From Enterovibrio sp. JCM 19048 (GTDB taxonomy: Bacteria > Pseudomonadota > Gammaproteobacteria > Enterobacterales > Vibrionaceae), in contig BAXE01000002.1 in NCBI GenBank assembly GCA_001310415.1, positions 62,001 through 126,000 of the forward strand: 64,000 nt of DNA, given 5' to 3'. Within the stretch, counting starts at the first letter, position 1; every line of letters begins with the position of its first letter. Below the pieces are notes generated by a model. The model searched no databases. It had not been told where the DNA came from and was given only the letters and a program-made list of their open reading frames with translations. Below are positions 1-64,000 of this stretch, in pieces. The position numbers were made by a program, and so were the translations under genes.

Positions 1-1119
1 ACGGTGGAAAATCATGCAGATTCGACACTGGAACAACAGGCTATTGCCGGTTCGACCTTCAAAACTGTGTTGATTGGTGGCCTGATACTGGTATTGGTGT
101 TGGCGACCGTGCTTATCCGTCAAATCCTTTCCCCTATTAACCGTCTGTTGCAACGTATAACCGATATTGCCGATGGCGAGGGGGATCTGACTCGCCGGGT
201 CGGCATTTCCTCTAAAGACGAATTTGGACAGCTTGGTAATGCAGTGGACCGATTTATCGCCAGGGTTCAGAATCTGGTCGTGGATATGAATACCTCGATC
301 ACCTCGGTCAAAGAGTCGATGAACGAAGTCTCCCGCACATTCAGCGATACTGCGCGAATTGCTGACGAGCAGACGCAAGAGGTGACGGCAATTGCAGCCG
401 CCACGGAAGAAATGGCGGCCAATTCCACCGAAGTCGCAAACGGCGCACGTGACGCCAGTCGGTCGGTCGTCTCTATTGATGAAAATACCAAAGCGACACT
501 GACCCGTGTTCAGGAGGCGTCAGTGGCGGTATCTGAGTTGGTGCGTGAGGTAACGCGCGGAACCGAAGTGATTAACTTTGTGCGTAACGATGTTACCAAT
601 ATCGAAGCGATACTGTCAGACATCAATGGGATTGCTGAGCAGACCAACCTGTTGGCTTTGAATGCGGCCATTGAAGCGGCACGCGCGGCCGAACAGGGGC
701 GTGGCTTTGCCGTGGTCGCAGATGAGGTACGAACACTCGCTACCCGCACGCAAGACAGCACCAGCGTGATTCAGGACAGGATCCGCCAATTGCAGAAAAG
801 CGCCGACGAAGCGGTCAAAGTGATGAGCGGCGGTATGGCGTCCGGTGAGAAAACCGCTGATATTGCGGCAAAAGCGCAGGAGTCACTGAACTGTGTGGCC
901 GGTGAAATTGACCACTTAACAGAGATGAACCAACAGACAGCCTACGCGATTTCGCAGCAGGAAGAAGTGGCCAACAGCATTGCGTCCAACATTGCCAATG
1001 TCCAAACCTTGGGCGAAAACTCACTGGCTCAGATTCGGCAGAATGAAAAAACTATCAGTGAGTTGCTGCAACGACAAAATGAGTTGAGTGCCAAAGTAGC
1101 GCGGTTCAAAGTCGCATGA
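1..1119 (+). CDS. Methyl-accepting chemotaxis protein, 5'-truncated by window edge
   Basis: C-terminal part of a chemotaxis receptor; the reading frame is open to base 1, so the start and the periplasmic sensor lie outside the window. Visible parts: a membrane segment (about residues 22-41 counted from the GTG at 4), a HAMP linker (about 42-95), then a long coiled-coil signalling domain with the highly conserved hairpin tip [14 protein letters not shown] followed by [10 protein letters not shown], which contacts CheA/CheW. It ends in ARFKVA with no CheR-docking pentapeptide. The ligand cannot be told because the sensor domain is missing. It is convergent with the GGDEF-EAL gene on the other strand (28 bp between stops). 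Family assignment is secure; ligand and symbol unknown. Confidence 0.95.
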
Positions 1120-1147
1120 CCCGAGAGGCTGCACGGTAATGGGCAGC

Positions 1148-4090
1148 CTATTTGGTCTGAATGTAATTTCTGAACCTATCTATACGTGCTCTGTTCTCCA
1201 CAATGGTTTCAAGTAGGGGACGGAGCCTTTCCTGAATATCAGCTGCTGCGTGCCATTTTGGATCCGGCTTCCAGCGTTTCGCCCAAGGGATGATGTCATC
1301 AGGCGGGATGGGGCGTGAAATACCAAATCCCTGTCCCAAATCACACCCCAGCCAAAGCAACAGTTCAATTTGCTCGTGGGTTTCGACGCCTTCTGCCACC
1401 ACTTCACGGCCAAAGGTGTTTGCCAGGGTGATGACCCCTTCCAGAATCGTCAGATCGTCTTTATCTTCCAGCATATCCCGAACGAAGCTACGGTCTATTT
1501 TCAGGGTCTGTGCTGACAGGCGTTTGAGATAAGTCAGGGAAGCATAGCCTGTTCCGAAATCATCAATCGCAAAAAACAGCCCCATCTTTTTGCCGCGCTC
1601 AATGACTTTTGATACTGCATCAATGTCCTCGAAAGCACTGGTTTCCAGGATCTCCAGTTCCAGTTGGCTGGGGTCAATATGGGGGTAGCGTGCCAGTTTA
1701 ACCCGAAGTTTATCGATGAAATCCTGTTGCAGTAGGTGATGGGGTGAGATGTTTACGCTGACACTGGTGTTGAGTCCCTGCTCCTGCCATTTTGTCAGTT
1801 GGATGAGTGACTCTTCGATGACCCAATTACCCACGTCGCAGATAAGGCTGTGGTTCTCGATGTGAGGGATGAACTCGTTGGGACTGAGCAATCCCTGCTC
1901 AGGATGTTGCCAACGGATGAGTGCTTCGACGCCAATGATTTCGCCGGTTCGCAAGTTGACCTTTGGCTGGTAAAGCAGAAAAAACTGGTTCTGCCGCAGT
2001 GCTTCGCCAATGCGCTGCAGGTTTTCGTTCTGGGTTTTCAGGCTGCGCTCAAGCTCGGCGTCAAAGAAGTGGTAGCGCTTTTTGCCCTTGAGCTTGGCTT
2101 GGTACATGGCGTAATCAGCCTGACGCAACAGTTTATCTGAATCCACTTCATCGTTTTGTGGGTAGGTCGTGATCCCAAAGCTTGCGGAAACCTGCACGAC
2201 ATTCCCGCCGACATCCACAGGCTCACATGTGGCATCCAGCAAGCGGGGTAACAGCGGTTGGCAGGCTTCAGGGGAGGGGAGGTCGCTGAGTACGGCAATA
2301 AACTCATCACCACCGATACGGGCAATGGTATCGCACTCCCTCAGGGCGTGTTTCATCCGCTTGGCCAACTGCTGCAACAGAACATCTCCAACATCATGGC
2401 CGAAGTTGTCGTTCACAGGTTTAAACCCATCGAGGTCGAGAAAAATCACAGCGATGTAGTGCTGATGGCGCTTGGCGAGTTTCATCGCATGCTTGAGGCG
2501 GTCAAGCAGCAACAGGCGGTTGGGCAGCTCTGTCAGTGGGTCAAAATGGGCGATTTTTTGCAGTTTGTGTTCGTGTTCTTTGTAGGCGGTTATATCTGAA
2601 AAAACGGCGACATAATTTTGAGGGGAGCCTTCATTGTCAGTCACCACACTGATGGTTAGCAGCTCTGCATAGGTTTCACCGGTTTTACGCCGGTTCCAGA
2701 TTTCACCACTCCAATGTCCACGTTTTTGTAAAGATGCCCACATGTCTTCGTAGAAGGGTTTTTTCTGTTTCCCTGAGCGTAAAATGCTGGGGTTCTTTCC
2801 CCTGACATCTTCCAGTGTGTACCCTGTGATGCGGCAAAAGGCGTCGTTTACTTCAATGATCCGGCTTTGTGCATCGGCAATGATGATACCCTCTCGGGCA
2901 TGGGTAAACACTTTAGCGGCTAGTCTCAGGTTGTCTTCAGCCTGTTTGTGGGCGGTGATGTTCTGTAAGGTGCCCAGTATTTTTAAGGGGCGGCACTGAT
3001 GATCCCACTCAACAACCTTGCCCCTGGCGAGAACATGGAGCCATTGTCCTGACCAGTGACGAAGCCGCAGCTCGCAGTCATAGAAGCTCACTTGTTTGCC
3101 AAACAGCAATTCCAGTTCTGCATCGGATTTCATTTTGTCTTCAGGGTGGATGAACTGTTTCCAATCCTGATTTGGAGGGCCGTTGAGGGTATCTGCGTCA
3201 TAGCCAAGAATATCCATCCATGCGCCGTTATAGGTGATTTTTCCGGTTTCCACATCCCATTCCCAAGTACCTGACTGGGTGCTTTCAATGACGCTGTGGA
3301 GTCGGGCATGTTCCATTTTCACCGTATGATGCGAGTGGCGGATCATGTTTATCATGGCGTTCATGGTGTGGCTCAGCGTGGAAAGCTCCCTGTTTGGGAA
3401 CTCAGGGATATGTGATACGGGGATCCCGCTCATATCCCGTGATTCGATGGCGGAGGTGATCTGTTCCAGTGGGCTGGTAAAAAAGCGCTTGGCGAAGTAG
3501 AGCAGCAGGCTGATCAGGATTAAGGCGGTGATGACAGATGTCGCGAGTGTTTGTCTCAGTAAATGTCCCAAACTTTGGGTTATTGCCTTGTCGGTAACAA
3601 AAATGGACACGCTGCCAATGGGCACGCCATTTGAGTCAGTCACAGTTGGCGAAGCCGCCAACTGTGCTTGGCTGAGTAACTCTTCATGAAGCGCCCGGCC
3701 TTCCACATAGCGCTCCGTTTCTCCGTTGGGCAGGTTTATGTGGCCTGAAATATACTGCTTTTTGCCAAGCACCTTTCCCATGAGATCATCTTTAACCAAG
3801 ATGGCGTGAAACCCCTTGAGGTTCAACTCGGCTTTGATCAGATTTTCATATTCGTTAATCGAGTAAGCGCTGATAAACGGCGCCACAGTGCGGGTGAGAC
3901 GTTCAGCCGATTCGTTCACGCTTTCCTGCTGTCTGTCGAGTAACTCGTTACGCTGTTCGATATAAATCAGCGCGGAAGAAACTGTGAAAACAGCGATGAC
4001 GGCAGCACAAACCAACGCGGCCAGATGGGTAAACAACGAGCCTTTTCTAATATCAGCGGCGGTCATAAGCCGCATCCAGCCCAAGGACAT
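1148..4090 (-). CDS. Membrane-bound PAS-PAS-GGDEF-EAL cyclic-di-GMP protein
   Basis: 980-aa inner-membrane signalling protein. Order: TM1 (about 20-44), periplasmic loop of about 130 residues, TM2 (about 180-200), HAMP-like linker, two PAS/PAC domains (about 265-510), GGDEF and EAL. The GGDEF site reads RIGGDEFIAVL, so cyclase activity is possible. The EAL domain keeps EALIRW, SVNIS, DDFGTGYASL, the KIDRSFV lysine and AEGVET, so phosphodiesterase activity is also possible; the usual QGY-F near the end is QGFGISRP. The annotated start overlaps the 3' end of the upstream binding-protein gene; Met codons at 4075 and 4066 are alternatives, the last giving a 14-bp overlap. The overlap suggests translational coupling and that the binding protein supplies the signal. 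Net activity (synthesis or breakdown) cannot be read from sequence. Confidence 0.93.
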   Translation of the reverse strand: MSLGWMRLMTAADIRKGSLFTHLAALVCAAVIAVFTVSSALIYIEQRNELLDRQQESVNESAERLTRTVAPFISAYSINEYENLIKAELNLKGFHAILVKDDLMGKVLGKKQYISGHINLPNGETERYVEGRALHEELLSQAQLAASPTVTDSNGVPIGSVSIFVTDKAITQSLGHLLRQTLATSVITALILISLLLYFAKRFFTSPLEQITSAIESRDMSGIPVSHIPEFPNRELSTLSHTMNAMINMIRHSHHTVKMEHARLHSVIESTQSGTWEWDVETGKITYNGAWMDILGYDADTLNGPPNQDWKQFIHPEDKMKSDAELELLFGKQVSFYDCELRLRHWSGQWLHVLARGKVVEWDHQCRPLKILGTLQNITAHKQAEDNLRLAAKVFTHAREGIIIADAQSRIIEVNDAFCRITGYTLEDVRGKNPSILRSGKQKKPFYEDMWASLQKRGHWSGEIWNRRKTGETYAELLTISVVTDNEGSPQNYVAVFSDITAYKEHEHKLQKIAHFDPLTELPNRLLLLDRLKHAMKLAKRHQHYIAVIFLDLDGFKPVNDNFGHDVGDVLLQQLAKRMKHALRECDTIARIGGDEFIAVLSDLPSPEACQPLLPRLLDATCEPVDVGGNVVQVSASFGITTYPQNDEVDSDKLLRQADYAMYQAKLKGKKRYHFFDAELERSLKTQNENLQRIGEALRQNQFFLLYQPKVNLRTGEIIGVEALIRWQHPEQGLLSPNEFIPHIENHSLICDVGNWVIEESLIQLTKWQEQGLNTSVSVNISPHHLLQQDFIDKLRVKLARYPHIDPSQLELEILETSAFEDIDAVSKVIERGKKMGLFFAIDDFGTGYASLTYLKRLSAQTLKIDRSFVRDMLEDKDDLTILEGVITLANTFGREVVAEGVETHEQIELLLWLGCDLGQGFGISRPIPPDDIIPWAKRWKPDPKWHAAADIQERLRPLLETIVENRARIDRFRNYIQTK

Positions 4091-5041
4091 TGCGTTTAAT
4101 TTTTGGCATTAGCGTGTCGACATTCTCAGGTGACACGGCCAAAACCGGCAATGAAATGTTTTTTCTACCGGTTTGCCCACTAAGTGGTTATGCAGGGTTT
4201 CTGTGGCGATCTCCCCAATCATGAATGGCTGCTGCATGCCTGAAGCCACCAGTGATCCCGCTTTCAGCATGTCGATAAATTCAGGTTCAGCGTCAAAACA
4301 CAGCAATAAGATTTCCCCTTGTTTGTCGCTGTCTTTAATCGCGTCCAACGCAGCTTGGTATCGGTCAGAGCCTTGCAGCCACAGCGCATGAAGCTTGGGG
4401 TTTTCGTTAATCAACTCAATGGCAAAATCATAGGTTTCCTGATAGGAAAAGGTACGCTGCTGACGAAGTCCTACAGATTTAAAACCGGCATCGTTCATGG
4501 CATGCAAAAACCCGAGGTACGTGCCCGTCCATTCTCGCGTTTTTGTGGGATGGCGATGATCCCAACGCCAGGATTGTCCCAGCCTTTGGTGCGAAAGCTT
4601 GCGCCAAGATTTTACCGAGACTGTATGCGCCATTGAGGTTGTCCGAAGAGATATAGCTGACATATTCACCGTCATCGGTACCAATATCTGCAATCACCAC
4701 CGGGACATTTTCGCTGGCGGCAAGCTCGAGAATGGTAACGGCGTTGGAGGAATTGGTTGGGGAGAGAATAATGCCGGCCACACCTGATTTGAGTGCTTTA
4801 ACGGTGTTTATCAGTTCCTTCTCACTGCTGTTTTCCGCACTGTAAACATCTACGTGATAGTTGAGTGCTTCACCTTGCTGACGATGCCACGCTTCATGAT
4901 ATCCCAAAATGGAATACGGACATCTGACACCAGATACGCAAGGTGAGGTTGTGGCTCGGCAGCTTTGCTTATTCCAGCGAAGAAAAGCAGGAGCACTGCA
5001 AGGAAGAGTCGACACCGGATATATCGTTTGGTGGATATCAT
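4053..5041 (-). CDS. Periplasmic type I (RbsB/TorT-like) binding protein, frameshifted
   Basis: About 330 aa once frameshifts near 4870, 4610, 4510 and 4163 are bridged. The N-terminus is a clear Sec signal peptide (hydrophobic core FLAVLLLFF, cleavage near SKA). The rest follows the sugar-binding Peripla_BP_4 fold: VSDVRIPFWDIM, GIILSPTNSS, VPVVIADIGTDDGEYVSYISSDN, and a C-terminal lobe with LHALWLQGSDRYQAALDAI and GEIATETL. No ABC permease or ATPase gene lies next to it. Instead its true C-terminus (frame ending in DAAYDRR, stop at 4053) overlaps the start of the GGDEF-EAL gene, resembling the logic of LuxP-LuxQ, TorT-TorS or NspS-MbaA, where a binding protein talks to a membrane sensor. 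A role as sensor subunit is inference; the ligand is unknown. The frameshifts are probably sequencing errors, though real decay is possible for a non-essential gene. Confidence 0.8.
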
Positions 5042-5206
5042 TTGGCAATCCCAATACTAGCCAGATATTCGGTAACTAATTGATTAAAAGGTTTATTACG
5101 CACCGTTAAGCATAGTATCAAATATGAGATATTGCTTATTTTTGAGAAGGTTTGTGACAGGTGAAGGTGATTGAAGGAATTGCCTTGAAACATCCGGTTT
5201 TAAGCA

Positions 5207-5238
5207 CAAAAAAACGCGGCACTGTCAGGCCGCGTTTT
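5207..5238 (-). terminator. Rho-independent terminator of the xseB-ispA-dxs operon
   Basis: On the minus strand a 10-bp stem (AAAACGCGGC / GCCGCGTTTT) with an 8-nt loop is followed by a run of seven T, 60 bp after the dxs stop. Confidence 0.85.
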
Positions 5239-5296
5239 CACTTTGTACCTAAACGATCTCTGAATGCGAGTATCTTCAGGTTGTTTGGGGACACAT

Positions 5297-7160
5297 TCAG
5301 GCTTGGAGATAGCGCCGGATTTGCGCTTCGATCCCTTTGCCATCCAGTTCAAGCTCTGCGTGAAGCTCTTGCTGTGACCCTTGATGAATAAACTTGTCCG
5401 GCAGGCCAATTTGCAGTACCGGTTTAACCTGGCGTGATTTCATCAGGTATTCGATCACACCTGAACCCGCACCACCGGCGATGGCGTTTTCTTCAACCGT
5501 TACCAGCACGTCGTGGCTGGCTGCCAGTTGGCTGATGAGGCTCTCGTCCAGCGGCTTCACAAAACGCATGTCTGCAACGGTAGCGTTGAGTGCTTCAGCG
5601 GCTTCCAGAGCATATGGCAAAGTTGTACCAAAGTTCAGGATGGCAATTTTCTCGCCTTCACGGCGCACAACGCCTTTGCCTAATGGGAATGCCGTCATGG
5701 CCTTTTCAACCGTCGCACCACAGCCAGTACCGCGTGGGTAGCGAACTGCGGATGGCCCTTTATGGGTATGGCCGGTATAGAGCATCTGGCGACACTCGTT
5801 TTCGTCACTTGGTGCCATGATCACCATGTTCGGGATACAGCGCATAAAGCTCAGGTCAAACGCGCCTGATGGGTTTGACCATCTGCACCAACCAAACCAC
5901 CACGGTCGATAGCAAACATCACAGGCAGATCCATGATAGCCACATCGTGGATCAGCTGGTCATAGCCACGTTGCAGGAAGGTTGAGTAAATCGCGACAAC
6001 CGGGTTGTACCCGCCAATGGCCATACCTGTGCCAAGCGTTACAGCGTGTTGCTCAGCAATAGCGACGTCGAAGTACTTGTCTGGATGCTCTTTGGAAAAA
6101 CGCACCATGCCTGAACCTTCGCGCATGGCAGGCGTGATTGCCAGCAGCTTGTCGTCCTGCTCAGCCATGTCACACAGCCAGTCACCGAAAATCTTGGAAA
6201 ACGTCGGGCCAGTGGACGGGGATTTTGGCAGGGTATCTTCCGCCGGGTTGAACTTAGGCACGGCGTGGTAGCCAATAGGGTCTTTTTCCGCCGGTGCGTA
6301 GCCTTTACCTTTTTTGGTCATTACATGCAGGAACTGCGGGCCTTTGAGGTTACGCATATTCTTGATGGTTTTGACAAGCTCTTCCACATCGTGACCATCA
6401 ACAGGGCCGATGTAGTTAAAGCCCAGCTCTTCAAACAGCGTGCCCGGTACAACCATGCCTTTCAGGTGCTCTTCTGCGCGGCGAACCAGCTCTTTGATTG
6501 GCGGCGCGCCGGAGAGCACTTTCTTACCGCCCTCTCGGATAGAGGTGTAGAAATTGCCCGAAAGCAGTTGTGCCAGATGGTTGTTCAGTGCGCCGACGTT
6601 TTCTGAAATCGACATTTCGTTATCGTTCAGGACAACCAGCATATCGGCGTGCACATCACCGGCGTGGTTCATGGCTTCAAACGCCATACCTGCGGTGATC
6701 GCGCCATCACCGATCACGCTGACTACCTTACGCTCACGCCCTTCTTTTGCCGCTGCAATGGCAAGACCCAAAGCGGCACTGATAGACGTTGAGCTGTGAC
6801 CGACAGACAGCACATCGTATTCGCTTTCTTCACGCCAAGGGAAAGGATGTAGCCCATCTTTTTGGCGGATTGTCGGCAAGCGTTCACGGCGTCCGGTCAG
6901 AATCTTGTGGGGGTATGCCTGGTGGCCAACGTCCCAGATCAGATGATCGAAAGGGGTGTTATAGACATAGTGAAGCGCCACAGTCAGTTCAACAGCACCC
7001 AGCCCCGAGGCAAAATGACCACTGGAATGGCTGACAGAGTTGAGCAGATAGTTCTTAGCTCGTCGCACAGCTTAGGCAGAACGTCCCGAGGGAGCGTTCT
7101 AAGTTCGTCAGGTGTATCTGCCAGCGCGAGCGTTGGGTATTTTGCGATATCGAGAGTCAT
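5297..7160 (-). CDS. dxs: 1-deoxy-D-xylulose-5-phosphate synthase, two frameshifts
   Basis: Thiamine-diphosphate enzyme that condenses pyruvate and glyceraldehyde-3-phosphate to DXP, the first step of the MEP isoprenoid pathway and a precursor for thiamine and pyridoxal. Seen: start [13 protein letters not shown] at 7160, the motif [14 protein letters not shown], the ThDP motif [17 protein letters not shown], the transketolase pyrimidine domain [18 protein letters not shown], and [14 protein letters not shown]. The gene is broken near 7058 (LCDELRT/YLLNSV) and near 5858 (TDGQTHQ/GAFDLSF); one added base at each place restores a normal product of about 620 aa. It lies downstream of xseB and ispA in the usual operon order. 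Because the enzyme is essential, the breaks are almost certainly sequence errors. Confidence 0.95.
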
Positions 7161-7188
7161 AAATTCGTTATTTGGGCGCTATTTGTAG

Positions 7189-8088
7189 TTAGTTCTTGCG
7201 CTCGATGATGTACCGGGCGAACTGTTCCAATTGTTCAGTATTGTAGGGGATTGCATGCAGCGCTTGTAGTGCTTCTTGATAAAGAAGCTCAGCTTTCTGT
7301 TGTGCACCTTCAAGACCAAGCAGCGCAGGATAAGTACTTTTCTCTGCCGCTAAATCTGAACCCTGTGGTTTTCCGAGTGTTTCTGTGTCACTGACGATAT
7401 CCAGAATGTCATCCTGAACCTGAAACGCAAGCCCGATGGCATTGGCAAATGTATCCAGCTGTGAAAGCCAGGCCGTGCCTTTTTCACCCGCCGCCATTGC
7501 ACCAAGTCGCACTGCGCAGCGGATAAGCGCGCCGGTTTTGTTGCGGTGGATTGTCTCAAGGGTGGCTAAATCCACCTGCTTGCCTTCTGCGGCTAAATCC
7601 AACGCCTGCCCCAGACACATGCCAGACGCACCAGACGCATTAGCCAGTTCTTTGACCATTTGTATACGGTACGGGTCACCTTCTGCAGACAGTTCACCTT
7701 CAGCAAGAATGGTAAAGGCCAGGGTTTGCAGGGCATCCCCGGCCAAAATAGCGCTCGCTTCATCAAAGGCGATATGACAAGTCGGCTGACCACGGCGCAG
7801 ATCGTCGTCATCCATGGCAGGTAAGTCATCATGGATCAGCGAATAGGCATGTACACATTCAACTGCAGCCGCCGGGGTATCCATGGCTGATTCCGGCAAA
7901 CCGAAAAGCTGTCCGGTAACGTAAGTCAGGAAAGGACGAACACGTTTTCCCCCAAGCAGGGCGCCGTGTTTCATTGCCTGGAGCAGTGGCTGTTCAGAAT
8001 GCCCGAGCGAGTCAATCCAATGCGCCAATTGGGCATTGTTGCGCTCTTGGTAATGAAGAAGGGTGGAAGATAAAGCTTTGTCACTCAT
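7189..8088 (-). CDS. ispA: (2E,6E)-farnesyl diphosphate synthase
   Basis: 299-aa cytosolic prenyltransferase that builds farnesyl diphosphate from IPP and DMAPP/GPP. Both aspartate-rich motifs are present: DDLPAMDDDDLRRG (first, at about 85-98) and DDILDIVSD (second, about 225). The lattice GGKRVRPFLTY near the N-terminus is also typical. An upstream in-frame extension exists, but the start MSDKALSS at 8088 gives the family length and the usual 8-bp overlap with the end of xseB, indicating coupled translation. Sits between xseB and dxs. Intact. Confidence 0.97.
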   Translation of the reverse strand: MSDKALSSTLLHYQERNNAQLAHWIDSLGHSEQPLLQAMKHGALLGGKRVRPFLTYVTGQLFGLPESAMDTPAAAVECVHAYSLIHDDLPAMDDDDLRRGQPTCHIAFDEASAILAGDALQTLAFTILAEGELSAEGDPYRIQMVKELANASGASGMCLGQALDLAAEGKQVDLATLETIHRNKTGALIRCAVRLGAMAAGEKGTAWLSQLDTFANAIGLAFQVQDDILDIVSDTETLGKPQGSDLAAEKSTYPALLGLEGAQQKAELLYQEALQALHAIPYNTEQLEQFARYIIERKN

Positions 8089-8326
8089 CGCGCGTGTCTT
8101 CGAATGGTTCCAATGGAGCGTTGTCGTCTTGCGCCAGCAGAATTTCAACGCGCTGCTCTGCGTCAGTCAGGGTTTTCTGCCCTTGTCTGGCCAATGAAAT
8201 ACCGCGCTCAAACTGCTTTAGCGCCGTATCTAATGGCAAGTCGCCGTTTTCAAGGCCAGTCACGATCGTGTCCAACTCTTTGAGGGTTTCCTCAAAGGAC
8301 ATGTTTTCAGGTTTCTTGGCAGCCAT
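8081..8326 (-). CDS. xseB: Exodeoxyribonuclease VII small subunit
   Basis: 81-aa small subunit that associates with XseA to degrade single-stranded DNA. Typical N-terminus with MSFEETLKELDTIVTGLENGDLPLD followed by a short helical ALKQFERGISLARQGQKTL region and an acidic tail; length equals the family norm. First gene of the xseB-ispA-dxs operon, overlapping ispA by 8 bp. A plausible promoter lies about 45-75 bp upstream. Confidence 0.96.
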   Translation of the reverse strand: MAAKKPENMSFEETLKELDTIVTGLENGDLPLDTALKQFERGISLARQGQKTLTDAEQRVEILLAQDDNAPLEPFEDTRDE

Positions 8327-8371
8327 GAGGTTCCTACCGTTAAGGTCAGCTGATCCTAAATAATGGCGGAG

Positions 8372-8400
8372 AAGTTAACCCAGCGCCCTTTAGTGGTCAA
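8372..8400 (-). promoter_or_regulatory. Candidate sigma-70 promoter for xseB-ispA-dxs
   Basis: On the minus strand TTGACC and TAACTT are separated by 17 bp, placing transcription start about 40 bp before xseB. The -35 is strong, the -10 weak. The rest of the 372-bp divergent gap 8327-8698 must also hold the pomA promoter; an AT-rich stretch with TGCGTATAAAAT at 8575-8588 is a possible extended -10, but I see no convincing -35 for it. Confidence 0.4.
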
Positions 8401-8698
8401 ACGCTTGAGTAAAAAACTGCGCCACTTAGGTGAAATTCACGGTATGACTGGCGGAGGTGGCGGGTTTCTTGCTTGTGATTTGTCCAGCGGCAATTTTTTG
8501 TCATCGGCATGATGAAATTCAAAGAACAGGACATTTCACTTAAACTTGAGAGTAAAGTCTGCATCTTGCGATGACTTGCGTATAAAATCTAAAGACACAC
8601 TAAATATTTGGGATTCGCGGCCGTTACTGAGAGAGGCGAAAAGCGAATTCACCTCACCATTTTGTAATCGGGCTAGAGAAAATTAAGGGGATCGTTCT

Positions 8699-9460
8699 GT
8701 GGATCTGGCGACACTCATAGGGATGCTCGGTGCCTTTGCCTTTATTGTCATGGCAATGTTGCTTGGCGGCACCATCAGTATGTTTGTTGACATCCCGTCT
8801 GTGCTGATCGTGTTCGGCGGGAGTCTGTTTGTTGTATTAATGAAATATCCCCTTGGGCAATTTTTCGGTTCATTCAAAATTGCGGGTAAAGCTTTCATGT
8901 TTAAAGCTGACGACCCGGAAGACTTGATCGCGAAAATTGTCGAAATGGCGGACGCCGCCCGTAAAGGTGGCTTTCTTGCGCTTGAAGAAATGGAAGTGCC
9001 GAACACTTTCATGAAAAAAGGCGTCGACATGCTGGTGGATGGTCACGATGCAGAAGTTGTGAAAATGACGCTGCAAAAAGACATCGTAATGACCGACGAA
9101 CGCCACGATGGCGGAGCTCAGTTTTATTCAGCACTGGCGGACATTGCGCCTGCGATGGGGATGATCGGTACACTTATCGGTCTGGTTGCCATGCTGTCAA
9201 ACATGGATGACCCTAAAGCAATCGGCCCAGCGATGGCGGTTGCACTGTTGACCACGCTGTACGGTGCCATGCTGGCGAACATGGTAGCGATTCCTATCGC
9301 CGACAAACTGCGTTTGCGTAAAGATCAGGAAAAACTGAACCGACGATTGATCATGGATGGCCTGTTGGCGATTCAGGATGGCCAGAACCCGCGTGTTATC
9401 GATAGCTACCTGAAGAACTACCTCAACGAGAAAAAACGTAACGTTGACGTAGACGGATAA
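8699..9460 (+). CDS. pomA: Sodium-driven polar flagellar motor stator PomA
   Basis: 253-aa inner-membrane protein (four TM segments) that with PomB forms the Na+ channel of the polar flagellar motor. Seen: TM1 at MLGAFAFIVMAMLLG, TM2 VLIVFGGSLFVVLM, a large cytoplasmic loop with charged residues, then TM3 MGMIGTLIGLVAML and TM4 GPAMAVALLTTLYGAMLA. Starts with GTG preceded by AAGGGG. Followed 10 bp later by pomB. Physiologically linked to the nqr operon in the same window, which generates the sodium gradient. Confidence 0.96.
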   Translation: MDLATLIGMLGAFAFIVMAMLLGGTISMFVDIPSVLIVFGGSLFVVLMKYPLGQFFGSFKIAGKAFMFKADDPEDLIAKIVEMADAARKGGFLALEEMEVPNTFMKKGVDMLVDGHDAEVVKMTLQKDIVMTDERHDGGAQFYSALADIAPAMGMIGTLIGLVAMLSNMDDPKAIGPAMAVALLTTLYGAMLANMVAIPIADKLRLRKDQEKLNRRLIMDGLLAIQDGQNPRVIDSYLKNYLNEKKRNVDVDG

Positions 9461-9470
9461 GGAGTCGGGT

Positions 9471-10399
9471 ATGGATGAAGAATGCAAATGTCCCCCTCCC
9501 GGCTCCCGGCCTGGATGGGAACATTCGCCGATTTGATGTCGCTGTTGATGTGCTTTTTCGTACTGCTGCTTTCGTTTTCGGAAATGGACGTACTCAAGTT
9601 CAAACAGATAGCAGGCTCAATGAAATTCGCATTCGGTGTGCAAAACCTGCTTGAGGTAAAAGATATCCCTAAAGGAACTAGCGTCATCGCCCAGGAGTTC
9701 CGTCCCGGGCGGCCAGAGCCGACGCCCATCGAAGTGATCATGCAGCAAACCATCGACATGACCCAGCGCACCTTGGATTTCCAAGAAGGTGAGTCAGACC
9801 GGGCGGGGGGCTCGCAACGTGATTCTGCGCAACTCGATGGTGGGTCGACAGCTAATCAGGCGTCACTTCAAGAGCAGGAGCAAGATACCGAGCAGATGTC
9901 GAGTACTGCACAGATGGTGGTACAGGCACTGGAAAGGGAAGTGGAAGAAGGGGCGGTTGAGGTAGAAAACCTCGGCCAGCAACTGATTATCCGAATACGT
10001 GAAAACGGTGCCTTCCCGGCAGGCTCCGCGTTTTTGCAACCCAAGTTCAGGCCACTTATCCGACAGATCGCAGATTTGGTGAAAGACGTTCCTGGGATTG
10101 TCCGCGTATCCGGTCATACTGACGATACACCACTGGATTCGGAGCTTTACCGTTCAAACTGGGATTTGTCTGCGCAGCGGGCGGTGTCTGTGGCGCAGGA
10201 AATGGAAAAGGTGAACGGGTTTGACCCAATGCGGATGCGGGTTGAAGGCATGGCGGGCACGGTTCCAAGGGTGCCGAATGATACGCCTGAACATCGCGCA
10301 CAAAACCGTCGGGTAGAGATTGCGATCATGCAGGGTAAACCGCGTGAGTCTGATGAACTTTCGGCAGACGCACCGGTACAGCCTATTCAGGAAAACTGA
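9471..10399 (+). CDS. pomB: Sodium-driven motor stator PomB, one frameshift near the start
   Basis: Stator partner of PomA. The true start is the ATG at 9471 (MDEECKCPPPG), 10 bp after pomA; one base is missing near 9502 (one C in GGCTCCCGG), after which the frame gives LPAWMGTFADLMSLLMCFF. The single TM helix contains the sodium-binding aspartate (FADLMSLLMCFFVLLLSF). A long linker rich in Q/E is followed by the OmpA-like peptidoglycan-binding domain with VSGHTDDTPL and NWDLSAQRAVSVA. About 309 aa restored, normal for PomB. The break is probably a sequence error because the PomA/PomB pair is otherwise fully conserved. Confidence 0.94.
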
Positions 10400-10420
10400 T
10401 TGGGTTTGAAGCAAAGAGAA

Positions 10421-10447
10421 AAGGCAGCGATTCCCGCTGCCTTTTTT
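10421..10447 (+). terminator. Terminator of pomAB
   Basis: Stem GGCAGCG / CGCTGCC with a 5-nt loop followed by six T, 24 bp after the pomB stop. Confidence 0.85.
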
Positions 10448-10528
10448 GCATTCAAAGTGAGGTTATTTCGTCTCCGCTAGGCTTGAGGTATAATCCGCGC
10501 CTTTATCCAAGCTGTAGCGAAACCTGTT

Positions 10529-11977
10529 ATGAAATTTATCGTAAAAATTCACCCTGAGGTGATGGTTAAAAGTGAATCTGTACGGAAGCGCTTCACGAAA
10601 ATTCTGGAAACTAACATCCGAAATATTCTTAAGCGAAAGTCAGACTCCATGTCGGTTTTCAACCGTCGCGATCATATCGAGGTTTCGCTGAAAGACGCAG
10701 CTGAGCGTGATATTGCACTCAGTGTCCTGACCAATACGCCGGGTATTCACCACGTTCTGGAAGTTGAGCAAACGCCGTTTACTGATCTGCACAACATTTA
10801 TGAGATCGTGTCTGCTACGGTTGCGCACCAGCTTGAAGGTAAGTCTTTCTGTGTGCGTGCAAAGCGTCGTGGTAACCATGACTTTACGTCAATCGATGTT
10901 GAGCGTTATGTCGGTGGTGGCTTGAACCAGGATGTTGCGACTGCACGTGTCCAACTCAAAAATCCGGACATGGTTGTTCACCTGGAAGTGGACAAAGAAA
11001 ACGTGAACGTGGTTCGTGAGCGATTCAAAGGCCTTGGCGGTTTCCCTCTGGGTACCCAGGAGGATGTACTGAGCCTGATTTCCGGCGGCTTCGATTCAGG
11101 TGTTTCCAGTTACCTGCACATCAAGCGCGGCAGTAAAGTACATTACTGCTTCTTCAACCTGGGTGGTGCAGCGCACGAAATCGGCGTGCAGCAAACTGCG
11201 CACTACCTGTGGGAAAAGTACGGTTCATCGGCCAAAGTGAAATTTATTTCTGTGGACTTCGAGCCTGTTGTCGCTGAGATCCTGGAAAACATTGACGATG
11301 GCCAGATGGGCGTTGTGCTCAAGCGTATGTTTATGCGTGCTGCATCCATGGTTGCTGACAAATTCAATATTCAGGCACTGGTCACCGGTGAAGCGCTGGG
11401 GCAGGTTTCTAGCCAGACCCTGACGAACCTTCGCATGATTGATAACGTGACCGATTCGCTGATCCTGCGCCCACTTATCAACTGGGATAAAGAAGACATT
11501 ATCAACTTGGCTCGTGAAATTGGTACCGAAGATTTCGCGAAAACCATGCCAGAATACTGTGGTGTGATTTCACGTAAACCGACCATTAAGGCAGAGAAAG
11601 CCAAACTGGAAGCTGAAGAAGCCAAGTTTGATTTCGGTATTCTGGACAAAGTGGTTTATGACGCACGCATCATTGATATCCGTGAAATCGGTAAAATGAG
11701 CAAAGAAAAAGCGCCAGACGTTGAACTGGTGGATGATATTACTCAGGACGCAGTGGTGCTGGATATCCGCAGCCCTGAAGAGGAAGATGAGCGTCCGCTG
11801 GAAATTGACGGTGCAGAAGTGGTGCATATCCCATTCTTCCGTCTCGCGACCAAGTTCGGCGATCTGGATCAGAGCAAAACTTACCTGCTTTACTGTGAAC
11901 GCGGCGTGATGAGCCGTCTGCAGGCACTGTACCTGCAGGAAAATGGCTACAACAATGTGAAGGTATATCGTCCGTAA
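10529..11977 (+). CDS. thiI: tRNA 4-thiouridine synthase / thiamine sulfurtransferase ThiI
   Basis: 482 aa, the same length as the E. coli enzyme. It inserts sulfur at U8 of tRNA and passes sulfur to ThiS for thiazole synthesis. Domains: N-terminal ferredoxin-like and THUMP RNA-binding region (1-170), PP-loop pyrophosphatase with [12 protein letters not shown] (about 180), and a C-terminal rhodanese domain with the persulfide cysteine in [10 protein letters not shown] (about 456). Intact. Functionally near dxs, since both feed thiamine thiazole synthesis. Terminates at a strong hairpin and is convergent with yajL. Confidence 0.98.
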
Positions 11978-12016
11978 GGCCAAAAGAGAAAGCGCCGTTA
12001 CGAGACTTGAGATACT

Positions 12017-12047
12017 AAAAACCGACCTTTAAGGTCGGTTTTATTTT
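12017..12047. terminator. Bidirectional terminator between thiI and yajL
   Basis: Near-perfect palindrome AAAACCGACCTT / AAGGTCGGTTTT with T-rich sequence on the plus strand and A-rich on the left side, so it can serve thiI and, after the tandem repeat, yajL. Confidence 0.85.
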
Positions 12048-12075
12048 TCTATAGTACTGAAAATAGAAGATATTC

Positions 12076-12138
12076 TAATCTCTAATCTCTAATCTCTAAT
12101 CTCTAATCTCTAATCTCTAATCTCTAATCTCTAATCTC
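12076..12138. repeat. Nine perfect tandem copies of the heptamer TAATCTC
   Basis: Counted base by base: nine uninterrupted, identical 7-bp units (GAGATTA on the minus strand). The array starts about 30 bp after the thiI terminator stem and stops one base before the yajL stop codon (TGA, complement at 12140-12142), so it forms the immediate 3' untranslated end of yajL. It is not inside a gene. No other array of this unit was noticed in the window. Confidence 0.97.
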
Positions 12139-12139
12139 T

Positions 12140-12738
12140 TCAAGCAAATTTCTTATCGTAGTGAAGGCTTGGTACACATACCATCGGGCCCACTACTTCA
12201 CGCGCTTTTTCTTTGCCTGCCAGCAGGTAGACAATCTCAACCGCGAACTCCAATGCAGTACCCGGTCCCTGGCTGGTAATGAGCTTATGGTCGTGGTCAG
12301 TAAAGACACGGCGGCTGTTTTGTTTGTCTGCCGGAATATGGTCGATAAACGCGGGATGACAGGTTTTATATGCGGTTGGAAACAGACCATTTTTCTCCAG
12401 TACCAGTGCAGGTGCAGCACAGATCGCCGCAACCCATTTTGATCGCACTGTTGCTGGCGGATCATCTCGATCACCAAAGCGCTGTCACCCAAGCAGGTGG
12501 CGCCACCTACGCCACCGGGCAGTACAATACAGTCAAACTCTTCATCGGCTACTTTTACCAGCGGTACGTCAGCTGTCAGTTTTACACCGCGAGAACAGGT
12601 AAGGGTAAGCTCTCCGTTTTCTTCGGCACTCGCCGTCGTCACTTGGAATCCGGCACGGACAAAAATATCGATAGCGGTGACCGCTTCCATTTCCTCAGTG
12701 CCAGGTGCCAAACAAACTAAAACGCTAGGTGATGTCAT
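12140..12738 (-). CDS. yajL: DJ-1/PfpI family protein YajL, one frameshift
   Basis: DJ-1 family oxidative-stress protein, described as chaperone/deglycase. The N-terminal half has [20 protein letters not shown] and [13 protein letters not shown]; the C-terminal half continues in another frame with the nucleophile region [13 protein letters not shown] and [13 protein letters not shown]. One base is missing near 12445, before [11 protein letters not shown]. Restored length about 200 aa. Overlaps the end of panE by 14 bp. The thiI-yajL-panE neighbourhood is the enterobacterial/Vibrio norm. A heptamer repeat array abuts its stop codon. Confidence 0.93.
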
Positions 12739-13614
12739 AGGATAACTCCCGTTCCTTTATTGCCTGATACAGCGCCCGGTTTGCCGGTGTCGCGATACCA
12801 TGGGATTCTGCCCGGTTGATAAGATAACCGGTGATGTAATCAATTTCTGAGAGACGTTTATAGTGGACGTCCCGGTTCATGGATGAGTAATTCTGGGCGG
12901 TTGCTGACGCAACGGCAAGGCTGAAAGCAAAGACTTCTTTCGCACTCACCTCCTGGCCTTCTGCATGCATTACAGAGGCTATTTCCTGGCTGAGTGTCTG
13001 AAGTTGTGTCTGATAGACAGGTGAGAGCAAGTCTCCATTCTGGCATTGTTCAAGAGCTGTCAGTGGATTGATCATGCAGTTCACCGCCAGTTTTCGCCAC
13101 AGCGCTGAAGTAATTTCAGGGTGCCAGCTTACCGGAGGCAGGGCATGCTCAAATACGTCTTTTAAAAGTCACACTGTTTGCCTGAAGGGTTAATGCCGCC
13201 AATATGCGTTTCCCCCAATCCAGTGTGGCGCACTTCAGTCTCTGTCACCACCAGACTGCCGTGGGAAGTGATGGCCAGTAGCAGGGGATTGTTTGGCAGC
13301 AGCTTGAGTGCCTTCTCCGCCGTACCCATGCCGTTGTGCATTAGGATAACCGGCGTGTCCGGATGAAGGTCAGGAAGCAGCGTTTCCAGCGCTGTTTGAA
13401 CATGGAAAGCCTTTACACAAACCAGAACGCAGTCTGAGTCTGCAAGTAGCTCTCTTTGGTTGGCGGGAAACACTATCGCCGTATCAGCCTCAAAACCCCG
13501 TAAGACAGCAGTTTCATTCTGGCGGGTTATCCAGTGAACCTGATGACCCGCGTTGGCAAGTGAAAGCCCCCACAATGTACCGACAGCCCCCGCGCCGACG
13601 AGCGTAAAACGCAT
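12725..13614 (-). CDS. panE: 2-dehydropantoate 2-reductase, one frameshift
   Basis: NADPH-dependent reduction of ketopantoate to pantoate for coenzyme A. N-terminal Rossmann motif [19 protein letters not shown]; the LMHNGMG and ITSHGS signatures follow. The frame breaks near 13165 (GKQCDF / [17 protein letters not shown]), where one missing T-run base restores continuity, then the C-terminal domain carries [17 protein letters not shown] (catalytic lysine and asparagine region) and [20 protein letters not shown]. About 296 aa restored. Its stop overlaps the yajL start. Confidence 0.93.
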
Positions 13615-13681
13615 ACCTGCTCCTTAATGCTATTCCGGGAGAAGGATACCACTGTTGGTCAGTGCGCCGAACTTGAAAACG

Positions 13682-13709
13682 AAAAAAGGCAACCCGGAGG
13701 TTGCTTTTT
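13682..13709 (-). terminator. Terminator of ompK
   Basis: GGCAACC / GGTTGCT hairpin; on the minus strand it is followed by TTTTTTC. It lies 15 bp after the ompK stop. Confidence 0.75.
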
Positions 13710-13723
13710 AGAATCTGTTGCGA

Positions 13724-14482
13724 TTACAGGTGGATACCAACGCGGAAGATTACTGCGTCGCCGTAGCCGTCAACGCCCAGTTTGTTTGCGAAGTAGCGGT
13801 AAGTCAGACCAGTGTAAATACGGTCGTTGATGTCGTACCACAGGCTCACACCACCGTTCAGACCGGTAGAACCGTTCTGTGCGATTTCGTACGCATCGTT
13901 ACGTGCAAATTCAACTTCGTTCCAGTTGGTCACCATCAGTGGCTGACCTGCAACGCTGAAGTTGTAGCCAGCAGACCAACCCAGCATACCACCGTTCAGG
14001 CCAGATGCTTCGCTGTTACCAGTAGTTACTTCGTGAACACCGATCCATGGTTTGAACCAGTAGTTTTGACCAGCCAAACCTACGTAACCAAGACCCAATA
14101 CGCGGTTTTGCTCATCGAATGCGTTACCTGCGCCATTCTCTGAGTAGTCATAGATTTGACCGTACGCAGTTACGTTTCCAGCAACTTTGTAGTGCATAGA
14201 GAATTTCGCTGCTTGGCTGCGCTCAGTTGAAGCACGGTTTACTTTTTCGTATTCGTAGAAACCGTAAATCTCACCCCAAGTAAAGCCCGCGCCACCTTCA
14301 GCACCGATAGTGATGTGGTCATCACGACCTTCGCTTACGTCAACACCGTTGTAACCTTGGGTGCCGTTAGTCCAAGTCAGGTAATCTGCATATACGTTAC
14401 CGAAACCGTACAGGTATTCCGCTTGAGCTGGAACAGCTGCTGCTGCCGCCAGAACGCTGAGTGCTACTACTGATTTACGCAT
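13724..14482 (-). CDS. ompK: OmpK/Tsx-family outer membrane channel
   Basis: 252-aa outer membrane beta-barrel of the nucleoside-specific channel family; in vibrios OmpK is the receptor of phage KVP40. A signal peptide (core VVALSVLAAAAAVPAQA) is followed by EYLYGFGNVYADYLTW, and alternating aromatic/polar beta strands end in RVGIHL with a hydrophobic last residue (usual barrel ending aromatic is replaced by leucine after histidine). A consensus PurR-like palindrome lies 115 bp upstream, consistent with a role in nucleoside uptake. Own terminator downstream, so transcribed alone. Confidence 0.92.
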   Translation of the reverse strand: MRKSVVALSVLAAAAAVPAQAEYLYGFGNVYADYLTWTNGTQGYNGVDVSEGRDDHITIGAEGGAGFTWGEIYGFYEYEKVNRASTERSQAAKFSMHYKVAGNVTAYGQIYDYSENGAGNAFDEQNRVLGLGYVGLAGQNYWFKPWIGVHEVTTGNSEASGLNGGMLGWSAGYNFSVAGQPLMVTNWNEVEFARNDAYEIAQNGSTGLNGGVSLWYDINDRIYTGLTYRYFANKLGVDGYGDAVIFRVGIHL

Positions 14483-14596
14483 CTTTTGTTCTCTTTACAT
14501 CGTCAGAATGGGGCGGCAAAGACACCGAATGGTAGGACCTCCGCCGTTGCGAGCGCCATTCTATGCAAAAAGTTCAAAAAATAAAATGCAATGAAA

Positions 14597-14612
14597 CCGC
14601 AAACGTTTGCTT
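14597..14612 (-). promoter_or_regulatory. PurR-type operator upstream of ompK
   Basis: Contains the perfect palindrome GCAAACGTTTGC (14599-14610), matching the PurR consensus ACGCAAACGTTTNCGT at its core. CytR sites are less palindromic, so PurR is the better guess. Position 115 bp before the ompK start, upstream of an AT-rich promoter-like stretch. Confidence 0.6.
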
Positions 14613-14699
14613 TATGTGATTTTGATCTCGTTGTAATGGATTGCAATTGGGATAAGTGTTTCAAAATATGAAGGAGATAGAGGTTTAAACAGGATTGGT

Positions 14700-14730
14700 A
14701 AAAATAAACCGCGACGAGTGTCGCGGTTTT
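14700..14730 (-). terminator. Terminator of ampG
   Basis: AAACCGCGAC / GTCGCGGTTT stem with GAGT loop; minus-strand side runs into TTTATTTTT. Confidence 0.8.
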
Positions 14731-14738
14731 GATGCGAA

Positions 14739-16133
14739 TTACTGCTGTTTTTGTGCTTCTTCGAGCTTACGGAAGTGCCCTTTAAGGCCAATGATCATCA
14801 GCAAGCTTGGGATGACCATTATCGTGGTGAGGATGAAGAAAAACGACCAGGGATTGAGCCAGCTGATCTGGTGCATCCACTCAAACTGCTCAATCCAGTC
14901 AACCAACGATCCGCTGAACGAAGAGAGCGTTGTCCTGCTGAGGTTACCGAGCGATGCCAGCAGCGCATATTGGGTTGCAGAGAATGCCCTCCCTGTCAGG
15001 AAAGTCAGGAAGGAGACAAACGCAATGGTTGCAAACGCACTGGTAAAGTTATCGACGATGATGGTTGCCAGGAAGAGATGTTCATTTGGCCCCACTTGCG
15101 CCATGACAGCAAACATCAGGTTACTGGCGGCCATGGCTATTCCGCCGATTAACAGGCCTTTTACTACGCCAAACCGGACATTAATAGCGCTGCCTATCAG
15201 GGTGAAGATAACTGTCGCTCCCCAGCCTATCAATTTGGAATAGGTACCAATTTGCTCGTTGCTAAAACCGACTTCTTTGTAAAAGACGATGGACATGCGG
15301 CCAAGGAAAGCCTCGCCCACTTTGAAAAGGAAAACAAACAGCAGCAACGTAAGCGCGACCTTTACGCCATTTCGGCGGAAGAATTCAGCAAAGGGTTCAA
15401 CGATGGTCACGGTGAACCATACCAAAATGCTGCTTTCGCCCTTGTTCAGGCGTTTCGCATAGCGGGACTCTGCCTGCGCCTGAAGGGCGTCGCGTTGCGA
15501 TGCCGGTTCGCCCACAAACAGGGTGAATAGAATCAATAGGCCAACAAATGCCGCCATACCGTAATAAACCCCGTTCCAGCCAATGGTGTCAGCGTTAATA
15601 AAGGCGAAGTAACCCGGAAGGCTGTAACCCGTCCACCAACCAATCACCGCCATGGCAGCTGCCTGAGGCAATTTCGATTTTTCTTCTTCACCAAAGCTGT
15701 CGATCCGGAATGCGTCGATCGCAATATCCTGCGTGGCAGAAGCGAGTGCGATAGTAAAGGCCAGCAGGGAGGTCAACCACAGGTTGAAAGAAGGGTCAGT
15801 GTTGGCGATGAGCAGGGTACACACCAGCATGATGCTTTGCGTCAGTAGTATCCAGCTTCTGCGTTGGCCAAAACAGCGGTGTAAAACCGGTAACTTGATC
15901 CTGTCCACCAAAGGGGCCCACATCCAGTTTATGGCGTAAACCGCAAAAATAGAGCCAAATAAACCGATGGCGGTGCGGGTCAGCCCGGCATCTTTCAGCC
16001 AGCCAGACATGTTGGAACCGATCAGCATAAAAGGAAAACCGCTGGCACAACCCAGCAGGAAAACCCATAGCAAGCGACGATCGAGATAGCTGTTAAATGT
16101 TTCGCGCCAACCGACGTTGGGGACTTGGGACAT
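14739..16133 (-). CDS. ampG: Muropeptide permease AmpG (MFS)
   Basis: 464-aa inner-membrane transporter importing GlcNAc-anhydroMurNAc peptides for murein recycling and, in many species, beta-lactamase induction. Seen: N-terminal LDRRLLWVFLLGCASGFPFMLIG, the conserved SATQDIAIDAFRID stretch (TM4/loop), GWNGVYYGMA, and about 12 hydrophobic segments including the long C-terminal ones. Length fits the E. coli protein (491) with a slightly shorter end. Downstream of yajG/ppiA as in many relatives. Intact. Confidence 0.95.
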   Translation of the reverse strand: MSQVPNVGWRETFNSYLDRRLLWVFLLGCASGFPFMLIGSNMSGWLKDAGLTRTAIGLFGSIFAVYAINWMWAPLVDRIKLPVLHRCFGQRRSWILLTQSIMLVCTLLIANTDPSFNLWLTSLLAFTIALASATQDIAIDAFRIDSFGEEEKSKLPQAAAMAVIGWWTGYSLPGYFAFINADTIGWNGVYYGMAAFVGLLILFTLFVGEPASQRDALQAQAESRYAKRLNKGESSILVWFTVTIVEPFAEFFRRNGVKVALTLLLFVFLFKVGEAFLGRMSIVFYKEVGFSNEQIGTYSKLIGWGATVIFTLIGSAINVRFGVVKGLLIGGIAMAASNLMFAVMAQVGPNEHLFLATIIVDNFTSAFATIAFVSFLTFLTGRAFSATQYALLASLGNLSRTTLSSFSGSLVDWIEQFEWMHQISWLNPWSFFFILTTIMVIPSLLMIIGLKGHFRKLEEAQKQQ

Positions 16134-16181
16134 GGATTAACATCCTTGTAGATAGCAGATATTACTCCATGCTACCGTGCT

Positions 16182-16553
16182 TCAAGGACGAATACCACGC
16201 GCGAAGCGGGGGAGTTTTCCTTTGTTGATCAAATAACAAGCGCATTCTTTGACGCGCTGGTTGATATAGCGGTTACCAAGGAGTTCATCTTCACGTCGCG
16301 ATTCGACCAGGAACAACAAATACCAGTAAATGGATTCGTATTGATTGTCCGGTGTGCCACCGGATATCCCAAGCTCCCACCAGTTTGCCAGTTGGGTTTG
16401 GCAGGCGGCTTTAAGGGCATCGTAAGAGATACGACCGAGGATAAAAAGGAACACGTCTTCAGCAAGAGCCGGGGCGTTGTCTTTAACAAACTCCCCGGCA
16501 ATTTCAGCTTCATTCGTGACAGTGTTGTTGACGACGAGCTTCAGTGTTCCCAT
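16182..16553 (-). CDS. Conserved-looking protein of unknown function, 123 aa
   Basis: Not recognised. Predicted cytosolic, mixed alpha/beta; no signal peptide or TM. Features: an acidic N-terminal half (NEAEIAGEFVKDNAPALAEDV), a central region FILGRISYDALKAACQTQLANWWELGI, an aromatic stretch YESIYWYLLFLVES, and a basic C-terminus CACYLINKGKLPRFARGIRP. No catalytic motif I can name. It sits between ppiA (8 bp upstream) and ampG, same strand, with compact spacing and a coding-like composition, so it is very likely a real gene in the yajG-ppiA-x-ampG string. A link to cell-envelope work is only guilt by association. Confidence 0.75.
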   Translation of the reverse strand: MGTLKLVVNNTVTNEAEIAGEFVKDNAPALAEDVFLFILGRISYDALKAACQTQLANWWELGISGGTPDNQYESIYWYLLFLVESRREDELLGNRYINQRVKECACYLINKGKLPRFARGIRP

Positions 16554-16561
16554 AAGGCTGT

Positions 16562-17127
16562 TTACTTATTGGTGATTACAATCTTCTCAATAAGTATAGG
16601 TTGCTGTGGGACATCACGCATGCGGGTTTCAGGTACTGTGACCGTTTTAACGCCTGCCATCTTCTCGACAGTGTTAAACCCTTCAATCACCTTGCCAAAT
16701 ACCGTGTAACCGTATTTATAGCTGGAGCCATCCAGGTTGCTGTTGTTCTGCAGGTTAATGTAGAACTGGCGTGTGGCTGAATCAGGATCTTGCTTTCTCG
16801 CCATGGCGATGGTGCCACGGCTGTTGCTCAAACCATTTTTCGATTCGTTTTCCACTTCACCATAAACAGGACGTTCGTTGAACGAGGCATCGTAACCACC
16901 ACCCTGTGCAACAAAACCTGGGATCACCCGGTGAAACTGAGTGCGACATAGCTGCCGTCTTCCACATACTTCAGAAAGTTCTCTACTGTTTTCGGAGCTT
17001 TGTCCTCATACAGTTCAAGTTTGAAGTCACCAAGATTGGTTTCCACTTCTACGACAGGATTTGCAGCGAATGTTGCTGTAGAAAAAAGCGCTGCTGCCAG
17101 CGTGATAAATTGAGCACTGCGTTTCAT
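16562..17127 (-). CDS. ppiA: Periplasmic cyclophilin-type peptidyl-prolyl isomerase, one frameshift
   Basis: Catalyses cis-trans isomerisation of X-Pro bonds during periplasmic folding. Signal peptide (MKRSAQFITLAAALFSTATFA), then VETNLGDFKLELYEDKAPKTVENFL, RVIPGFVAQGG (catalytic arginine and the FVAQGG motif), ARKQDPDSATRQFYINL and the C-terminal VFGKVIEGFNTVEKMA. The frame breaks near 16940: a missing G in the codons following GSYV turns GTQFHRVIPGF into a stop. Restored length about 188 aa, as for PpiA. Its start touches the yajG stop. Confidence 0.92.
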
Positions 17128-17698
17128 CAGAAGTTCTCGTTCATAAAGGTGGTCAGTTGCTGGTCACGGGCAATGTCTTGCAACACGGCTTCCAGCAAAC
17201 TGTTCAGTGCAATTTCCATGTCTTCCACTGACACACTGCTCGCGCCTTCAGACGTTGCCTTCCCGGTGTAGCGCTTAACAAATTTTTTGTCAGTAGTTTC
17301 TGCAACCAGCTGAATTTGCACGTTGGTGTCCATGCTGTGTGAGAATACGCTGTGCTCTACTTTGACCAGCGCATCCAGCAGATCCATGCGTAGTTTGCCT
17401 TTGCTGTCAGCGACAATTTTGTAGCCTGAGAGTTCAGTTGGCGAGTCAGTGCTTCTTCAAGGGCAATTCTGACGTTCGATGTCGCTTGGATTGGTTGAAC
17501 GTTTTTGCGTCCGTTATCCACCACTGCGACAAATTGCGCAGTACGCAAGTCGCGGCTGTCGACCGTCACCGCTTTTCCCTGGCCGGTTGCTACTGCGGCA
17601 ACTGCAGGTTGTGGAGCGATGGTCAATTGGGGTTCACGCGGCGTTGAGCAAGCACTAAGGCCAAGCACGAGTCCGGAAACAAGCAAAAGTTTTTTCAT
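17127..17698 (-). CDS. yajG: YajG-family outer-membrane lipoprotein, one frameshift
   Basis: Lipoprotein signal with lipobox LSAC (Cys17), followed by a proline-rich stretch and the family pattern VTVDSRDLRTAQFVAVV; after a missing base near 17428 the sequence continues GYKIVADSKGKLRMDLLDALVKVEHSV and ends in DMEIALNSLLEAVLQDIARDQQLTTFM, matching the end of E. coli YajG. About 191 aa. Function unknown; located in the bolA/ampG area as in Enterobacteria. Assignment rests on the gene order plus the C-terminal pattern. Confidence 0.85.
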
Positions 17699-17725
17699 GA
17701 GTTAACGCGTCCCTTAACAGTCTGA

Positions 17726-18851
17726 CTATTTATAAGCTTCGACAATAACAAACTTACGATTAGAAGCAATGACTTGCGCATTGCCAAAAAGACGTTTCAA
17801 TTTAGCATGATAGCCGAGGTGTCGGTTGCCAATCACCACAATCCGCCCTTTGGCTCAAGAACCCGTTTGGCGTCACAAAACATTTGCCATGCAATGTGAT
17901 CCGTGACCGCGGACAATTGATGGAACGGCGGATTGCAAAGCACGACATCTGCACTGTCCGGTGTGAAACCATCAAGGCAGTTATTCACCAGACAATGCGT
18001 CCGTGATGCTTCAATACCGTGTTGTTGAAGGTTAAATGCGGCAGAAGCTATCGCCATATTGCTTTCGTCGACCGCTGTGATTTGGGCCTGAGGGTTCAGG
18101 CGCGCCGCTTGAATGGAAAGCACACCATTGCCACATCCCAAATCGATAATGTGTTTAATTTCTGGGTCGGCCGGAATGTGTTTAAGCATCAGGTAAGCGG
18201 CAATATCCAGGCTTTCTGAAGAAAAGACATTCGCATGGTTTTGCAGTGTCATTTTAAAATCTGGCACATCAAATGATGTTGTCGCTGCAGGCATGGTCGC
18301 GAGTTGTTTTTCTTTCAGGCAGAAATCAACCGTGCTTTTTTCTTTGCCAGCGAGGTATGGGTAGCGCCCAGGTGTTTTTCAAACAGCTTCAGTGTCGATG
18401 TATGAATATCTTTGGCTTTCGCACCGGCAATCACGCGGATGCCCGCCTTTGCAAAATGGGCGATCTGCTGGAGCTGCCACACCAAAAGACGGTTGTTTTT
18501 CGGCAGCTTCATCACGACGATATCAGTATCGGAAGGAAGGTCTTCCAGCGGAGAAAGCAGGGTCACACCGCTGAGGTTATTCTGCTCGAGATTGGCTTCA
18601 ATGCTAATCTGTGACAGATGCGAATCGCTCATTGTTGTTGCCCGAAAGCCCTGCATCGCAGCCCAGCAACTGAGCGCACCAAATCCGTCATTCAGAATAA
18701 GAATACGGCTGCTTGTTGGCAGTTCTTTCTGCTCAAGTTGTTCAATCAAATATTCATCAGCTGCATCCCACGCCTGCAAAGTTTCATTTTTCTGGATGGG
18801 ATATCGGTGCAGGGAAAATGCACAGCCTGTGAGTTGTAACATGGTTTTCAT
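17726..18851 (-). CDS. rlmG: 23S rRNA m2G1835 methyltransferase RlmG, two frameshifts
   Basis: SAM-dependent methyltransferase that modifies G1835 of 23S rRNA. Two tandem Rossmann-like domains: an N-terminal degenerate one (LQAWDAADEYLIEQL, ILILNDGFGALSCW, RVIAGAKAKDIHTSTLKLFEKHLG) and a C-terminal catalytic one with IDLGCGNGVLSIQA (SAM motif) and the NPPF motif VVLCNPPFHQ. Breaks near 18320 and 17845; the end RKFVIVEAYK is in a third frame with stop at 17726. I chose MKTMLQLTG (18851) as start because the longer frame upstream lacks family similarity. Divergent from bolA. Confidence 0.92.
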
Positions 18852-19041
18852 GGATGTATCAGCGAAGCGCTCAGGATAATCGGTTATATTGACGTTGATA
18901 ATATACTGAAATGGTCGCCGGATGCAGTTCACATCGTGATTTATTGTTTTATCAGTTCCGTTCTGGCTGCATCCCCAAAACCTGTTTCAAACGTCCTGTT
19001 TTTTGGGGTTGAGGCGACAGAAAGCAATTTAATGAGGTTTT

Positions 19042-19362
19042 ATGATCGTTGAACAACGCATCAGGGAAAAGCTAGAGGCAGGATTTTCACCCGTGCATCT
19101 AGATGTAAAAAATGAAAGCTATATGCACAGTGTGCCGGAAGGCTCAGAAAGTCACTTTAAAGTCACTATCGTCAGTAATGACTTTGATGGCCTGAGACTC
19201 ATTGCAAGGCACCGTTCGGTAAACCAAACGTTAGCAGAAGAATTAAAAAATGATATTCATGCACTCGCGATTCATACTTATACTGAACAAGAGTGGCGTG
19301 AACTAAATGGACAGGCGCCAGTCTCACCACCATGTCATGGTGGATCCCTGTCTGACCACTAG
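19042..19362 (+). CDS. bolA: BolA family transcriptional regulator / Fe-S partner
   Basis: 106-aa BolA with the helix-turn-helix-like class II KH fold: N-terminal EQRIREKLEAGFSPVHLDVKNES, the conserved histidines in SHFKVTIVS and ARHRSVNQTLAEEL, and HALAIHTYTEQEW at the end. Associated with stress morphology and, through monothiol glutaredoxins, with Fe-S cluster biology. Followed by a strong terminator, so separate from nqr. Intact. Confidence 0.96.
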   Translation: MIVEQRIREKLEAGFSPVHLDVKNESYMHSVPEGSESHFKVTIVSNDFDGLRLIARHRSVNQTLAEELKNDIHALAIHTYTEQEWRELNGQAPVSPPCHGGSLSDH

Positions 19363-19368
19363 AAGATT

Positions 19369-19396
19369 GAAAAAGGCTGTTTAAAACAGCCTTTTT
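19369..19396 (+). terminator. Terminator of bolA
   Basis: Perfect palindrome AAAAAGGCTGTT / AACAGCCTTTTT, ending in T5, 8 bp after the bolA stop. Confidence 0.9.
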
Positions 19397-19695
19397 GATG
19401 TGTCTCACTCCGGCTAAGCGAGCGAAATAGAGGGACAAGGTAACAATAGTCCCGCAAAAAAGGCTGAAAAATGCGGCCATTTGAAATGTTAAAAAAGTCG
19501 GCAAAGTCAACGCATCAAAATTGAGATAAAAACGGTGGGAGTTTGTTTTGTTTTTAACAAAAAGCACACAAAACCTTACCGGTTCAAATTGTGCTCCGGC
19601 TCATACTTATCAACCAGAATTGGCGATACTTTGCTCAGTTGCCGAATTTTCAAGGTGTATCACGGTGTTTGCCGTGGAATAGCATCTTTGGTTGA

Positions 19696-19704
19696 TGGTA
19701 GAAT
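19696..19704 (+). promoter_or_regulatory. Candidate extended -10 for the nqr operon in a 466-bp gap
   Basis: The gap 19397-19862 between the bolA terminator and nqrA has no convincing gene. It holds a TGGTAGAAT extended -10 (19696-19704), which would give a leader of about 150 nt before nqrA, and a small hairpin CACGG/CCGTG at about 19661-19676. No convincing -35 was found, and no tRNA or riboswitch was recognised. Confidence 0.35.
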
Positions 19705-19862
19705 CCACCGCTTGAAAACTGACCCCGCGCCTTCAAATGTTGCGGTTGGTGATGAGGAAGTTGCGAAGGTGAGCGAATGAATCGCTCAACTAGACAGTGG
19801 AAAGTCGTGTATTAAACTGCGCAATAACAGAATTTTTTCCCGTTAATGTAGTGCAAGTGCGT

Positions 19863-21202
19863 ATGATTACAATAAAAAAGGGTTTGGATATCCCAATTGC
19901 AGGGACTCCAGCTCAGGTGATAAATGATGGCCCAGCCATCAAAAAAGTCGCCTTGCTTGGCGAAGAGTACGTTGGCATGCGCCAACGATGCATGTTCGTG
20001 TTGGGGATGTAGTGAAAAAAGGTCAGATTCTTTTCGAAGACAAGAAGAATCCTGGCGTTAAGTTCACTGCTCCTGCAGCAGGTACTGTGGTTGAAATCAA
20101 CCGTGGCGCGAAACGTGTTCTTCAGTCTGTTGTCATCGAAGTAGAAGGCAACGAGCAAGTCACTTTCAATAAACATGAAGCTGCTGAAATCGCAGGACTG
20201 GATCGCCAGGTTATCGTAGATCAACTGGTTGAATCAGGTCTGTGGACGGCGCTTCGTACCCGCCCATTCAGCAAGTCTCCGGCTATTGATGCAACACCAT
20301 CTGCAGTGTTTGTTACTGCGATGGATACCAATCCGCTGGCAGCAAACCCTGAGCTGATCATTAATGAGCAGCAAGAGGCGTTCGTTGCGGGTCTGGATGT
20401 TGTTTCCCGCCTGACCGACGGCAAAGTTTACGTGTGTAAAGGCGAATCAAGCCTGCCACGCAGTAAGCAGTCTAACGTAGAAGAGCAGGTGTTTACCGGT
20501 CCACACCCATCGGGTCTGGTTGGTACTCACATCCACTTCCTGCGTCCTGTTGGTGTTGATGTGCAGGTATGGCACCTGAACTATCAAGATGTTATCGCAT
20601 TCGGTAAGCTTTTCCTTACGGGCGAGCTGTTCACTGATCGCGTTATCTCCCTGGCTGGTCCAGTTGTGAATAATCCACGACTGATCCGTACGCAAATGGG
20701 TGCATCTATCGCCGATATCACCAACAACGAATTGATGCCGGGTGAAATCCGTCTCATCTCTGGCTCCGTACTAAGCGGTACGCAAGCTGGTGGTGTTCAC
20801 GGTTACCTGGGTCGCTTCCACCTTCAGGTGAGCGCACTGCGTGAAGGCCGTGAAAAAGAACTGCTTGGCTGGATTGTTCCGGGCAAGAACAAGTTCTCGG
20901 TTACCCGTGCATTCCTGAGCCAGTTCTTTAAAGGCCAGCTGTTCAACATGACAACCACTACCAATGGTAGTGAGCGTTCAATGGTGCCAATTGGCAGCTA
21001 CGAGCGTGTGATGCCTCTGGACATCGAGCCAACACTGCTGCTTCGTGATATCTGTGCAGGCGATCTGGACAGCATGTCTCAACTGGGTGCGTTGGAACTG
21101 GATCCTGAAGATCTGGCTCTGTGTACATTTGTTTGCCCTGGCAAGTACGATTTTGGCCCTATGCTCCGCGAGTGCCTGGATCAAATTGAGAAGGAAGGGT
21201 AA
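19863..21202 (+). CDS. nqrA: Na+-translocating NADH:quinone reductase subunit A, one frameshift
   Basis: Peripheral cytoplasmic subunit of Na+-NQR, the primary sodium pump of vibrios. Start [14 protein letters not shown] at 19863. The frame breaks near 19984, where one C of a CCC run (R-P-T codons) is missing: GMR / [23 protein letters not shown]. The rest is intact, ending in [13 protein letters not shown]; about 446 aa. First gene of the nqrABCDEF operon; nqrB follows after 3 bp. Confidence 0.96.
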
Positions 21203-21205
21203 TCG

Positions 21206-22448
21206 ATGAGCCTGAAAAAATTCCTTGAAGATATTGAACATCACTTCGAACCGGGCGGTAAGCACGAGAAGTGGTTTGCCCTGTATGAAGCAGTGGCGAC
21301 GGTACTGTACACCCCAGGTCTGGTGACCAAACGTGGTGCGCACGTTCGTGACAGTATCGACCTGAAACGTATCATGATCATGGTTTGGCTGGCTGTTTTC
21401 CCTGCCATGTTCTTCGGTATGTACAACGCCGGTAACCAAGCGGTAATGGCGCTGAATGCCATGTACAGCGGCGATCAGTTTGCAGCCATCATTGGCGGTA
21501 ACTGGCACTACTGGCTGACAGAAATGCTGGGCGGCACCTGTCGTCTGATGCGGGCTGGGGCAGCAAAATGCTGCTGGGCGCGACATACTTCCTGCCAATC
21601 TACGCGACTGTGTTCCTTGTAGGTGGCTTCTGGGAAGTGCTGTTCTGTATGGTACGCAAACATGAAGTTAACGAAGGCTTCTTCGTTACCTCTATTCTGT
21701 TTGCTTTGATCGTTCCTCCAACGCTTCCTCTGTGGCAAGCAGCACTGGGTATTACCTTCGGTGTTGTTGTTGCGAAAGAAATCTTTGGTGGTACGGGCCG
21801 TAACTTCCTGAACCCTGCGCTGGCTGGTCGTGCATTCCTGTTCTTTGCATACCCTGCACAGATCTCTGGTGACCTGGTTTGGACTGCGGCTGACGGTTTC
21901 TCTGGTGCAACGGCTCTGAGTCAGTGGCTCAAGGCGGCCAAGGTGCGCTGGTAAACAACGTAACCGGTCAAACCATCAGCTGGATGGATGCTTTCATTGG
22001 TAACATCCCAGGCTCTATTGGTGAAGTGTCAACGCTGGCAATCTTCATTGGTGGTGCGATGATCATCGCGATGCGTATTGCATCGTGGCGTATCGTAGTG
22101 GGTACCATGATTGGTCTGGTTGCAACTGCAACGCTGTTCAACATCATTGGCTCAACCACTAACCCTATGTTCAGCATGCCTTGGCACTGGCACCTGGTTC
22201 TGGGTGGTTTTGCATTCGGTATGATGTTCATGGCAACTGACCCAGTATCGGCGTCGTTCACCAACAAAGCGAAATGGTGGTACGGCATCCTGATTGGTGC
22301 GATGGCAGTGATGATTCGTGTCGTTAACCCAGCATACCCAGAGGGTATGATGCTGGCGATTCTGTTCGCGAACCTGTTTGCACCGCTGTTCGACAACCTG
22401 GTAATCCAGGGCAACATCAAACGGAGACTGGCTCGTGTCAAGCAATAA
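21206..22448 (+). CDS. nqrB: Na+-NQR subunit B, two frameshifts
   Basis: Membrane subunit carrying riboflavin and a covalent FMN. Seen: N-terminal [27 protein letters not shown], several TM helices, [29 protein letters not shown], and SGATALS, whose threonine is the FMN attachment site in the family. Breaks near 21538 (after LTEMLGG) and near 21935 (SQW-LKAA / [14 protein letters not shown]). About 414 aa restored, the normal length. Overlaps nqrC by 14 bp. A real double null would abolish the pump, so errors are more likely. Confidence 0.96.
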
Positions 22449-23217
22449 CGATAGCATTAAAAAAACGCTGGCCGTAGTTGTCGCCCTGAGCCTGGTGTGT
22501 TCAGTGGTGGTATCTTTCGCGGCAGTCTCTCTGCGCCCTCTGCAAGAGAAGAACGCCGTGCTGGACGTACAGCGCAACATCCTCTCGGTTGCCGGCATTG
22601 ATGCAAAAGGCGACATCCAAAAGACGTTTGCTGAGTTCATCGAGCCGCGCCTGGTTGACCTGAAAACAGGTGACTTCGTAGGTACCGTTGAAGAAGCAGA
22701 AGCTTACGACCAACGCGTTGCTGCTAGTGACCCTTCAAAGTCAGTGAAACTGGCTGCCGAAGAAGACCTGGCGAAGATCGGCCGTCGTGCGAATCTGGCG
22801 AAAGTGTTCCTTGTGAAAGATGCACAAGGTGGCATTCGTGAAGTGATTCTGCCAATGCACGGTAACGGTCTGTGGTCAATGATGTACGCGTTTGTTGCAG
22901 TTGAAACTGATGGCAACACCGTGGGTGGTCTGACTTACTACCAGCAGGGTGAAACCCCGGGACTGGGTGGTGAGATTGAGAACCCACGTTGGAAATCTCA
23001 GTTTGAAGGCAAACTGCTGTTTGATGACAAAGGTCAACCAGCAATCCGTATCGTGAAAGGCGGTGCACAGCCTGGAGACATCCACGGCATCGACGGCCTG
23101 TCAGGTGCAACCCTGACCTCTAACGGTGTGCAACATACCTTCGACTTCTGGCTGGGTGACAACGGCTTTGGCCCATTCCTGAAGAAGGTTCAGAAGGGAG
23201 AGCTGATCAATGGCTGA
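22435..23217 (+). CDS. nqrC: Na+-NQR subunit C
   Basis: 260-aa subunit with one N-terminal TM helix ([20 protein letters not shown]) and a periplasmic FMN-binding domain; the covalent FMN threonine lies in [19 protein letters not shown] start inside the end of nqrB, and its stop overlaps nqrD by 8 bp, so translation is coupled. FMN is attached by ApbE, encoded downstream. Intact. Confidence 0.97.
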
Positions 23218-23842
23218 TACTAAAGAACTGAAAAAGAACCTTTGGTCCCCATTGCTGGACAACAACCCGATTGCCCTTCAGGTACTGGGTGTATGTTCTG
23301 CTCTGGCGGTAACGACCAAGCTGGAAACAGCGTTTGTAATGACCCTTGCGGTAACGTTCGTAACAGCGTTTTCTAACCTGTTCGTTTCCCTGATCCGTAA
23401 GCACATCCCTAACTCTGTACGTATCATCGTACAGATGGCGATCATTGCATCTCTGGTAATCGTGGTTGACCAAATCCTGAAAGCATACGTTTATGACATT
23501 TCTAAACAGCTTTCTGTATTCGTTGGTCTGATCATTACTAACTGTATCGTAATGGGTCGTGCTGAAGCGTACGCGATGAAGTCTGCTCCATTGCCATCGT
23601 TCATCGATGGTATCGGTAACGGTTTGGGCTACGGCTTTGTACTGATCACTGTTGGCTTCTTCCGTGAACTGTTGGGCTCAGGCAAGCTGTTTGGCGTGTC
23701 TATCCTGCCTCTGACGTCGGAAGGTGGCTGGTACCAGCCTAACGGTCTGATGCTGCTGGCGCCATCAGCGTTCTTCCTGATCGGTTTCCTGATTTGGATT
23801 GTACGTACGTTCAAACCTGAACAAATCGAAGCGAAGGAGTAA
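23210..23842 (+). CDS. nqrD: Na+-NQR subunit D
   Basis: 210-aa integral membrane subunit with six hydrophobic segments, homologous to RnfE and NqrE. Conserved [20 protein letters not shown] includes the TNC cysteine that helps ligand an intramembrane iron centre shared with NqrE. Intact; nqrE starts 7 bp later. Confidence 0.96.
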
Positions 23843-23849
23843 GAACGCA

Positions 23850-24446
23850 ATGGAACATTACATTAGCCTGATGGTGCGCTCGATCTTCATCGAGAATATG
23901 GCACTCGCGTTTTTCCTGGGTATGTGTACCTTCCTGGCCGTTTCAAAGAAGGTTAAAACTTCGTTTGGTTTGGGTGTGGCCGTTACCGTTGTACTGACTA
24001 TTGCAGTGCCGGTGAACAACCTGGTTTACAACTTGATCCTGAAAGACGGTGCATTGGTTCAGGGCGTTGACCTGAGCTTCCTGAACTTCATTACCTTCAT
24101 CGGTGTTATCGCGGCGCTGGTACAGATTCTAGAAATGATTCTGGACCGCTTCTTCCCGCCGCTATACAACGCACTGGGTATCTTCCTGCCGCTGATCACA
24201 GTTAACTGTGCGATCTTCGGTGGTGTGTCCTTCATGGTACAGCGTGATTACAACTTTGCTGAATCAGTCGTTTACGGCTTCGGTTCTGGTATTGGTTGGA
24301 TGCTGGCGATTGTGGCACTGGCAGGTATCCGTGAGAAGATGAAGTACTCTGACGTGCCGCCTGCGCTGCGTGGTCTGGGTATTACCTTCATCACTGTAGG
24401 TCTGATGGCGTTGGGCTTTATGTCTTTCTCCGGTGTTCAACTGTAA
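23850..24446 (+). CDS. nqrE: Na+-NQR subunit E
   Basis: 198-aa membrane subunit; start [13 protein letters not shown] at 23850 chosen because the upstream extension is out of family and overlaps nqrD. Six TM segments; cysteines in [14 protein letters not shown] and [16 protein letters not shown] correspond to the iron-centre ligands shared with NqrD. Intact; followed 31 bp later by nqrF. Confidence 0.97.
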
Positions 24447-24477
24447 GTCGGGTAAACCGCGAATTAAGGAATAGTCA

Positions 24478-25701
24478 ATGGACATTATTCTTGGTGTAGT
24501 GATGTTTACTCTAATTGTACTGGCACTGGTACTGGTGATTTTGTTCGCCAAATCCAAGCTGGTACCTTCAGGTGACATCACCATCGCCGTAAACGGCGAT
24601 CCAAATCTGGCAATTACTACCCAACCGGGCGGTAAATTGCTGGGTGCACTGGCAGGTGCCGGTGTATTCGTTTCATCAGCTTGTGGTGGCGGTGGCTCTT
24701 GTGGCCAGTGTCGCGTAAAAGTGAAATCAGGTGGTGGCGACATTCTGCCAACCGAACTGGATCACATCAGCAAAGGTGAAGCACGTGAAGGCGAGCGTCT
24801 TGCATGTCAGGTTGCAATGAAAACTGACATGGAAATCGAGCTGCCAGAAGAAATCTTCGGTGTGAAGAAGTGGGAATGTACTGTTATCTCTAACGATAAC
24901 AAAGCAACCTTCATCAAAGAGCTGAAGCTTCAAATTCCAGACGGCGAGTCAGTACCGTTCCGTGCGGGTGGTTACATCCAAATCGAAGCGCCTGCTCACC
25001 ACGTTAAGTATGCAGACTACGATATTCCACAAGAATACCGTGAGGACTGGGAGAAGTTTAACCTGTTCCGTTACGAGTCCAAGGTTAACGAAGAAACTAT
25101 CCGTGCATACTCAATGGCGAACTACCCAGAAGAGTTCGGCATCATCATGCTGAACGTGCGTATCGCTACGCCGCCACCTAACAATCCAGACGTGCCACCA
25201 GGCATCATGTCTTCGTACATCTGGTCTCTGAAAGCGGGTGACAAGTGTACTATTTCTGGTCCGTTCGGTGAGTTCTTCGCGAAAGATACAGATGCAGAGA
25301 TGGTATTTGTGGGCGGTGGTGCAGGTATGGCACCAATGCGTTCTCACATCTTCGACCAACTGAAGCGTCTGAAGTCTAAGCGTAAGATGTCTTTCTGGTA
25401 CGGTGCGCGTTCTAAGCGTGAAATGTTCTACGTAGAAGATTTCGATGGCTTGGCTGCAGAAAACGAAAACTTCGTTTGGCATTGTGCGCTGTCTGATCCT
25501 CTGCCAGAGGACAACTGGGATGGCTACACTGGCTTCATCCACAACGTACTGTTCGAAAACTACCTGAAAGATCACGAAGCGCCTGAAGATTGTGAGTTCT
25601 ACATGTGTGGTCCTCCAATGATGAACGCGGCCGTGATTGGTATGCTGAAAGACCTGGGTGTTGAAGATGAAAACATCCTGCTGGATGACTTCGGTGGTTA
25701 A
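24478..25701 (+). CDS. nqrF: Na+-NQR subunit F (NADH-oxidising)
   Basis: 407-aa entry subunit taking electrons from NADH. One N-terminal TM ([21 protein letters not shown]), a 2Fe-2S ferredoxin domain with cysteines in [14 protein letters not shown] and RLACQV, an FAD domain with RAYSMANYP, and an NADH domain with [13 protein letters not shown] and the C-terminal [13 protein letters not shown]. Intact; ends at a clear terminator. Confidence 0.98.
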
Positions 25702-25721
25702 TCACCGCTGCATCTAAGTGA

Positions 25722-25757
25722 TAAATGGCTGGCCTTAGGGTCAGCCATTTTGTCTTT
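25722..25757 (+). terminator. Terminator of nqrA-F
   Basis: AATGGCTG / CAGCCATT hairpin with short internal mismatch, followed by a T-rich stretch TTTTGTCTTTT, 20 bp after nqrF. Confidence 0.75.
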
Positions 25758-25895
25758 TGTTATCACTGACATTACTCCAGCCGTCAGTTCTTCGCTTTAA
25801 TCAGACAGAATCATTGTTTTCTCAATGGCTTATTTTCGCTACTACAGTCGAAAGTGATTCTTTCTGATCTTTTATTCAATCAACTGGAAGATGTA

Positions 25896-26917
25896 ATGAA
25901 AAAACTCCTGTTGTTAGCCGGTCTTTGTATCAGCAGTTTGTTGGTGTTGGCAGGGTGTGAGCAAGCGCCAAAGCAGTTTCACCTTACTGGATCTACCATG
26001 GGGACGTACTATTCAGTTAAGTATCTTGCTGAAGGTGCCCTGCCCGATGAGAAAGCCATTCAGGCGGAAATTGATGCACGTCTGGAGTTGGTGAATGATC
26101 AGATGTCTACCTACCGTAAAACCTCTGAACTAAGTCAGTTCAACCAGCAGACATCGGGTGAACCCTTTGTGGTTTCAGCGGACACTGCGAAAGTGGTTTC
26201 GGAAGCAATTCGTCTGAATCATCTGTCCGGTGGCGCACTGGATGTGACGGTAGGTCCTTTGGTAAATCTGTGGGGCTTTGGTCCGGAAGGTCGTCCGGAT
26301 CGCGTTCCGACCGACGAGCAGATCGCTGAGCGCCGCGCGATGACAGGCATAGAGCACCTCAGCGTTGATGGCAATGCATTGATCAAAACCAACCCAAGCC
26401 TGTATGTGGATTTATCCTCAATCGCGAAAGGGTTTGGCGTGGATGTGGTTGCCGACTATCTGGCGTCGCTGGGTATTCACAACTTTCTGGTTGAGATTGG
26501 CGGTGAGCTACAGCTGAAAGGCGTAAATGGTGAAGGTCAGCATGGCGTATCGCCATTGAAAAGCCGACTGCAGAGCAACAAACTGTGCAGGAAATCATTG
26601 CGCCGGGTGATATGGGAATCGCGACATCTGGTGACTACCGTAACTACTTTGAAGAAAACGGCGTGAGATACTCGCACACCATTAACCCGGAAACCGCGAA
26701 GCCGATTAATCACCGTTTGGTGTCTGTGACTGTGCTGGATAAATCCTGCATGACGGCAGATGGCCTGTCGACGGCGTTTATGGTGATGGGGCCAGAAAAA
26801 GCGCTGGCATTGGCTAACCAGGAAAATATTCCTGCATTTTTCATCGTAAAAACCGATAATGGATTCGAAGAGATTGCATCGGATGCGTTCAAACCATATT
26901 TAAAGAGTAAAGGGTAA
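25896..26917 (+). CDS. apbE: FAD:protein FMN transferase ApbE, one frameshift
   Basis: Mg2+-dependent flavin transferase that attaches FMN to threonines of NqrB and NqrC. Lipoprotein signal with lipobox LAGC, then LTGSTMGTYYSVKY, DVTVGPLVNLWGFGP, LSSIAKGFGVDVVADYL and EIGGELQLKG. Frame breaks near 26540 (GEGQ / WRIAIEKP), then EIIAPGDMGIATSGDYRNYF and YSHTINPETAKPI and SCMTADGLSTAFMVMG complete the domain. Start at 25896 chosen for the signal peptide. About 340 aa. nqrM follows 4 bp later, so apbE-nqrM are a maturation pair for the upstream nqr operon. Confidence 0.95.
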
Positions 26918-26921
26918 CGAG

Positions 26922-27143
26922 ATGTCTGTTTATCTGATCACATTTGCTGTGTTTGTGCTGGTGATTGCGGGAATGGCGATTGGCTTTATTGTCCAGCGTA
27001 AGACCATTAGTGGCAGCTGTGGTGGTTTGGGCTCAATCGGCATTGAGAAAGAGTGCGATTGCCCCGAGCCTTGTGATGCTCGTAAGAAGCGTGAAGCTCG
27101 CGCAGCGAAAGCTGAAGAGTGGAAGAAAAACCAAATCATCTAA
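26922..27143 (+). CDS. nqrM: Na+-NQR maturation protein NqrM
   Basis: 73-aa (DUF539) protein: one TM helix (VYLITFAVFVLVIAGMAIGFI) and four cysteines in SCGGLGS and ECDCPEPCDARKKRE, as known for NqrM, which is needed to build the iron centre in NqrD/NqrE. Basic C-terminal tail. Immediately follows apbE. Confidence 0.96.
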   Translation: MSVYLITFAVFVLVIAGMAIGFIVQRKTISGSCGGLGSIGIEKECDCPEPCDARKKREARAAKAEEWKKNQII

Positions 27144-27147
27144 GCCA

Positions 27148-27175
27148 GAAAGACCAGCGCAAGCTGGTCTTTTTC
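27148..27175 (+). terminator. Terminator of apbE-nqrM
   Basis: AAAGACCAGC / GCTGGTCTTT stem with a GCAA tetraloop and a T-rich tail. Confidence 0.9.
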
Positions 27176-27202
27176 TTTAACGGTGACTTGCTACAACGTC
27201 GT

Positions 27203-28423
27203 TTAATAGACCAATACATTCCGGCCGCGCCGTTTGGCCTTGTAAAGGTTATCATCGGCCTGCCTGAGTAAAATATTGACCGGCTGGACACCGGTAGCCA
27301 TGCCGATACTGACAGTAAACCGCACTTTCTCCTCGTCCACCGACACTTCGTGAGCTTCGATAACCGCTTTCAGCCTTGCCAGCTCATCGACAAATGTATT
27401 CACATCCTCGGTATCCAGCACCACAAACTCTTCGCCTCCGAACCGGGCGGGCAGGGCGGTGGAGAAAAACGAGCCCAACAGTGATCCCAGCGCCTGCAAA
27501 ATCATGTCCCCTCCGTCATGGCCATATTTGTCATTGATGGTTTTGAAGTTATCTACGTCTATCATGGCGACAGATTTCAATGGGGAAGAAGTTTGTGCTG
27601 CGCGGTGGAAGAAGTACCGGCGGTTCCATAGCTGGGTAAGCTCATCGCGGTTGGCAAGGTTGAAAAGCTGCGCGTTGGCATCCTGGATTTCGAGCACCGA
27701 ATGTAGGCGGCAATACAGCTCTTCTTTCGTGAACGGTTTGTCGAGGTAGTCATTCGCCCCTGCCTTTAAAAACTGGGACACCAGATCTTTGGATTTAGAG
27801 GCGGATAACCCAACAATAGCTAAATCATCCCGCGTTTTTATCTGACGCAGCTCATGGGTCAGGGCGACACCATCCATATTGGGCATAGCATGATCAGTGA
27901 TAACCAGGCAAATGTCGGGTTCTTGGTCATATTTTTCCAACGCATCCAGTCCATCAACCGCGCTGATGACAGTCAGGTTTTGCCGTTCAAGCAAATCGGT
28001 AAGGTATTCACGCATCGACAGCGAGTCATCGACGACCAGGGCCTTTTTATTTTTGTTGCGCACCAGTCTGTTTAACAGGGGAACGATAAAGCTAAGTGAC
28101 ACCACGCTGTCTTTGAGCAGGTAATCGAGGATGCCTTTATTCAGCATCAACTCCCTGTCGTGTTTGTTGCTGTTTCCTGTCAGTACGATAGTGCGGTAAT
28201 TTTTATCCAGTACATGATCGATCACTTCACCGCGCGGAGCATCAGGCAGGTTGTAATCCAAGACGGCACAAAGAAGATCAGGTGAGTCTTGCAGGAAAAG
28301 TTCGGTATCGGCATAAGAGCTGAGGATGGTCGTCCTGTAGCCAGCATCAGCCAGAAGGTCTTTGATATATTGTTGAAAAACAGGGCTGTCTTCCACGACA
28401 AGGACGTGTTTTGACTCCGTCAT
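27203..28423 (-). CDS. Two-receiver response regulator with diguanylate cyclase domain
   Basis: 406 aa: receiver 1 (about 5-120, phosphoacceptor region VLDYNLPDAP), receiver 2 (about 125-245, acceptor in VITDHAMPNMDG, conserved lysine in LDKPFTKEEL), and a GGDEF domain (about 260-405) with the active-site motif RFGGEEFVVL; DVDNFKTINDKYGHDGGD is also conserved. No RxxD inhibitory site immediately before the motif. So it is likely an active c-di-GMP synthase whose phosphorylation source is unknown; no histidine kinase gene lies beside it. Divergent from dinB, own short intergenic promoter region. Intact. Confidence 0.92.
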   Translation of the reverse strand: MTESKHVLVVEDSPVFQQYIKDLLADAGYRTTILSSYADTELFLQDSPDLLCAVLDYNLPDAPRGEVIDHVLDKNYRTIVLTGNSNKHDRELMLNKGILDYLLKDSVVSLSFIVPLLNRLVRNKNKKALVVDDSLSMREYLTDLLERQNLTVISAVDGLDALEKYDQEPDICLVITDHAMPNMDGVALTHELRQIKTRDDLAIVGLSASKSKDLVSQFLKAGANDYLDKPFTKEELYCRLHSVLEIQDANAQLFNLANRDELTQLWNRRYFFHRAAQTSSPLKSVAMIDVDNFKTINDKYGHDGGDMILQALGSLLGSFFSTALPARFGGEEFVVLDTEDVNTFVDELARLKAVIEAHEVSVDEEKVRFTVSIGMATGVQPVNILLRQADDNLYKAKRRGRNVLVY

Positions 28424-28500
28424 ACCGATGTACCGCCTGAGAGTAACGTGCAGAAGTGCTTACTAACAATATAGTCTTTTAGGTGAGACTTGAGGCTGGA

Positions 28501-28536
28501 TTGACAATTAACAAGATACTGTTTATATATACAGCT
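28501..28536 (+). promoter_or_regulatory. dinB promoter with overlapping LexA (SOS) box
   Basis: TTGACA (28501-28506), 17-bp spacer, TATATA (28524-28529). The LexA box TACTGTTTATATATACAGCT (28517-28536) covers the -10 and matches the consensus CTGT-N8-ACAG exactly in both half-sites. Confidence 0.9.
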
Positions 28537-28558
28537 AATTGTCAGTGGCAACGTTACT

Positions 28559-29619
28559 ATGAGAAAGATAATCCACGTAGACATGGACTGTTTTTATGCA
28601 GCGGTAGAAATGCGGGATAACCCGGCGCTGCGTGATATTCCTTTGGCTATCGGCGGTTCAGAAAAACGCGTGGGGTGATTTCTACCTGCAATTATCTGGC
28701 GCGTAAATTTGGCGTGCGCTCTGCGATGGCGACGGCTCATGCCCTGAAATTATGTCCCAACCTTACCGTTATCCGTGGTGATATGGCGAAATACAAAGCT
28801 GTGTCGTCACAGATCCGCGCGATCTTTTCCCGCTATACCGACAAAATCGAACCCCTTTCCCTTGATGAAGCGTACCTGGATGTAAGTGACTGCTTACTTT
28901 TTCGTGGCTCTGCTACCCTTATCGCCGAAGATATCCGACGCGCTATCCGTGAAGAGTTGGGTCTGACAGCCTCAGCCGGTGTGGCGCCTGTGAAGTTTAT
29001 CGCCAAAGTTGCTTCGGATATGAACAAACCCGACGGTATGTTCATTATCACTCCGGGCGAAATTGACGGCTTTGTAAAGACCCTGCCATTGGAGAAAATA
29101 CCCGGTGTCGGAAAAGTAACACTCGCCAAACTGCATGAGCTGGGGCTGTTCACCGGTGAAGATGTGCAAGCCTATGACCGCACGGCATTGTTGCAGCGGT
29201 TTGGGAAATTTGGGCAATCACTCTGGAACCGCTGCCACGGTATCGATGACCGCAACGTCGAAACCTCTCGGGTTCGTAAATCTGTCGGGGTGGAGCGCAC
29301 TTTGCCACAAGACATCCAGACTGAAGAAGAGTGTTTGGCGGTGATGGTGTCTTTGTATGAAGAGATGAAAACAAGGCTGGAGCGGGTATGCCCTTCATTT
29401 GAAATTGCCCGTCAGGGGGTGAAACTGAAATTCTCCGATTTTCAGCAAACCACGGTCGAGCACAGACAGTGGATGTATGATGAATCCCAGTTCCCGGCAC
29501 TGTTGCGAGAAGCGTTGGGACGCCAGCAGGGAAGGGGAGTTCGCCTAATCGGACTCAACGTCGGGCTTAAAGCGGAAGACAGCACCCAACCCTCCCAACT
29601 GGCTTTTGACTGGTCATAA
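28559..29619 (+). CDS. dinB: DNA polymerase IV, one frameshift
   Basis: Y-family translesion polymerase, SOS-induced. Start [22 protein letters not shown] (catalytic Asp in VDMDCF). The frame breaks near 28668, where a missing C in an arginine codon turns [19 protein letters not shown] into a stop. Then catalytic [10 protein letters not shown], the helix-hairpin-helix KIPGVGKVT, and a little-finger domain ending in AFDWS. About 353 aa restored, equal to E. coli DinB (351). LexA box upstream, terminator 2 bp downstream. Confidence 0.95.
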
Positions 29620-29620
29620 A

Positions 29621-29644
29621 AAAGAGCGCCTGAGCGCTCTTTTT
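29621..29644. terminator. Terminator between dinB and pepD
   Basis: AAAGAGCGC / GCGCTCTTT stem, CTGA loop, T5 on the plus strand and A-run on the other, so usable by both convergent genes. Confidence 0.85.
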
Positions 29645-29661
29645 CAACGAAATAAAAGGGA

Positions 29662-31120
29662 TCAGGCTTTTGCCGGAATGGCTTTCAGAATCGCAATCAT
29701 CTGTTCCCAGAAAAGGCCAACGGTGGCGATATTCACTTTCTCATCCGGTGAGTGCGGGAACTTGATGGTTGGGCCAAAAGAGATCATATCCATGTTTGGA
29801 TACGGTTCTTTAAACAGGCCACATTCCAAGCCGGCGTGGATCACCATGATATTCGGCACGCGGCCATAGATCTCTTCATAGGTCTTTCTGAACACATGCA
29901 TGATCTCTGAGTCCGGATCTGGCTTCCAGCTGGGTATGCGCCGGAAAATGCCACTTTGGCACCTGCCAGCTCACCCATGGATTTCAGCATGCTTTCAACA
30001 TAGCTGCGGCCACTGTCTGCCAGTGAGCGGATCAGACACAGCAGGGTTAATTTGTCACTTTCAGTGGTAATAACACCAAGGTTCAGAGAGGTTTCAACCA
30101 CACCGGCGATGTCATCACTCATGCGCACCACGCCGTTCGGGCAAGCGTTGATGGCGGCAATAATACGGCTTTGTACCGCTGGGGTCAGTGGCTGCTCGCT
30201 GATGTCATGATCCAGTACAGACAGTGCAATTGATGTTTCTACCGCACCCAGCTCTTCGGTCAGCAAGGATTCGAAGTAGTTGAACAGGCTGGTAAGTTTC
30301 TCAACGTTTGAAGCAGGAACCGCAATATCTGCTGCAGCTTCGCGCGGGATGGCATTGCGAAGAGTGCCGCCACGTACAGAAAGAAGGCGCAGTCCAAGTT
30401 CGTTCGCGTGTCCCGCCAGAAAACGGCCCAGCAGTTTGTTGGCATTTGCACGGCCTGTGTGGATGTCACAGCCAGAGTGGCCACCTTTCAGGCCTTTGAT
30501 CTGCAGGGTTTTACCCACATAACCGCCGCCCAGCTCCTGACGATCCAGATTGAACGTCAGCGATGCATCAACACCACCGGCGCAGCCCATGTAAATTTCG
30601 CCTTCCTGCTCGGAATCGGTGTTAAGCAGAATTTCGCCTTCCAGCCAGCCTTCTTTGAGGCCAAATGCGCCAGTCATGCCGGCTTCTTCATCGATGGTCA
30701 GCAGCACTTCCAGAGGGCCATGTTCGATGTCTTTGGAAGCCAGCACTGCAAGACATGCCGCCATGCCCATGCCGTTGTCAGCACCCAGTGTGGTGCCTTC
30801 TGCCGTTACCCATTCACCGTCGATATAAGGACGGATAGGGTCAACCGAAAAATCGTGTCCGGTGTCTTCATTTTTCTGCGGCACCATGTCGATATGCGCC
30901 TGAAGCACCACACCCTTGCGGTTTTCCATGCCTGGAGTGGCTGGTTTTTGATAAAGACGTTTCCTACGTCATCACGACGGACTGACAGACCTTCACTGGT
31001 TGCCCAGTCGACAATGTACTGCGCCAGTTGCTCCTCGTGCTTAGATGGGTGAGGGATAGAACAGATCTTATCGAAAAATTGCCACACAGCTTGTGGTGAC
31101 AGTTGGCTGATTTCTGACAC
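29662..31120 (-). CDS. pepD: Cytosol nonspecific dipeptidase (aminoacyl-histidine dipeptidase), two frameshifts
   Basis: M20-family zinc dipeptidase (carnosinase-type). GTG start at 31120: VSEISQLSPQAVWQFFDKICSIPHPSKHEEQLA. Metal-site motifs LQAHIDMVPQ, TLGADNGMGMAACL and TIDEEAGMTGAFG; then GCAGGVD, KGGHSGCDIHTGRANANKLL, GGTLRNAIPREA and the C-terminal IMVIHAGLECGLFKEPYP. Breaks near 30930 (NQP / MENRKGVVLQAH) and near 29925 (GAYPA / HVFRKTYEEIYG). About 486 aa restored. An upstream hairpin with a T-run lies only 25 bp before the start (see terminator at 31145). Confidence 0.95.
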
Positions 31121-31144
31121 AGGCTTTCTCCAGAAAACTAGAAA

Positions 31145-31170
31145 TAAAAAGGCATGCAATTCTGCATGCC
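31145..31170 (-). terminator. Terminator hairpin just upstream of pepD
   Basis: On the minus strand, GGCATGCA / TGCATGCC (8-bp stem, GAAT loop) followed by TTTTTATTT, ending 25 bp before the pepD GTG. It follows the decayed chemoreceptor tail at 31243-31365 and is probably its original terminator, though it could now act on pepD leader transcripts. A second small hairpin ATGCTTT/AAAGCAT lies at 31202-31219. Confidence 0.7.
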
Positions 31171-31242
31171 GATAACTTATCAGAATTTGTAACGCAAAAG
31201 TATGCTTTGTTAAAAGCATTTATCTGCATCTACGTTGAATGA

Positions 31243-31365
31243 CTACATCTTGAACTGACCCATGCTGCGTTTGAGTTGAACACCGGCCGCTGACAGTTGT
31301 AGCGTTGCTTTCAGCTTTCTATTAAGTGGTTGGGCGCGGTGCTTCTCGATACCGTCCAAATTGCG
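31243..31365 (-). pseudogene. Remnant of a chemoreceptor C-terminus
   Basis: An open frame of about 40 codons with no start, preceded by a stop, ends in LKATLQLSAAGVQLKRSMGQFKM and a TAG. The final pattern (amphipathic heptads closing in QFKM) is like the last residues of methyl-accepting chemotaxis proteins, such as ARFKVA in the gene at the left end of this window. No signalling hairpin is found upstream, so only a short tail remains. The terminator 70 bp downstream fits. This is pattern recognition on a short sequence and could be chance. Confidence 0.4.
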
Positions 31366-31516
31366 TTATGTAAAGGCATTGTGGCGTCCACTTTTCCATC
31401 AACATGGTCAGCGTTCAAGCATCTTTGGTTAACCTGTTGGTATTCATGGGATTTTCATCAATGACCGGATTGTTTGTATGTAATTAAATTACATAAAAGA
31501 GTTTGTAATGATGATA

Positions 31517-31570
31517 TTTGTGATCTAGATCGTCTTTATGCTTGTAATAAAATAACAAAAAGGCTATTAT
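31517..31570 (+). promoter_or_regulatory. CRP-site plus promoter of the small-RNA/small-ORF unit
   Basis: TGTGATCTAGATCGTC (31519-31534) keeps the left CRP half-site TGTGA and the preferred TCTAGA centre; the right half is weaker. Downstream are TTGTAA (31542-31547), a 17-bp spacer and TATTAT (31565-31570), predicting a start near 31577 with the CRP site centred about -50. Upstream, 31366-31516 holds nothing else that I recognise. Confidence 0.7.
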
Positions 31571-31576
31571 CTCACC

Positions 31577-31934
31577 GTCCCAAGGTAAGAGCACTCGGCT
31601 CGGGACAAAGCGTCTCGCTTTCATTTGTTTATGGATAAGCCCGAAATCATTCGTCTCCACGGAACCGAGCTTTTTGTTAAAGCGACTTTCTTTCGAATAT
31701 TTGAGGTGAACTTATGAAAGGTGACTCAGCGTGTAACTATTGGAACCGCGGTTCGATTTACACCACCAATTTCCGTTATCCGAATGCGTTCGGATATCAA
31801 CGCAAGTAAGACAGTTTGTTCCCCTTGGAGGTCAGGCCTCCAAATGTAATACCCCGCTCTAACAGATACTTTGTTTCCGCAGTTTGGAAACGCACTTTAT
31901 ATCTGGCGCCACTATTTGATAGTGGCGTTTTTTT
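31577..31934 (+). ncRNA. vcdR: vcdRP-like dual-function RNA
   Basis: A self-contained unit: CRP-dependent-looking promoter, leader of about 137 nt with small hairpins, a 31-codon ORF, then about 100 nt of 3' region ending in a strong terminator (CGCCACTAT / ATAGTGGCG, T7, 31907-31934). The 3' region has hairpins GGAG/CTCC (31827-31841) and GTTTCC/GGAAAC (31873-31891) and two unpaired-looking runs of four C: TTCCCCTT near 31819 and TACCCCGC near 31851. From memory, VcdRP of Vibrio cholerae is a cAMP-CRP-controlled RNA that encodes a 29-aa protein acting on citrate synthase and uses C-rich stretches to repress PTS sugar-transporter mRNAs; this unit matches that plan. I cannot align it here, so the name is provisional. 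The alternative is an attenuator for the permease, less likely since a full terminator and separate PurR boxes intervene. Confidence 0.7.
31714..31809 (+). CDS. vcdP: 31-aa small protein, VcdP-like
   Basis: Too short for routine calling but well supported: ATG at 31714 preceded by GAGGTG at 6-bp spacing, and a TAA at 31807. The product begins MKGDSACNYWNRG and ends YPNAFGYQRK: basic, rich in aromatic residues, one cysteine, no signal peptide or TM. It is embedded in the CRP-controlled RNA unit. By position and size it is the counterpart of VcdP (29 aa in V. cholerae, reported to act on citrate synthase); identity is not verified by alignment. Confidence 0.7.
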   Translation: MKGDSACNYWNRGSIYTTNFRYPNAFGYQRK

Positions 31935-32143
31935 ATCCAAAAAACCTTTCTCACCACATTGCTCTCATATTTCCAATTTGCTTATTAAATAGTCAGTTAT
32001 TCCTATTACTATTGGACGGTTAACGCGGGATTTTGCGTTAAACCCACTCAGTCGCATAAAACACCAGCAAACAGACAAGAACGTGATGCAATTCACGCTG
32101 GAAATTTAGTGAGTTGGCAGTTAATATTCGCGTCAAATTTTTT

Positions 32144-32173
32144 GCGCAAACGTTTACGACAAACGTTTGCGTT
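32144..32173 (+). promoter_or_regulatory. Two overlapping PurR-type operators before the purine permease
   Basis: GCGCAAACGTTTACGA (32144-32159) and GACAAACGTTTGCGTT (32158-32173) each carry the AAACGTTT core of the PurR consensus; their centres are 13 bp apart. They lie 45-75 bp before the permease start. The remainder of the gap from 31935 is AT-rich leader with no gene. Confidence 0.8.
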
Positions 32174-32217
32174 TATGTTGACTGACATGAATCCACTTTC
32201 CAAGGAACCGAAAAGCC

Positions 32218-33504
32218 ATGCTTGAGCGTCTTTTTAACCTTAAAGCGCAAGGTACAGATGTTAAAACGGAAGTCATCGCGGGATTAACCACATTCCTGAC
32301 CATGGCTTATATCATTTTCGTCAACCCAGCTATCCTGTCCGAAACCGGTATGGATCGTGGCGCGGTGTTTGTGGCGACCTGTTTGGCGGCAGCGATTGGC
32401 TGTTTCGTTATGGGTCTGGTAGCCAACTATCCTGTTGCACAAGCGCCGGGTATGGGTCTGAATGCTTTCTTCACCTACACAGTGGTATTCCAGATGGGAT
32501 ATTCGTGGCAGGTGGCACTGGCAGCGGTATTCCTCTCCGGTCTGTGTTTTATTGCGCTGAGCCTTTTTAAAGTGCGTGAATGGATCATTCACTCAATCCC
32601 TCTTTCTCTGCGCACCGGTATTTCGGCCGGTATTGGTATGTTCCTGGCGCTGATCGCGCTGCAAAACTCCGGTATCGTTGTTGACCATCCTGCAACCCTG
32701 GTTGCAATGGGCGATCTGTCTTCATTCGGTCCTGCTATGGCCGCGCTGGGTTTCTTCCTGACCATTGGTCTGGTTAACCGCGGCATCAAAGGTGCGGTGA
32801 TGATTGCTATCCTGATTGTGACAGCACTGGGTGTGATGTTCGGTGATGTTCAGTATGCAGGTATCATGTCTACGCCACCTAGCATCGCACCGACTTTCAT
32901 GCAGCTGGATTTTGCTGGCGCACTGGAAGTGGGCATGATTTCAATTGTGTTTGCGTTCCTGTTTGTTGACCTATTTGACACTGCAGGCACCCTGGTTGGT
33001 GTGGCACAAAAAGCTGAGCTGCTAGACAAAGACGGTAAGCTGCCACGCTTGAACCGCGCGCTGTTGGCCGACAGTACTGCTACCACGGTTGGTGCAGTTT
33101 TGGGTACATCAAACACCACGTCATACATTGAAAGCGTAGCGGGCGTTGCAGAGGGTGGCCGCACCGGTCTGACCGCGGTAACTGTGGGTGTTCTGTTCTT
33201 GCTGGCGCTGTTCTTCTCGCCACTGGCGGGAATGGTTCCTGCGTATGCGACAGCAGGTGCTCTGTTCTACGTGGCAATCCTGATGATGTCAGGTCTGGTG
33301 GGCGTAAACTGGCGTGACCTGACTGAAGCTGCGCCGGTAGTGGTTGTCTGTCTTCTGATGCCACTGACCTATTCCATTGCACATGGTATCGGCCTTGGCT
33401 TTATTTCTTACTGTGCAATCAAAGCATTCAGCGGTAAAGGACGTGACGTACCTATCAGTATTTGGGTTCTCGCGGGTCTATTCTTGCTGAAATTCGTTAT
33501 GTAA
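32218..33504 (+). CDS. NCS2/AzgA-family purine permease
   Basis: 428-aa inner-membrane proton symporter for adenine, guanine or hypoxanthine. Seen: N-terminal GLTTFLTMAYIIFVNPAIL, QAPGMGLNAFFTYTVV, and FVDLFDTAGTLVGVA and TSNTTSYIESVAGVAEGGRTGLTAV motifs, all typical of the AzgA subfamily (E. coli AdeP/AdeQ, GhxP/GhxQ, B. subtilis PbuG), with about 12-14 hydrophobic segments. Exact substrate cannot be set. PurR boxes upstream and gpt 67 bp downstream point to purine-base salvage. Intact. Confidence 0.93.
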   Translation: MLERLFNLKAQGTDVKTEVIAGLTTFLTMAYIIFVNPAILSETGMDRGAVFVATCLAAAIGCFVMGLVANYPVAQAPGMGLNAFFTYTVVFQMGYSWQVALAAVFLSGLCFIALSLFKVREWIIHSIPLSLRTGISAGIGMFLALIALQNSGIVVDHPATLVAMGDLSSFGPAMAALGFFLTIGLVNRGIKGAVMIAILIVTALGVMFGDVQYAGIMSTPPSIAPTFMQLDFAGALEVGMISIVFAFLFVDLFDTAGTLVGVAQKAELLDKDGKLPRLNRALLADSTATTVGAVLGTSNTTSYIESVAGVAEGGRTGLTAVTVGVLFLLALFFSPLAGMVPAYATAGALFYVAILMMSGLVGVNWRDLTEAAPVVVVCLLMPLTYSIAHGIGLGFISYCAIKAFSGKGRDVPISIWVLAGLFLLKFVM

Positions 33505-33571
33505 GACACAATACGCCGCAATCTTTTGAGTGAGTTAGAAAGGGCGACCATCGCCTCTGAGGTTTTCTGAA

Positions 33572-34030
33572 ATGAGCAACAAGTTTGTTATCACCTGGGA
33601 CAACATGCAAATGTACACCCGCCAACTGGCAGAGAAACTGCTACCTGCTGATCAGTGGACTGGCATTATCGCGGTAAGCCGTGGTGGTCTGGTACCGGCA
33701 GCAATTCTGGCGCGTGAACTGGGTATCCGCCATGTTGATACTGTTTGCATCTCCAGCTACGACCACGATCACCAGCGTGAAATGCGTGTTCTGAAGAAAG
33801 CGGAAGGTGACGGTGAAGGTTTCCTGGTTGTTGATGATCTGGTTGACACCGGTGGCACTGCGGAAGTTATCCGTGAAATGTACCCGAAAGCCAAGTTTGT
33901 AACCGTATGTGCAAAGCCAGCTGGTAAACATCTGGTTGATGACTACGTGGTAGATATTGCTCAAGATTGCTGGATTGAACAGCCTTGGGATATGGGCGTA
34001 ACGTTTGTTCCTCCTATTTCAAAGCGCTAA
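33572..34030 (+). CDS. gpt: Xanthine (guanine) phosphoribosyltransferase
   Basis: 152 aa, same as E. coli Gpt. Converts xanthine/guanine/hypoxanthine with PRPP to nucleotides. PRPP-binding motif [17 protein letters not shown]-terminal loop [19 protein letters not shown], and C-terminal [21 protein letters not shown]. Downstream of the PurR-box permease, probably co-transcribed; own terminator follows. Confidence 0.97.
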
Positions 34031-34039
34031 GTATTCTGA

Positions 34040-34062
34040 AAGCCCCGAAAGGGGCTTTTTTG
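34040..34062 (+). terminator. Terminator of the permease-gpt unit
   Basis: AGCCCC / GGGGCT stem with GAAA tetraloop and T6, 9 bp after gpt. Confidence 0.9.
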
Positions 34063-34159
34063 TACCTGTAACCCAGAGATTCTGGCGTCCGTAGAGTATC
34101 TTCAGGTCGTTTAGGTATACACTAGGGGCAGTTCAGTTCCACTATCAGGGAGAGGTTCT

Positions 34160-35407
34160 GTGAGCGAATCCGAAAACCTTTCAATCAAACTTTTCAAACC
34201 CCACCGTCATGCCAGAGAAACCTCCACACTGGTGGGTTCTTCGAGCAATCATCCCGGCGGTCTGCATAATGCTATTGACGGTGACAGCGACAACAGCTGG
34301 TACCGTATTCTTCGTCGCCCACAATGGATATGGCAAGGTCTCGACCCCATCGAAATGGAAGCAACGCTGGCGCGTATTGCCGTATCTGATAATGAAAGAA
34401 CCAGCGAGAAACTGTTGGATACCGTGGTAGGTTACCGCCCCGGAAACTGGTCTTATGAATGGACGCAAGAGGGAATGCGTTTTCAGCGTCAGGCAAAAGT
34501 CTTAGAAGAGCAGGGTGACAAAAAGGCGGCGGCGGATGCCTGGCTGAAAGCCTCCACCCATTTCAGCATCGCTGCGTACCCTCACCTGAAAGGCGACACC
34601 CTCTCACAGCAGGCAGAAGTGCTGGCAAACAAAGCCTTTCACGCCGCGATGGAGAAATCGTCCTACAAAATCAAAAGCGTCGTGACCAAGGTTGACGGCA
34701 AGTCTCTGGAAGGCTTCCTGTACCTTCCGCACACAGATTCGCCGTTGCCGACAGTTATTGTCAGTTGTGGGCTTGATTGCCTGCAAACCGATATGTGGCG
34801 CTTGTTTGAAGACTATTTCCTGCCTGCCAATATTGCTATGTTGACCATCGACATGCCTTCGGTGGGCAGAAGTCACCACTGGTCATTGAGCGAAGATACC
34901 AGTCGCTTGCACCAGGCCATGTTGGCTGAGTTATCTTCCGTGCCTTGGGTTGATCACCATCGCGTGGGCTGCATGGGGATACGTTTTGGTGCCAATGCAG
35001 CGGTACGTATGGCGTTTGTGGAGCAAAACCGTATCAAGTCCTGTGTCTCAATCGGTGGCGTATTACATGCCATGCTGAGCGAGTCGGAGCGACTGAACAA
35101 CATTCCTCCAATGTATCTCGACACCATTGCCTCACGCATGGGTAGGATGGAGGCATCAGCATCTATGCTTACCCAGCTTCGTGCATTGTCGCTGCGTAAC
35201 CAAGGCCTGCTGGTGGGACGTAAAACCAAAGTGCCTGTCCTGGCGATGAGCTTGAGCGATGACCCGGTATGTCCGGAGTCAGATAACCGCTTGGCAGCAA
35301 CATACAGCCAGGGAGGGAAGTCAAAAATTGTGCCTTCCAAACCAATTCATGATGGCTATCACAGGATTATGCAGGAAGCCGTCACCTGGTTTGCGGAAAC
35401 TTTGTGA
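34160..35407 (+). CDS. frsA: FrsA fermentation-respiration switch protein (alpha/beta hydrolase fold)
   Basis: 415 aa. Binds unphosphorylated IIA-Glc and shifts E. coli toward fermentation; in Vibrio vulnificus a pyruvate decarboxylase activity was claimed and disputed. Seen: N-terminal LFKPHRHARETSTLV, DNSWYRILRRPQWIWQGLDPIE, and the hydrolase core TVIVSCGLDCLQTDMWRLFEDY and CMGIRFGANAAVRMAF, where the usual nucleophile serine is replaced, as is normal for FrsA. Between gpt and crl, its usual place in Vibrio. Intact. Confidence 0.94.
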   Translation: MSESENLSIKLFKPHRHARETSTLVGSSSNHPGGLHNAIDGDSDNSWYRILRRPQWIWQGLDPIEMEATLARIAVSDNERTSEKLLDTVVGYRPGNWSYEWTQEGMRFQRQAKVLEEQGDKKAAADAWLKASTHFSIAAYPHLKGDTLSQQAEVLANKAFHAAMEKSSYKIKSVVTKVDGKSLEGFLYLPHTDSPLPTVIVSCGLDCLQTDMWRLFEDYFLPANIAMLTIDMPSVGRSHHWSLSEDTSRLHQAMLAELSSVPWVDHHRVGCMGIRFGANAAVRMAFVEQNRIKSCVSIGGVLHAMLSESERLNNIPPMYLDTIASRMGRMEASASMLTQLRALSLRNQGLLVGRKTKVPVLAMSLSDDPVCPESDNRLAATYSQGGKSKIVPSKPIHDGYHRIMQEAVTWFAETL

Positions 35408-35654
35408 TAGATGTCTTTTTAACGTCTTGATTCAGAGAAAGAATCACTAATACCGCTAGTGGGTGGACGAAATTCCATCGGTTGCATGGTATACATTGAG
35501 ACTCAGGCCTGCTTTTTACGGCAGGTCTGGGTGTAATGTCTGCTGACCCATAAAAATAAGAAATAACCGACGCCACCATTCAACGCGGCGAACCGGTGTC
35601 AGCAAGCGATGCAGGAATGCATTGGTACTGAATCTCGTCTTAAGGGAGCTTGCT

Positions 35655-36059
35655 ATGACCGACGAAACCAAAACCCTGTCCCACGGCCGCCTCATGACCC
35701 GCTTTGCGCAGGTCGGCCCGTATCTGCGCCAAAACAAATCCTCTGAAAACAGCTATTTCTTTGATTGTCTGTCTGCTTGTGTCAATGCCAAAAAGAGCCC
35801 GGAAAGCCGTGAGTTCTGGGGCTGGTGGATGCAGCTGACGCCGAAGGAAGGCGGCTTTGAGTACCTCTATACCTTTGGAAAATACAACACAGAAGGTGAA
35901 TGGCTGGAGGATGCAATTCCTAACAAGTACGCCGATGAAGTGAAAGCGTCGCTGGATACTTTCTACAGTAAAATCACAGAATTGGTGGAAGGTGAGCTGG
36001 CCTTGGAAATCACGGCGCAGCCTTCTTTGAAGCAGCCTAAACTGGGTTCTGCTGCCTGA
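35655..36059 (+). CDS. crl: Sigma-S-binding protein Crl
   Basis: 134-aa small activator that helps RpoS compete for core RNA polymerase. Start MTDETKTLSHGRLMTRFAQVGPYLR at 35655, with AAGGGAG 6 bp upstream; the longer frame upstream lacks family similarity. Conserved FDCLSACVN and REFWGWWMQLTPKEGGFEY. The 247-bp gap before it holds no gene. A weaker hairpin at 36073-36103 (GCGAATAA / TTATTCGC) may terminate it. Confidence 0.95.
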   Translation: MTDETKTLSHGRLMTRFAQVGPYLRQNKSSENSYFFDCLSACVNAKKSPESREFWGWWMQLTPKEGGFEYLYTFGKYNTEGEWLEDAIPNKYADEVKASLDTFYSKITELVEGELALEITAQPSLKQPKLGSAA

Positions 36060-36165
36060 ATTTCGGCAAAAGGCGAATAATCACATCCTGTCGCGTTATT
36101 CGCTTGTTATCTTGGTCTGAGATTGATAAAAGAAAGGCTCATTTGCTTTTTATGTTGTCAATGTG

Positions 36166-37322
36166 ATGTCAGGCCAAGAAAACTCTTCATCTGCTATTTC
36201 TACGGCTGGCGACGCCCAACGTCGTCAGACTGTTGTTGTCAAACTCGGCACCAGTGTGCTGACTGGCGGTACCAAAAAAATCGACCGCGCTCATCTGGTT
36301 GAGCTGGTACGTCAATGTGCCATGTTGATCCGTCAGGGACACCGCGTGATTGTTGTGACTTCCGGTGCTATTGCCGCAGGTCGCGAACACCTTAACTACC
36401 CCGAACTGGCTGCTACCATTGCCAACAAACAGATGCTGGCAGCGGTAGGGCAAAGCCGCCTTATCCAGGAGTGGGAGCGCATGTTTGCCATTTATGGCAT
36501 CAACATCGGCCAGATGCTGCTGACGCGCGCTGATCTCGATGACCGCGAGCGCTACCTGAATGCACGCGATATGCTGCAGGCACTGTTGGTAAACAATATT
36601 GTGCCAGTGGTGAATGAAAACGACGCCGTTGCGACAGCAGAAATCAAAGTGGGTGACAACGACAACCTGTCTGCGTTGGTTGCGATTCTGGCGGAAGCCG
36701 ACAAATTGCTTTTGCTGACAGACCAACCTGGCCTGTTCACTGCTGATCCGCGCACCAATCCGGATGCTGAGCTTATCCGTGAAGTCCATACCATTGACGA
36801 AACTCTGCACAAGCTTGCTGGTGGCAGTGTAAGTGGTTTGGGTACCGGTGGCATGGCAACCAAGCTGCAAGCAGCTGATGTGGCTCGCCGAGCGGGTATA
36901 GAAGTGACAATCGCGGCGGGTAGCCGCCCTGAAGTGATCCAGAACCTTGTGGACGGCAAACCTGCGGGTACACGCTTCCTGCCGCTGGAGTCACCGCTGG
37001 AAAGCCGTAAACGCTGGATTCTTGCTGGCCCTCCGCCAGCGGGTAACATCATCATAGATGAAGGTGCGGCGAAAGCGGTGGTAGAACGTCACAGCAGCCT
37101 GCTGTCCAAAGGTATTGTGACCGTGGAAGGGCACTTTGACCGTGGTGCAGTTGCACGTATTTGCGATCAGAAAGGCAAGTTGCTCGCACGTGGATCTGTC
37201 GCTATTCAAGCAAGGATCTGGGGGCGATCGCAGGTCGACACAGTCAGGACATTCAAGATATTCTGGGTTACGCACACGGCGCCGTTGCGGTGCATTGCGA
37301 CGATCTGGTCGTTATTGATTAA
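36166..37322 (+). CDS. proB: Glutamate 5-kinase, one frameshift near the 3' end
   Basis: First enzyme of proline synthesis, phosphorylating glutamate. N-terminal kinase domain with [41 protein letters not shown] and [16 protein letters not shown]-terminal PUA domain from about 285. The frame breaks near 37205: one base missing, after which the PUA end reads [21 protein letters not shown] and stops at 37322. A GTG 3 bp upstream of the ATG is an alternative start. proA follows after 54 bp. About 386 aa. Confidence 0.94.
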
Positions 37323-37376
37323 TATCGGGCAGTGGTGGTTCACCACGGCCAATCAGGAAGAGCAATAGAGGCTGAA

Positions 37377-38630
37377 ATGAGTCTTCAACAAATGGGACGC
37401 GCAGCGAAAGACGCTGCATATGTACTGGCAACCGCGCCAACGGCACAAAAGAACAAAGCGCTGGCGGTGATTGCTGATGAGCTGGAAGCCAATGCTGACG
37501 CTATTCTGGCTGCCAACGCGAAAGACATCCAGGCGGGACGTGAAGCGGGCCTGACAGACGCTATGCTGGATCGCCTGTTGCTGAATGAAGCGCGCTTGGC
37601 AGGTATCGCAGCGGATGTTCGCAACGTGATTTCACTGTCTGATCCAGTCGGCAGTGAAATGGACTGCAAAGTGCTGGAAAACGGCATGACACTGAGCCGT
37701 CGCCGTGAGCCGATTGGCGTTATCGGTGTCATTTATGAAGCGCGCCCCAACGTGACCATTGATATCGCCTCGCTGTGCCTGAAAACTGGCAATGCCAGCA
37801 TCCTGCGCGGTGGCCGTGAGACGTTCCATTCCAACGTTGAGCTGGTGAAAGTGATCCAGACTGCGCTGGAAAAAGCCGATCTTCCTGCGTCTTCCGTTCA
37901 GTACATTGAAAAGCCTGACCGTGAATTGGTGGGTGAGTTGCTTCGTCTGGACGACTACGTCGACATGATCATCCCACGCGGTGGCGCGGGTCTGCACAAG
38001 ATGTGTAAGGAAAACAGCACGATTCCTGTGATTATTGGCGGCTTTGGTATCAGCCACCTGTTTGTGGACAAAACCGCTGACCTGGACCGTTCATTGGCAG
38101 TGATCCTCAATGCTAAAGTGCAGCGTCCATCGGCGTGTAACGCTCTGGATACCTTGCTGGTTCACGAAGCGGTTGCTGCTGAATTGCTGCAAAAACTGAC
38201 GCCGCTTTTTAATGACAACAAAGTGAAAGTGATGGCCGATGACACCGCTTTCCCACTGCTGTCAGGCGTGTCTGATCTGAATCATGCCGGTGAGAGCGAT
38301 TTTGATACTGAATGGCTGAGCTATACCCTGGGGGTGGCAATCGTGGCTGACGTTCATGCGGCGCTGAAACACATGCGTGACCATAATGCGAGCCATTCTG
38401 ATGCCATCATGACCAACGACCTGGCGTCAGCGGAAGCTTTCATCAACGGTGCTGGCTCAGCGGCGGTCTACGTGAATGCATCGACCCGTTTCACTGACGG
38501 TGCTCAGTTTGGCCTTGGCGCAGAAGTGGCGGTATCTACCCAGAAGCTGCATGCCCGTGGCCCAATGGGTCTTGAAGAGCTGACTACCTACAAATGGGTG
38601 GGGAAAGCCGATTACCTGAGCCGCCCATAA
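37377..38630 (+). CDS. proA: Glutamate-5-semialdehyde dehydrogenase
   Basis: 417 aa, same as E. coli ProA. Reduces gamma-glutamyl phosphate with NADPH. Seen: [41 protein letters not shown], and the catalytic cysteine in [14 protein letters not shown]-terminal [29 protein letters not shown]. Start at 37377 ([18 protein letters not shown]) preferred over an upstream in-frame Met. Intact. Confidence 0.97.
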
Positions 38631-38651
38631 GCGACAAGGTGAATTGATGGA

Positions 38652-38679
38652 AGGCGCTCATTGGGCGCCTTTATTTTTA
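38652..38679 (+). terminator. Terminator of proBA
   Basis: AGGCGC / GCGCCT stem, 7-nt loop, T-rich tail TTATTTTTA. Confidence 0.75.
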
Positions 38680-38739
38680 CTTCCGAGAACCTGGCTTTGA
38701 CGGTAATCTCTCGCCATTGCCCATCACACCGCCAGTATT

Positions 38740-39667
38740 ATGGATTACTCGACACTTTCGCGCCTGAGCCTGAAAAACCTCACTGTCATGCATGTGCTTT
38801 TGATGACGCACAGCGTAACGGCTACGGCAGACATTTTGTGTGTCACGCCTCCAGTGTCAGTAAGGCGCTCAGCCAGCTTAAGATGCAGCTGAACGATGAA
38901 TTGTTTTTCCGCAGGGCAACCAACTGACGCCGACGCAGTACGCCCTCAGTATCGGGCCTTCTATCCATAACGTGTTGTCCAACATCAACGGGATTTTTGA
39001 GCAAGGCGAGTTTGCACCAACACGTTTTGCCGGGAGTCTTTCCCTGGCAATGCGGGAAAGTACATTTGAGCTTTTTGCGTCAACACTTTGCGCTATCTCT
39101 GCCAAACTCGGCGAGCATGCAAGGCTTAACATTGGAACCAAAGCCGAATTCAGCTTTGAGGCTCTCCTTAGCGGAAAGCTCGATTTCCTTGTACTGCCGC
39201 ATGATGTGAGCCAGCCGCCAACCTTGAGTAAAAGCCTTGAGTGGCAAACCATATTAGCAGATGAGATGGTGTGCCTGATGCGTGCCGGACACCCACTGTC
39301 AGACACAAGGTTAAATATCGAAAATTACCTGGCTTGCCGGCATATCAGTGTGATTGATAAAGATTTGGCTGAACCCTATTTCGAGCAAACCCTGACCCAG
39401 CGTTATGGGGCGCGCCAGATCGCTATGATGGTGGCCGACTTCGGCGCAGCCGCTTTGACCTGCCATCATTCAGACTATCTGTTTACCTGCTCCAAACGCT
39501 GGGCAGAAACCGCGCTTCAGGCTCAGGGATTGGTGAGCAAACCGCTGCCGTTTGACTATGGGCAAGTGGCTTACAGCTTGGTGTGGAATACGGTGAGCCT
39601 GAACAATCCGGCGTGTCGATGGCTGTATGAGCAACTGACGTCGGCAGAAATTGGCAATCAGGTATAA
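38740..39667 (+). CDS. LysR-family regulator, two frameshifts
   Basis: About 309 aa restored. Start MDYSTLSRLSLKNLTVMHVLL at 38740; the N-terminal winged helix reads TATADILCVTP-SSVSKALSQLKMQLNDELFFRR once a base near 38850 and one near 38922 are restored, followed by QLTPTQYALSIGPSI. The effector domain includes LDFLVLPHDVSQPP and DEMVCLMRAGHPLS. Its 3' end overlaps yjjW's end by 10 bp in convergent orientation, so it is not in the same operon; a link to YjjW/YjjI control is only positional. Target unknown. Confidence 0.85.
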
Positions 39668-40527
39668 ACCGTTGGCAGTTGCATCGGTCGCTGGGTTTGC
39701 TCGAACAGTGCATTGTGAAAGCGCAGCATGTCTGCTTCACTACATTTCTTCCACGCCAGCGCTTCACCGACAACACCATGGTGCTGAAAGGCGTTCAGAC
39801 GGATATTCACAGATTCTGGCAGGGTGTTGAGAAATTCCCCGACCGCTTCAACTTCCGTATCCAAATCACTCTTTCCCGGTATGTGCAGCAGACGCACTTC
39901 ATGCAGTTTCCCGTGCTCAGCCAAAAGGCGGATGGTTGCCATCACCCTGTGCTTGTCACGGCCAACCAGCCAGCGGTGAGTGTCATTTTGCCACGCTTTC
40001 AGGTCAATCATGGCGCCATCAAGGACCGGCATTACACGTTGCCAGCCGGTTTCGGACAGTGAACCGTTGCTGTCGATAAAACAGGTGAGGTGGGAAAGTG
40101 CCGGGTCAGCTTTGACCGCTTTAAACAGTTTGGTAATGAAGGGCAATTGCAGTGTCGCTTCGCCGCCGGAAAAAGTTATGCCGCTTAAAAACAGGTGGTG
40201 CTTTCTGACCACATCCAGCATTTCATCCAGCGAGTAGCGGGTGATTTTGGGGTTGGATTTGTGCGGACAGACATCAAGACAGCGATCGCAATGGGTACAA
40301 CGCTCTGGATGCCAGACGACCTTGCCATTTTGTAGGCTGAGAGCATCGGACGGGCATTCAGGGACGCAGTCTCCACAATGGGAACAATGGTTGATGGTGT
40401 GAGGGTTGTGGCAGGTGATGCAATCGAAATTGCACCCTTGCAGGAAGATAACAAGCCGGTTACCCGGCCCGTCGACACAGGAGAAGGTCAGAATGCGGCT
40501 GACAAGTGCAGTTGGTTGTCCAGACAT
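39658..40527 (-). CDS. yjjW: Glycyl-radical enzyme activating enzyme YjjW
   Basis: About 289-aa radical SAM activase. The SAM cluster cysteines are in GCNFDCITCHNPHTI, a CxxxCxxC variant of the activase subfamily; then a bacterial ferredoxin-like insert with CSHCGDCVPECPSDALSLQ and CTHCDRCLDVCPH (two 4Fe-4S clusters), and GITFSGGEATLQLPF. I prefer the start MSGQPTAL at 40527 over an upstream TTG. It lies 19 bp after yjjI on the same strand, so it most likely installs the glycyl radical on YjjI. Physiological substrate unknown. Intact. Confidence 0.92.
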   Translation of the reverse strand: MSGQPTALVSRILTFSCVDGPGNRLVIFLQGCNFDCITCHNPHTINHCSHCGDCVPECPSDALSLQNGKVVWHPERCTHCDRCLDVCPHKSNPKITRYSLDEMLDVVRKHHLFLSGITFSGGEATLQLPFITKLFKAVKADPALSHLTCFIDSNGSLSETGWQRVMPVLDGAMIDLKAWQNDTHRWLVGRDKHRVMATIRLLAEHGKLHEVRLLHIPGKSDLDTEVEAVGEFLNTLPESVNIRLNAFQHHGVVGEALAWKKCSEADMLRFHNALFEQTQRPMQLPTVYT

Positions 40528-40546
40528 TACTGACCCTCCTGCTGGA

Positions 40547-42086
40547 TTACTTGTAAACCGGTGAGCTTTCAAAGCTCACAACGCGTGGTGCACGGTCAAG
40601 AATCCCTGTATTGCATGCTGCTTCAGCGCCCAGCCAGGTTGTATTGGTACGCGAACCTTCGTCGTCGTATTTGGCGATGTCCGACAGTTTGATCATGTAG
40701 CCGGTGACACGCACCAGATCGTTCGATGCCACGTTGGCAGTGAACTCACGGTAACCCAGGCTCAAAGCGCCCTTACACAGGTTGTACATGGCTTCTGGGT
40801 TGGCTTTTACGGTTTCATCAATGGTCAGGATGTCACTGATCCCTGAGGTGTAGTGGCTGTGATGACCAGCTGTTGCCAGGACATAAGTGATTGGGTCCGG
40901 CTCCGTACCGTAAGGGATACGCACACCTGGGGTAACATCTTTGTCGATACTGATACCGCCTTGTGCATGCAGTACCGCTTTGCCTTCCAAGCCGTATTTC
41001 ACCGGCATACTGTCAACCAGCTTCGCCAGCTTTGCCGAGATGGTGTGACCCAGCGTGTTGGCGTGGCTGTCGCGGCCGTACTGACCGGTATTGCCGTCTT
41101 TTTCCAGCAGCATGTTTACTGCTTCTGCCATGCCGTAAATACCGAACATTGGCGCAAAACGGTTCTCTTCAATCAGCCTTCAGTGGCGAGGAAGTGCTTG
41201 AAGTAATTAGAGGACTCGTGCAGGTAGCTACTGCGGACGTCCATCAGCTCAACCATCAGTTTGCTGTATGCTGGCAGGATGCGATTCATGAAATCTTCGC
41301 TGCTGTCAGCCTGACGCGCCGCTTCTTTCAGGTTCATACGCACCAGGTATTTGAACCGCCAGCCAGAGGCAGGGAGTTGTAGCAGCTTACGATACCGAAG
41401 CGTTTGTCGCCGTAGGCTTCTGCGTGCATCGGGTAGTTGGCAATGTGTGGCTTGCTGCATTCACAGATGTTTGACGCTGCCTGACGCAGAAGGGAGTCCG
41501 GAGTCACCGCCGGATCGTACATAAAGGTCAGGTTTGGCGCGATTTGCTTGAGTTCAGCATCCACACGCAGCACAGTGCGGCAGATGATGTTGTCAGCAGG
41601 GCCAATGTTGGCATGCATAAACGCGTCCGGCAGGGTGCGATCCAGCATGATCCAGAAGCGCTTCAGTTTCTGGTAGATCTCTTCGTCGCTCAGCTCGCCG
41701 ACGTACGGCATCAGCATGTCATCCAACTGGCCTACGTAGACAGGAATATTGGTCACTGACGGCACATGGTGGTAGATGATGTTAAGCATGTTCAGGGCAT
41801 CATCCAGATCTTTTGCCGGTGCCAGCTCCAGATACTCCGAACCCTGCTTCAGGAACTTGGCGTAATCGGGCAGAACGTAGCGAGGTTTGAACGGGGCGTG
41901 GCCTTCGAACATGTCACAGATAACGCCGTCTTTCATCGCCTGCTTGATATCGTCAGAGATATCCATGTAAGGCAGGCTAGCTTCTGCTTCCAACGCCAGC
42001 CATTGGTTTTTCTGCTTTGGTGACAGGGTTGGGTTGTTGATGATTTGGTAGAAACGTTCTTGAAGTTCTGTCAGATGCTTGCTCAT
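40547..42086 (-). CDS. yjjI: Glycyl-radical enzyme YjjI, two frameshifts
   Basis: About 513 aa restored (E. coli YjjI about 516). Conserved: HLTELQERFYQIINNPTLSPKQK, EGHAPFKPRYVLPDYAKFLKQG, an active-site cysteine candidate in SCYNSLPLAGGSNT, MFGIYGMAEAVNMLLEKDG, and the glycyl-radical motif RVTGYMIKLSD near the C-terminus. Breaks near 41358 (GGSNT / LVRMNLKEAA) and near 41180 (LATEG / MFGIYGMAEAV). Function unknown in any organism to my knowledge. Paired with its activase YjjW. Strictly anaerobic chemistry expected. Confidence 0.92.
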
Positions 42087-42471
42087 GGAAAAGACCCTAC
42101 TTTAATTTGGGTTTATTCTAAGCGTGAATCCGGTTTGTCACTATTGAACAATCAAGAAGCCTGCTTTTCCAAAATGGAAATCCGTGTTGTGTTTGGAACA
42201 AGTGTTGAAAGGGGCTGGAGGAGAAGGAACTGAGACTACGCCCCGCGTAAATCAAAAATGCCCCAATTTGCGTTAGCGGGAGTAAATCTTATCAATTTCA
42301 GCGTACGATCTTTCGAGAGTATTCCTTATTCCACCAAACGGGTGGGGGTGAAGTACTCCGACCTGTCGCGTTTTCTCGTTCGTGATTTAGTAGCGTATGA
42401 TAATGTCATCTTAAAAACATGGAGTTATGCTGAATCGCACAGTGGGCTCCAATAAATTTTTAAAGCTTTAA
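42087..42471. other. 385-bp region upstream of yjjI with no supported gene
   Basis: Contains the yjjI promoter region. TTGAACAATCAA near 42144 looks like an FNR site but is two bases too short. A 65-codon open frame at 42258-42455 (plus strand) has no ribosome site or family and is not called. Sequence is more AT-rich than the flanking core genes toward its right end. Confidence 0.6.
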
Positions 42472-42498
42472 GCCCCGAAAAAGTGTTTTATACGGGGC
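42472..42498 (-). terminator. Terminator-like hairpin downstream of the small HTH gene
   Basis: GCCCCG / CGGGGC with a 15-nt A/T loop, followed on the minus strand by TTAAAGCTTTAAAAATTT. T-run is not clean, so moderate confidence. Confidence 0.55.
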
Positions 42499-42506
42499 AA
42501 CATATG

Positions 42507-42710
42507 TTAAGGATTGTATGGCAGTTCATGTTGCAGTTGCTCTATGTACTGGTGCGCGTCTGCTAAGTCAGCTTCTAAATTCCGAATCTTTCTTTGATAG
42601 TCAATTTCTTTAATCCATTGAGCAATTGTTGATTGTGAGCACCGTAAAGCCCGTGCTACGTTAGCTTGTGTTGCCCCATATTGGCGTACCATAGCCCAAG
42701 CAGCAAGCAT
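42507..42710 (-). CDS. 67-aa helix-turn-helix protein with coiled-coil tail
   Basis: Not recognised as a named family. N-terminal half is a homeodomain-like helix-turn-helix: MVRQYGATQANVARALRCSQSTIAQWIKEI, with the recognition helix SQSTIAQWIKEI; the C-terminal half NLEADLADAHQYIEQLQHEL is a short coiled coil suited to dimerisation. Resembles the N-terminal module of IS3/IS911-type transposases or small phage-type repressors, but no transposase catalytic part exists beside it. A GAGAGA ribosome site lies 6 bp before the ATG. Same strand and 54 bp after the 92-aa gene, with a repeat-rich AT region upstream; they may form a unit. Confidence 0.65.
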   Translation of the reverse strand: MLAAWAMVRQYGATQANVARALRCSQSTIAQWIKEIDYQRKIRNLEADLADAHQYIEQLQHELPYNP

Positions 42711-42764
42711 TGTTTTCTCTCTCGATTGACCAGCTATATTTTAGTACCGCATTGTGTGAATTCC

Positions 42765-43040
42765 TTAAATGTCTTCAGTTTGATTTTTGTTAATTAAAAG
42801 AAAAGAATGGGGTGTTGTCACATTGTCTTCTGAACGAACTTTGACAATCATCAAAGGTTCGTAGTTTTTGGGATCGTGGAACATGTCGGCCCACATTTCT
42901 TCAATCTCTTGCCAAACTGCTCGGGTGACGCGTTTGCGTTCAAAGAAAGTTAAAACTTCCCATCGGTCAAACTTTACCCAGCCTTCGTACCAGAGTTGAT
43001 CAAGTTTTAGTTGCATAGCATGCCTATACGCTGGTTTCAC
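42765..43040 (-). CDS. 91-aa protein of unknown function
   Basis: Not recognised. A GTG at 43040 with AGAGGTG 7 bp upstream is the better start; another GTG at 43049 would add three residues. Cytosolic, no TM. It starts MKPAYRHAMQLKLDQLWYEGW, is rich in Trp and acidic/basic pairs (KFDRWEVLTFFERKRVTRAVWQEIEE), and has a C-terminal strand-like VKVRSEDNVTTPHSFLLINKN. Coding probability rests on ribosome site and compact pairing with the HTH gene. Base composition is more AT-rich than neighbours, suggesting acquisition. Confidence 0.55.
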   Translation of the reverse strand: MKPAYRHAMQLKLDQLWYEGWVKFDRWEVLTFFERKRVTRAVWQEIEEMWADMFHDPKNYEPLMIVKVRSEDNVTTPHSFLLINKNQTEDI

Positions 43041-43086
43041 AAAATTCACCTCTTATGTAATCTTCGCGTCTAAGTGTACAATATAA

Positions 43087-43131
43087 TTTAATTAAAGCCA
43101 TCTAATTTTAATTAAGTCCAATAAATTAGAT
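43087..43131 (-). promoter_or_regulatory. Candidate operator: direct and inverted repeats upstream of the small gene pair
   Basis: TTTAATTAA occurs at 43087-43095 and 43107-43115, exactly 20 bp (two helical turns) apart, and the inverted repeat ATCTAATTT (43100-43108) / AAATTAGAT (43123-43131) overlaps them. This AT-rich cluster sits 46-91 bp before the 91-aa gene, where its promoter should be, so autoregulation by the small HTH protein is a natural guess. Confidence 0.5.
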
Positions 43132-43226
43132 TAGAGTGCGATCATGTAAATGTCCCACTACCATTTAAAGAACCACAACATTTTCCCTCTACGCACCAGA
43201 GAGAGGTTTCAACAACCAGAAACAAA

Positions 43227-43253
43227 AAACGCCGAGCAATGCTCAGCGTTTTC
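43227..43253 (-). terminator. Terminator of lipB-lipA
   Basis: AAACGCCGAGC / GCTCAGCGTTT hairpin (one bulged base) with AAT loop; minus strand runs into TTTTTTG. 22 bp after lipA. Confidence 0.8.
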
Positions 43254-43275
43254 GTATTTAGATTTGCACTTGCGC

Positions 43276-44241
43276 TTACTTGATTTCCACACCCTGCGCT
43301 TGCAGGTCTGCATGGTAAGAAGAACGCACGAATGGACCACATGCAGCGTGTGTGAAGCCCAGTTCCAACGCGATATCACGCAGCTCGTCAAACTCTTCTG
43401 GCGGCACGTAGCGCTCTACCGGAAGGTGGTGACGGCTTGGCGCCAGATATTGGCCCAGAGTCAGCATGGTCACACCGTGTGCGCGCAAGTCTTTCAGCAC
43501 TTCGATGATCTCTTCTTTGGTTTCACCCAAGCCCATCATTACACCTGATTTGGTTGGGACGTTTGGATGCATCTCGCCGAATTTTTTCAGCAGCTCCAGA
43601 GACCACTTGTAGTTCGCACCCGGACGCGCTTTACGGTAAAGACGTGGGGCGGTTTCCAGGTTGTGGTTGAACACATCCGGTGGGTTGTCTTTCAGCAGAT
43701 CCAGAGCTACTTCCATACGGCCACGGAAATCAGGCACCAGGGTTTCAATGCGGATTTCTGGGTTCAAGGCGCGGATTTCACGGGTACAGTCGGCAAAGTG
43801 CTGGGCGCCGCCATCACGCAGGTCGTCACGGTCTACTGACGTTACCACAACATATTTAAGCTTCATGTCGGCGATGGTTTGCGCCAGTTTCTTCGGCTCT
43901 TCCGCATCCGGCGTCAGTGGGCGGCCATGGGCAACGTCACAGAATGGGCAACGGCGGGTACAGATTGCACCCAGAATCATGAACGTGGCGGTGCCATGGT
44001 TAAAGCACTCTGCAAGATTCGGGCAAGACGCTTCCTCACACACGGAGTGCAGGTTGTTTTTGCGCATCGCAGACTTGATGTCCTGAATGCGTTTGGTGTC
44101 CGCCGGGAGCTTGATTTTCATCCACTCTGGCTTGCGCAGCACTTCTTGTTGCTCGGCCGGCATGTTCTTGACCGGGATGAGCGCCATTTTGTCAGCATCG
44201 CGGTATTTAACGCCGCGTTCCATCTGGATCGGTTTGCTCAT
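43276..44241 (-). CDS. lipA: Lipoyl synthase
   Basis: 321-aa radical SAM enzyme that inserts two sulfurs into octanoyl chains on lipoyl domains. Auxiliary cluster cysteines in [12 protein letters not shown], radical SAM cluster in [13 protein letters not shown], and the C-terminal RSSYHAD (serine ligand). Follows lipB with a 4-bp overlap. Intact; equal to E. coli length (321). Confidence 0.98.
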
Positions 44242-44889
44242 AATTGATTGCTTTCAGTTAGGGACTCGACCTGATCATAGCTCAGATGCGAAGTCAGTTT
44301 TTCTACCAAAACAGGGTACAGCTCAGCCAATGATGCCGGGCCCCCTAAATCGACGGTTTGTGTCATCGCCATGCCTGCATAGCCACAAGGGTTGATGCGC
44401 AGGAAAGGTGACAGGTCCATGTTGATATTTAGCGCCAGTCCATGGAAGGAACAGCCTCGTCGGATACGCAGACCCAACGAGCAGATTTTGCTGTCGCCCA
44501 CATACACCCCCGGCGCGTCTGGACGGGCGCGGGATTCAATACCGAAGTGGGCGAGGGTATCTATCACGATATTCTCGATGGCAGTGACCAGCTCGCGAAC
44601 ACCAAGCTTCTTGCGTTTGAGGTCAATCAGGAAGTAGGCAACCTGTTGGCCGGGGCCGTGATAAGTCACCTGACCGCCGCGGTCACTCTGTACTACCGGG
44701 ATATCGCCGGTTTCCAAAGGTGCTCGGCCTTTCCCGCCTGACCTTGCGTGAACACAGTTCGTGCTCAACCAGCCAGATCTCATCAGTGGTTTCAGCGTCA
44801 CGGCTATCAGTGAAGTCGTGCATGGCTTGCCATGTTGGCTGGTACGGGCGTAATCCCAGTTGTTTGATGATAAGGCGGTTTTGCTGCAA
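44238..44889 (-). CDS. lipB: Octanoyl-[ACP]:protein octanoyltransferase, two frameshifts
   Basis: Transfers octanoate from ACP to lipoyl domains, providing the substrate of LipA. Starts with TTG (44889) as [19 protein letters not shown] after the initiator; no ATG fits. Breaks near 44757 and 44722 around the expected [19 protein letters not shown]. Conserved downstream: [21 protein letters not shown], the catalytic [16 protein letters not shown] and [12 protein letters not shown]. About 218 aa restored. Overlaps lipA by 4 bp. A strong hairpin separates it from ybeD. Confidence 0.93.
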
Positions 44890-44960
44890 TGGACACCTGC
44901 CGGAATTGTTGAGCTTTTCGTGAATGATGGTAACTGATGCTTTCAGCTACCTCATTATAA

Positions 44961-44992
44961 AGACAGACGGTTGAATTAACAGCCGTCTGTCT
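44961..44992 (-). terminator. Hairpin between ybeD and lipB
   Basis: AGACAGACGG / CCGTCTGTCT, a 10-bp stem with 12-nt loop; minus strand continues TTTATAAT. It could terminate ybeD or attenuate read-through into lipB. Confidence 0.65.
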
Positions 44993-45024
44993 GTGGGGGT
45001 ATTTAGAGTGAGATCGCGGCTGGG

Positions 45025-45292
45025 TTAAAGAACCATGCGCACGATTTCGATGTCACCCAGTTCTTTGTACAGCGTTTCAACTTGTTCAATAGAGGTGGCT
45101 GTAATGGTGACAGATACCGCGTGGTAAGTACCTTTGCCGCTCGGTTTTACCGATGGGCTGTAATCGCCCGGTGCGTGGCGTTGGATCACTTCCAGTACCA
45201 GATCCGGCAGTTCAGGTTTGGCGTAGCATTACTTTGTAAGTGAACGTACACGGAAATTCCAACAGGTCTCTGAGTGTTGGTTGTTCTTGCAT
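45025..45292 (-). CDS. ybeD: DUF493 protein YbeD, one frameshift
   Basis: About 89-90 aa, ACT-like fold, function unknown; conserved beside lipB and dacA. N-terminus [22 protein letters not shown], then near 45228 either one extra base or two missing bases; the frame continues [49 protein letters not shown] and ends EIVRMVL. The total length is 1 mod 3, so this is not a simple single-base loss as elsewhere. Confidence 0.9.
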
Positions 45293-45450
45293 TAGATACT
45301 CCAGAATTGCTAACGACGCCTGGGTCATTAACCAATATTAATGTGCAGATGATCACGCATTTAATTGGGAGGAATAGTAATCGTCCTGTTAAAAGAAAAC
45401 AAGATGAGGTGATTTCACTCCGGATGCTGACTATATGGGGGCGCTGAAGG

Positions 45451-45480
45451 TAAATAAAAAGGGCAGCCGGTGGCTGCCCT
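45451..45480 (-). terminator. Terminator of dacA
   Basis: AGGGCAGCC / GGCTGCCCT stem with GGT loop; minus strand continues TTTTATTTA. 20 bp after the dacA stop. Confidence 0.85.
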
Positions 45481-45499
45481 AAACGCATTCTGGTGCCTA

Positions 45500-46672
45500 T
45501 CAGAACAAGTTCTTGAAGAACATGATGATGTAGTCCATCAGTCGGCTGAAGAAACCGCCTTGTTGAACATCATTCAATGCAACCAGTGGGTATTCAGCAA
45601 TGTCTTCACCGTCAACTTGGTAGTACAGCTTACCCACCACATCGCCTTTGGCGATAGGTGCTTCCAGAGATTTCTCCAGAACGAAGCTTGCTTCCATGTC
45701 TTTCGCTTTGCCGCGTGGCAGGGTCACGAAAGTATCTTCAGACACGCCCAGAGCAACTTGGTCGGTGTCACCCATCCACACTTTTTCGGTCACGAAAGTT
45801 TCGTTCGCTTTGTGTGGGTTAACGGTTTCAAAGAAACGGAAGCCGTAGTTCAGCAGTTTTTTGCTTTCAGCTTTACGTGCGTTAGCGCTGTTGGTGCCCA
45901 TGACAACCGCAATAAGGCGCATGTCACCTTCGGTGGCAGAGCTCACCAGGCTGTAGCCCGCTTTGTCTGTGTGGCCGGTTTTGATGCCGTCCACGTTCAT
46001 GCTTTTATCCCACAGCAGGCCGTTACGGTTGTATTGGGTGATGCCGTTGTAGGTGTACGATTTTTCGCTGTAGATACGGTACTCTTCCGGTACATCGCGG
46101 ATCAGTGCCTGACCTAGCAGCGCCATGTCATATGGTGTGGTGTACAGGTCTTTGTTATCCAGACCGTGCGAGTTGGCAAAGTGGGTGTTGTTCATGCCCA
46201 GGGTTTTTGCCCAGCCATTCATCAGATCAACGAATGAATCTTCAGAACCGGCGATGTGTTCAGCCATGGCCACACAGGCATCGTTACCCGACTGGATGAT
46301 GATGCCGCGGTTCAGCTCTTCCACCTTAACGGTGTCGCCCACTTCAATGAACATTTTTGAGCTGCCAGGGAAGTTCTTCGCCCAGGCGTTTTTGCTGACA
46401 ACGACATCGTCATCCAATGAGATGTTGCCGCGTGCCACTTCCTGACCAATCACATAACTGGTCATCATTTTGGTCAGGCTGGCTGGGTTCAGTTTTTCAT
46501 TGGCGTTGTTTTCAGCCAGAATTTTGCCCGAATTGTAGTCCATCAGGACGTACCCTTTTGCCGCAATCTGTGGCGCATCTGGTACGACGGAAGGTGCAGC
46601 AATGGCTGCGGCTGATGAAAGTACGGCAGTCGACAAGACTAAAGAGCGCAACAAAGAGGGAGTTTTTTTCAT
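45500..46672 (-). CDS. dacA: D-alanyl-D-alanine carboxypeptidase, PBP5 type
   Basis: 390-aa low-molecular-mass penicillin-binding protein that trims pentapeptides in the periplasm. Signal peptide, then the active-site SxxK motif in PASLTKMMTSYV, the SxN motif in IQSGNDACVAMAEH, and KTG in DGIKTGHTDKAGYS. A C-terminal amphipathic anchor (RLMDYIIMFFKNLF) holds it to the membrane. Downstream of rlpA, 99 bp after. Intact. Confidence 0.97.
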   Translation of the reverse strand: MKKTPSLLRSLVLSTAVLSSAAAIAAPSVVPDAPQIAAKGYVLMDYNSGKILAENNANEKLNPASLTKMMTSYVIGQEVARGNISLDDDVVVSKNAWAKNFPGSSKMFIEVGDTVKVEELNRGIIIQSGNDACVAMAEHIAGSEDSFVDLMNGWAKTLGMNNTHFANSHGLDNKDLYTTPYDMALLGQALIRDVPEEYRIYSEKSYTYNGITQYNRNGLLWDKSMNVDGIKTGHTDKAGYSLVSSATEGDMRLIAVVMGTNSANARKAESKKLLNYGFRFFETVNPHKANETFVTEKVWMGDTDQVALGVSEDTFVTLPRGKAKDMEASFVLEKSLEAPIAKGDVVGKLYYQVDGEDIAEYPLVALNDVQQGGFFSRLMDYIIMFFKNLF

Positions 46673-46771
46673 AGATATAGGTACTTACTTGGTATTTCTT
46701 CAGTCAAAAAAACTGTCGACACTATACCAGATAGCCGGCGTTGTGTCAGACAGGGTTAACATAATGACACT

Positions 46772-47572
46772 CTATTTAGGCGTCGGTTCATCAATGATTG
46801 GCTCTACAACAACGAAAGCCTCATTTATTTGCTGTTCACGTGCAAGTAAGGCTGCCTTTTGGGTCTGATCGTAATCATAAAACGGCCCCAAACGGACACG
46901 GTATACCGTACCGGACTGGTGGATATCAGTAGGCAGCTCAAACTGTTTATTAAAGGTATCTGCCGCTTGTTTTGCTTTGTCATGGCTGGACATGGCTACT
47001 AACTGCACAAAGTAACGGTTTAACCGTGCACCTTGCCACTCGTTTTCATCTTTTGGTTTATCAACCTTGAGCAATGTCACTTTAACCGGTGCTGTACCCG
47101 TTTTGAGCATGTCGAGCTTTGAAGCTGCGGCATAACTCAAGTCGATAATGCGTCCTTCATGGAACGGACCACGGTCATTCACCCGGACAATGGCTTTTTT
47201 GCCGTTGGCGGTGTTTTCCACTTCCACATAGCTTGGCAGTGGCAGGGTTTTGTGGGCGGCGGACATGGAAAACATGTCATAAATTTCACCGTTTGATGTT
47301 TGGTGTCCATGGAATTTCTTACCGTACCAGGATGCCATACCTGCCTCGGCGTAGGTATCAGGATTTTTAATCACCTGATAGCTTTGACCGCGCACGGTAT
47401 AGTCTTTATTGCCTGCGCGGCTGTAAGGCTCGTAGCGTGGCTGGGCGTCTTCAACATGTTCCAGCGTTGGCACCGCTTCCGGTGCTTTATCCTGCTCGAT
47501 GCTGTATCTGTCATCGCCTTGTGTGGCACAGCCAGACAGGATGATTGCAGAGATAACGAAGAGTTTTTTCAT
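46772..47572 (-). CDS. rlpA: RlpA septal-ring lytic transglycosylase lipoprotein
   Basis: 266-aa lipoprotein (lipobox LSGC). DPBB barrel domain with GMASWYGKKFHGHQTSNGEIYD and AIVRVNDRGPFHEGRIIDLSYAAA, followed by a C-terminal SPOR domain (RYFVQLVAMSSHDKAKQ) that binds denuded glycan. In Pseudomonas RlpA is a lytic transglycosylase acting on such strands. Its start touches the rodA stop. Intact; shorter than the E. coli protein. Confidence 0.96.
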   Translation of the reverse strand: MKKLFVISAIILSGCATQGDDRYSIEQDKAPEAVPTLEHVEDAQPRYEPYSRAGNKDYTVRGQSYQVIKNPDTYAEAGMASWYGKKFHGHQTSNGEIYDMFSMSAAHKTLPLPSYVEVENTANGKKAIVRVNDRGPFHEGRIIDLSYAAASKLDMLKTGTAPVKVTLLKVDKPKDENEWQGARLNRYFVQLVAMSSHDKAKQAADTFNKQFELPTDIHQSGTVYRVRLGPFYDYDQTQKAALLAREQQINEAFVVVEPIIDEPTPK

Positions 47573-48693
47573 TACAGAGCCTTAGAAAGCATTTTTCTGT
47601 GAGTGTGAATCGACATCAGAATGCCAAAGCCCGCCATCAGGGTCACCATGGAGGTGCCGCCATAGCTTACAAGGGGCAAAGGTACACCTACAACGGGCAA
47701 AATCCCGCTGACCATGCCGATATTCACGAAAACATAAACAAAGAAGCTGAGTACAATACTGCCGGCCATCATGCGGCCAAATGCGGTTTGTGCCCGGCTT
47801 GCCAGCATCAGCCCCCGGCCGATGATGAAAAGATAGAGTGCCAGCAAGCAGGTGACGCCGATAATACCCCATTCTTCAGCAATGACGGCAAAGATAAAGT
47901 CAGTATGTCGCTCTGGAAGGAATTCAAGTTGCGATTGGGTGCCATGTAGCCACCCCTTACCCGCAAGGCCACCGGAGCCAATCGCAATCTTAGACTGGAT
48001 AATATGATAACCCGCACCCAAAGGATCAGATTCAGGGTTAAACAGGGTTCGAACCCTTACGCGTTGGTATTCGCGCATCAGGAAAAACCACAGCACGGGG
48101 ATGAAAGCCGCGATAAGGGTACCTGCCGCAAAAATAATGCGCCAACTGATGCCGGAGAGGAAAAGGACAAAAACGCCGGAAGCGGCAATCAGGATTGAAG
48201 TCCCTAAATCTGGTTGTTTGGCGATGAGTATGGTGGGAACAAAGACCATCACCAACCCAAAGATAAGATTGCGAAAACGCGGAGGCAGGGGCTCTTTACC
48301 GATAAACCGAGCCACCATTAAGGGCACTGCAAGCTTGATAAGCTCGGACGGTTGGAAGGTGACAACGCCCAAATCAAGCCAGCGTTGGGCGCCTTTGGCA
48401 GTTTCACCGAAAAGAAGTACAGCGACCAGCATAATCAAGCCAGTCACGTAAAGGTAGGGCGCCCAGAATTCGTAATGGCGAGGGGACACCTGCGCCAATA
48501 CAAACATCACGCCCAGTGCGAGCAGAATTCGTATTACTTGCCTCTCCATCATGGCGATGCTTTGGCCACTGGCACTCCACATCACCATCAGGCCAAACCC
48601 CATCAGGGCAAGAATCCCGAGCAACAACGGCAAATCAAGGTGCAGTCGTTCAAACACGGTTTTCTTTTGTCCTGTCGAGGCAAGAATACTCAT
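47572..48693 (-). CDS. rodA: Rod-shape glycosyltransferase RodA (SEDS)
   Basis: 373 aa, ten TM segments; SEDS peptidoglycan polymerase working with PBP2 in elongation. Seen: [59 protein letters not shown], and the C-terminal [24 protein letters not shown]. Overlaps the mrdA stop by 4 bp. Intact. Confidence 0.97.
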
Positions 48694-50569
48694 TGCACCT
48701 GCTCCTCCTTGGCGGTTTTTTCCAGCAACATATGATCGAAAATACGCCTTGCGATAGGGGCACCGTTACTGGAACCACCACCGGCATTTTCCAGAACCAT
48801 TGATACTACGATCTGCGGGTCATCGTAGGGTGCAAAACCGGTATACAGTGCATGGTCCCGAAGGTGTTCAGCCAGTTCGTCGGCGTTGTACTCTTCATCT
48901 TCACCGAGTCCAAACACCTGCGCTGTACCGGATTTGCCGCCGGTCTGATATTTAGCATCAGCAAACGCACGTCGGGCGGTACCTTTCTTACCGTGGTTTA
49001 CTAATCGCATTCCTTCCAGTGCTACGTTCCAGTATTTCTCATCTACGCCGGTAATGGGTGGATACGGTGAGAAATCTGCGGTTTCCTGCACACCTTCTTG
49101 CTCCATCCGTTGCAACAGATGAGGTGGATTCACCTGACCGTGGTTAACTAGCACCGAGGTCGCCTTGGCGATTTGCATCGGCGTTGCGGTCCAGTAGCCC
49201 TGCCCAATGCCGACAGGAATGGTGTCCCCCTTGTACCAAGGCTGGCGGTAACGCCCCATCTTCCATTCACGGGTTGGCATATTGGCTTTGCTTTCTTCGT
49301 GTATGTCGATGCCAGTGTAATCACCGAAACCAAAACGGCTCATCCAGTCTGACAGGGTGTCGATACCCATGTCATAGGCGATTTGATAGAAGAAAGTATC
49401 CACCGACTCCTCAATCGACTGCACGATGTTAACGCGGCCATGACCCATGCCAGCCAGTCACGGAACGGGCGGGAGGTTGAATTAGGCAGTCGCCAGTAAC
49501 CCGGGTCATTGCGCGTGGTTTTGGTGGTAATGATCTTTTCCTGCAATGCGGCGACAGCAATGAATGGTTTGACTGTCGAGGCTGGCGGATAGATACCCAG
49601 CGTAGCGCGGTTAACCAGAGGGCGGTTCTTGTCGTTGAGCAGTGCGCTGTATTCCTTACCGGAGATGCCGTGGACAAACAGGTTAGGGTCATAGCTTGGC
49701 GTGGAAACCATCGCCAGCACGGATGAATCTTTTGGATCCAGCACTACCACTGCACCGCGGCGATCGCCAAGGATGTCGCGGATGTAAAGCTGTAAGTCGA
49801 CATCAAGGTTCAAAACCAGATCTTTACCCGGCTCCGGTGGCACGTATTTCAGGGTGCGGATCACCCTTCCACGGCTGTTAACTTCCACTTCCTGATAGCC
49901 TGCGGTGCCGTGCAGTTCCTTCTCGTAAAAACGTTCAATACCAAGCTTGCCGATGTCACGTGTGGCTTTGTAGTTATTGAGCACACCTTCGCGGTCGAGT
50001 CGGTTGAGATCCTTGTCGTTAATTTTTGCAACGTAGCCCATGACATGGGTCAGCGCATCGCCATACGGGTAATAACGCTTTAGGTAGCCTTTGATTTCAA
50101 CGCCGGGGAATTTGTGCTGGTTGGCGGAGAAAATCGCTACTTCTTCCTCGGTCAGCTGGTTTTTCAGTGTAACGGCATTGAAGCGTCGGGTACGCTTCTT
50201 GTCACGCTCGAATGCTTTGATTTCGTTTTCCGAGATAGGCAGTAACGCCTGCAGGCGCGCGATAGTGCCTGGGATATCTTTAACCTGCTCCGGGATGATC
50301 TCCAGCCCGTAGACAGGGCGGTTTTCGGCCAATAGCTTACCGTTGCGATCGTAAATCAGACCACGGTTGGGGGCGACAGGTACTACTTTGATCCGGTTAT
50401 CGTTGGAGCGGGTGATATAGTCGTCGTGGTCTTCGACCTGAATGTGGTAAAGGTTTAGTAGCAGGACGAAAACCAAAAGCACAATTCCGCCGAAAGCCAC
50501 TACAGCCCGGCGGAAAAACAGTGAAGACTCAGCCTGATGATCGCGTATTGGACTACGCTTTTGCTTCAT
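48690..50569 (-). CDS. mrdA: Penicillin-binding protein 2, one frameshift
   Basis: Elongation-specific transpeptidase. N-terminal TM anchor ([18 protein letters not shown]), pedestal domain ([22 protein letters not shown]), and transpeptidase with SxxK in [17 protein letters not shown] and [11 protein letters not shown]. Frame breaks near 49445 (FRDWLAW / [14 protein letters not shown]). About 627 aa restored. Essential in related species, hence probable sequence error. Upstream of rodA, downstream of rlmH by 3 bp. Confidence 0.95.
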
Positions 50570-50572
50570 GAA

Positions 50573-51043
50573 TTATTCCCGGTGATAAGGGTGATTCGCA
50601 GTAATACTCCAGGCGCGATAAAGACTCTCCGCCATCACCACACGGACCAGTGGGTGGGGAAGCGTCAACGGCGAAAGCGACCAGCTTTGGTCCGCTGCAG
50701 CTTTACAGGCTGGCGACAAACCTTCAGGCCCGCCGATAAGGATGGAAACATCACGTGCGTCCAGCTTCCAGCTTTCGAGTTGCTGCGCGAGCTCTTCGGT
50801 ATCCCAGCGCTTGCCCGGAATATCGAGGGTCACAATACGGTTTCCTTTCGGCACGGCCGCCAGCATGGCTTCCCCTTCCTTTTGCAGGATACGCGGGATG
50901 TCGGCATTCTTGCCGCGTTTACCCGCAGGGATTTCAACCAACTCCAACGGCATGTCTTTCGGGAAGCGGCGACTGTATTCTTTGTAGCCTTCCTCAACCC
51001 ATTTCGGCATCTTGGTGCCGACTGCGATCAGTTGTAACTTCAT
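50573..51043 (-). CDS. rlmH: 23S rRNA pseudouridine-1915 N3-methyltransferase
   Basis: 156-aa SPOUT-knot methyltransferase acting on intact 70S ribosomes. Start [20 protein letters not shown] at 51043; conserved [19 protein letters not shown] and [20 protein letters not shown], with C-terminal HPYHRE. Follows rsfS by 4 bp. Intact. Confidence 0.97.
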
Positions 51044-51047
51044 TGCT

Positions 51048-51365
51048 TCAATTCCACAGCTTTTCAAGCTGGTACAACTGGCGCTGTTCCTCTTGCATGA
51101 TGTGAAGCATCACATCACCGAGATCCAGCACCACCCATTCACCTTCGTTTTCGCCTTCCATACCCAGAGTATGAATATTGGCGGCGCGTGCTTCATCGGC
51201 GACGTGCTCTGCGATAGATGAAACATGGCGTTTAGAATTGCCAGTGCAAAGCACCATAAAATCGGTGATGCTGCTCTTGTCGCGAACGTCGAGGGTGACG
51301 ATATCCGCAGCTTTCATATCATCGGCTTTATCGACAACAAAATGTTGAAGTTGTTCCGGAAGCAA
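51048..51365 (-). CDS. rsfS: Ribosomal silencing factor RsfS
   Basis: 105 aa, same length as E. coli YbeB. Binds ribosomal protein uL14 and blocks subunit joining under starvation. I take the TTG at 51365 (preceded by AAGGGG at 5 bp) as start, giving [21 protein letters not shown] after the initiator; a much longer upstream frame has no similarity. Conserved [19 protein letters not shown] and [17 protein letters not shown]. Gap of 131 bp before holA's end holds nothing evident. Confidence 0.93.
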
Positions 51366-51496
51366 TGTTTTCCCCTTATCGGTATTTGGTGCTTGTTCCC
51401 GCAATAAAACGGGATCACCCAAGGTGCTGGGCGATATAGACAAAATTATAACACTGGCGATTGTGAATAAAACACAGCGGTGTCGCGGTTTGACCG

Positions 51497-52524
51497 TCAG
51501 CTGACAGGCTCTAGGTGAACTGGGTGCCCACTCATGTCGAGGCAAAAAGCGGCAAGCGCTGGCCAGGGTTTGCTGTCAAAGTCGGTTTTCACCATCACTT
51601 CTATTTCAGCAAGGCTTTGCAGCAGGTGCATGAGCTTGGTCAAAGGTAGCCGGTGCAATGCGGCCGTGAGCAAAGGACGTCGGGTTTGCCAGACGCGGAA
51701 GTGGTCAAAAATCTTGCTCAGTCCCATACCAGATGCGCCGTATTCCTGCATCTTGTAGAGTTGAATCAGCTCTTTTTGGATAACCCGCAACAAGATAGTA
51801 ATTTCAACCCCTTCAGCCTCAAGCTGCCTCACAATGCGTACCGCGCGGTTGGCTTTGCCTTCGATAAGCGCATCGGTCAACTGAAATGGTGTGTAGTGAT
51901 TGTGACGTGACAGTGCTTCCTGAAGCCTTGGCAGGGTCAATTCACCGTCTGGATACAACAACTGCAGTTTCATCAGGCTTTGTGACAGTGCCAGCAGGTT
52001 GCCTTCATGCCACTGTGCCAGCAGCATAATCGATTCGCTGTCAGGTTTTAACCCGAGGCTTTGGCATCGGCTCTCAACAAAACGGGGCAGTTGGCGTGCA
52101 TCCGGCGTATTGCAGGGAACATATACCCTTTGTGCTGCAGGGAAGTAAACCACTTGGCACTTTCCTGCTTTTTGTTGAGGCGTGGACCATCCAATACCAA
52201 CACAATATCCTCGTGCAGCATGGTGTCCAGCTCTTTGATTGCATTTGCCTGAGTGGTGTTAAGCGGGTTTTCCGGCAGTGTCAGAATAATCACCTGACGG
52301 CTGGAAAACAGGCTTAGCGCCTGACATGCGTCATACACATCCTGCCAGTTAAGCTGGTTATCCACTGTGAAGCGGTGCTTTTCATCAAAACCCTGCTGCG
52401 TGGATATTGCCAGGATACTTTGGATAGCCTCTTGCTTAAGCAGAGGCTCGTTGCCAAAGAGAAGGTAAGTCTGACACAGCCCCTGCGACAGGCGCTGTGC
52501 CAGTTGTTCTGGGTAAATCCTCAT
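51497..52524 (-). CDS. holA: DNA polymerase III subunit delta, one frameshift
   Basis: Clamp-loader delta that opens the beta ring. N-terminal [48 protein letters not shown]; after a break near 52125 the frame continues [26 protein letters not shown] and [20 protein letters not shown], ending in [11 protein letters not shown]. About 343 aa. Start overlaps lptE's stop by 4 bp. Essential, so likely a sequence error. Confidence 0.94.
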
Positions 52525-53192
52525 TGCGCTGCGTCACTGCCGGTGGTGTAGCTGGACAATGGCTTGCCACGCGTTTCGTCGTCTTTGCCTTCGAAACGGG
52601 TTTCAATTGTGACAGCAGGTTTATCATCACCTACGCCTTGATAAAGTTCACGCAGAGCCTTCTCTTCGGCCTGTTTACGTTCGAACTCTTCGATATGGGC
52701 GTTCAGACGCGCCAGTTGACGCATGATCTGTTTGGTCGCCTCTACACGCATTTCCTGTGCCAGCATTTCCTCTTCCACTGATTTTGCAAGTGCGGTCAGC
52801 GGGTTATCAAGGTAGGTGCGGCTAAGGATGATTGAAAATTTGTATCGGCCTTTTCCAGGGACATTGACCGAGTACTTCACACTGTACTCAAACTGTCTCT
52901 CGGCTACACGACTGTTTTGATAGAGAGAAAGTGTGCGTTCCCGATAGCTTTCACTATCGAGGTGCAGATTTGCCAATTTCGAACCTGGGGAGACGATATC
53001 GATGTCATGAAGACGCAGTTGGGTCTTCATTTCACGGGTGAGTTTGCCGTAGTTGTCAAAACTGGTGACAGACAGCTTTTGAATATCTTCCGGCAGGTTG
53101 TAGCTGCCGCGAAGGTGGAATCCGCAAGAAGCGGTGGCCAAGGCGGCCACCACTACCAGCAGGGTTCGGAGAGAGCGAAACATCGTTTTCAC
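52521..53192 (-). CDS. lptE: LPS-assembly lipoprotein LptE
   Basis: 223-aa outer-membrane lipoprotein that plugs the LptD barrel in LPS export. Lipobox ATASCGFHLRGSYNLP, and the C-terminal helix IMRQLARLNAHIEEFERKQAEEKA followed by a long polar tail. Between leuS and holA in the conserved order. Intact. Confidence 0.95.
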   Translation of the reverse strand: MKTMFRSLRTLLVVVAALATASCGFHLRGSYNLPEDIQKLSVTSFDNYGKLTREMKTQLRLHDIDIVSPGSKLANLHLDSESYRERTLSLYQNSRVAERQFEYSVKYSVNVPGKGRYKFSIILSRTYLDNPLTALAKSVEEEMLAQEMRVEATKQIMRQLARLNAHIEEFERKQAEEKALRELYQGVGDDKPAVTIETRFEGKDDETRGKPLSSYTTGSDAAQ

Positions 53193-53207
53193 CGAATTCT
53201 CCCTGTA

Positions 53208-55841
<2,634 letters not shown>

Positions 55842-55885
55842 CTAAAGGTAGAAGGCGCAACAACACTTGAATGCAGAGGTGGCCT

Positions 55886-56369
55886 ATGTCAGAGCAAAAA
55901 CCGGAGTACAAAGTGCTGGTGGAGCGGATCAGCGAAGCCTTAAAGCACAGTCCCGAAGAGCTACAACGATGGGTTGACCTGTCGGAACGGTACGTAAAAG
56001 CAGCGTCAGATATGACCAAAGATGAGTTGGCGTTGATAGAAGCTTATCTGAAACGTGATGTTCAGGAGTTCGGTGAGCGTTATGATGAGCCCAAAGCAGT
56101 GCTGACGATGGCGGTGTGTTCCGCGATTTAATTGCCAATTCCCTGTGGGAGCAACTCGCGGAAATTACCGATAAAACCCAACTGGAATGGCGGGAAGTAC
56201 TGCAGGATATTCAGCATCATGCGTATACAACGCCGGTGAGGTTGTCGGGCTCGGAATCTTGATTTGCGAAAAATGCGGCAACCAGACGGAACACAACCAT
56301 GTGGATGTGCTCCGGTCTTGTGTTAAATGCGGAAACAAGCAATTTAGCCGTAAACCGTTTCCAGCATAA
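55886..56369 (+). CDS. ybeL: Zinc-ribbon protein YbeL (DUF1451), two frameshifts
   Basis: About 161 aa restored. Start MSEQKPEYKVLVERISEALKH at 55886. N-terminal helical region, then GGVFRDLIANSLWEQLAEITDKTQLEW and a C-terminal zinc ribbon with CEKCGN and CVKCGN pairs, ending KQFSRKPFPA. Breaks near 56108 and 56226. Function unknown; divergent from leuS as in other gammaproteobacteria. Confidence 0.9.
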
Positions 56370-56419
56370 CGAGATTTAACAGGGGCGACTGGTATTTTGG
56401 TACCCAGGACCCAGTTCCC

Positions 56420-57007
56420 CTAATTACCTAACGGTTCGATATTGAACTTCTGGCCAGCTAAAGCGGCTTCCACCATTAAGCCGCCTTTGGCTTGGGTGAA
56501 GATGGCGATACCATTGATGTAGTAAGCTTTGGACTGGTGATTGCCTGCATTGGCTGACGTGCCTGTGGTGCCCGCATACGCCGCGGCACCTTCTGTCAGG
56601 GCAGTGGCTGAAGCTTGTGCGCCCAATTCGAAACTGCCTGACATAAAGCTGTCGAATGTTGCCTTGTCCTCAAAGAAGAGGATTTCGCTGAACGCCTGTC
56701 CACCAAAGGTAAATCCTATTGAAAGCTGGATGAGTTCTGCCTGTGCGACAGTGCGGCTGCCCTGGTAGACAAGCCCATTTCCGTAAGCACCGCCAACCCA
56801 AAATCCGCCCTTGCCGACAGATGGGAACACGGCATAGCCGTAGGCCTTTTCAAAAAAGGGTTTTACCTGCTCGAAGCGGTGGAAGTTAGCAAGCGCTGCC
56901 CGCGCATCAGCAAACAATTCAGCATCAGGCTCGGCTGCGACGGTCGTGGAGAATACGGATGAAAAAAGGATTAGCAGGATAGCAAATAATCGGGTTAAGG
57001 CGCGCAT
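56420..57007 (-). CDS. SYLF/YSC84-domain lipid-binding protein with signal peptide
   Basis: 195 aa; start MRALTRLFAILLILFSSVFS at 57007 (signal peptide, cleavage near VAA) with AAGGAGA upstream. SYLF core: YGYAVFPSVGKGGFWVGGAYGNGLVYQ, QLSIGFTFGGQAFSEILFFED and C-terminal AKGGLMVEAALAGQKFNIEP. Phosphoinositide binding is known in eukaryotic members; bacterial role is unclear. It stands between ybeL and lnt; the lnt terminator separates it from lnt, so it is probably its own unit. Confidence 0.88.
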   Translation of the reverse strand: MRALTRLFAILLILFSSVFSTTVAAEPDAELFADARAALANFHRFEQVKPFFEKAYGYAVFPSVGKGGFWVGGAYGNGLVYQGSRTVAQAELIQLSIGFTFGGQAFSEILFFEDKATFDSFMSGSFELGAQASATALTEGAAAYAGTTGTSANAGNHQSKAYYINGIAIFTQAKGGLMVEAALAGQKFNIEPLGN

Positions 57008-57020
57008 AGGAATCTCCTTG

Positions 57021-57049
57021 AAAAAAAGGCTGAAATGGGAATTCAGCCT
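57021..57049 (-). terminator. Terminator of lnt, just upstream of the SYLF gene
   Basis: AGGCTGAA / TTCAGCCT stem with ATGGGAA-type loop; minus strand runs into T7. Ends only 14 bp before the SYLF start codon, so a promoter for that gene must overlap or precede it. Confidence 0.75.
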
Positions 57050-57085
57050 CTTAAGTAGACACAATGTTTGCACCACTGTTCGCTC

Positions 57086-58634
57086 TTATAATTGCGACTT
57101 CGACGAACTCGACAATTTTTGACTGCGCCCTAACACAATCAATACCAGCCCTGACAGTACTACCCATCCATATAATGGCCAGTCGCCAAACAGGGTGTAA
57201 GGGGTTTGGCCTACTGTCGTTGGTACATCAGCGCGAAGCACCACAGTTTCAAACTGCGGCACGGTAGCAATGATATCGCCTTTGTATCCTATCGCTGCGG
57301 TCAGCCCAGTGTTGGTTGAACGAAGCACGGGCTTGCCGTTTTCCAGTGCGCGCATGCGGGCAATTTCCAGATGCTGGTGCGGGCCAATTGAGCGGCCAAA
57401 CCAGGTATCGTTGGACAAGGTCAGGATAAAGTCTGAATCCGGCGTCAAGCTCTGGCGCACCTGATCGCTAAAGGCGATTTCATAACAGATGGCCGGTGCC
57501 AGCTGGTAGCCTTTGGCATCGATATTTGGCTGGGTGTACTCACCGCGGCTGAATGACGACATTGGCAGGTTGAACAGCGGTGCCAGAGGTCTCAACAGAT
57601 CCTCGAAAGGCACAAATTCACCAAAGACCAGCAGGTGATGTTTGCTGTAGCTTTGTGGTGACGGGTAGCTGTAGCCCGCCTCGCCGTTTTCACCCAGGGT
57701 AATCACGTTGTTGTAGAACTGGCCTTTCTCATTCTGATCCAGCACACCGGCAACCACCGCGGTGTCATTGTTGATGGCAGCACTGTCCAAACGTGAAAGA
57801 AAGTCTGGTAAATCGCGCTCCAAGGCTGGGATAGCGCCTCCGGCCAGATAACAATATCGGCATCCCAGTTCTGGCGCGTCATGTCCTGATACGTCAGCAG
57901 GGTAGGCCAGCGCTGGCTTGGTAGCCATTTCAGCTCTTGGGGCACATTACCTTGCACCATGGCTACATCCACGCTTTTACCAGTTTCCTGCACCCAGGGT
58001 ACAAAGGAAGAAACCGTCGCAACCAAAGTCACGACCAAAGCTGGCACAAGCGCCTTGATGTTGCGTTGCAGCAGGGCGATGGCGACAGAACCGGAAATGA
58101 TCAGCAGCGCAAGGGTAATACCTGTACGCCAAACATAGGGCAAACGAAGCCAGTGGCCCGTCAATCTGGCTGTAGCCCGGCCAAAGCCAAGGGAAGCCAG
58201 TCAGGAACCAGCCGCGGAACCAGTCAATAACCAGCCAAAGAGAAGGGGCAAGCAACAGATAGCGCAGTGCTGGAGTCAGATTTACTCTCTGTAGGATATA
58301 GGCGAAGAGTGCGGGATAAAGCGCCAGATACATTACCAGCAGGGCGATAAGCGTAAGACCGACAGCGGTTGGCATGCCACCGAATTTGTCGATAACCACG
58401 TAAACCCAGCCGACACCGGTGCTAAATTGTCCTAGCCCCCAGAAGAAACCTAGCCAGGCAGCGCGTTTCGGCGTTTGCTGATATATAAGAAGAAGAAGTG
58501 CCACCAATGCCACGGGCATCGCCGGCCAGAATCCGTAGGGTGCAAAAGCCAACGTGGCGAGGGCACCAGAAAAAGCGGCCCCCGAAGATCCGCATGAATG
58601 CTTGGGGCCGCTTAGAAGTAATGTTTGTTAGCAT
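57086..58634 (-). CDS. lnt: Apolipoprotein N-acyltransferase, at least three frameshifts
   Basis: About 516 aa restored. Adds the third acyl chain to lipoproteins in the inner membrane. Start [17 protein letters not shown] at 58634; breaks near 58590 ([20 protein letters not shown] expected), near 58170-58195 and near 57840. Seven TM segments, then the nitrilase domain: catalytic glutamate in IVIWPEAL, lysine region, [11 protein letters not shown] and catalytic cysteine in [13 protein letters not shown], plus [30 protein letters not shown]. Starts 7 bp after corC. Essential, so errors likely. Confidence 0.94.
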
Positions 58635-58641
58635 TTGACGT

Positions 58642-59508
58642 TTATGCCGTTTCCTCTGCAGTCGTATCCGGAATAGTAACCTGCAACTGGATAATGCGTC
58701 GACTGTCGGCTGCCGTGACCTTGAAATGAAACGCTTGAATGTCCACTTCTTCGCCACGGGTTGGCAGGTGACCGAAGCTGGTCATCACCAAGCCACCGAT
58801 GGTGTCGATGTCATCGTCATTGAATTGAGAACCGAATTTCTCGTTGAAGTCTTCCAGCGTGGTCAGCGCTTTCACGGCAAACGTGTGTTTGCTGAGCTGG
58901 CGGATTTCCTGCTCTTCTTCGTCGTCGTATTCGTCTTCGATATCGCCGACGATCTCCTCAAGAATATCTTCAATGGTTACCACGCCGGAAACGCCGCCGA
59001 ACTCGTCGACAACAATCGCCATGTGGTAGCGCTCTTCCTGAAACTCTTTCAGCAGACGGTCAACACGCTTGCTTTCCGGCACTACCACAGCAGGGCGGAT
59101 CACTTTGTCGATGTCGAAGGGTTCGCTGTCTGGGATCAGGTAGCGAAGCAAATCTTTGGCCAGCAGAATGCCTTCTACGTGGTCTTTGTCATCACTGATC
59201 ACCGGGTAGCGTGAGTGCTGGGCGTCATTAATGATGGCAATGATTTGTTCCAGAGGTTGTGAGCGTTCGATGGTCACCATCTGCGAACGCGGAATCATGA
59301 TGTCTCGAATGCGCATTTCAGAAATCTGCATCACGCCTTCAAGCATATCCCGTGTATCGTGGTCGATCAGATCGTTCTGTTCCGAATCACGGAATACATC
59401 TACCAGTTCCTGACGGTCTTTCGGCTCACCCTGAAAGAGCTGTCCTAAACGTTCGAAGAAGGTCTTTCTACTCGGACCTTCAGAGCTTTGTGAGTTGTCT
59501 TCGTTCAT
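58642..59508 (-). CDS. corC: CBS-domain transporter-associated protein CorC
   Basis: 288-aa cytoplasmic protein tied to Mg2+/Co2+ efflux. Tandem CBS domains ([15 protein letters not shown] and [43 protein letters not shown]) and a C-terminal CorC/HlyC domain ([32 protein letters not shown]). No TM. Between ybeY and lnt as usual. Intact. Confidence 0.96.
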
Positions 59509-59534
59509 TGTCTCAATATTTACAACGTTGATAT

Positions 59535-59999
59535 TTAGATGAAGTCCGCCGCGTATGGGTTTTCAAATCCCAGCGCGTTCATAATTGAAATCTCAAGAGA
59601 CTCCATTTCCTCGGCTTCTTCATCGTCGATATGGTCATAACCTAGCAGATGGAGACTGCCGTGTACAACCATGTGTGCCCAGTGGGCAAAGAGGTCTTTG
59701 TTCTGTTCTTCTGCTTCTTTTTCGACAACCTGACGGCAAATAATCAGGTCGCCCAGCAGATCCAGCTCCACACCCGGAGGTGCTTCAAACGGGAAAGACA
59801 GCACATTGGTTGGCTTGTCTTTGCCGCGGTAGTCACGGTTTAGTGACTGGCTTTCAAATTCGTCCACAACACGGATAGTCACTTCTGCCTGTTCACGGAA
59901 GGATTTCACCGCTTGTTCAAACCACAGATTAAACTGCTCTTCAGTAGGCAGATTATCGGTGTTTTGTGTTGCGATTTGAAGATCAACGAAATATTGCAT
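59535..59999 (-). CDS. ybeY: Endoribonuclease YbeY
   Basis: 154-aa single-strand RNase for 16S 3' processing and ribosome quality control. Zinc ligands in [11 protein letters not shown]; also the [18 protein letters not shown] motif. Starts immediately after the phoH stop. Intact. Confidence 0.97.
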
Positions 60000-61076
60000 T
60001 TAAGATTGCTTCTCTTCTGGCGTAGGTTCCGCACTTAATGCCGCTTCACGTTCTTGTCGGCGACGTTCTTCCGCTTGTTTACGGGCTCGGGAGTCTTCGG
60101 CTTCCCATACCTCATAAGCCTGAACGATACGTGCAACCACAGGGTGACGAACCACATCGTCTGCCTGGAAGAAGTTAAAGCTGATCTCATTCACATCAGC
60201 CAATACTTCAATCGCATGGCGAAGGCCGGATTTTGCGTTGCGCGGCAAGTCGATTTGGGTGACGTCACCGGTAATAACCGCACGGCTGTTAAAGCCGATA
60301 CGGGTGAGGAACATTTTCATTTGTTCCACAGTAGTATTCTGGCTCTCATCAAGAATGATGAATGCATCATTTAAGGTACGGCCGCGCATATAAGCCAGCG
60401 GTGCCACTTCAATAACGTTGCGTTCGATCAACTTCTCAACGCGCTCGAAGCCCAGCATTTCAAACAGGGCATCGTAGAGCGGACGCAGGTAAGGGTCGAC
60501 TTTCTGGCTCAGGTCGCCTGGCAGGAAGCCCAGCTTTTCACCGGCTTCAACCGCTGGACGGGTCAGCAAGATACGGCGGATTTCCTGGCGTTCCAGTGCG
60601 TCAACTGCCGCTGCAACCGCGAGGTAGGTCTTACCTGTACCGGCAGGGCCAATACCAAACGTGATGTCGTGGGTCACCATATTGGCAATGTATTGTGCCT
60701 GATTCGGGGTACGCGGTTTGATCACACCTTTTTTGGTTTTGATGTTGATCTCTTTGCCATAAGGGATCGATGACTCGGTATTTTGTTCCAGAGCACCGCT
60801 TTCTTTAATGGCAAGGTGAACCTGCTCAGGTTCGAGATCGATGAAATTGCCTTTTACCGGGGCAGTTTCAACATAAAGGCGCTTGAGAATATCGACAGCA
60901 GCAGTGGCTGTGTGAGGCTTGCCGACGACGGCAAAGTGGCCGCTGCGATGGTTGATTTCCACACCCAGACGGCGTTCGAGTTGTTTGATGTTGTCATCGA
61001 AAGGGCCGCACAGGCTGGCCAGGCGTGAATTATCCGCTGGTTCCAGCGATACTTCTAAAGTAATGACTTTGTTCAA
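60000..61076 (-). CDS. ybeZ: PhoH-like ATPase YbeZ
   Basis: 358 aa. Starts with TTG (61076), GAGGAAGCA upstream; no ATG suits. N-terminal KH-like region, then PhoH ATPase with Walker A GPAGTGKTYLAVAAA and Walker B FIILDESQN, ending in a basic R-rich tail. Works with YbeY on rRNA. Intact. Confidence 0.94.
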   Translation of the reverse strand: MNKVITLEVSLEPADNSRLASLCGPFDDNIKQLERRLGVEINHRSGHFAVVGKPHTATAAVDILKRLYVETAPVKGNFIDLEPEQVHLAIKESGALEQNTESSIPYGKEINIKTKKGVIKPRTPNQAQYIANMVTHDITFGIGPAGTGKTYLAVAAAVDALERQEIRRILLTRPAVEAGEKLGFLPGDLSQKVDPYLRPLYDALFEMLGFERVEKLIERNVIEVAPLAYMRGRTLNDAFIILDESQNTTVEQMKMFLTRIGFNSRAVITGDVTQIDLPRNAKSGLRHAIEVLADVNEISFNFFQADDVVRHPVVARIVQAYEVWEAEDSRARKQAEERRRQEREAALSAEPTPEEKQS

Positions 61077-61093
61077 TGCTTCCTCGCAATGAT

Positions 61094-61120
61094 TATCGGC
61101 GTCTGTATAGGACGCCGATA
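61094..61120 (-). promoter_or_regulatory. Stable hairpin between miaB and ybeZ
   Basis: TATCGGCGTC / GACGCCGATA, 10-bp perfect stem with TGTATAG loop, no T-run on the minus strand. Lies 18 bp before the ybeZ TTG. Likely an RNA processing or attenuation element; function not shown. Confidence 0.55.
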
Positions 61121-61179
61121 ACGTGAGTTAACCTCCGCCACTGCGGAGCTCAGGATGGCGAAATGGCCTCCGATCTCTA

Positions 61180-62602
61180 CTACGGAGTATACACGCCTAC
61201 GCCAAGATCATCTTCTTTGCGTGTTTTTGCCATCATCTCTGCCGGCGATACCGCCACACGCAGATTCATATCCTTCTCGGTACGCACCAGTTTACCACGC
61301 AGGGAGTTTGGCAGTACTTCTGTGATTTTTACATCAACAAACTGACCGATCAAATCTGCAGAGCCTTCGAAGTTCACCACACGGTTGTTTTCGGTACGGC
61401 CACGCAGTTCCATCAGGTTTTTCTTCGACGGGCCTTCAACCAGGATACGTTGCTCGCTATCCAGCATCTGGCGTGAGTAAATCATCGCCTGCGCATTGAT
61501 TTGTTGTTGCAGCTCGTACAAACGCTCTTTCTTCACCTGCTCAGGGGTATCGTCTGGGTAATCTGCGCTGGCGTGCCCGGAGAGGTGAGAAGATAAAGCT
61601 GAAGCTCATGTCGAAGTTCACGTCACGGATAAGCTTCATGGTGGCTTCGAAATCGGCATCGGTTTCACCCGGGAAGCCAACAATAAAGTCAGAGCTGATC
61701 GCGATATCAGGACGTGCTTCACGCAGTTTACGGATCTTCGATTTGTATTCGATCGCCGTGTGAGGACGCTTCATCAGGGTCAGGATACGGTCTGAGCCGC
61801 TCTGAACTGGCAGGTGTAGGAAGCTCACCACTTCTGGCGTGTCTTTGTACACTTCGATGATATCGTCAGTGAATTCAATCGGGTGACTGGTGGTGTAACG
61901 GATACGGTCGATACCGTCGATTGCCGCTACATAACGCAGCAGTTCTGCAAAGGTGCAGATGTCGCCATCGTGGGTGTCACCGCGGTATGCGTTAACGTTC
62001 TGGCCCAGCAGGTTTACTTCACGTACGCCTTGCTCTGCCAGTTGGGCGATTTCGTACAGCACGTCATCCAGCGGACGGCTAACTTCTTCACCGCGGGTGT
62101 AAGGTACCACGCAGTAAGTACAGTATTTAGAGCAGCCTTCCATGATAGAAACGAACGCCGTTGGGCCTTCAGCGCGTGGCTCAGGCAGGCTGTCGAATTT
62201 CTCGATTTCAGGGAAAGAGATATCCATCACGGGTGCATCGTTCTGCTGGGATTGTTTGATCATCTCAGGCAGGCGGTGCAGGGTTTGTGGGCCGAAGATA
62301 ACGTCAACGTAAGGCGCACGCTCACGGATGTGATCACCTTCTTGGGTGGCAACACAGCCGCCAACACCAATCACCAGGCCAGGCTTCTGATCCTTGAGGT
62401 TTTTCCAGCGACCCAGCTGGTGGAACACTTTTTCCTGAGCCTTTTCACGGATGGAACAGGTATTCAGAAGCAGTACGTCCGCCTCTTCCGGCTCCTCGGT
62501 CAGCTCGTAGCCACCGGCTACGTTGAGCAGATCTGCCATTTTTGATGAATCGTATTCGTTCATCTGGCAGCCCCAGGTTTTGATCAGCAGTTTCTTAGCC
62601 AT
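61180..62602 (-). CDS. miaB: tRNA-i6A37 methylthiotransferase MiaB, one frameshift
   Basis: Radical SAM enzyme that methylthiolates i6A37 of tRNA. Start [19 protein letters not shown] at 62602 (an upstream Met adds three residues). N-terminal cluster cysteines (WGCQMN, NTCSIRE, GGCVAT), radical SAM triad CSKYCTYC, and C-terminal TRAM domain. Frame breaks near 61560 (SFSFIFSP / RPGTPAADYPDD). About 474 aa restored. Followed by a hairpin and ybeZ. Confidence 0.95.
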
Positions 62603-62899
62603 GTAACTCATTGCTCATAATTAACGTTTTACGTGTTCCGGCTGAGCAAAATAAAAGAGCAACCATGTAAAGGTTACCCATTGAAAAATCAGCCGAAAAT
62701 CTTTGATCTTTTTGGCGCTGCGCCATGCGGCGCTAGGTCAGGCCAGCGATTAGCCGCGTATTGTACTGCGTAAGTCATTCTGTGACCAGTGCACCTTCTC
62801 CCCAAATTTTTTGCAGGAATTGAGGGTGGGCGCGGCTTCAGGAGTCGCAATCGAGAGGGTTAACGGTAGAATAACCACAGCATTGTAAGAGATTGTGTT

Positions 62900-64000
62900 A
62901 TGAAACAATTCGATATTATCGTCGTCGGCGGAGGCATGGTTGGCGCGGCCACGGCGCTGGGGCTGGCCAAACAGGGCAAACGTGTTGCCATGGTTGAACT
63001 TGCCGCACCGGCGCCGTTTGACCCTGAGCAGCCGATGGATCTGCGGGTATCCGCTATCTCGCCCGCATCTGTCGCCCTACTGAAATCCCTTAAAGTGTGG
63101 GACAGCGTGCTTGGCATGCGCCTTTGCCCGTATCGCCGACTGGAGACCTGGGAGCATCCAGAGTGCCGCATCCGCTTCAGTGCAGACAGCATGGATTTGT
63201 CTGAGCTAGGGTTTATCGTTGAAAACCGCGTGCTCCAACTCGCCTTGTGGCAAGCCTGTGAGGCACAGGAAAACCTCGAAGTGCTTTGCCCTGCCAACAT
63301 TCTGGCTATATTACCTGACAGCCAAGGGCATGCAGTGGAGCTGGATGACGGTACGATGTTGCACGGCCGCTGGCTGGTGGGCGCTGATGGCGCAAACTCC
63401 CGTGTGCGCGACTACGCCAAAATTGGCGTCACGGCCTGGGATTACCGCCAGCACTGTATGCTGGTGAATGTCAAAACCGAGTTGCCTCAGCAAGACATTA
63501 CTTGGCAATGGTTTACACCGGACGGCCCGCGCTCCTTCCTGCCGCTCCCGGGGCATCAAGGTTCATTGGTCTGGTACGACAGTCCCTCCCGCATCAAACA
63601 GCTTTGCGCAATGTCACCGCAATCGCTGCGAATCGAAATTCTCCAGCATTTTCCGAAAGAGTTAGGAGATATAGAAGTCATTCGCCAGGGTGCATTCCCA
63701 CTGACCCGCCGTCACGCCCAGCGTTACTTCAACAATGGCGTCGTGGTGTTGGGAGACGCTGCCCACACGATAAATCCATTGGCAGGGCAGGGCGTTAACC
63801 TCGGTTTTAAAGATGTGGATGCATTGCTGGATGTGGTGGCGGATGCGGGTATTGAATGGCTAAGCGATGATGTGCTGGCGGCCTACGAGCGTAAACGCAA
63901 GCCGGACAACCTTATCATGCAAACCGGGATGGACGTGTTCTATGGTGGCTTCAGTAATGAAATTGCGCCGCTTAAGTTGCTGCGTAATGTTGGATTGAAG
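62900..64000 (+). CDS. ubiF: 2-octaprenyl-3-methyl-6-methoxy-1,4-benzoquinol hydroxylase, 3'-truncated by window
   Basis: FAD monooxygenase of ubiquinone synthesis. Starts MKQFDIIVVGGGMVGAATALG at 62900 (dinucleotide-binding GxGxxG), then MDLRVSAISPASVALLKSL, WLVGADGANSRVRDYA, TWQWFTPDGPRSFLPLPG, and the second FAD motif VVVLGDAAHTINPLAGQGVNLGF. The stretch CPYRRLETWEHPE is like UbiF, not UbiH or VisC. The gene runs open to base 64000; about 25-30 codons are missing. Divergent from miaB as in E. coli. The 297-bp gap 62603-62899 has no tRNA that I recognise, unlike the E. coli locus. Confidence 0.93.
   Translation, partial: MKQFDIIVVGGGMVGAATALGLAKQGKRVAMVELAAPAPFDPEQPMDLRVSAISPASVALLKSLKVWDSVLGMRLCPYRRLETWEHPECRIRFSADSMDLSELGFIVENRVLQLALWQACEAQENLEVLCPANILAILPDSQGHAVELDDGTMLHGRWLVGADGANSRVRDYAKIGVTAWDYRQHCMLVNVKTELPQQDITWQWFTPDGPRSFLPLPGHQGSLVWYDSPSRIKQLCAMSPQSLRIEILQHFPKELGDIEVIRQGAFPLTRRHAQRYFNNGVVVLGDAAHTINPLAGQGVNLGFKDVDALLDVVADAGIEWLSDDVLAAYERKRKPDNLIMQTGMDVFYGGFSNEIAPLKLLRNVGLK

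Follow-up and report, generated by a model that had tools for sequence, protein, structure and literature searches.

A probable vcdRP ortholog in Enterovibrio sp. JCM 19048 with predicted HexR operators on either side of a CRP-like promoter site

We analysed a window of 64,000 nucleotides from Enterovibrio sp. JCM 19048 (the whole stretch whose first lines stand above) and found in it a locus that we regard with good confidence as an ortholog of vcdRP of Vibrio cholerae; this was the best explanation overall, inferred gating by CRP and HexR included. The locus combines a homologous ORF under purifying selection, a conserved place in the genome, a putative C4 seed, a terminator, a CRP-like site and two HexR-type boxes. 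In V. cholerae the VcdRP RNA acts with Hfq through four consecutive cytosines to repress ptsG, nagE, treB and ptsHI, its small protein VcdP binds citrate synthase and makes it more active, perhaps by countering inhibition by NADH, and CRP-cAMP represses vcdRP itself (PMC8672173; this and the other papers marked by such numbers are cited from those portions of their text that were available to us). An earlier note, made from the letters alone, had described the locus as a CRP-controlled, vcdRP-like unit; when the letters were rechecked all of the elements it described were present at their positions, and the vcdRP-like identity was upheld by the agreement of VcdP family match, neighbours, C4 seed, terminator and CRP-like site. 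The known system would thus extend to a genus outside the alignment in the available part of PMC8672173.

The unit should reach upstream to 31479, where a distal HexR-type box, a perfect TGTAATTAAATTACA (31479-31493, no strand assigned), was recognised by motif identity and conservation in relatives. Downstream of it on the + strand are a CRP-like site, TGTGATCTAGATCGTC (31519-31534), which fits the consensus at 7 of 10 positions, and a promoter conserved in the genus alignment, whose -35 element TTGTAA (31542-31547) is separated by 17 bp from a -10 element TATTAT (31565-31570). The -35 element is overlapped by a proximal HexR-type box, TGTAATAAAATAACA (31543-31557, no strand assigned), which has one mismatch and is likewise conserved in relatives. 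A transcript of ~358 nt (31577-31934, +) was predicted from the -10 element and the terminator, its start being inferred, and the leader counted from the predicted start near 31577 is ~137 nt long on the + strand. This leader contains a predicted hairpin with GGA in its loop (31627-31640, +), a CsrA-type candidate on comparative grounds, and a family-wide core recognised in alignments, TCGTCTCCACGGAACCGAG (31651-31669, +), that holds a second GGA. The ribosome site GAGGTGA (31703-31709, +) precedes the 31-aa vcdP ortholog (31714-31809, +), which was assigned by its match to NF053523 and its dN/dS. Both of the C4 stretches reported earlier are present on the + strand, but only the second (31852-31855), within the predicted VcdR seed AATACCCCG (31848-31856), stands at the family-wide seed position and has a complement in ptsH; the first (31821-31824) is off that position and shared with only a few Grimontia relatives. 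The unit closes with a Rho-independent terminator, an 11-pair stem followed by a T run (31905-31934, +), that is conserved in the genus.

The fold of 31577-31937 was more stable than expected (z = -2.53; none of 100 shuffles equally stable) and terminator-like sites numbered 9 against 1.4 in shuffles, while a sigma-70 scan gave one promoter against a shuffle mean of 3.2, which is not significant by itself. Some parts taken alone, the promoter and the CRP-like site with its 7 of 10 positions among them, are not beyond chance, and the unit is lifted beyond chance because it is conserved: promoter, leader core and ORF were kept across 14 aligned loci of the genus, and CCCC was kept in 13 of the 14.

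The 31-codon ORF matched the NCBIfam model VcdP (NF053523) with an E-value of 8.4e-11 and 41.4 bits, below the curated cut-off of 50, a shortfall that counts against the vcdRP assignment. Since all 14 same-genus matches scored under 50 bits, we claim orthology to vcdRP and not passage of the NF053523 threshold. Of 296 genomes sampled from the same family, 238 had a match to the model, in 160 cases above the cut-off, and among 369 genomes sampled from the class it matched only Enterovibrio sp. JCM 19048's own. Six of the 58 family genomes with no VcdP match carry the leader core CTCCANGGAACCGAG; on inspection by eye, five are vcdRP loci that have diverged, and the sixth (L236) is a chance occurrence. 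The vcdRP loci sampled came from the Grimontia/Enterovibrio group, Vibrio, Photobacterium, Aliivibrio and Salinivibrio, and 18 of 119 loci were set aside by hand as lying outside Vibrionaceae. Within searched flanks of 1.5 kb, a permease lay 3' of 58 of 59 loci and pepD lay 5' of 47 of them. The neighbours named in the earlier note, pepD and a purine-type permease, were confirmed by a match to TIGR01893 above cut-off for the pepD piece and to PF00860 for the downstream permease. VC2278 and VC2279, which flank V. cholerae vcdRP, are what we take to be the corresponding permease and pepD. Besides this place between VC2278 and VC2279, the locus shares with V. cholerae VcdRP the order of ORF, C4 seed and terminator, the CRP-like site, and PTS genes and citrate synthase as expected targets; it differs in peptide length (31 versus 29 residues), leader (~137 versus 103 nt) and transcript (~358 versus 306 nt) (PMC8672173). 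The peptide is thus indeed longer than the 29 residues reported, but 31 residues is the norm in Grimontia/Enterovibrio (14 of 14 distinct copies); 28 residues were found in 72 of 80 parsed Vibrio copies, one of the 72 being a misparse. That an unrelated small ORF and terminator merely resemble vcdRP by chance has next to no probability and is in effect refuted by synteny and alignment, given that place, peptide pattern, leader core, seed and terminator are all shared, with intermediates across genera, even when set against the sub-threshold VcdP score, the lack of a Pfam match to the ORF and the lack of an Rfam match at gathering scores anywhere in the window.

Two genes upstream, a dinB-like gene (28559-29619) and pepD (29841-31219), each have a frame broken into two, and hexR and several PTS genes elsewhere in the genome are likewise split; these splits look less like biology than like indel errors of the assembly, which is 87.5% complete. 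In the sample of the same genus, the four smallest genomes (G002, G021, G041 and G067; 2.1-3.7 Mb) had neither a VcdP match nor the leader core, which suggests loss of vcdRP with genome reduction.

The vcdP ORF is under purifying selection. Its reading frame, to which the earlier note had pointed, is conserved across relatives: among 13 distinct ORFs, variable columns fell at codon positions 1, 2 and 3 in 13, 10 and 27 of 31 codons, respectively, and dN/dS had a median of 0.13 and was below 1 in all 58 computable of 78 pairs. In V. cholerae, replacing VcdP residues 15-18 by alanine left citrate synthase without activation (PMC8672173). The 29-residue VcdP of V. mimicus (L166) has AVYT at residues 15-18, and that of Enterovibrio sp. 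JCM 19048 has SIYT at the aligned place; in addition, the genome encodes a type II citrate synthase (TIGR01798, 787 bits versus a cut-off of 485). The idea, formed by eye, that VYT of VcdP mimics the C-terminal LYTG of citrate synthase was set aside because the G is not conserved in VcdP.

Turning to the RNA, CCCC was present in the 3' part of 123 of 131 loci and missing from 8, two of which keep CCC; in this count the misparsed L178 was corrected, L136 was unparsed, and 3 of 134 loci were left out as having too short a 3' part. The ribosome site of ptsH, GUAUCGGGGUAAAAC, holds a 7-nt perfect complement of the seed with a predicted energy of -15.9 kcal/mol, which was equalled by 4 of 56 controls, while a complement of at least 7 nt occurred in 2 of 56. 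As controls we used start regions of window ORFs that span 180 codons or more and follow a purine-rich stretch; some of these ORFs are surely not genes. GGGG stood near the start in 1 of the 56. Among the transporter genes, nagE, ptsG, a sucrose-type transporter and a piece of treB were identified. The ribosome site of nagE contains GGGGG, but its pairing energy is ordinary, being reached by 33 of 56 controls. Another nagE-like gene is complementary to the seed over 8 nt within its opening codons (-18.5, reached by none of the 56). The start regions of ptsG (-13.4, 9 of 56 controls as good) and treB (-12.9, 10 of 56) have no GGGG. The seed thus appears to fit ptsH best and nagE-type genes in part, with ptsG and treB not supported, so that of the pairing partners proposed in the earlier note nagE holds in part and the other two find no support. 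C4-G4 pairing is predicted at ptsH and nagE-type genes and was not found at ptsG and treB, which sets the locus apart from V. cholerae VcdRP (PMC8672173); its absence at the latter two, with the ordinary energy at nagE, weighs against our overall reading. SgrST of enterobacteria is comparable as a dual-function RNA that represses PTS mRNAs and has its ORF upstream of the pairing part; it is unlike in that its peptide inhibits PtsG and SgrR activates it, and the two are not homologous as far as tested (PMC8672173).

Across genomes, GGGG was present at ptsH in 20 of the 21 examined, in a comparison that used the first C4 for Enterovibrio sp. JCM 19048 and several Grimontia (the target energies above used the second). 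The one exception was an Aliivibrio MAG whose vcdRP also has no CCCC; G. hollisae, in turn, retains GGGG at ptsH although its vcdRP is without CCCC. The loci without CCCC included those of G. hollisae and the Aliivibrio MAG, the first tandem copy in Vibrio G169, and Photobacterium copies; the diverged locus L232 has none either. These losses raise the alternative that the locus serves mainly as a vcdP mRNA in this lineage, with base pairing reduced or being lost, a reading to which the 8 of 131 loci, same-group G. hollisae among them, and the unsupported pairing with ptsG and treB lend some weight. We consider it improbable, since Enterovibrio sp. JCM 19048 and 12 others of the 14 group loci keep CCCC and the ptsH ribosome site complements the second C4 by 7 nt, and we retain the reading of a dual-function locus here. 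Three Photobacterium loci (L162, L210 and L038) encode VcdP with no C4 seed. The genomes of P. lipolyticum (L162) and G145 (L038) each contain a further VcdP match besides the copy without CCCC, which points to a possible VcdP-only paralogue. Loci with VcdP and no C4 seed indicate that the two functions are separable in evolution; both were conserved in all species tested in PMC8672173, in its available portion. Vibrio G169 (L036) carries two vcdP copies in tandem (C1:732971 and 733220), 249 bp apart and each with a leader core of its own; CCCC is missing from the first, and no obvious terminator separates it from the second.

As for the promoter, 127 of 135 sequences have an exact TGTGA 20-28 bp upstream of the proximal box and a further 5 have it with one mismatch; 128 of these 132 copies stand at 23-24 bp. 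The promoter set comprised 135 non-identical Vibrionaceae vcdRP promoters after the truncated L113, L166 and L183 had been dropped. Both HexR-type boxes scored at least 12 of 15 in 106 of them, compared with 29 of 4050 mononucleotide shuffles. The 29 promoters below this threshold count against HexR gating, but in 21 of them the boxes lie 74-76 bp apart and score 14-15 (distal) and 11 (proximal). The remaining 8 have at least one poor box, and the Aliivibrio MAG (L042) has neither box. In G. hollisae the CRP-like site is lost and both boxes are kept, as judged by eye. The distal box is the sole perfect TGTAATWWWATTACA in the 5.27-Mb genome (reversed control, 0), and the HexR motif of V. parahaemolyticus is the same string (PMC11906056). 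Within the window, HexR-type matches at up to 2 mismatches numbered 3 versus a shuffle mean of 0.25. Genome-wide there were 26 such sites versus 23 for the reversed control, and loose HexR-type sites thus carry little weight; what lets the looser copies near genes read as gapA, adhE and pflA count as support at all is that glycolytic and fermentation genes are described as being under HexR control. An adhE-type gene elsewhere (L075; G000 C4:119118 and C4:119366) has two HexR-like boxes upstream, with 2 mismatches each and 248 bp apart. A piece of hexR was identified (NF008451, E 7e-63) near a pyruvate kinase piece, a point in favour of the overall reading; its frame is broken in this assembly, which speaks against it.

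That the palindromes are an AT-rich promoter element or the sites of another regulator is unlikely in our judgement: the loose sites, no commoner than the reversed control, favour it, and it has to contend with the perfect two-fold symmetry, the uniqueness of the perfect copy, the identity with the Vibrio HexR motif, the looser copies near gapA, adhE and pflA and the excess of box pairs over shuffles. HexR operators elsewhere have the same palindrome and likewise concern central carbon metabolism (PMC11906056, PMC5343134, PMC5902321); the Pseudomonas protein is a repressor released by KDPG (PMC5902321), and the regulon in Vibrionales is wide (PMC5343134). HexR was not mentioned in the literature found on VcdRP, including the available part of PMC8672173, in a partial search that leaves room for an earlier listing of this promoter, and the HexR papers found had no vcdRP in the title or the start of the abstract. 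The HexR-CRP-HexR layout is conserved and, so far as the literature examined goes, new; HexR control of vcdRP is a prediction.

The spacing between the two boxes was 52-53 bp in Salinivibrio (6), 63-64 bp in Grimontia/Enterovibrio (13) and one Vibrio, 72-76 bp in Vibrio (54), Photobacterium (19), Aliivibrio (9) and two other genera (2), and 84 bp in one genus (1), with a single Vibrio outlier at 33 bp. Accordingly, 105 of 106 pairs fall into four classes of ~5, 6, 7 and 8 turns at 10.5 bp per turn. This helical phasing is only suggestive, because the sequences are related and do not count as independent cases, and because the classes were recognised post hoc. Together with the TGTGA distances, the classes indicate that the distance of CRP to the promoter is fixed and that the distal box shifts by helical turns.

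On the proposed mechanism, the RNA would be cut by RNase E and, assisted by Hfq, block translation of PTS mRNAs through its CCCC, and VcdP would bind citrate synthase and raise its activity, both by analogy with V. cholerae; the likeliest RNA targets here would be ptsHI and nagE-type genes. The earlier description as CRP-controlled is kept for the CRP-like site and refined in direction: because CRP represses vcdRP in V. cholerae (PMC8672173), we read it as repressed. The promoter would be shut by CRP-cAMP and HexR and would open once cAMP drops and HexR is loosened by KDPG. In this way an excess of sugar would turn on the unit; the output would be less sugar uptake, with acetyl-CoA pulled into the citric acid cycle. 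VvdRP of Vibrio vulnificus, the named ortholog, fits neither CRP nor HexR repression simply, its own expression rising up to 36-fold in glycerol and staying unchanged in glucose (PMC9737408). Because the boxes are helically phased around a CRP site near -50, a position that rests on the predicted transcription start, two HexR dimers may lie on the same side of the helix and may be bridged, CRP helping by bending the DNA. A simpler arrangement, in which the boxes act independently and with no bridge, the proximal one by occlusion and the distal one as an activator or spare site, has a little under an even chance of being correct; HexR is described as activating from upstream sites and repressing from downstream sites (PMC11906056), and 52-84 bp is short for a bridge, while whole-turn spacing in four classes at a fixed distance of CRP to the proximal box argues the other way. 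We tentatively propose, seeing the balance as tilted against it, a Vibrionaceae-wide HexR-CRP-HexR repression complex in which CRP bends the DNA and HexR dimers meet over the promoter, with cAMP and KDPG as gate and CsrA as a third input. No report of HexR at vcdRP or of a HexR loop was found in the literature examined; the loop in the available part of PMC5902321 is formed by PtxS/PtxR, not HexR, on operators ~50 bp apart. If true, the complex would explain how CRP represses from a site near -50, and with a second sugar-phosphate sensor at the promoter the RNA would be coupled to flux through the Entner-Doudoroff pathway. PMC8672173, as far as available, explains vcdRP control by CRP alone, and the added value here is a concrete hypothesis on what turns vcdRP on.

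In the leader, 133 of 135 loci have a hairpin with GGA in its loop 5' of the family-wide core TCGYCTCCANGGAACCGAG, compared with 297 of 2700 shuffles, and the hairpin stems vary in a compensated way (GCUC/GAG[UC], GUUC/GAAC and GUUU/AAGC). This hairpin is absent from the minimum-energy fold of the whole transcript, so the evidence for it is comparative. The optimum CsrA site is described as GGA in a hairpin loop (PMC6550530), and on that comparative evidence the leader has one; VC2278 and VC2279 do not appear in the main text of a V. cholerae CsrA study (PMC7858070). CsrA control of the leader is accordingly offered as a prediction, and the conserved hairpin is new so far as the literature examined goes. 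Two loci (L039 and L045) have a second copy of the leader motif CTCCANGGAA between the first copy and the vcdP start.
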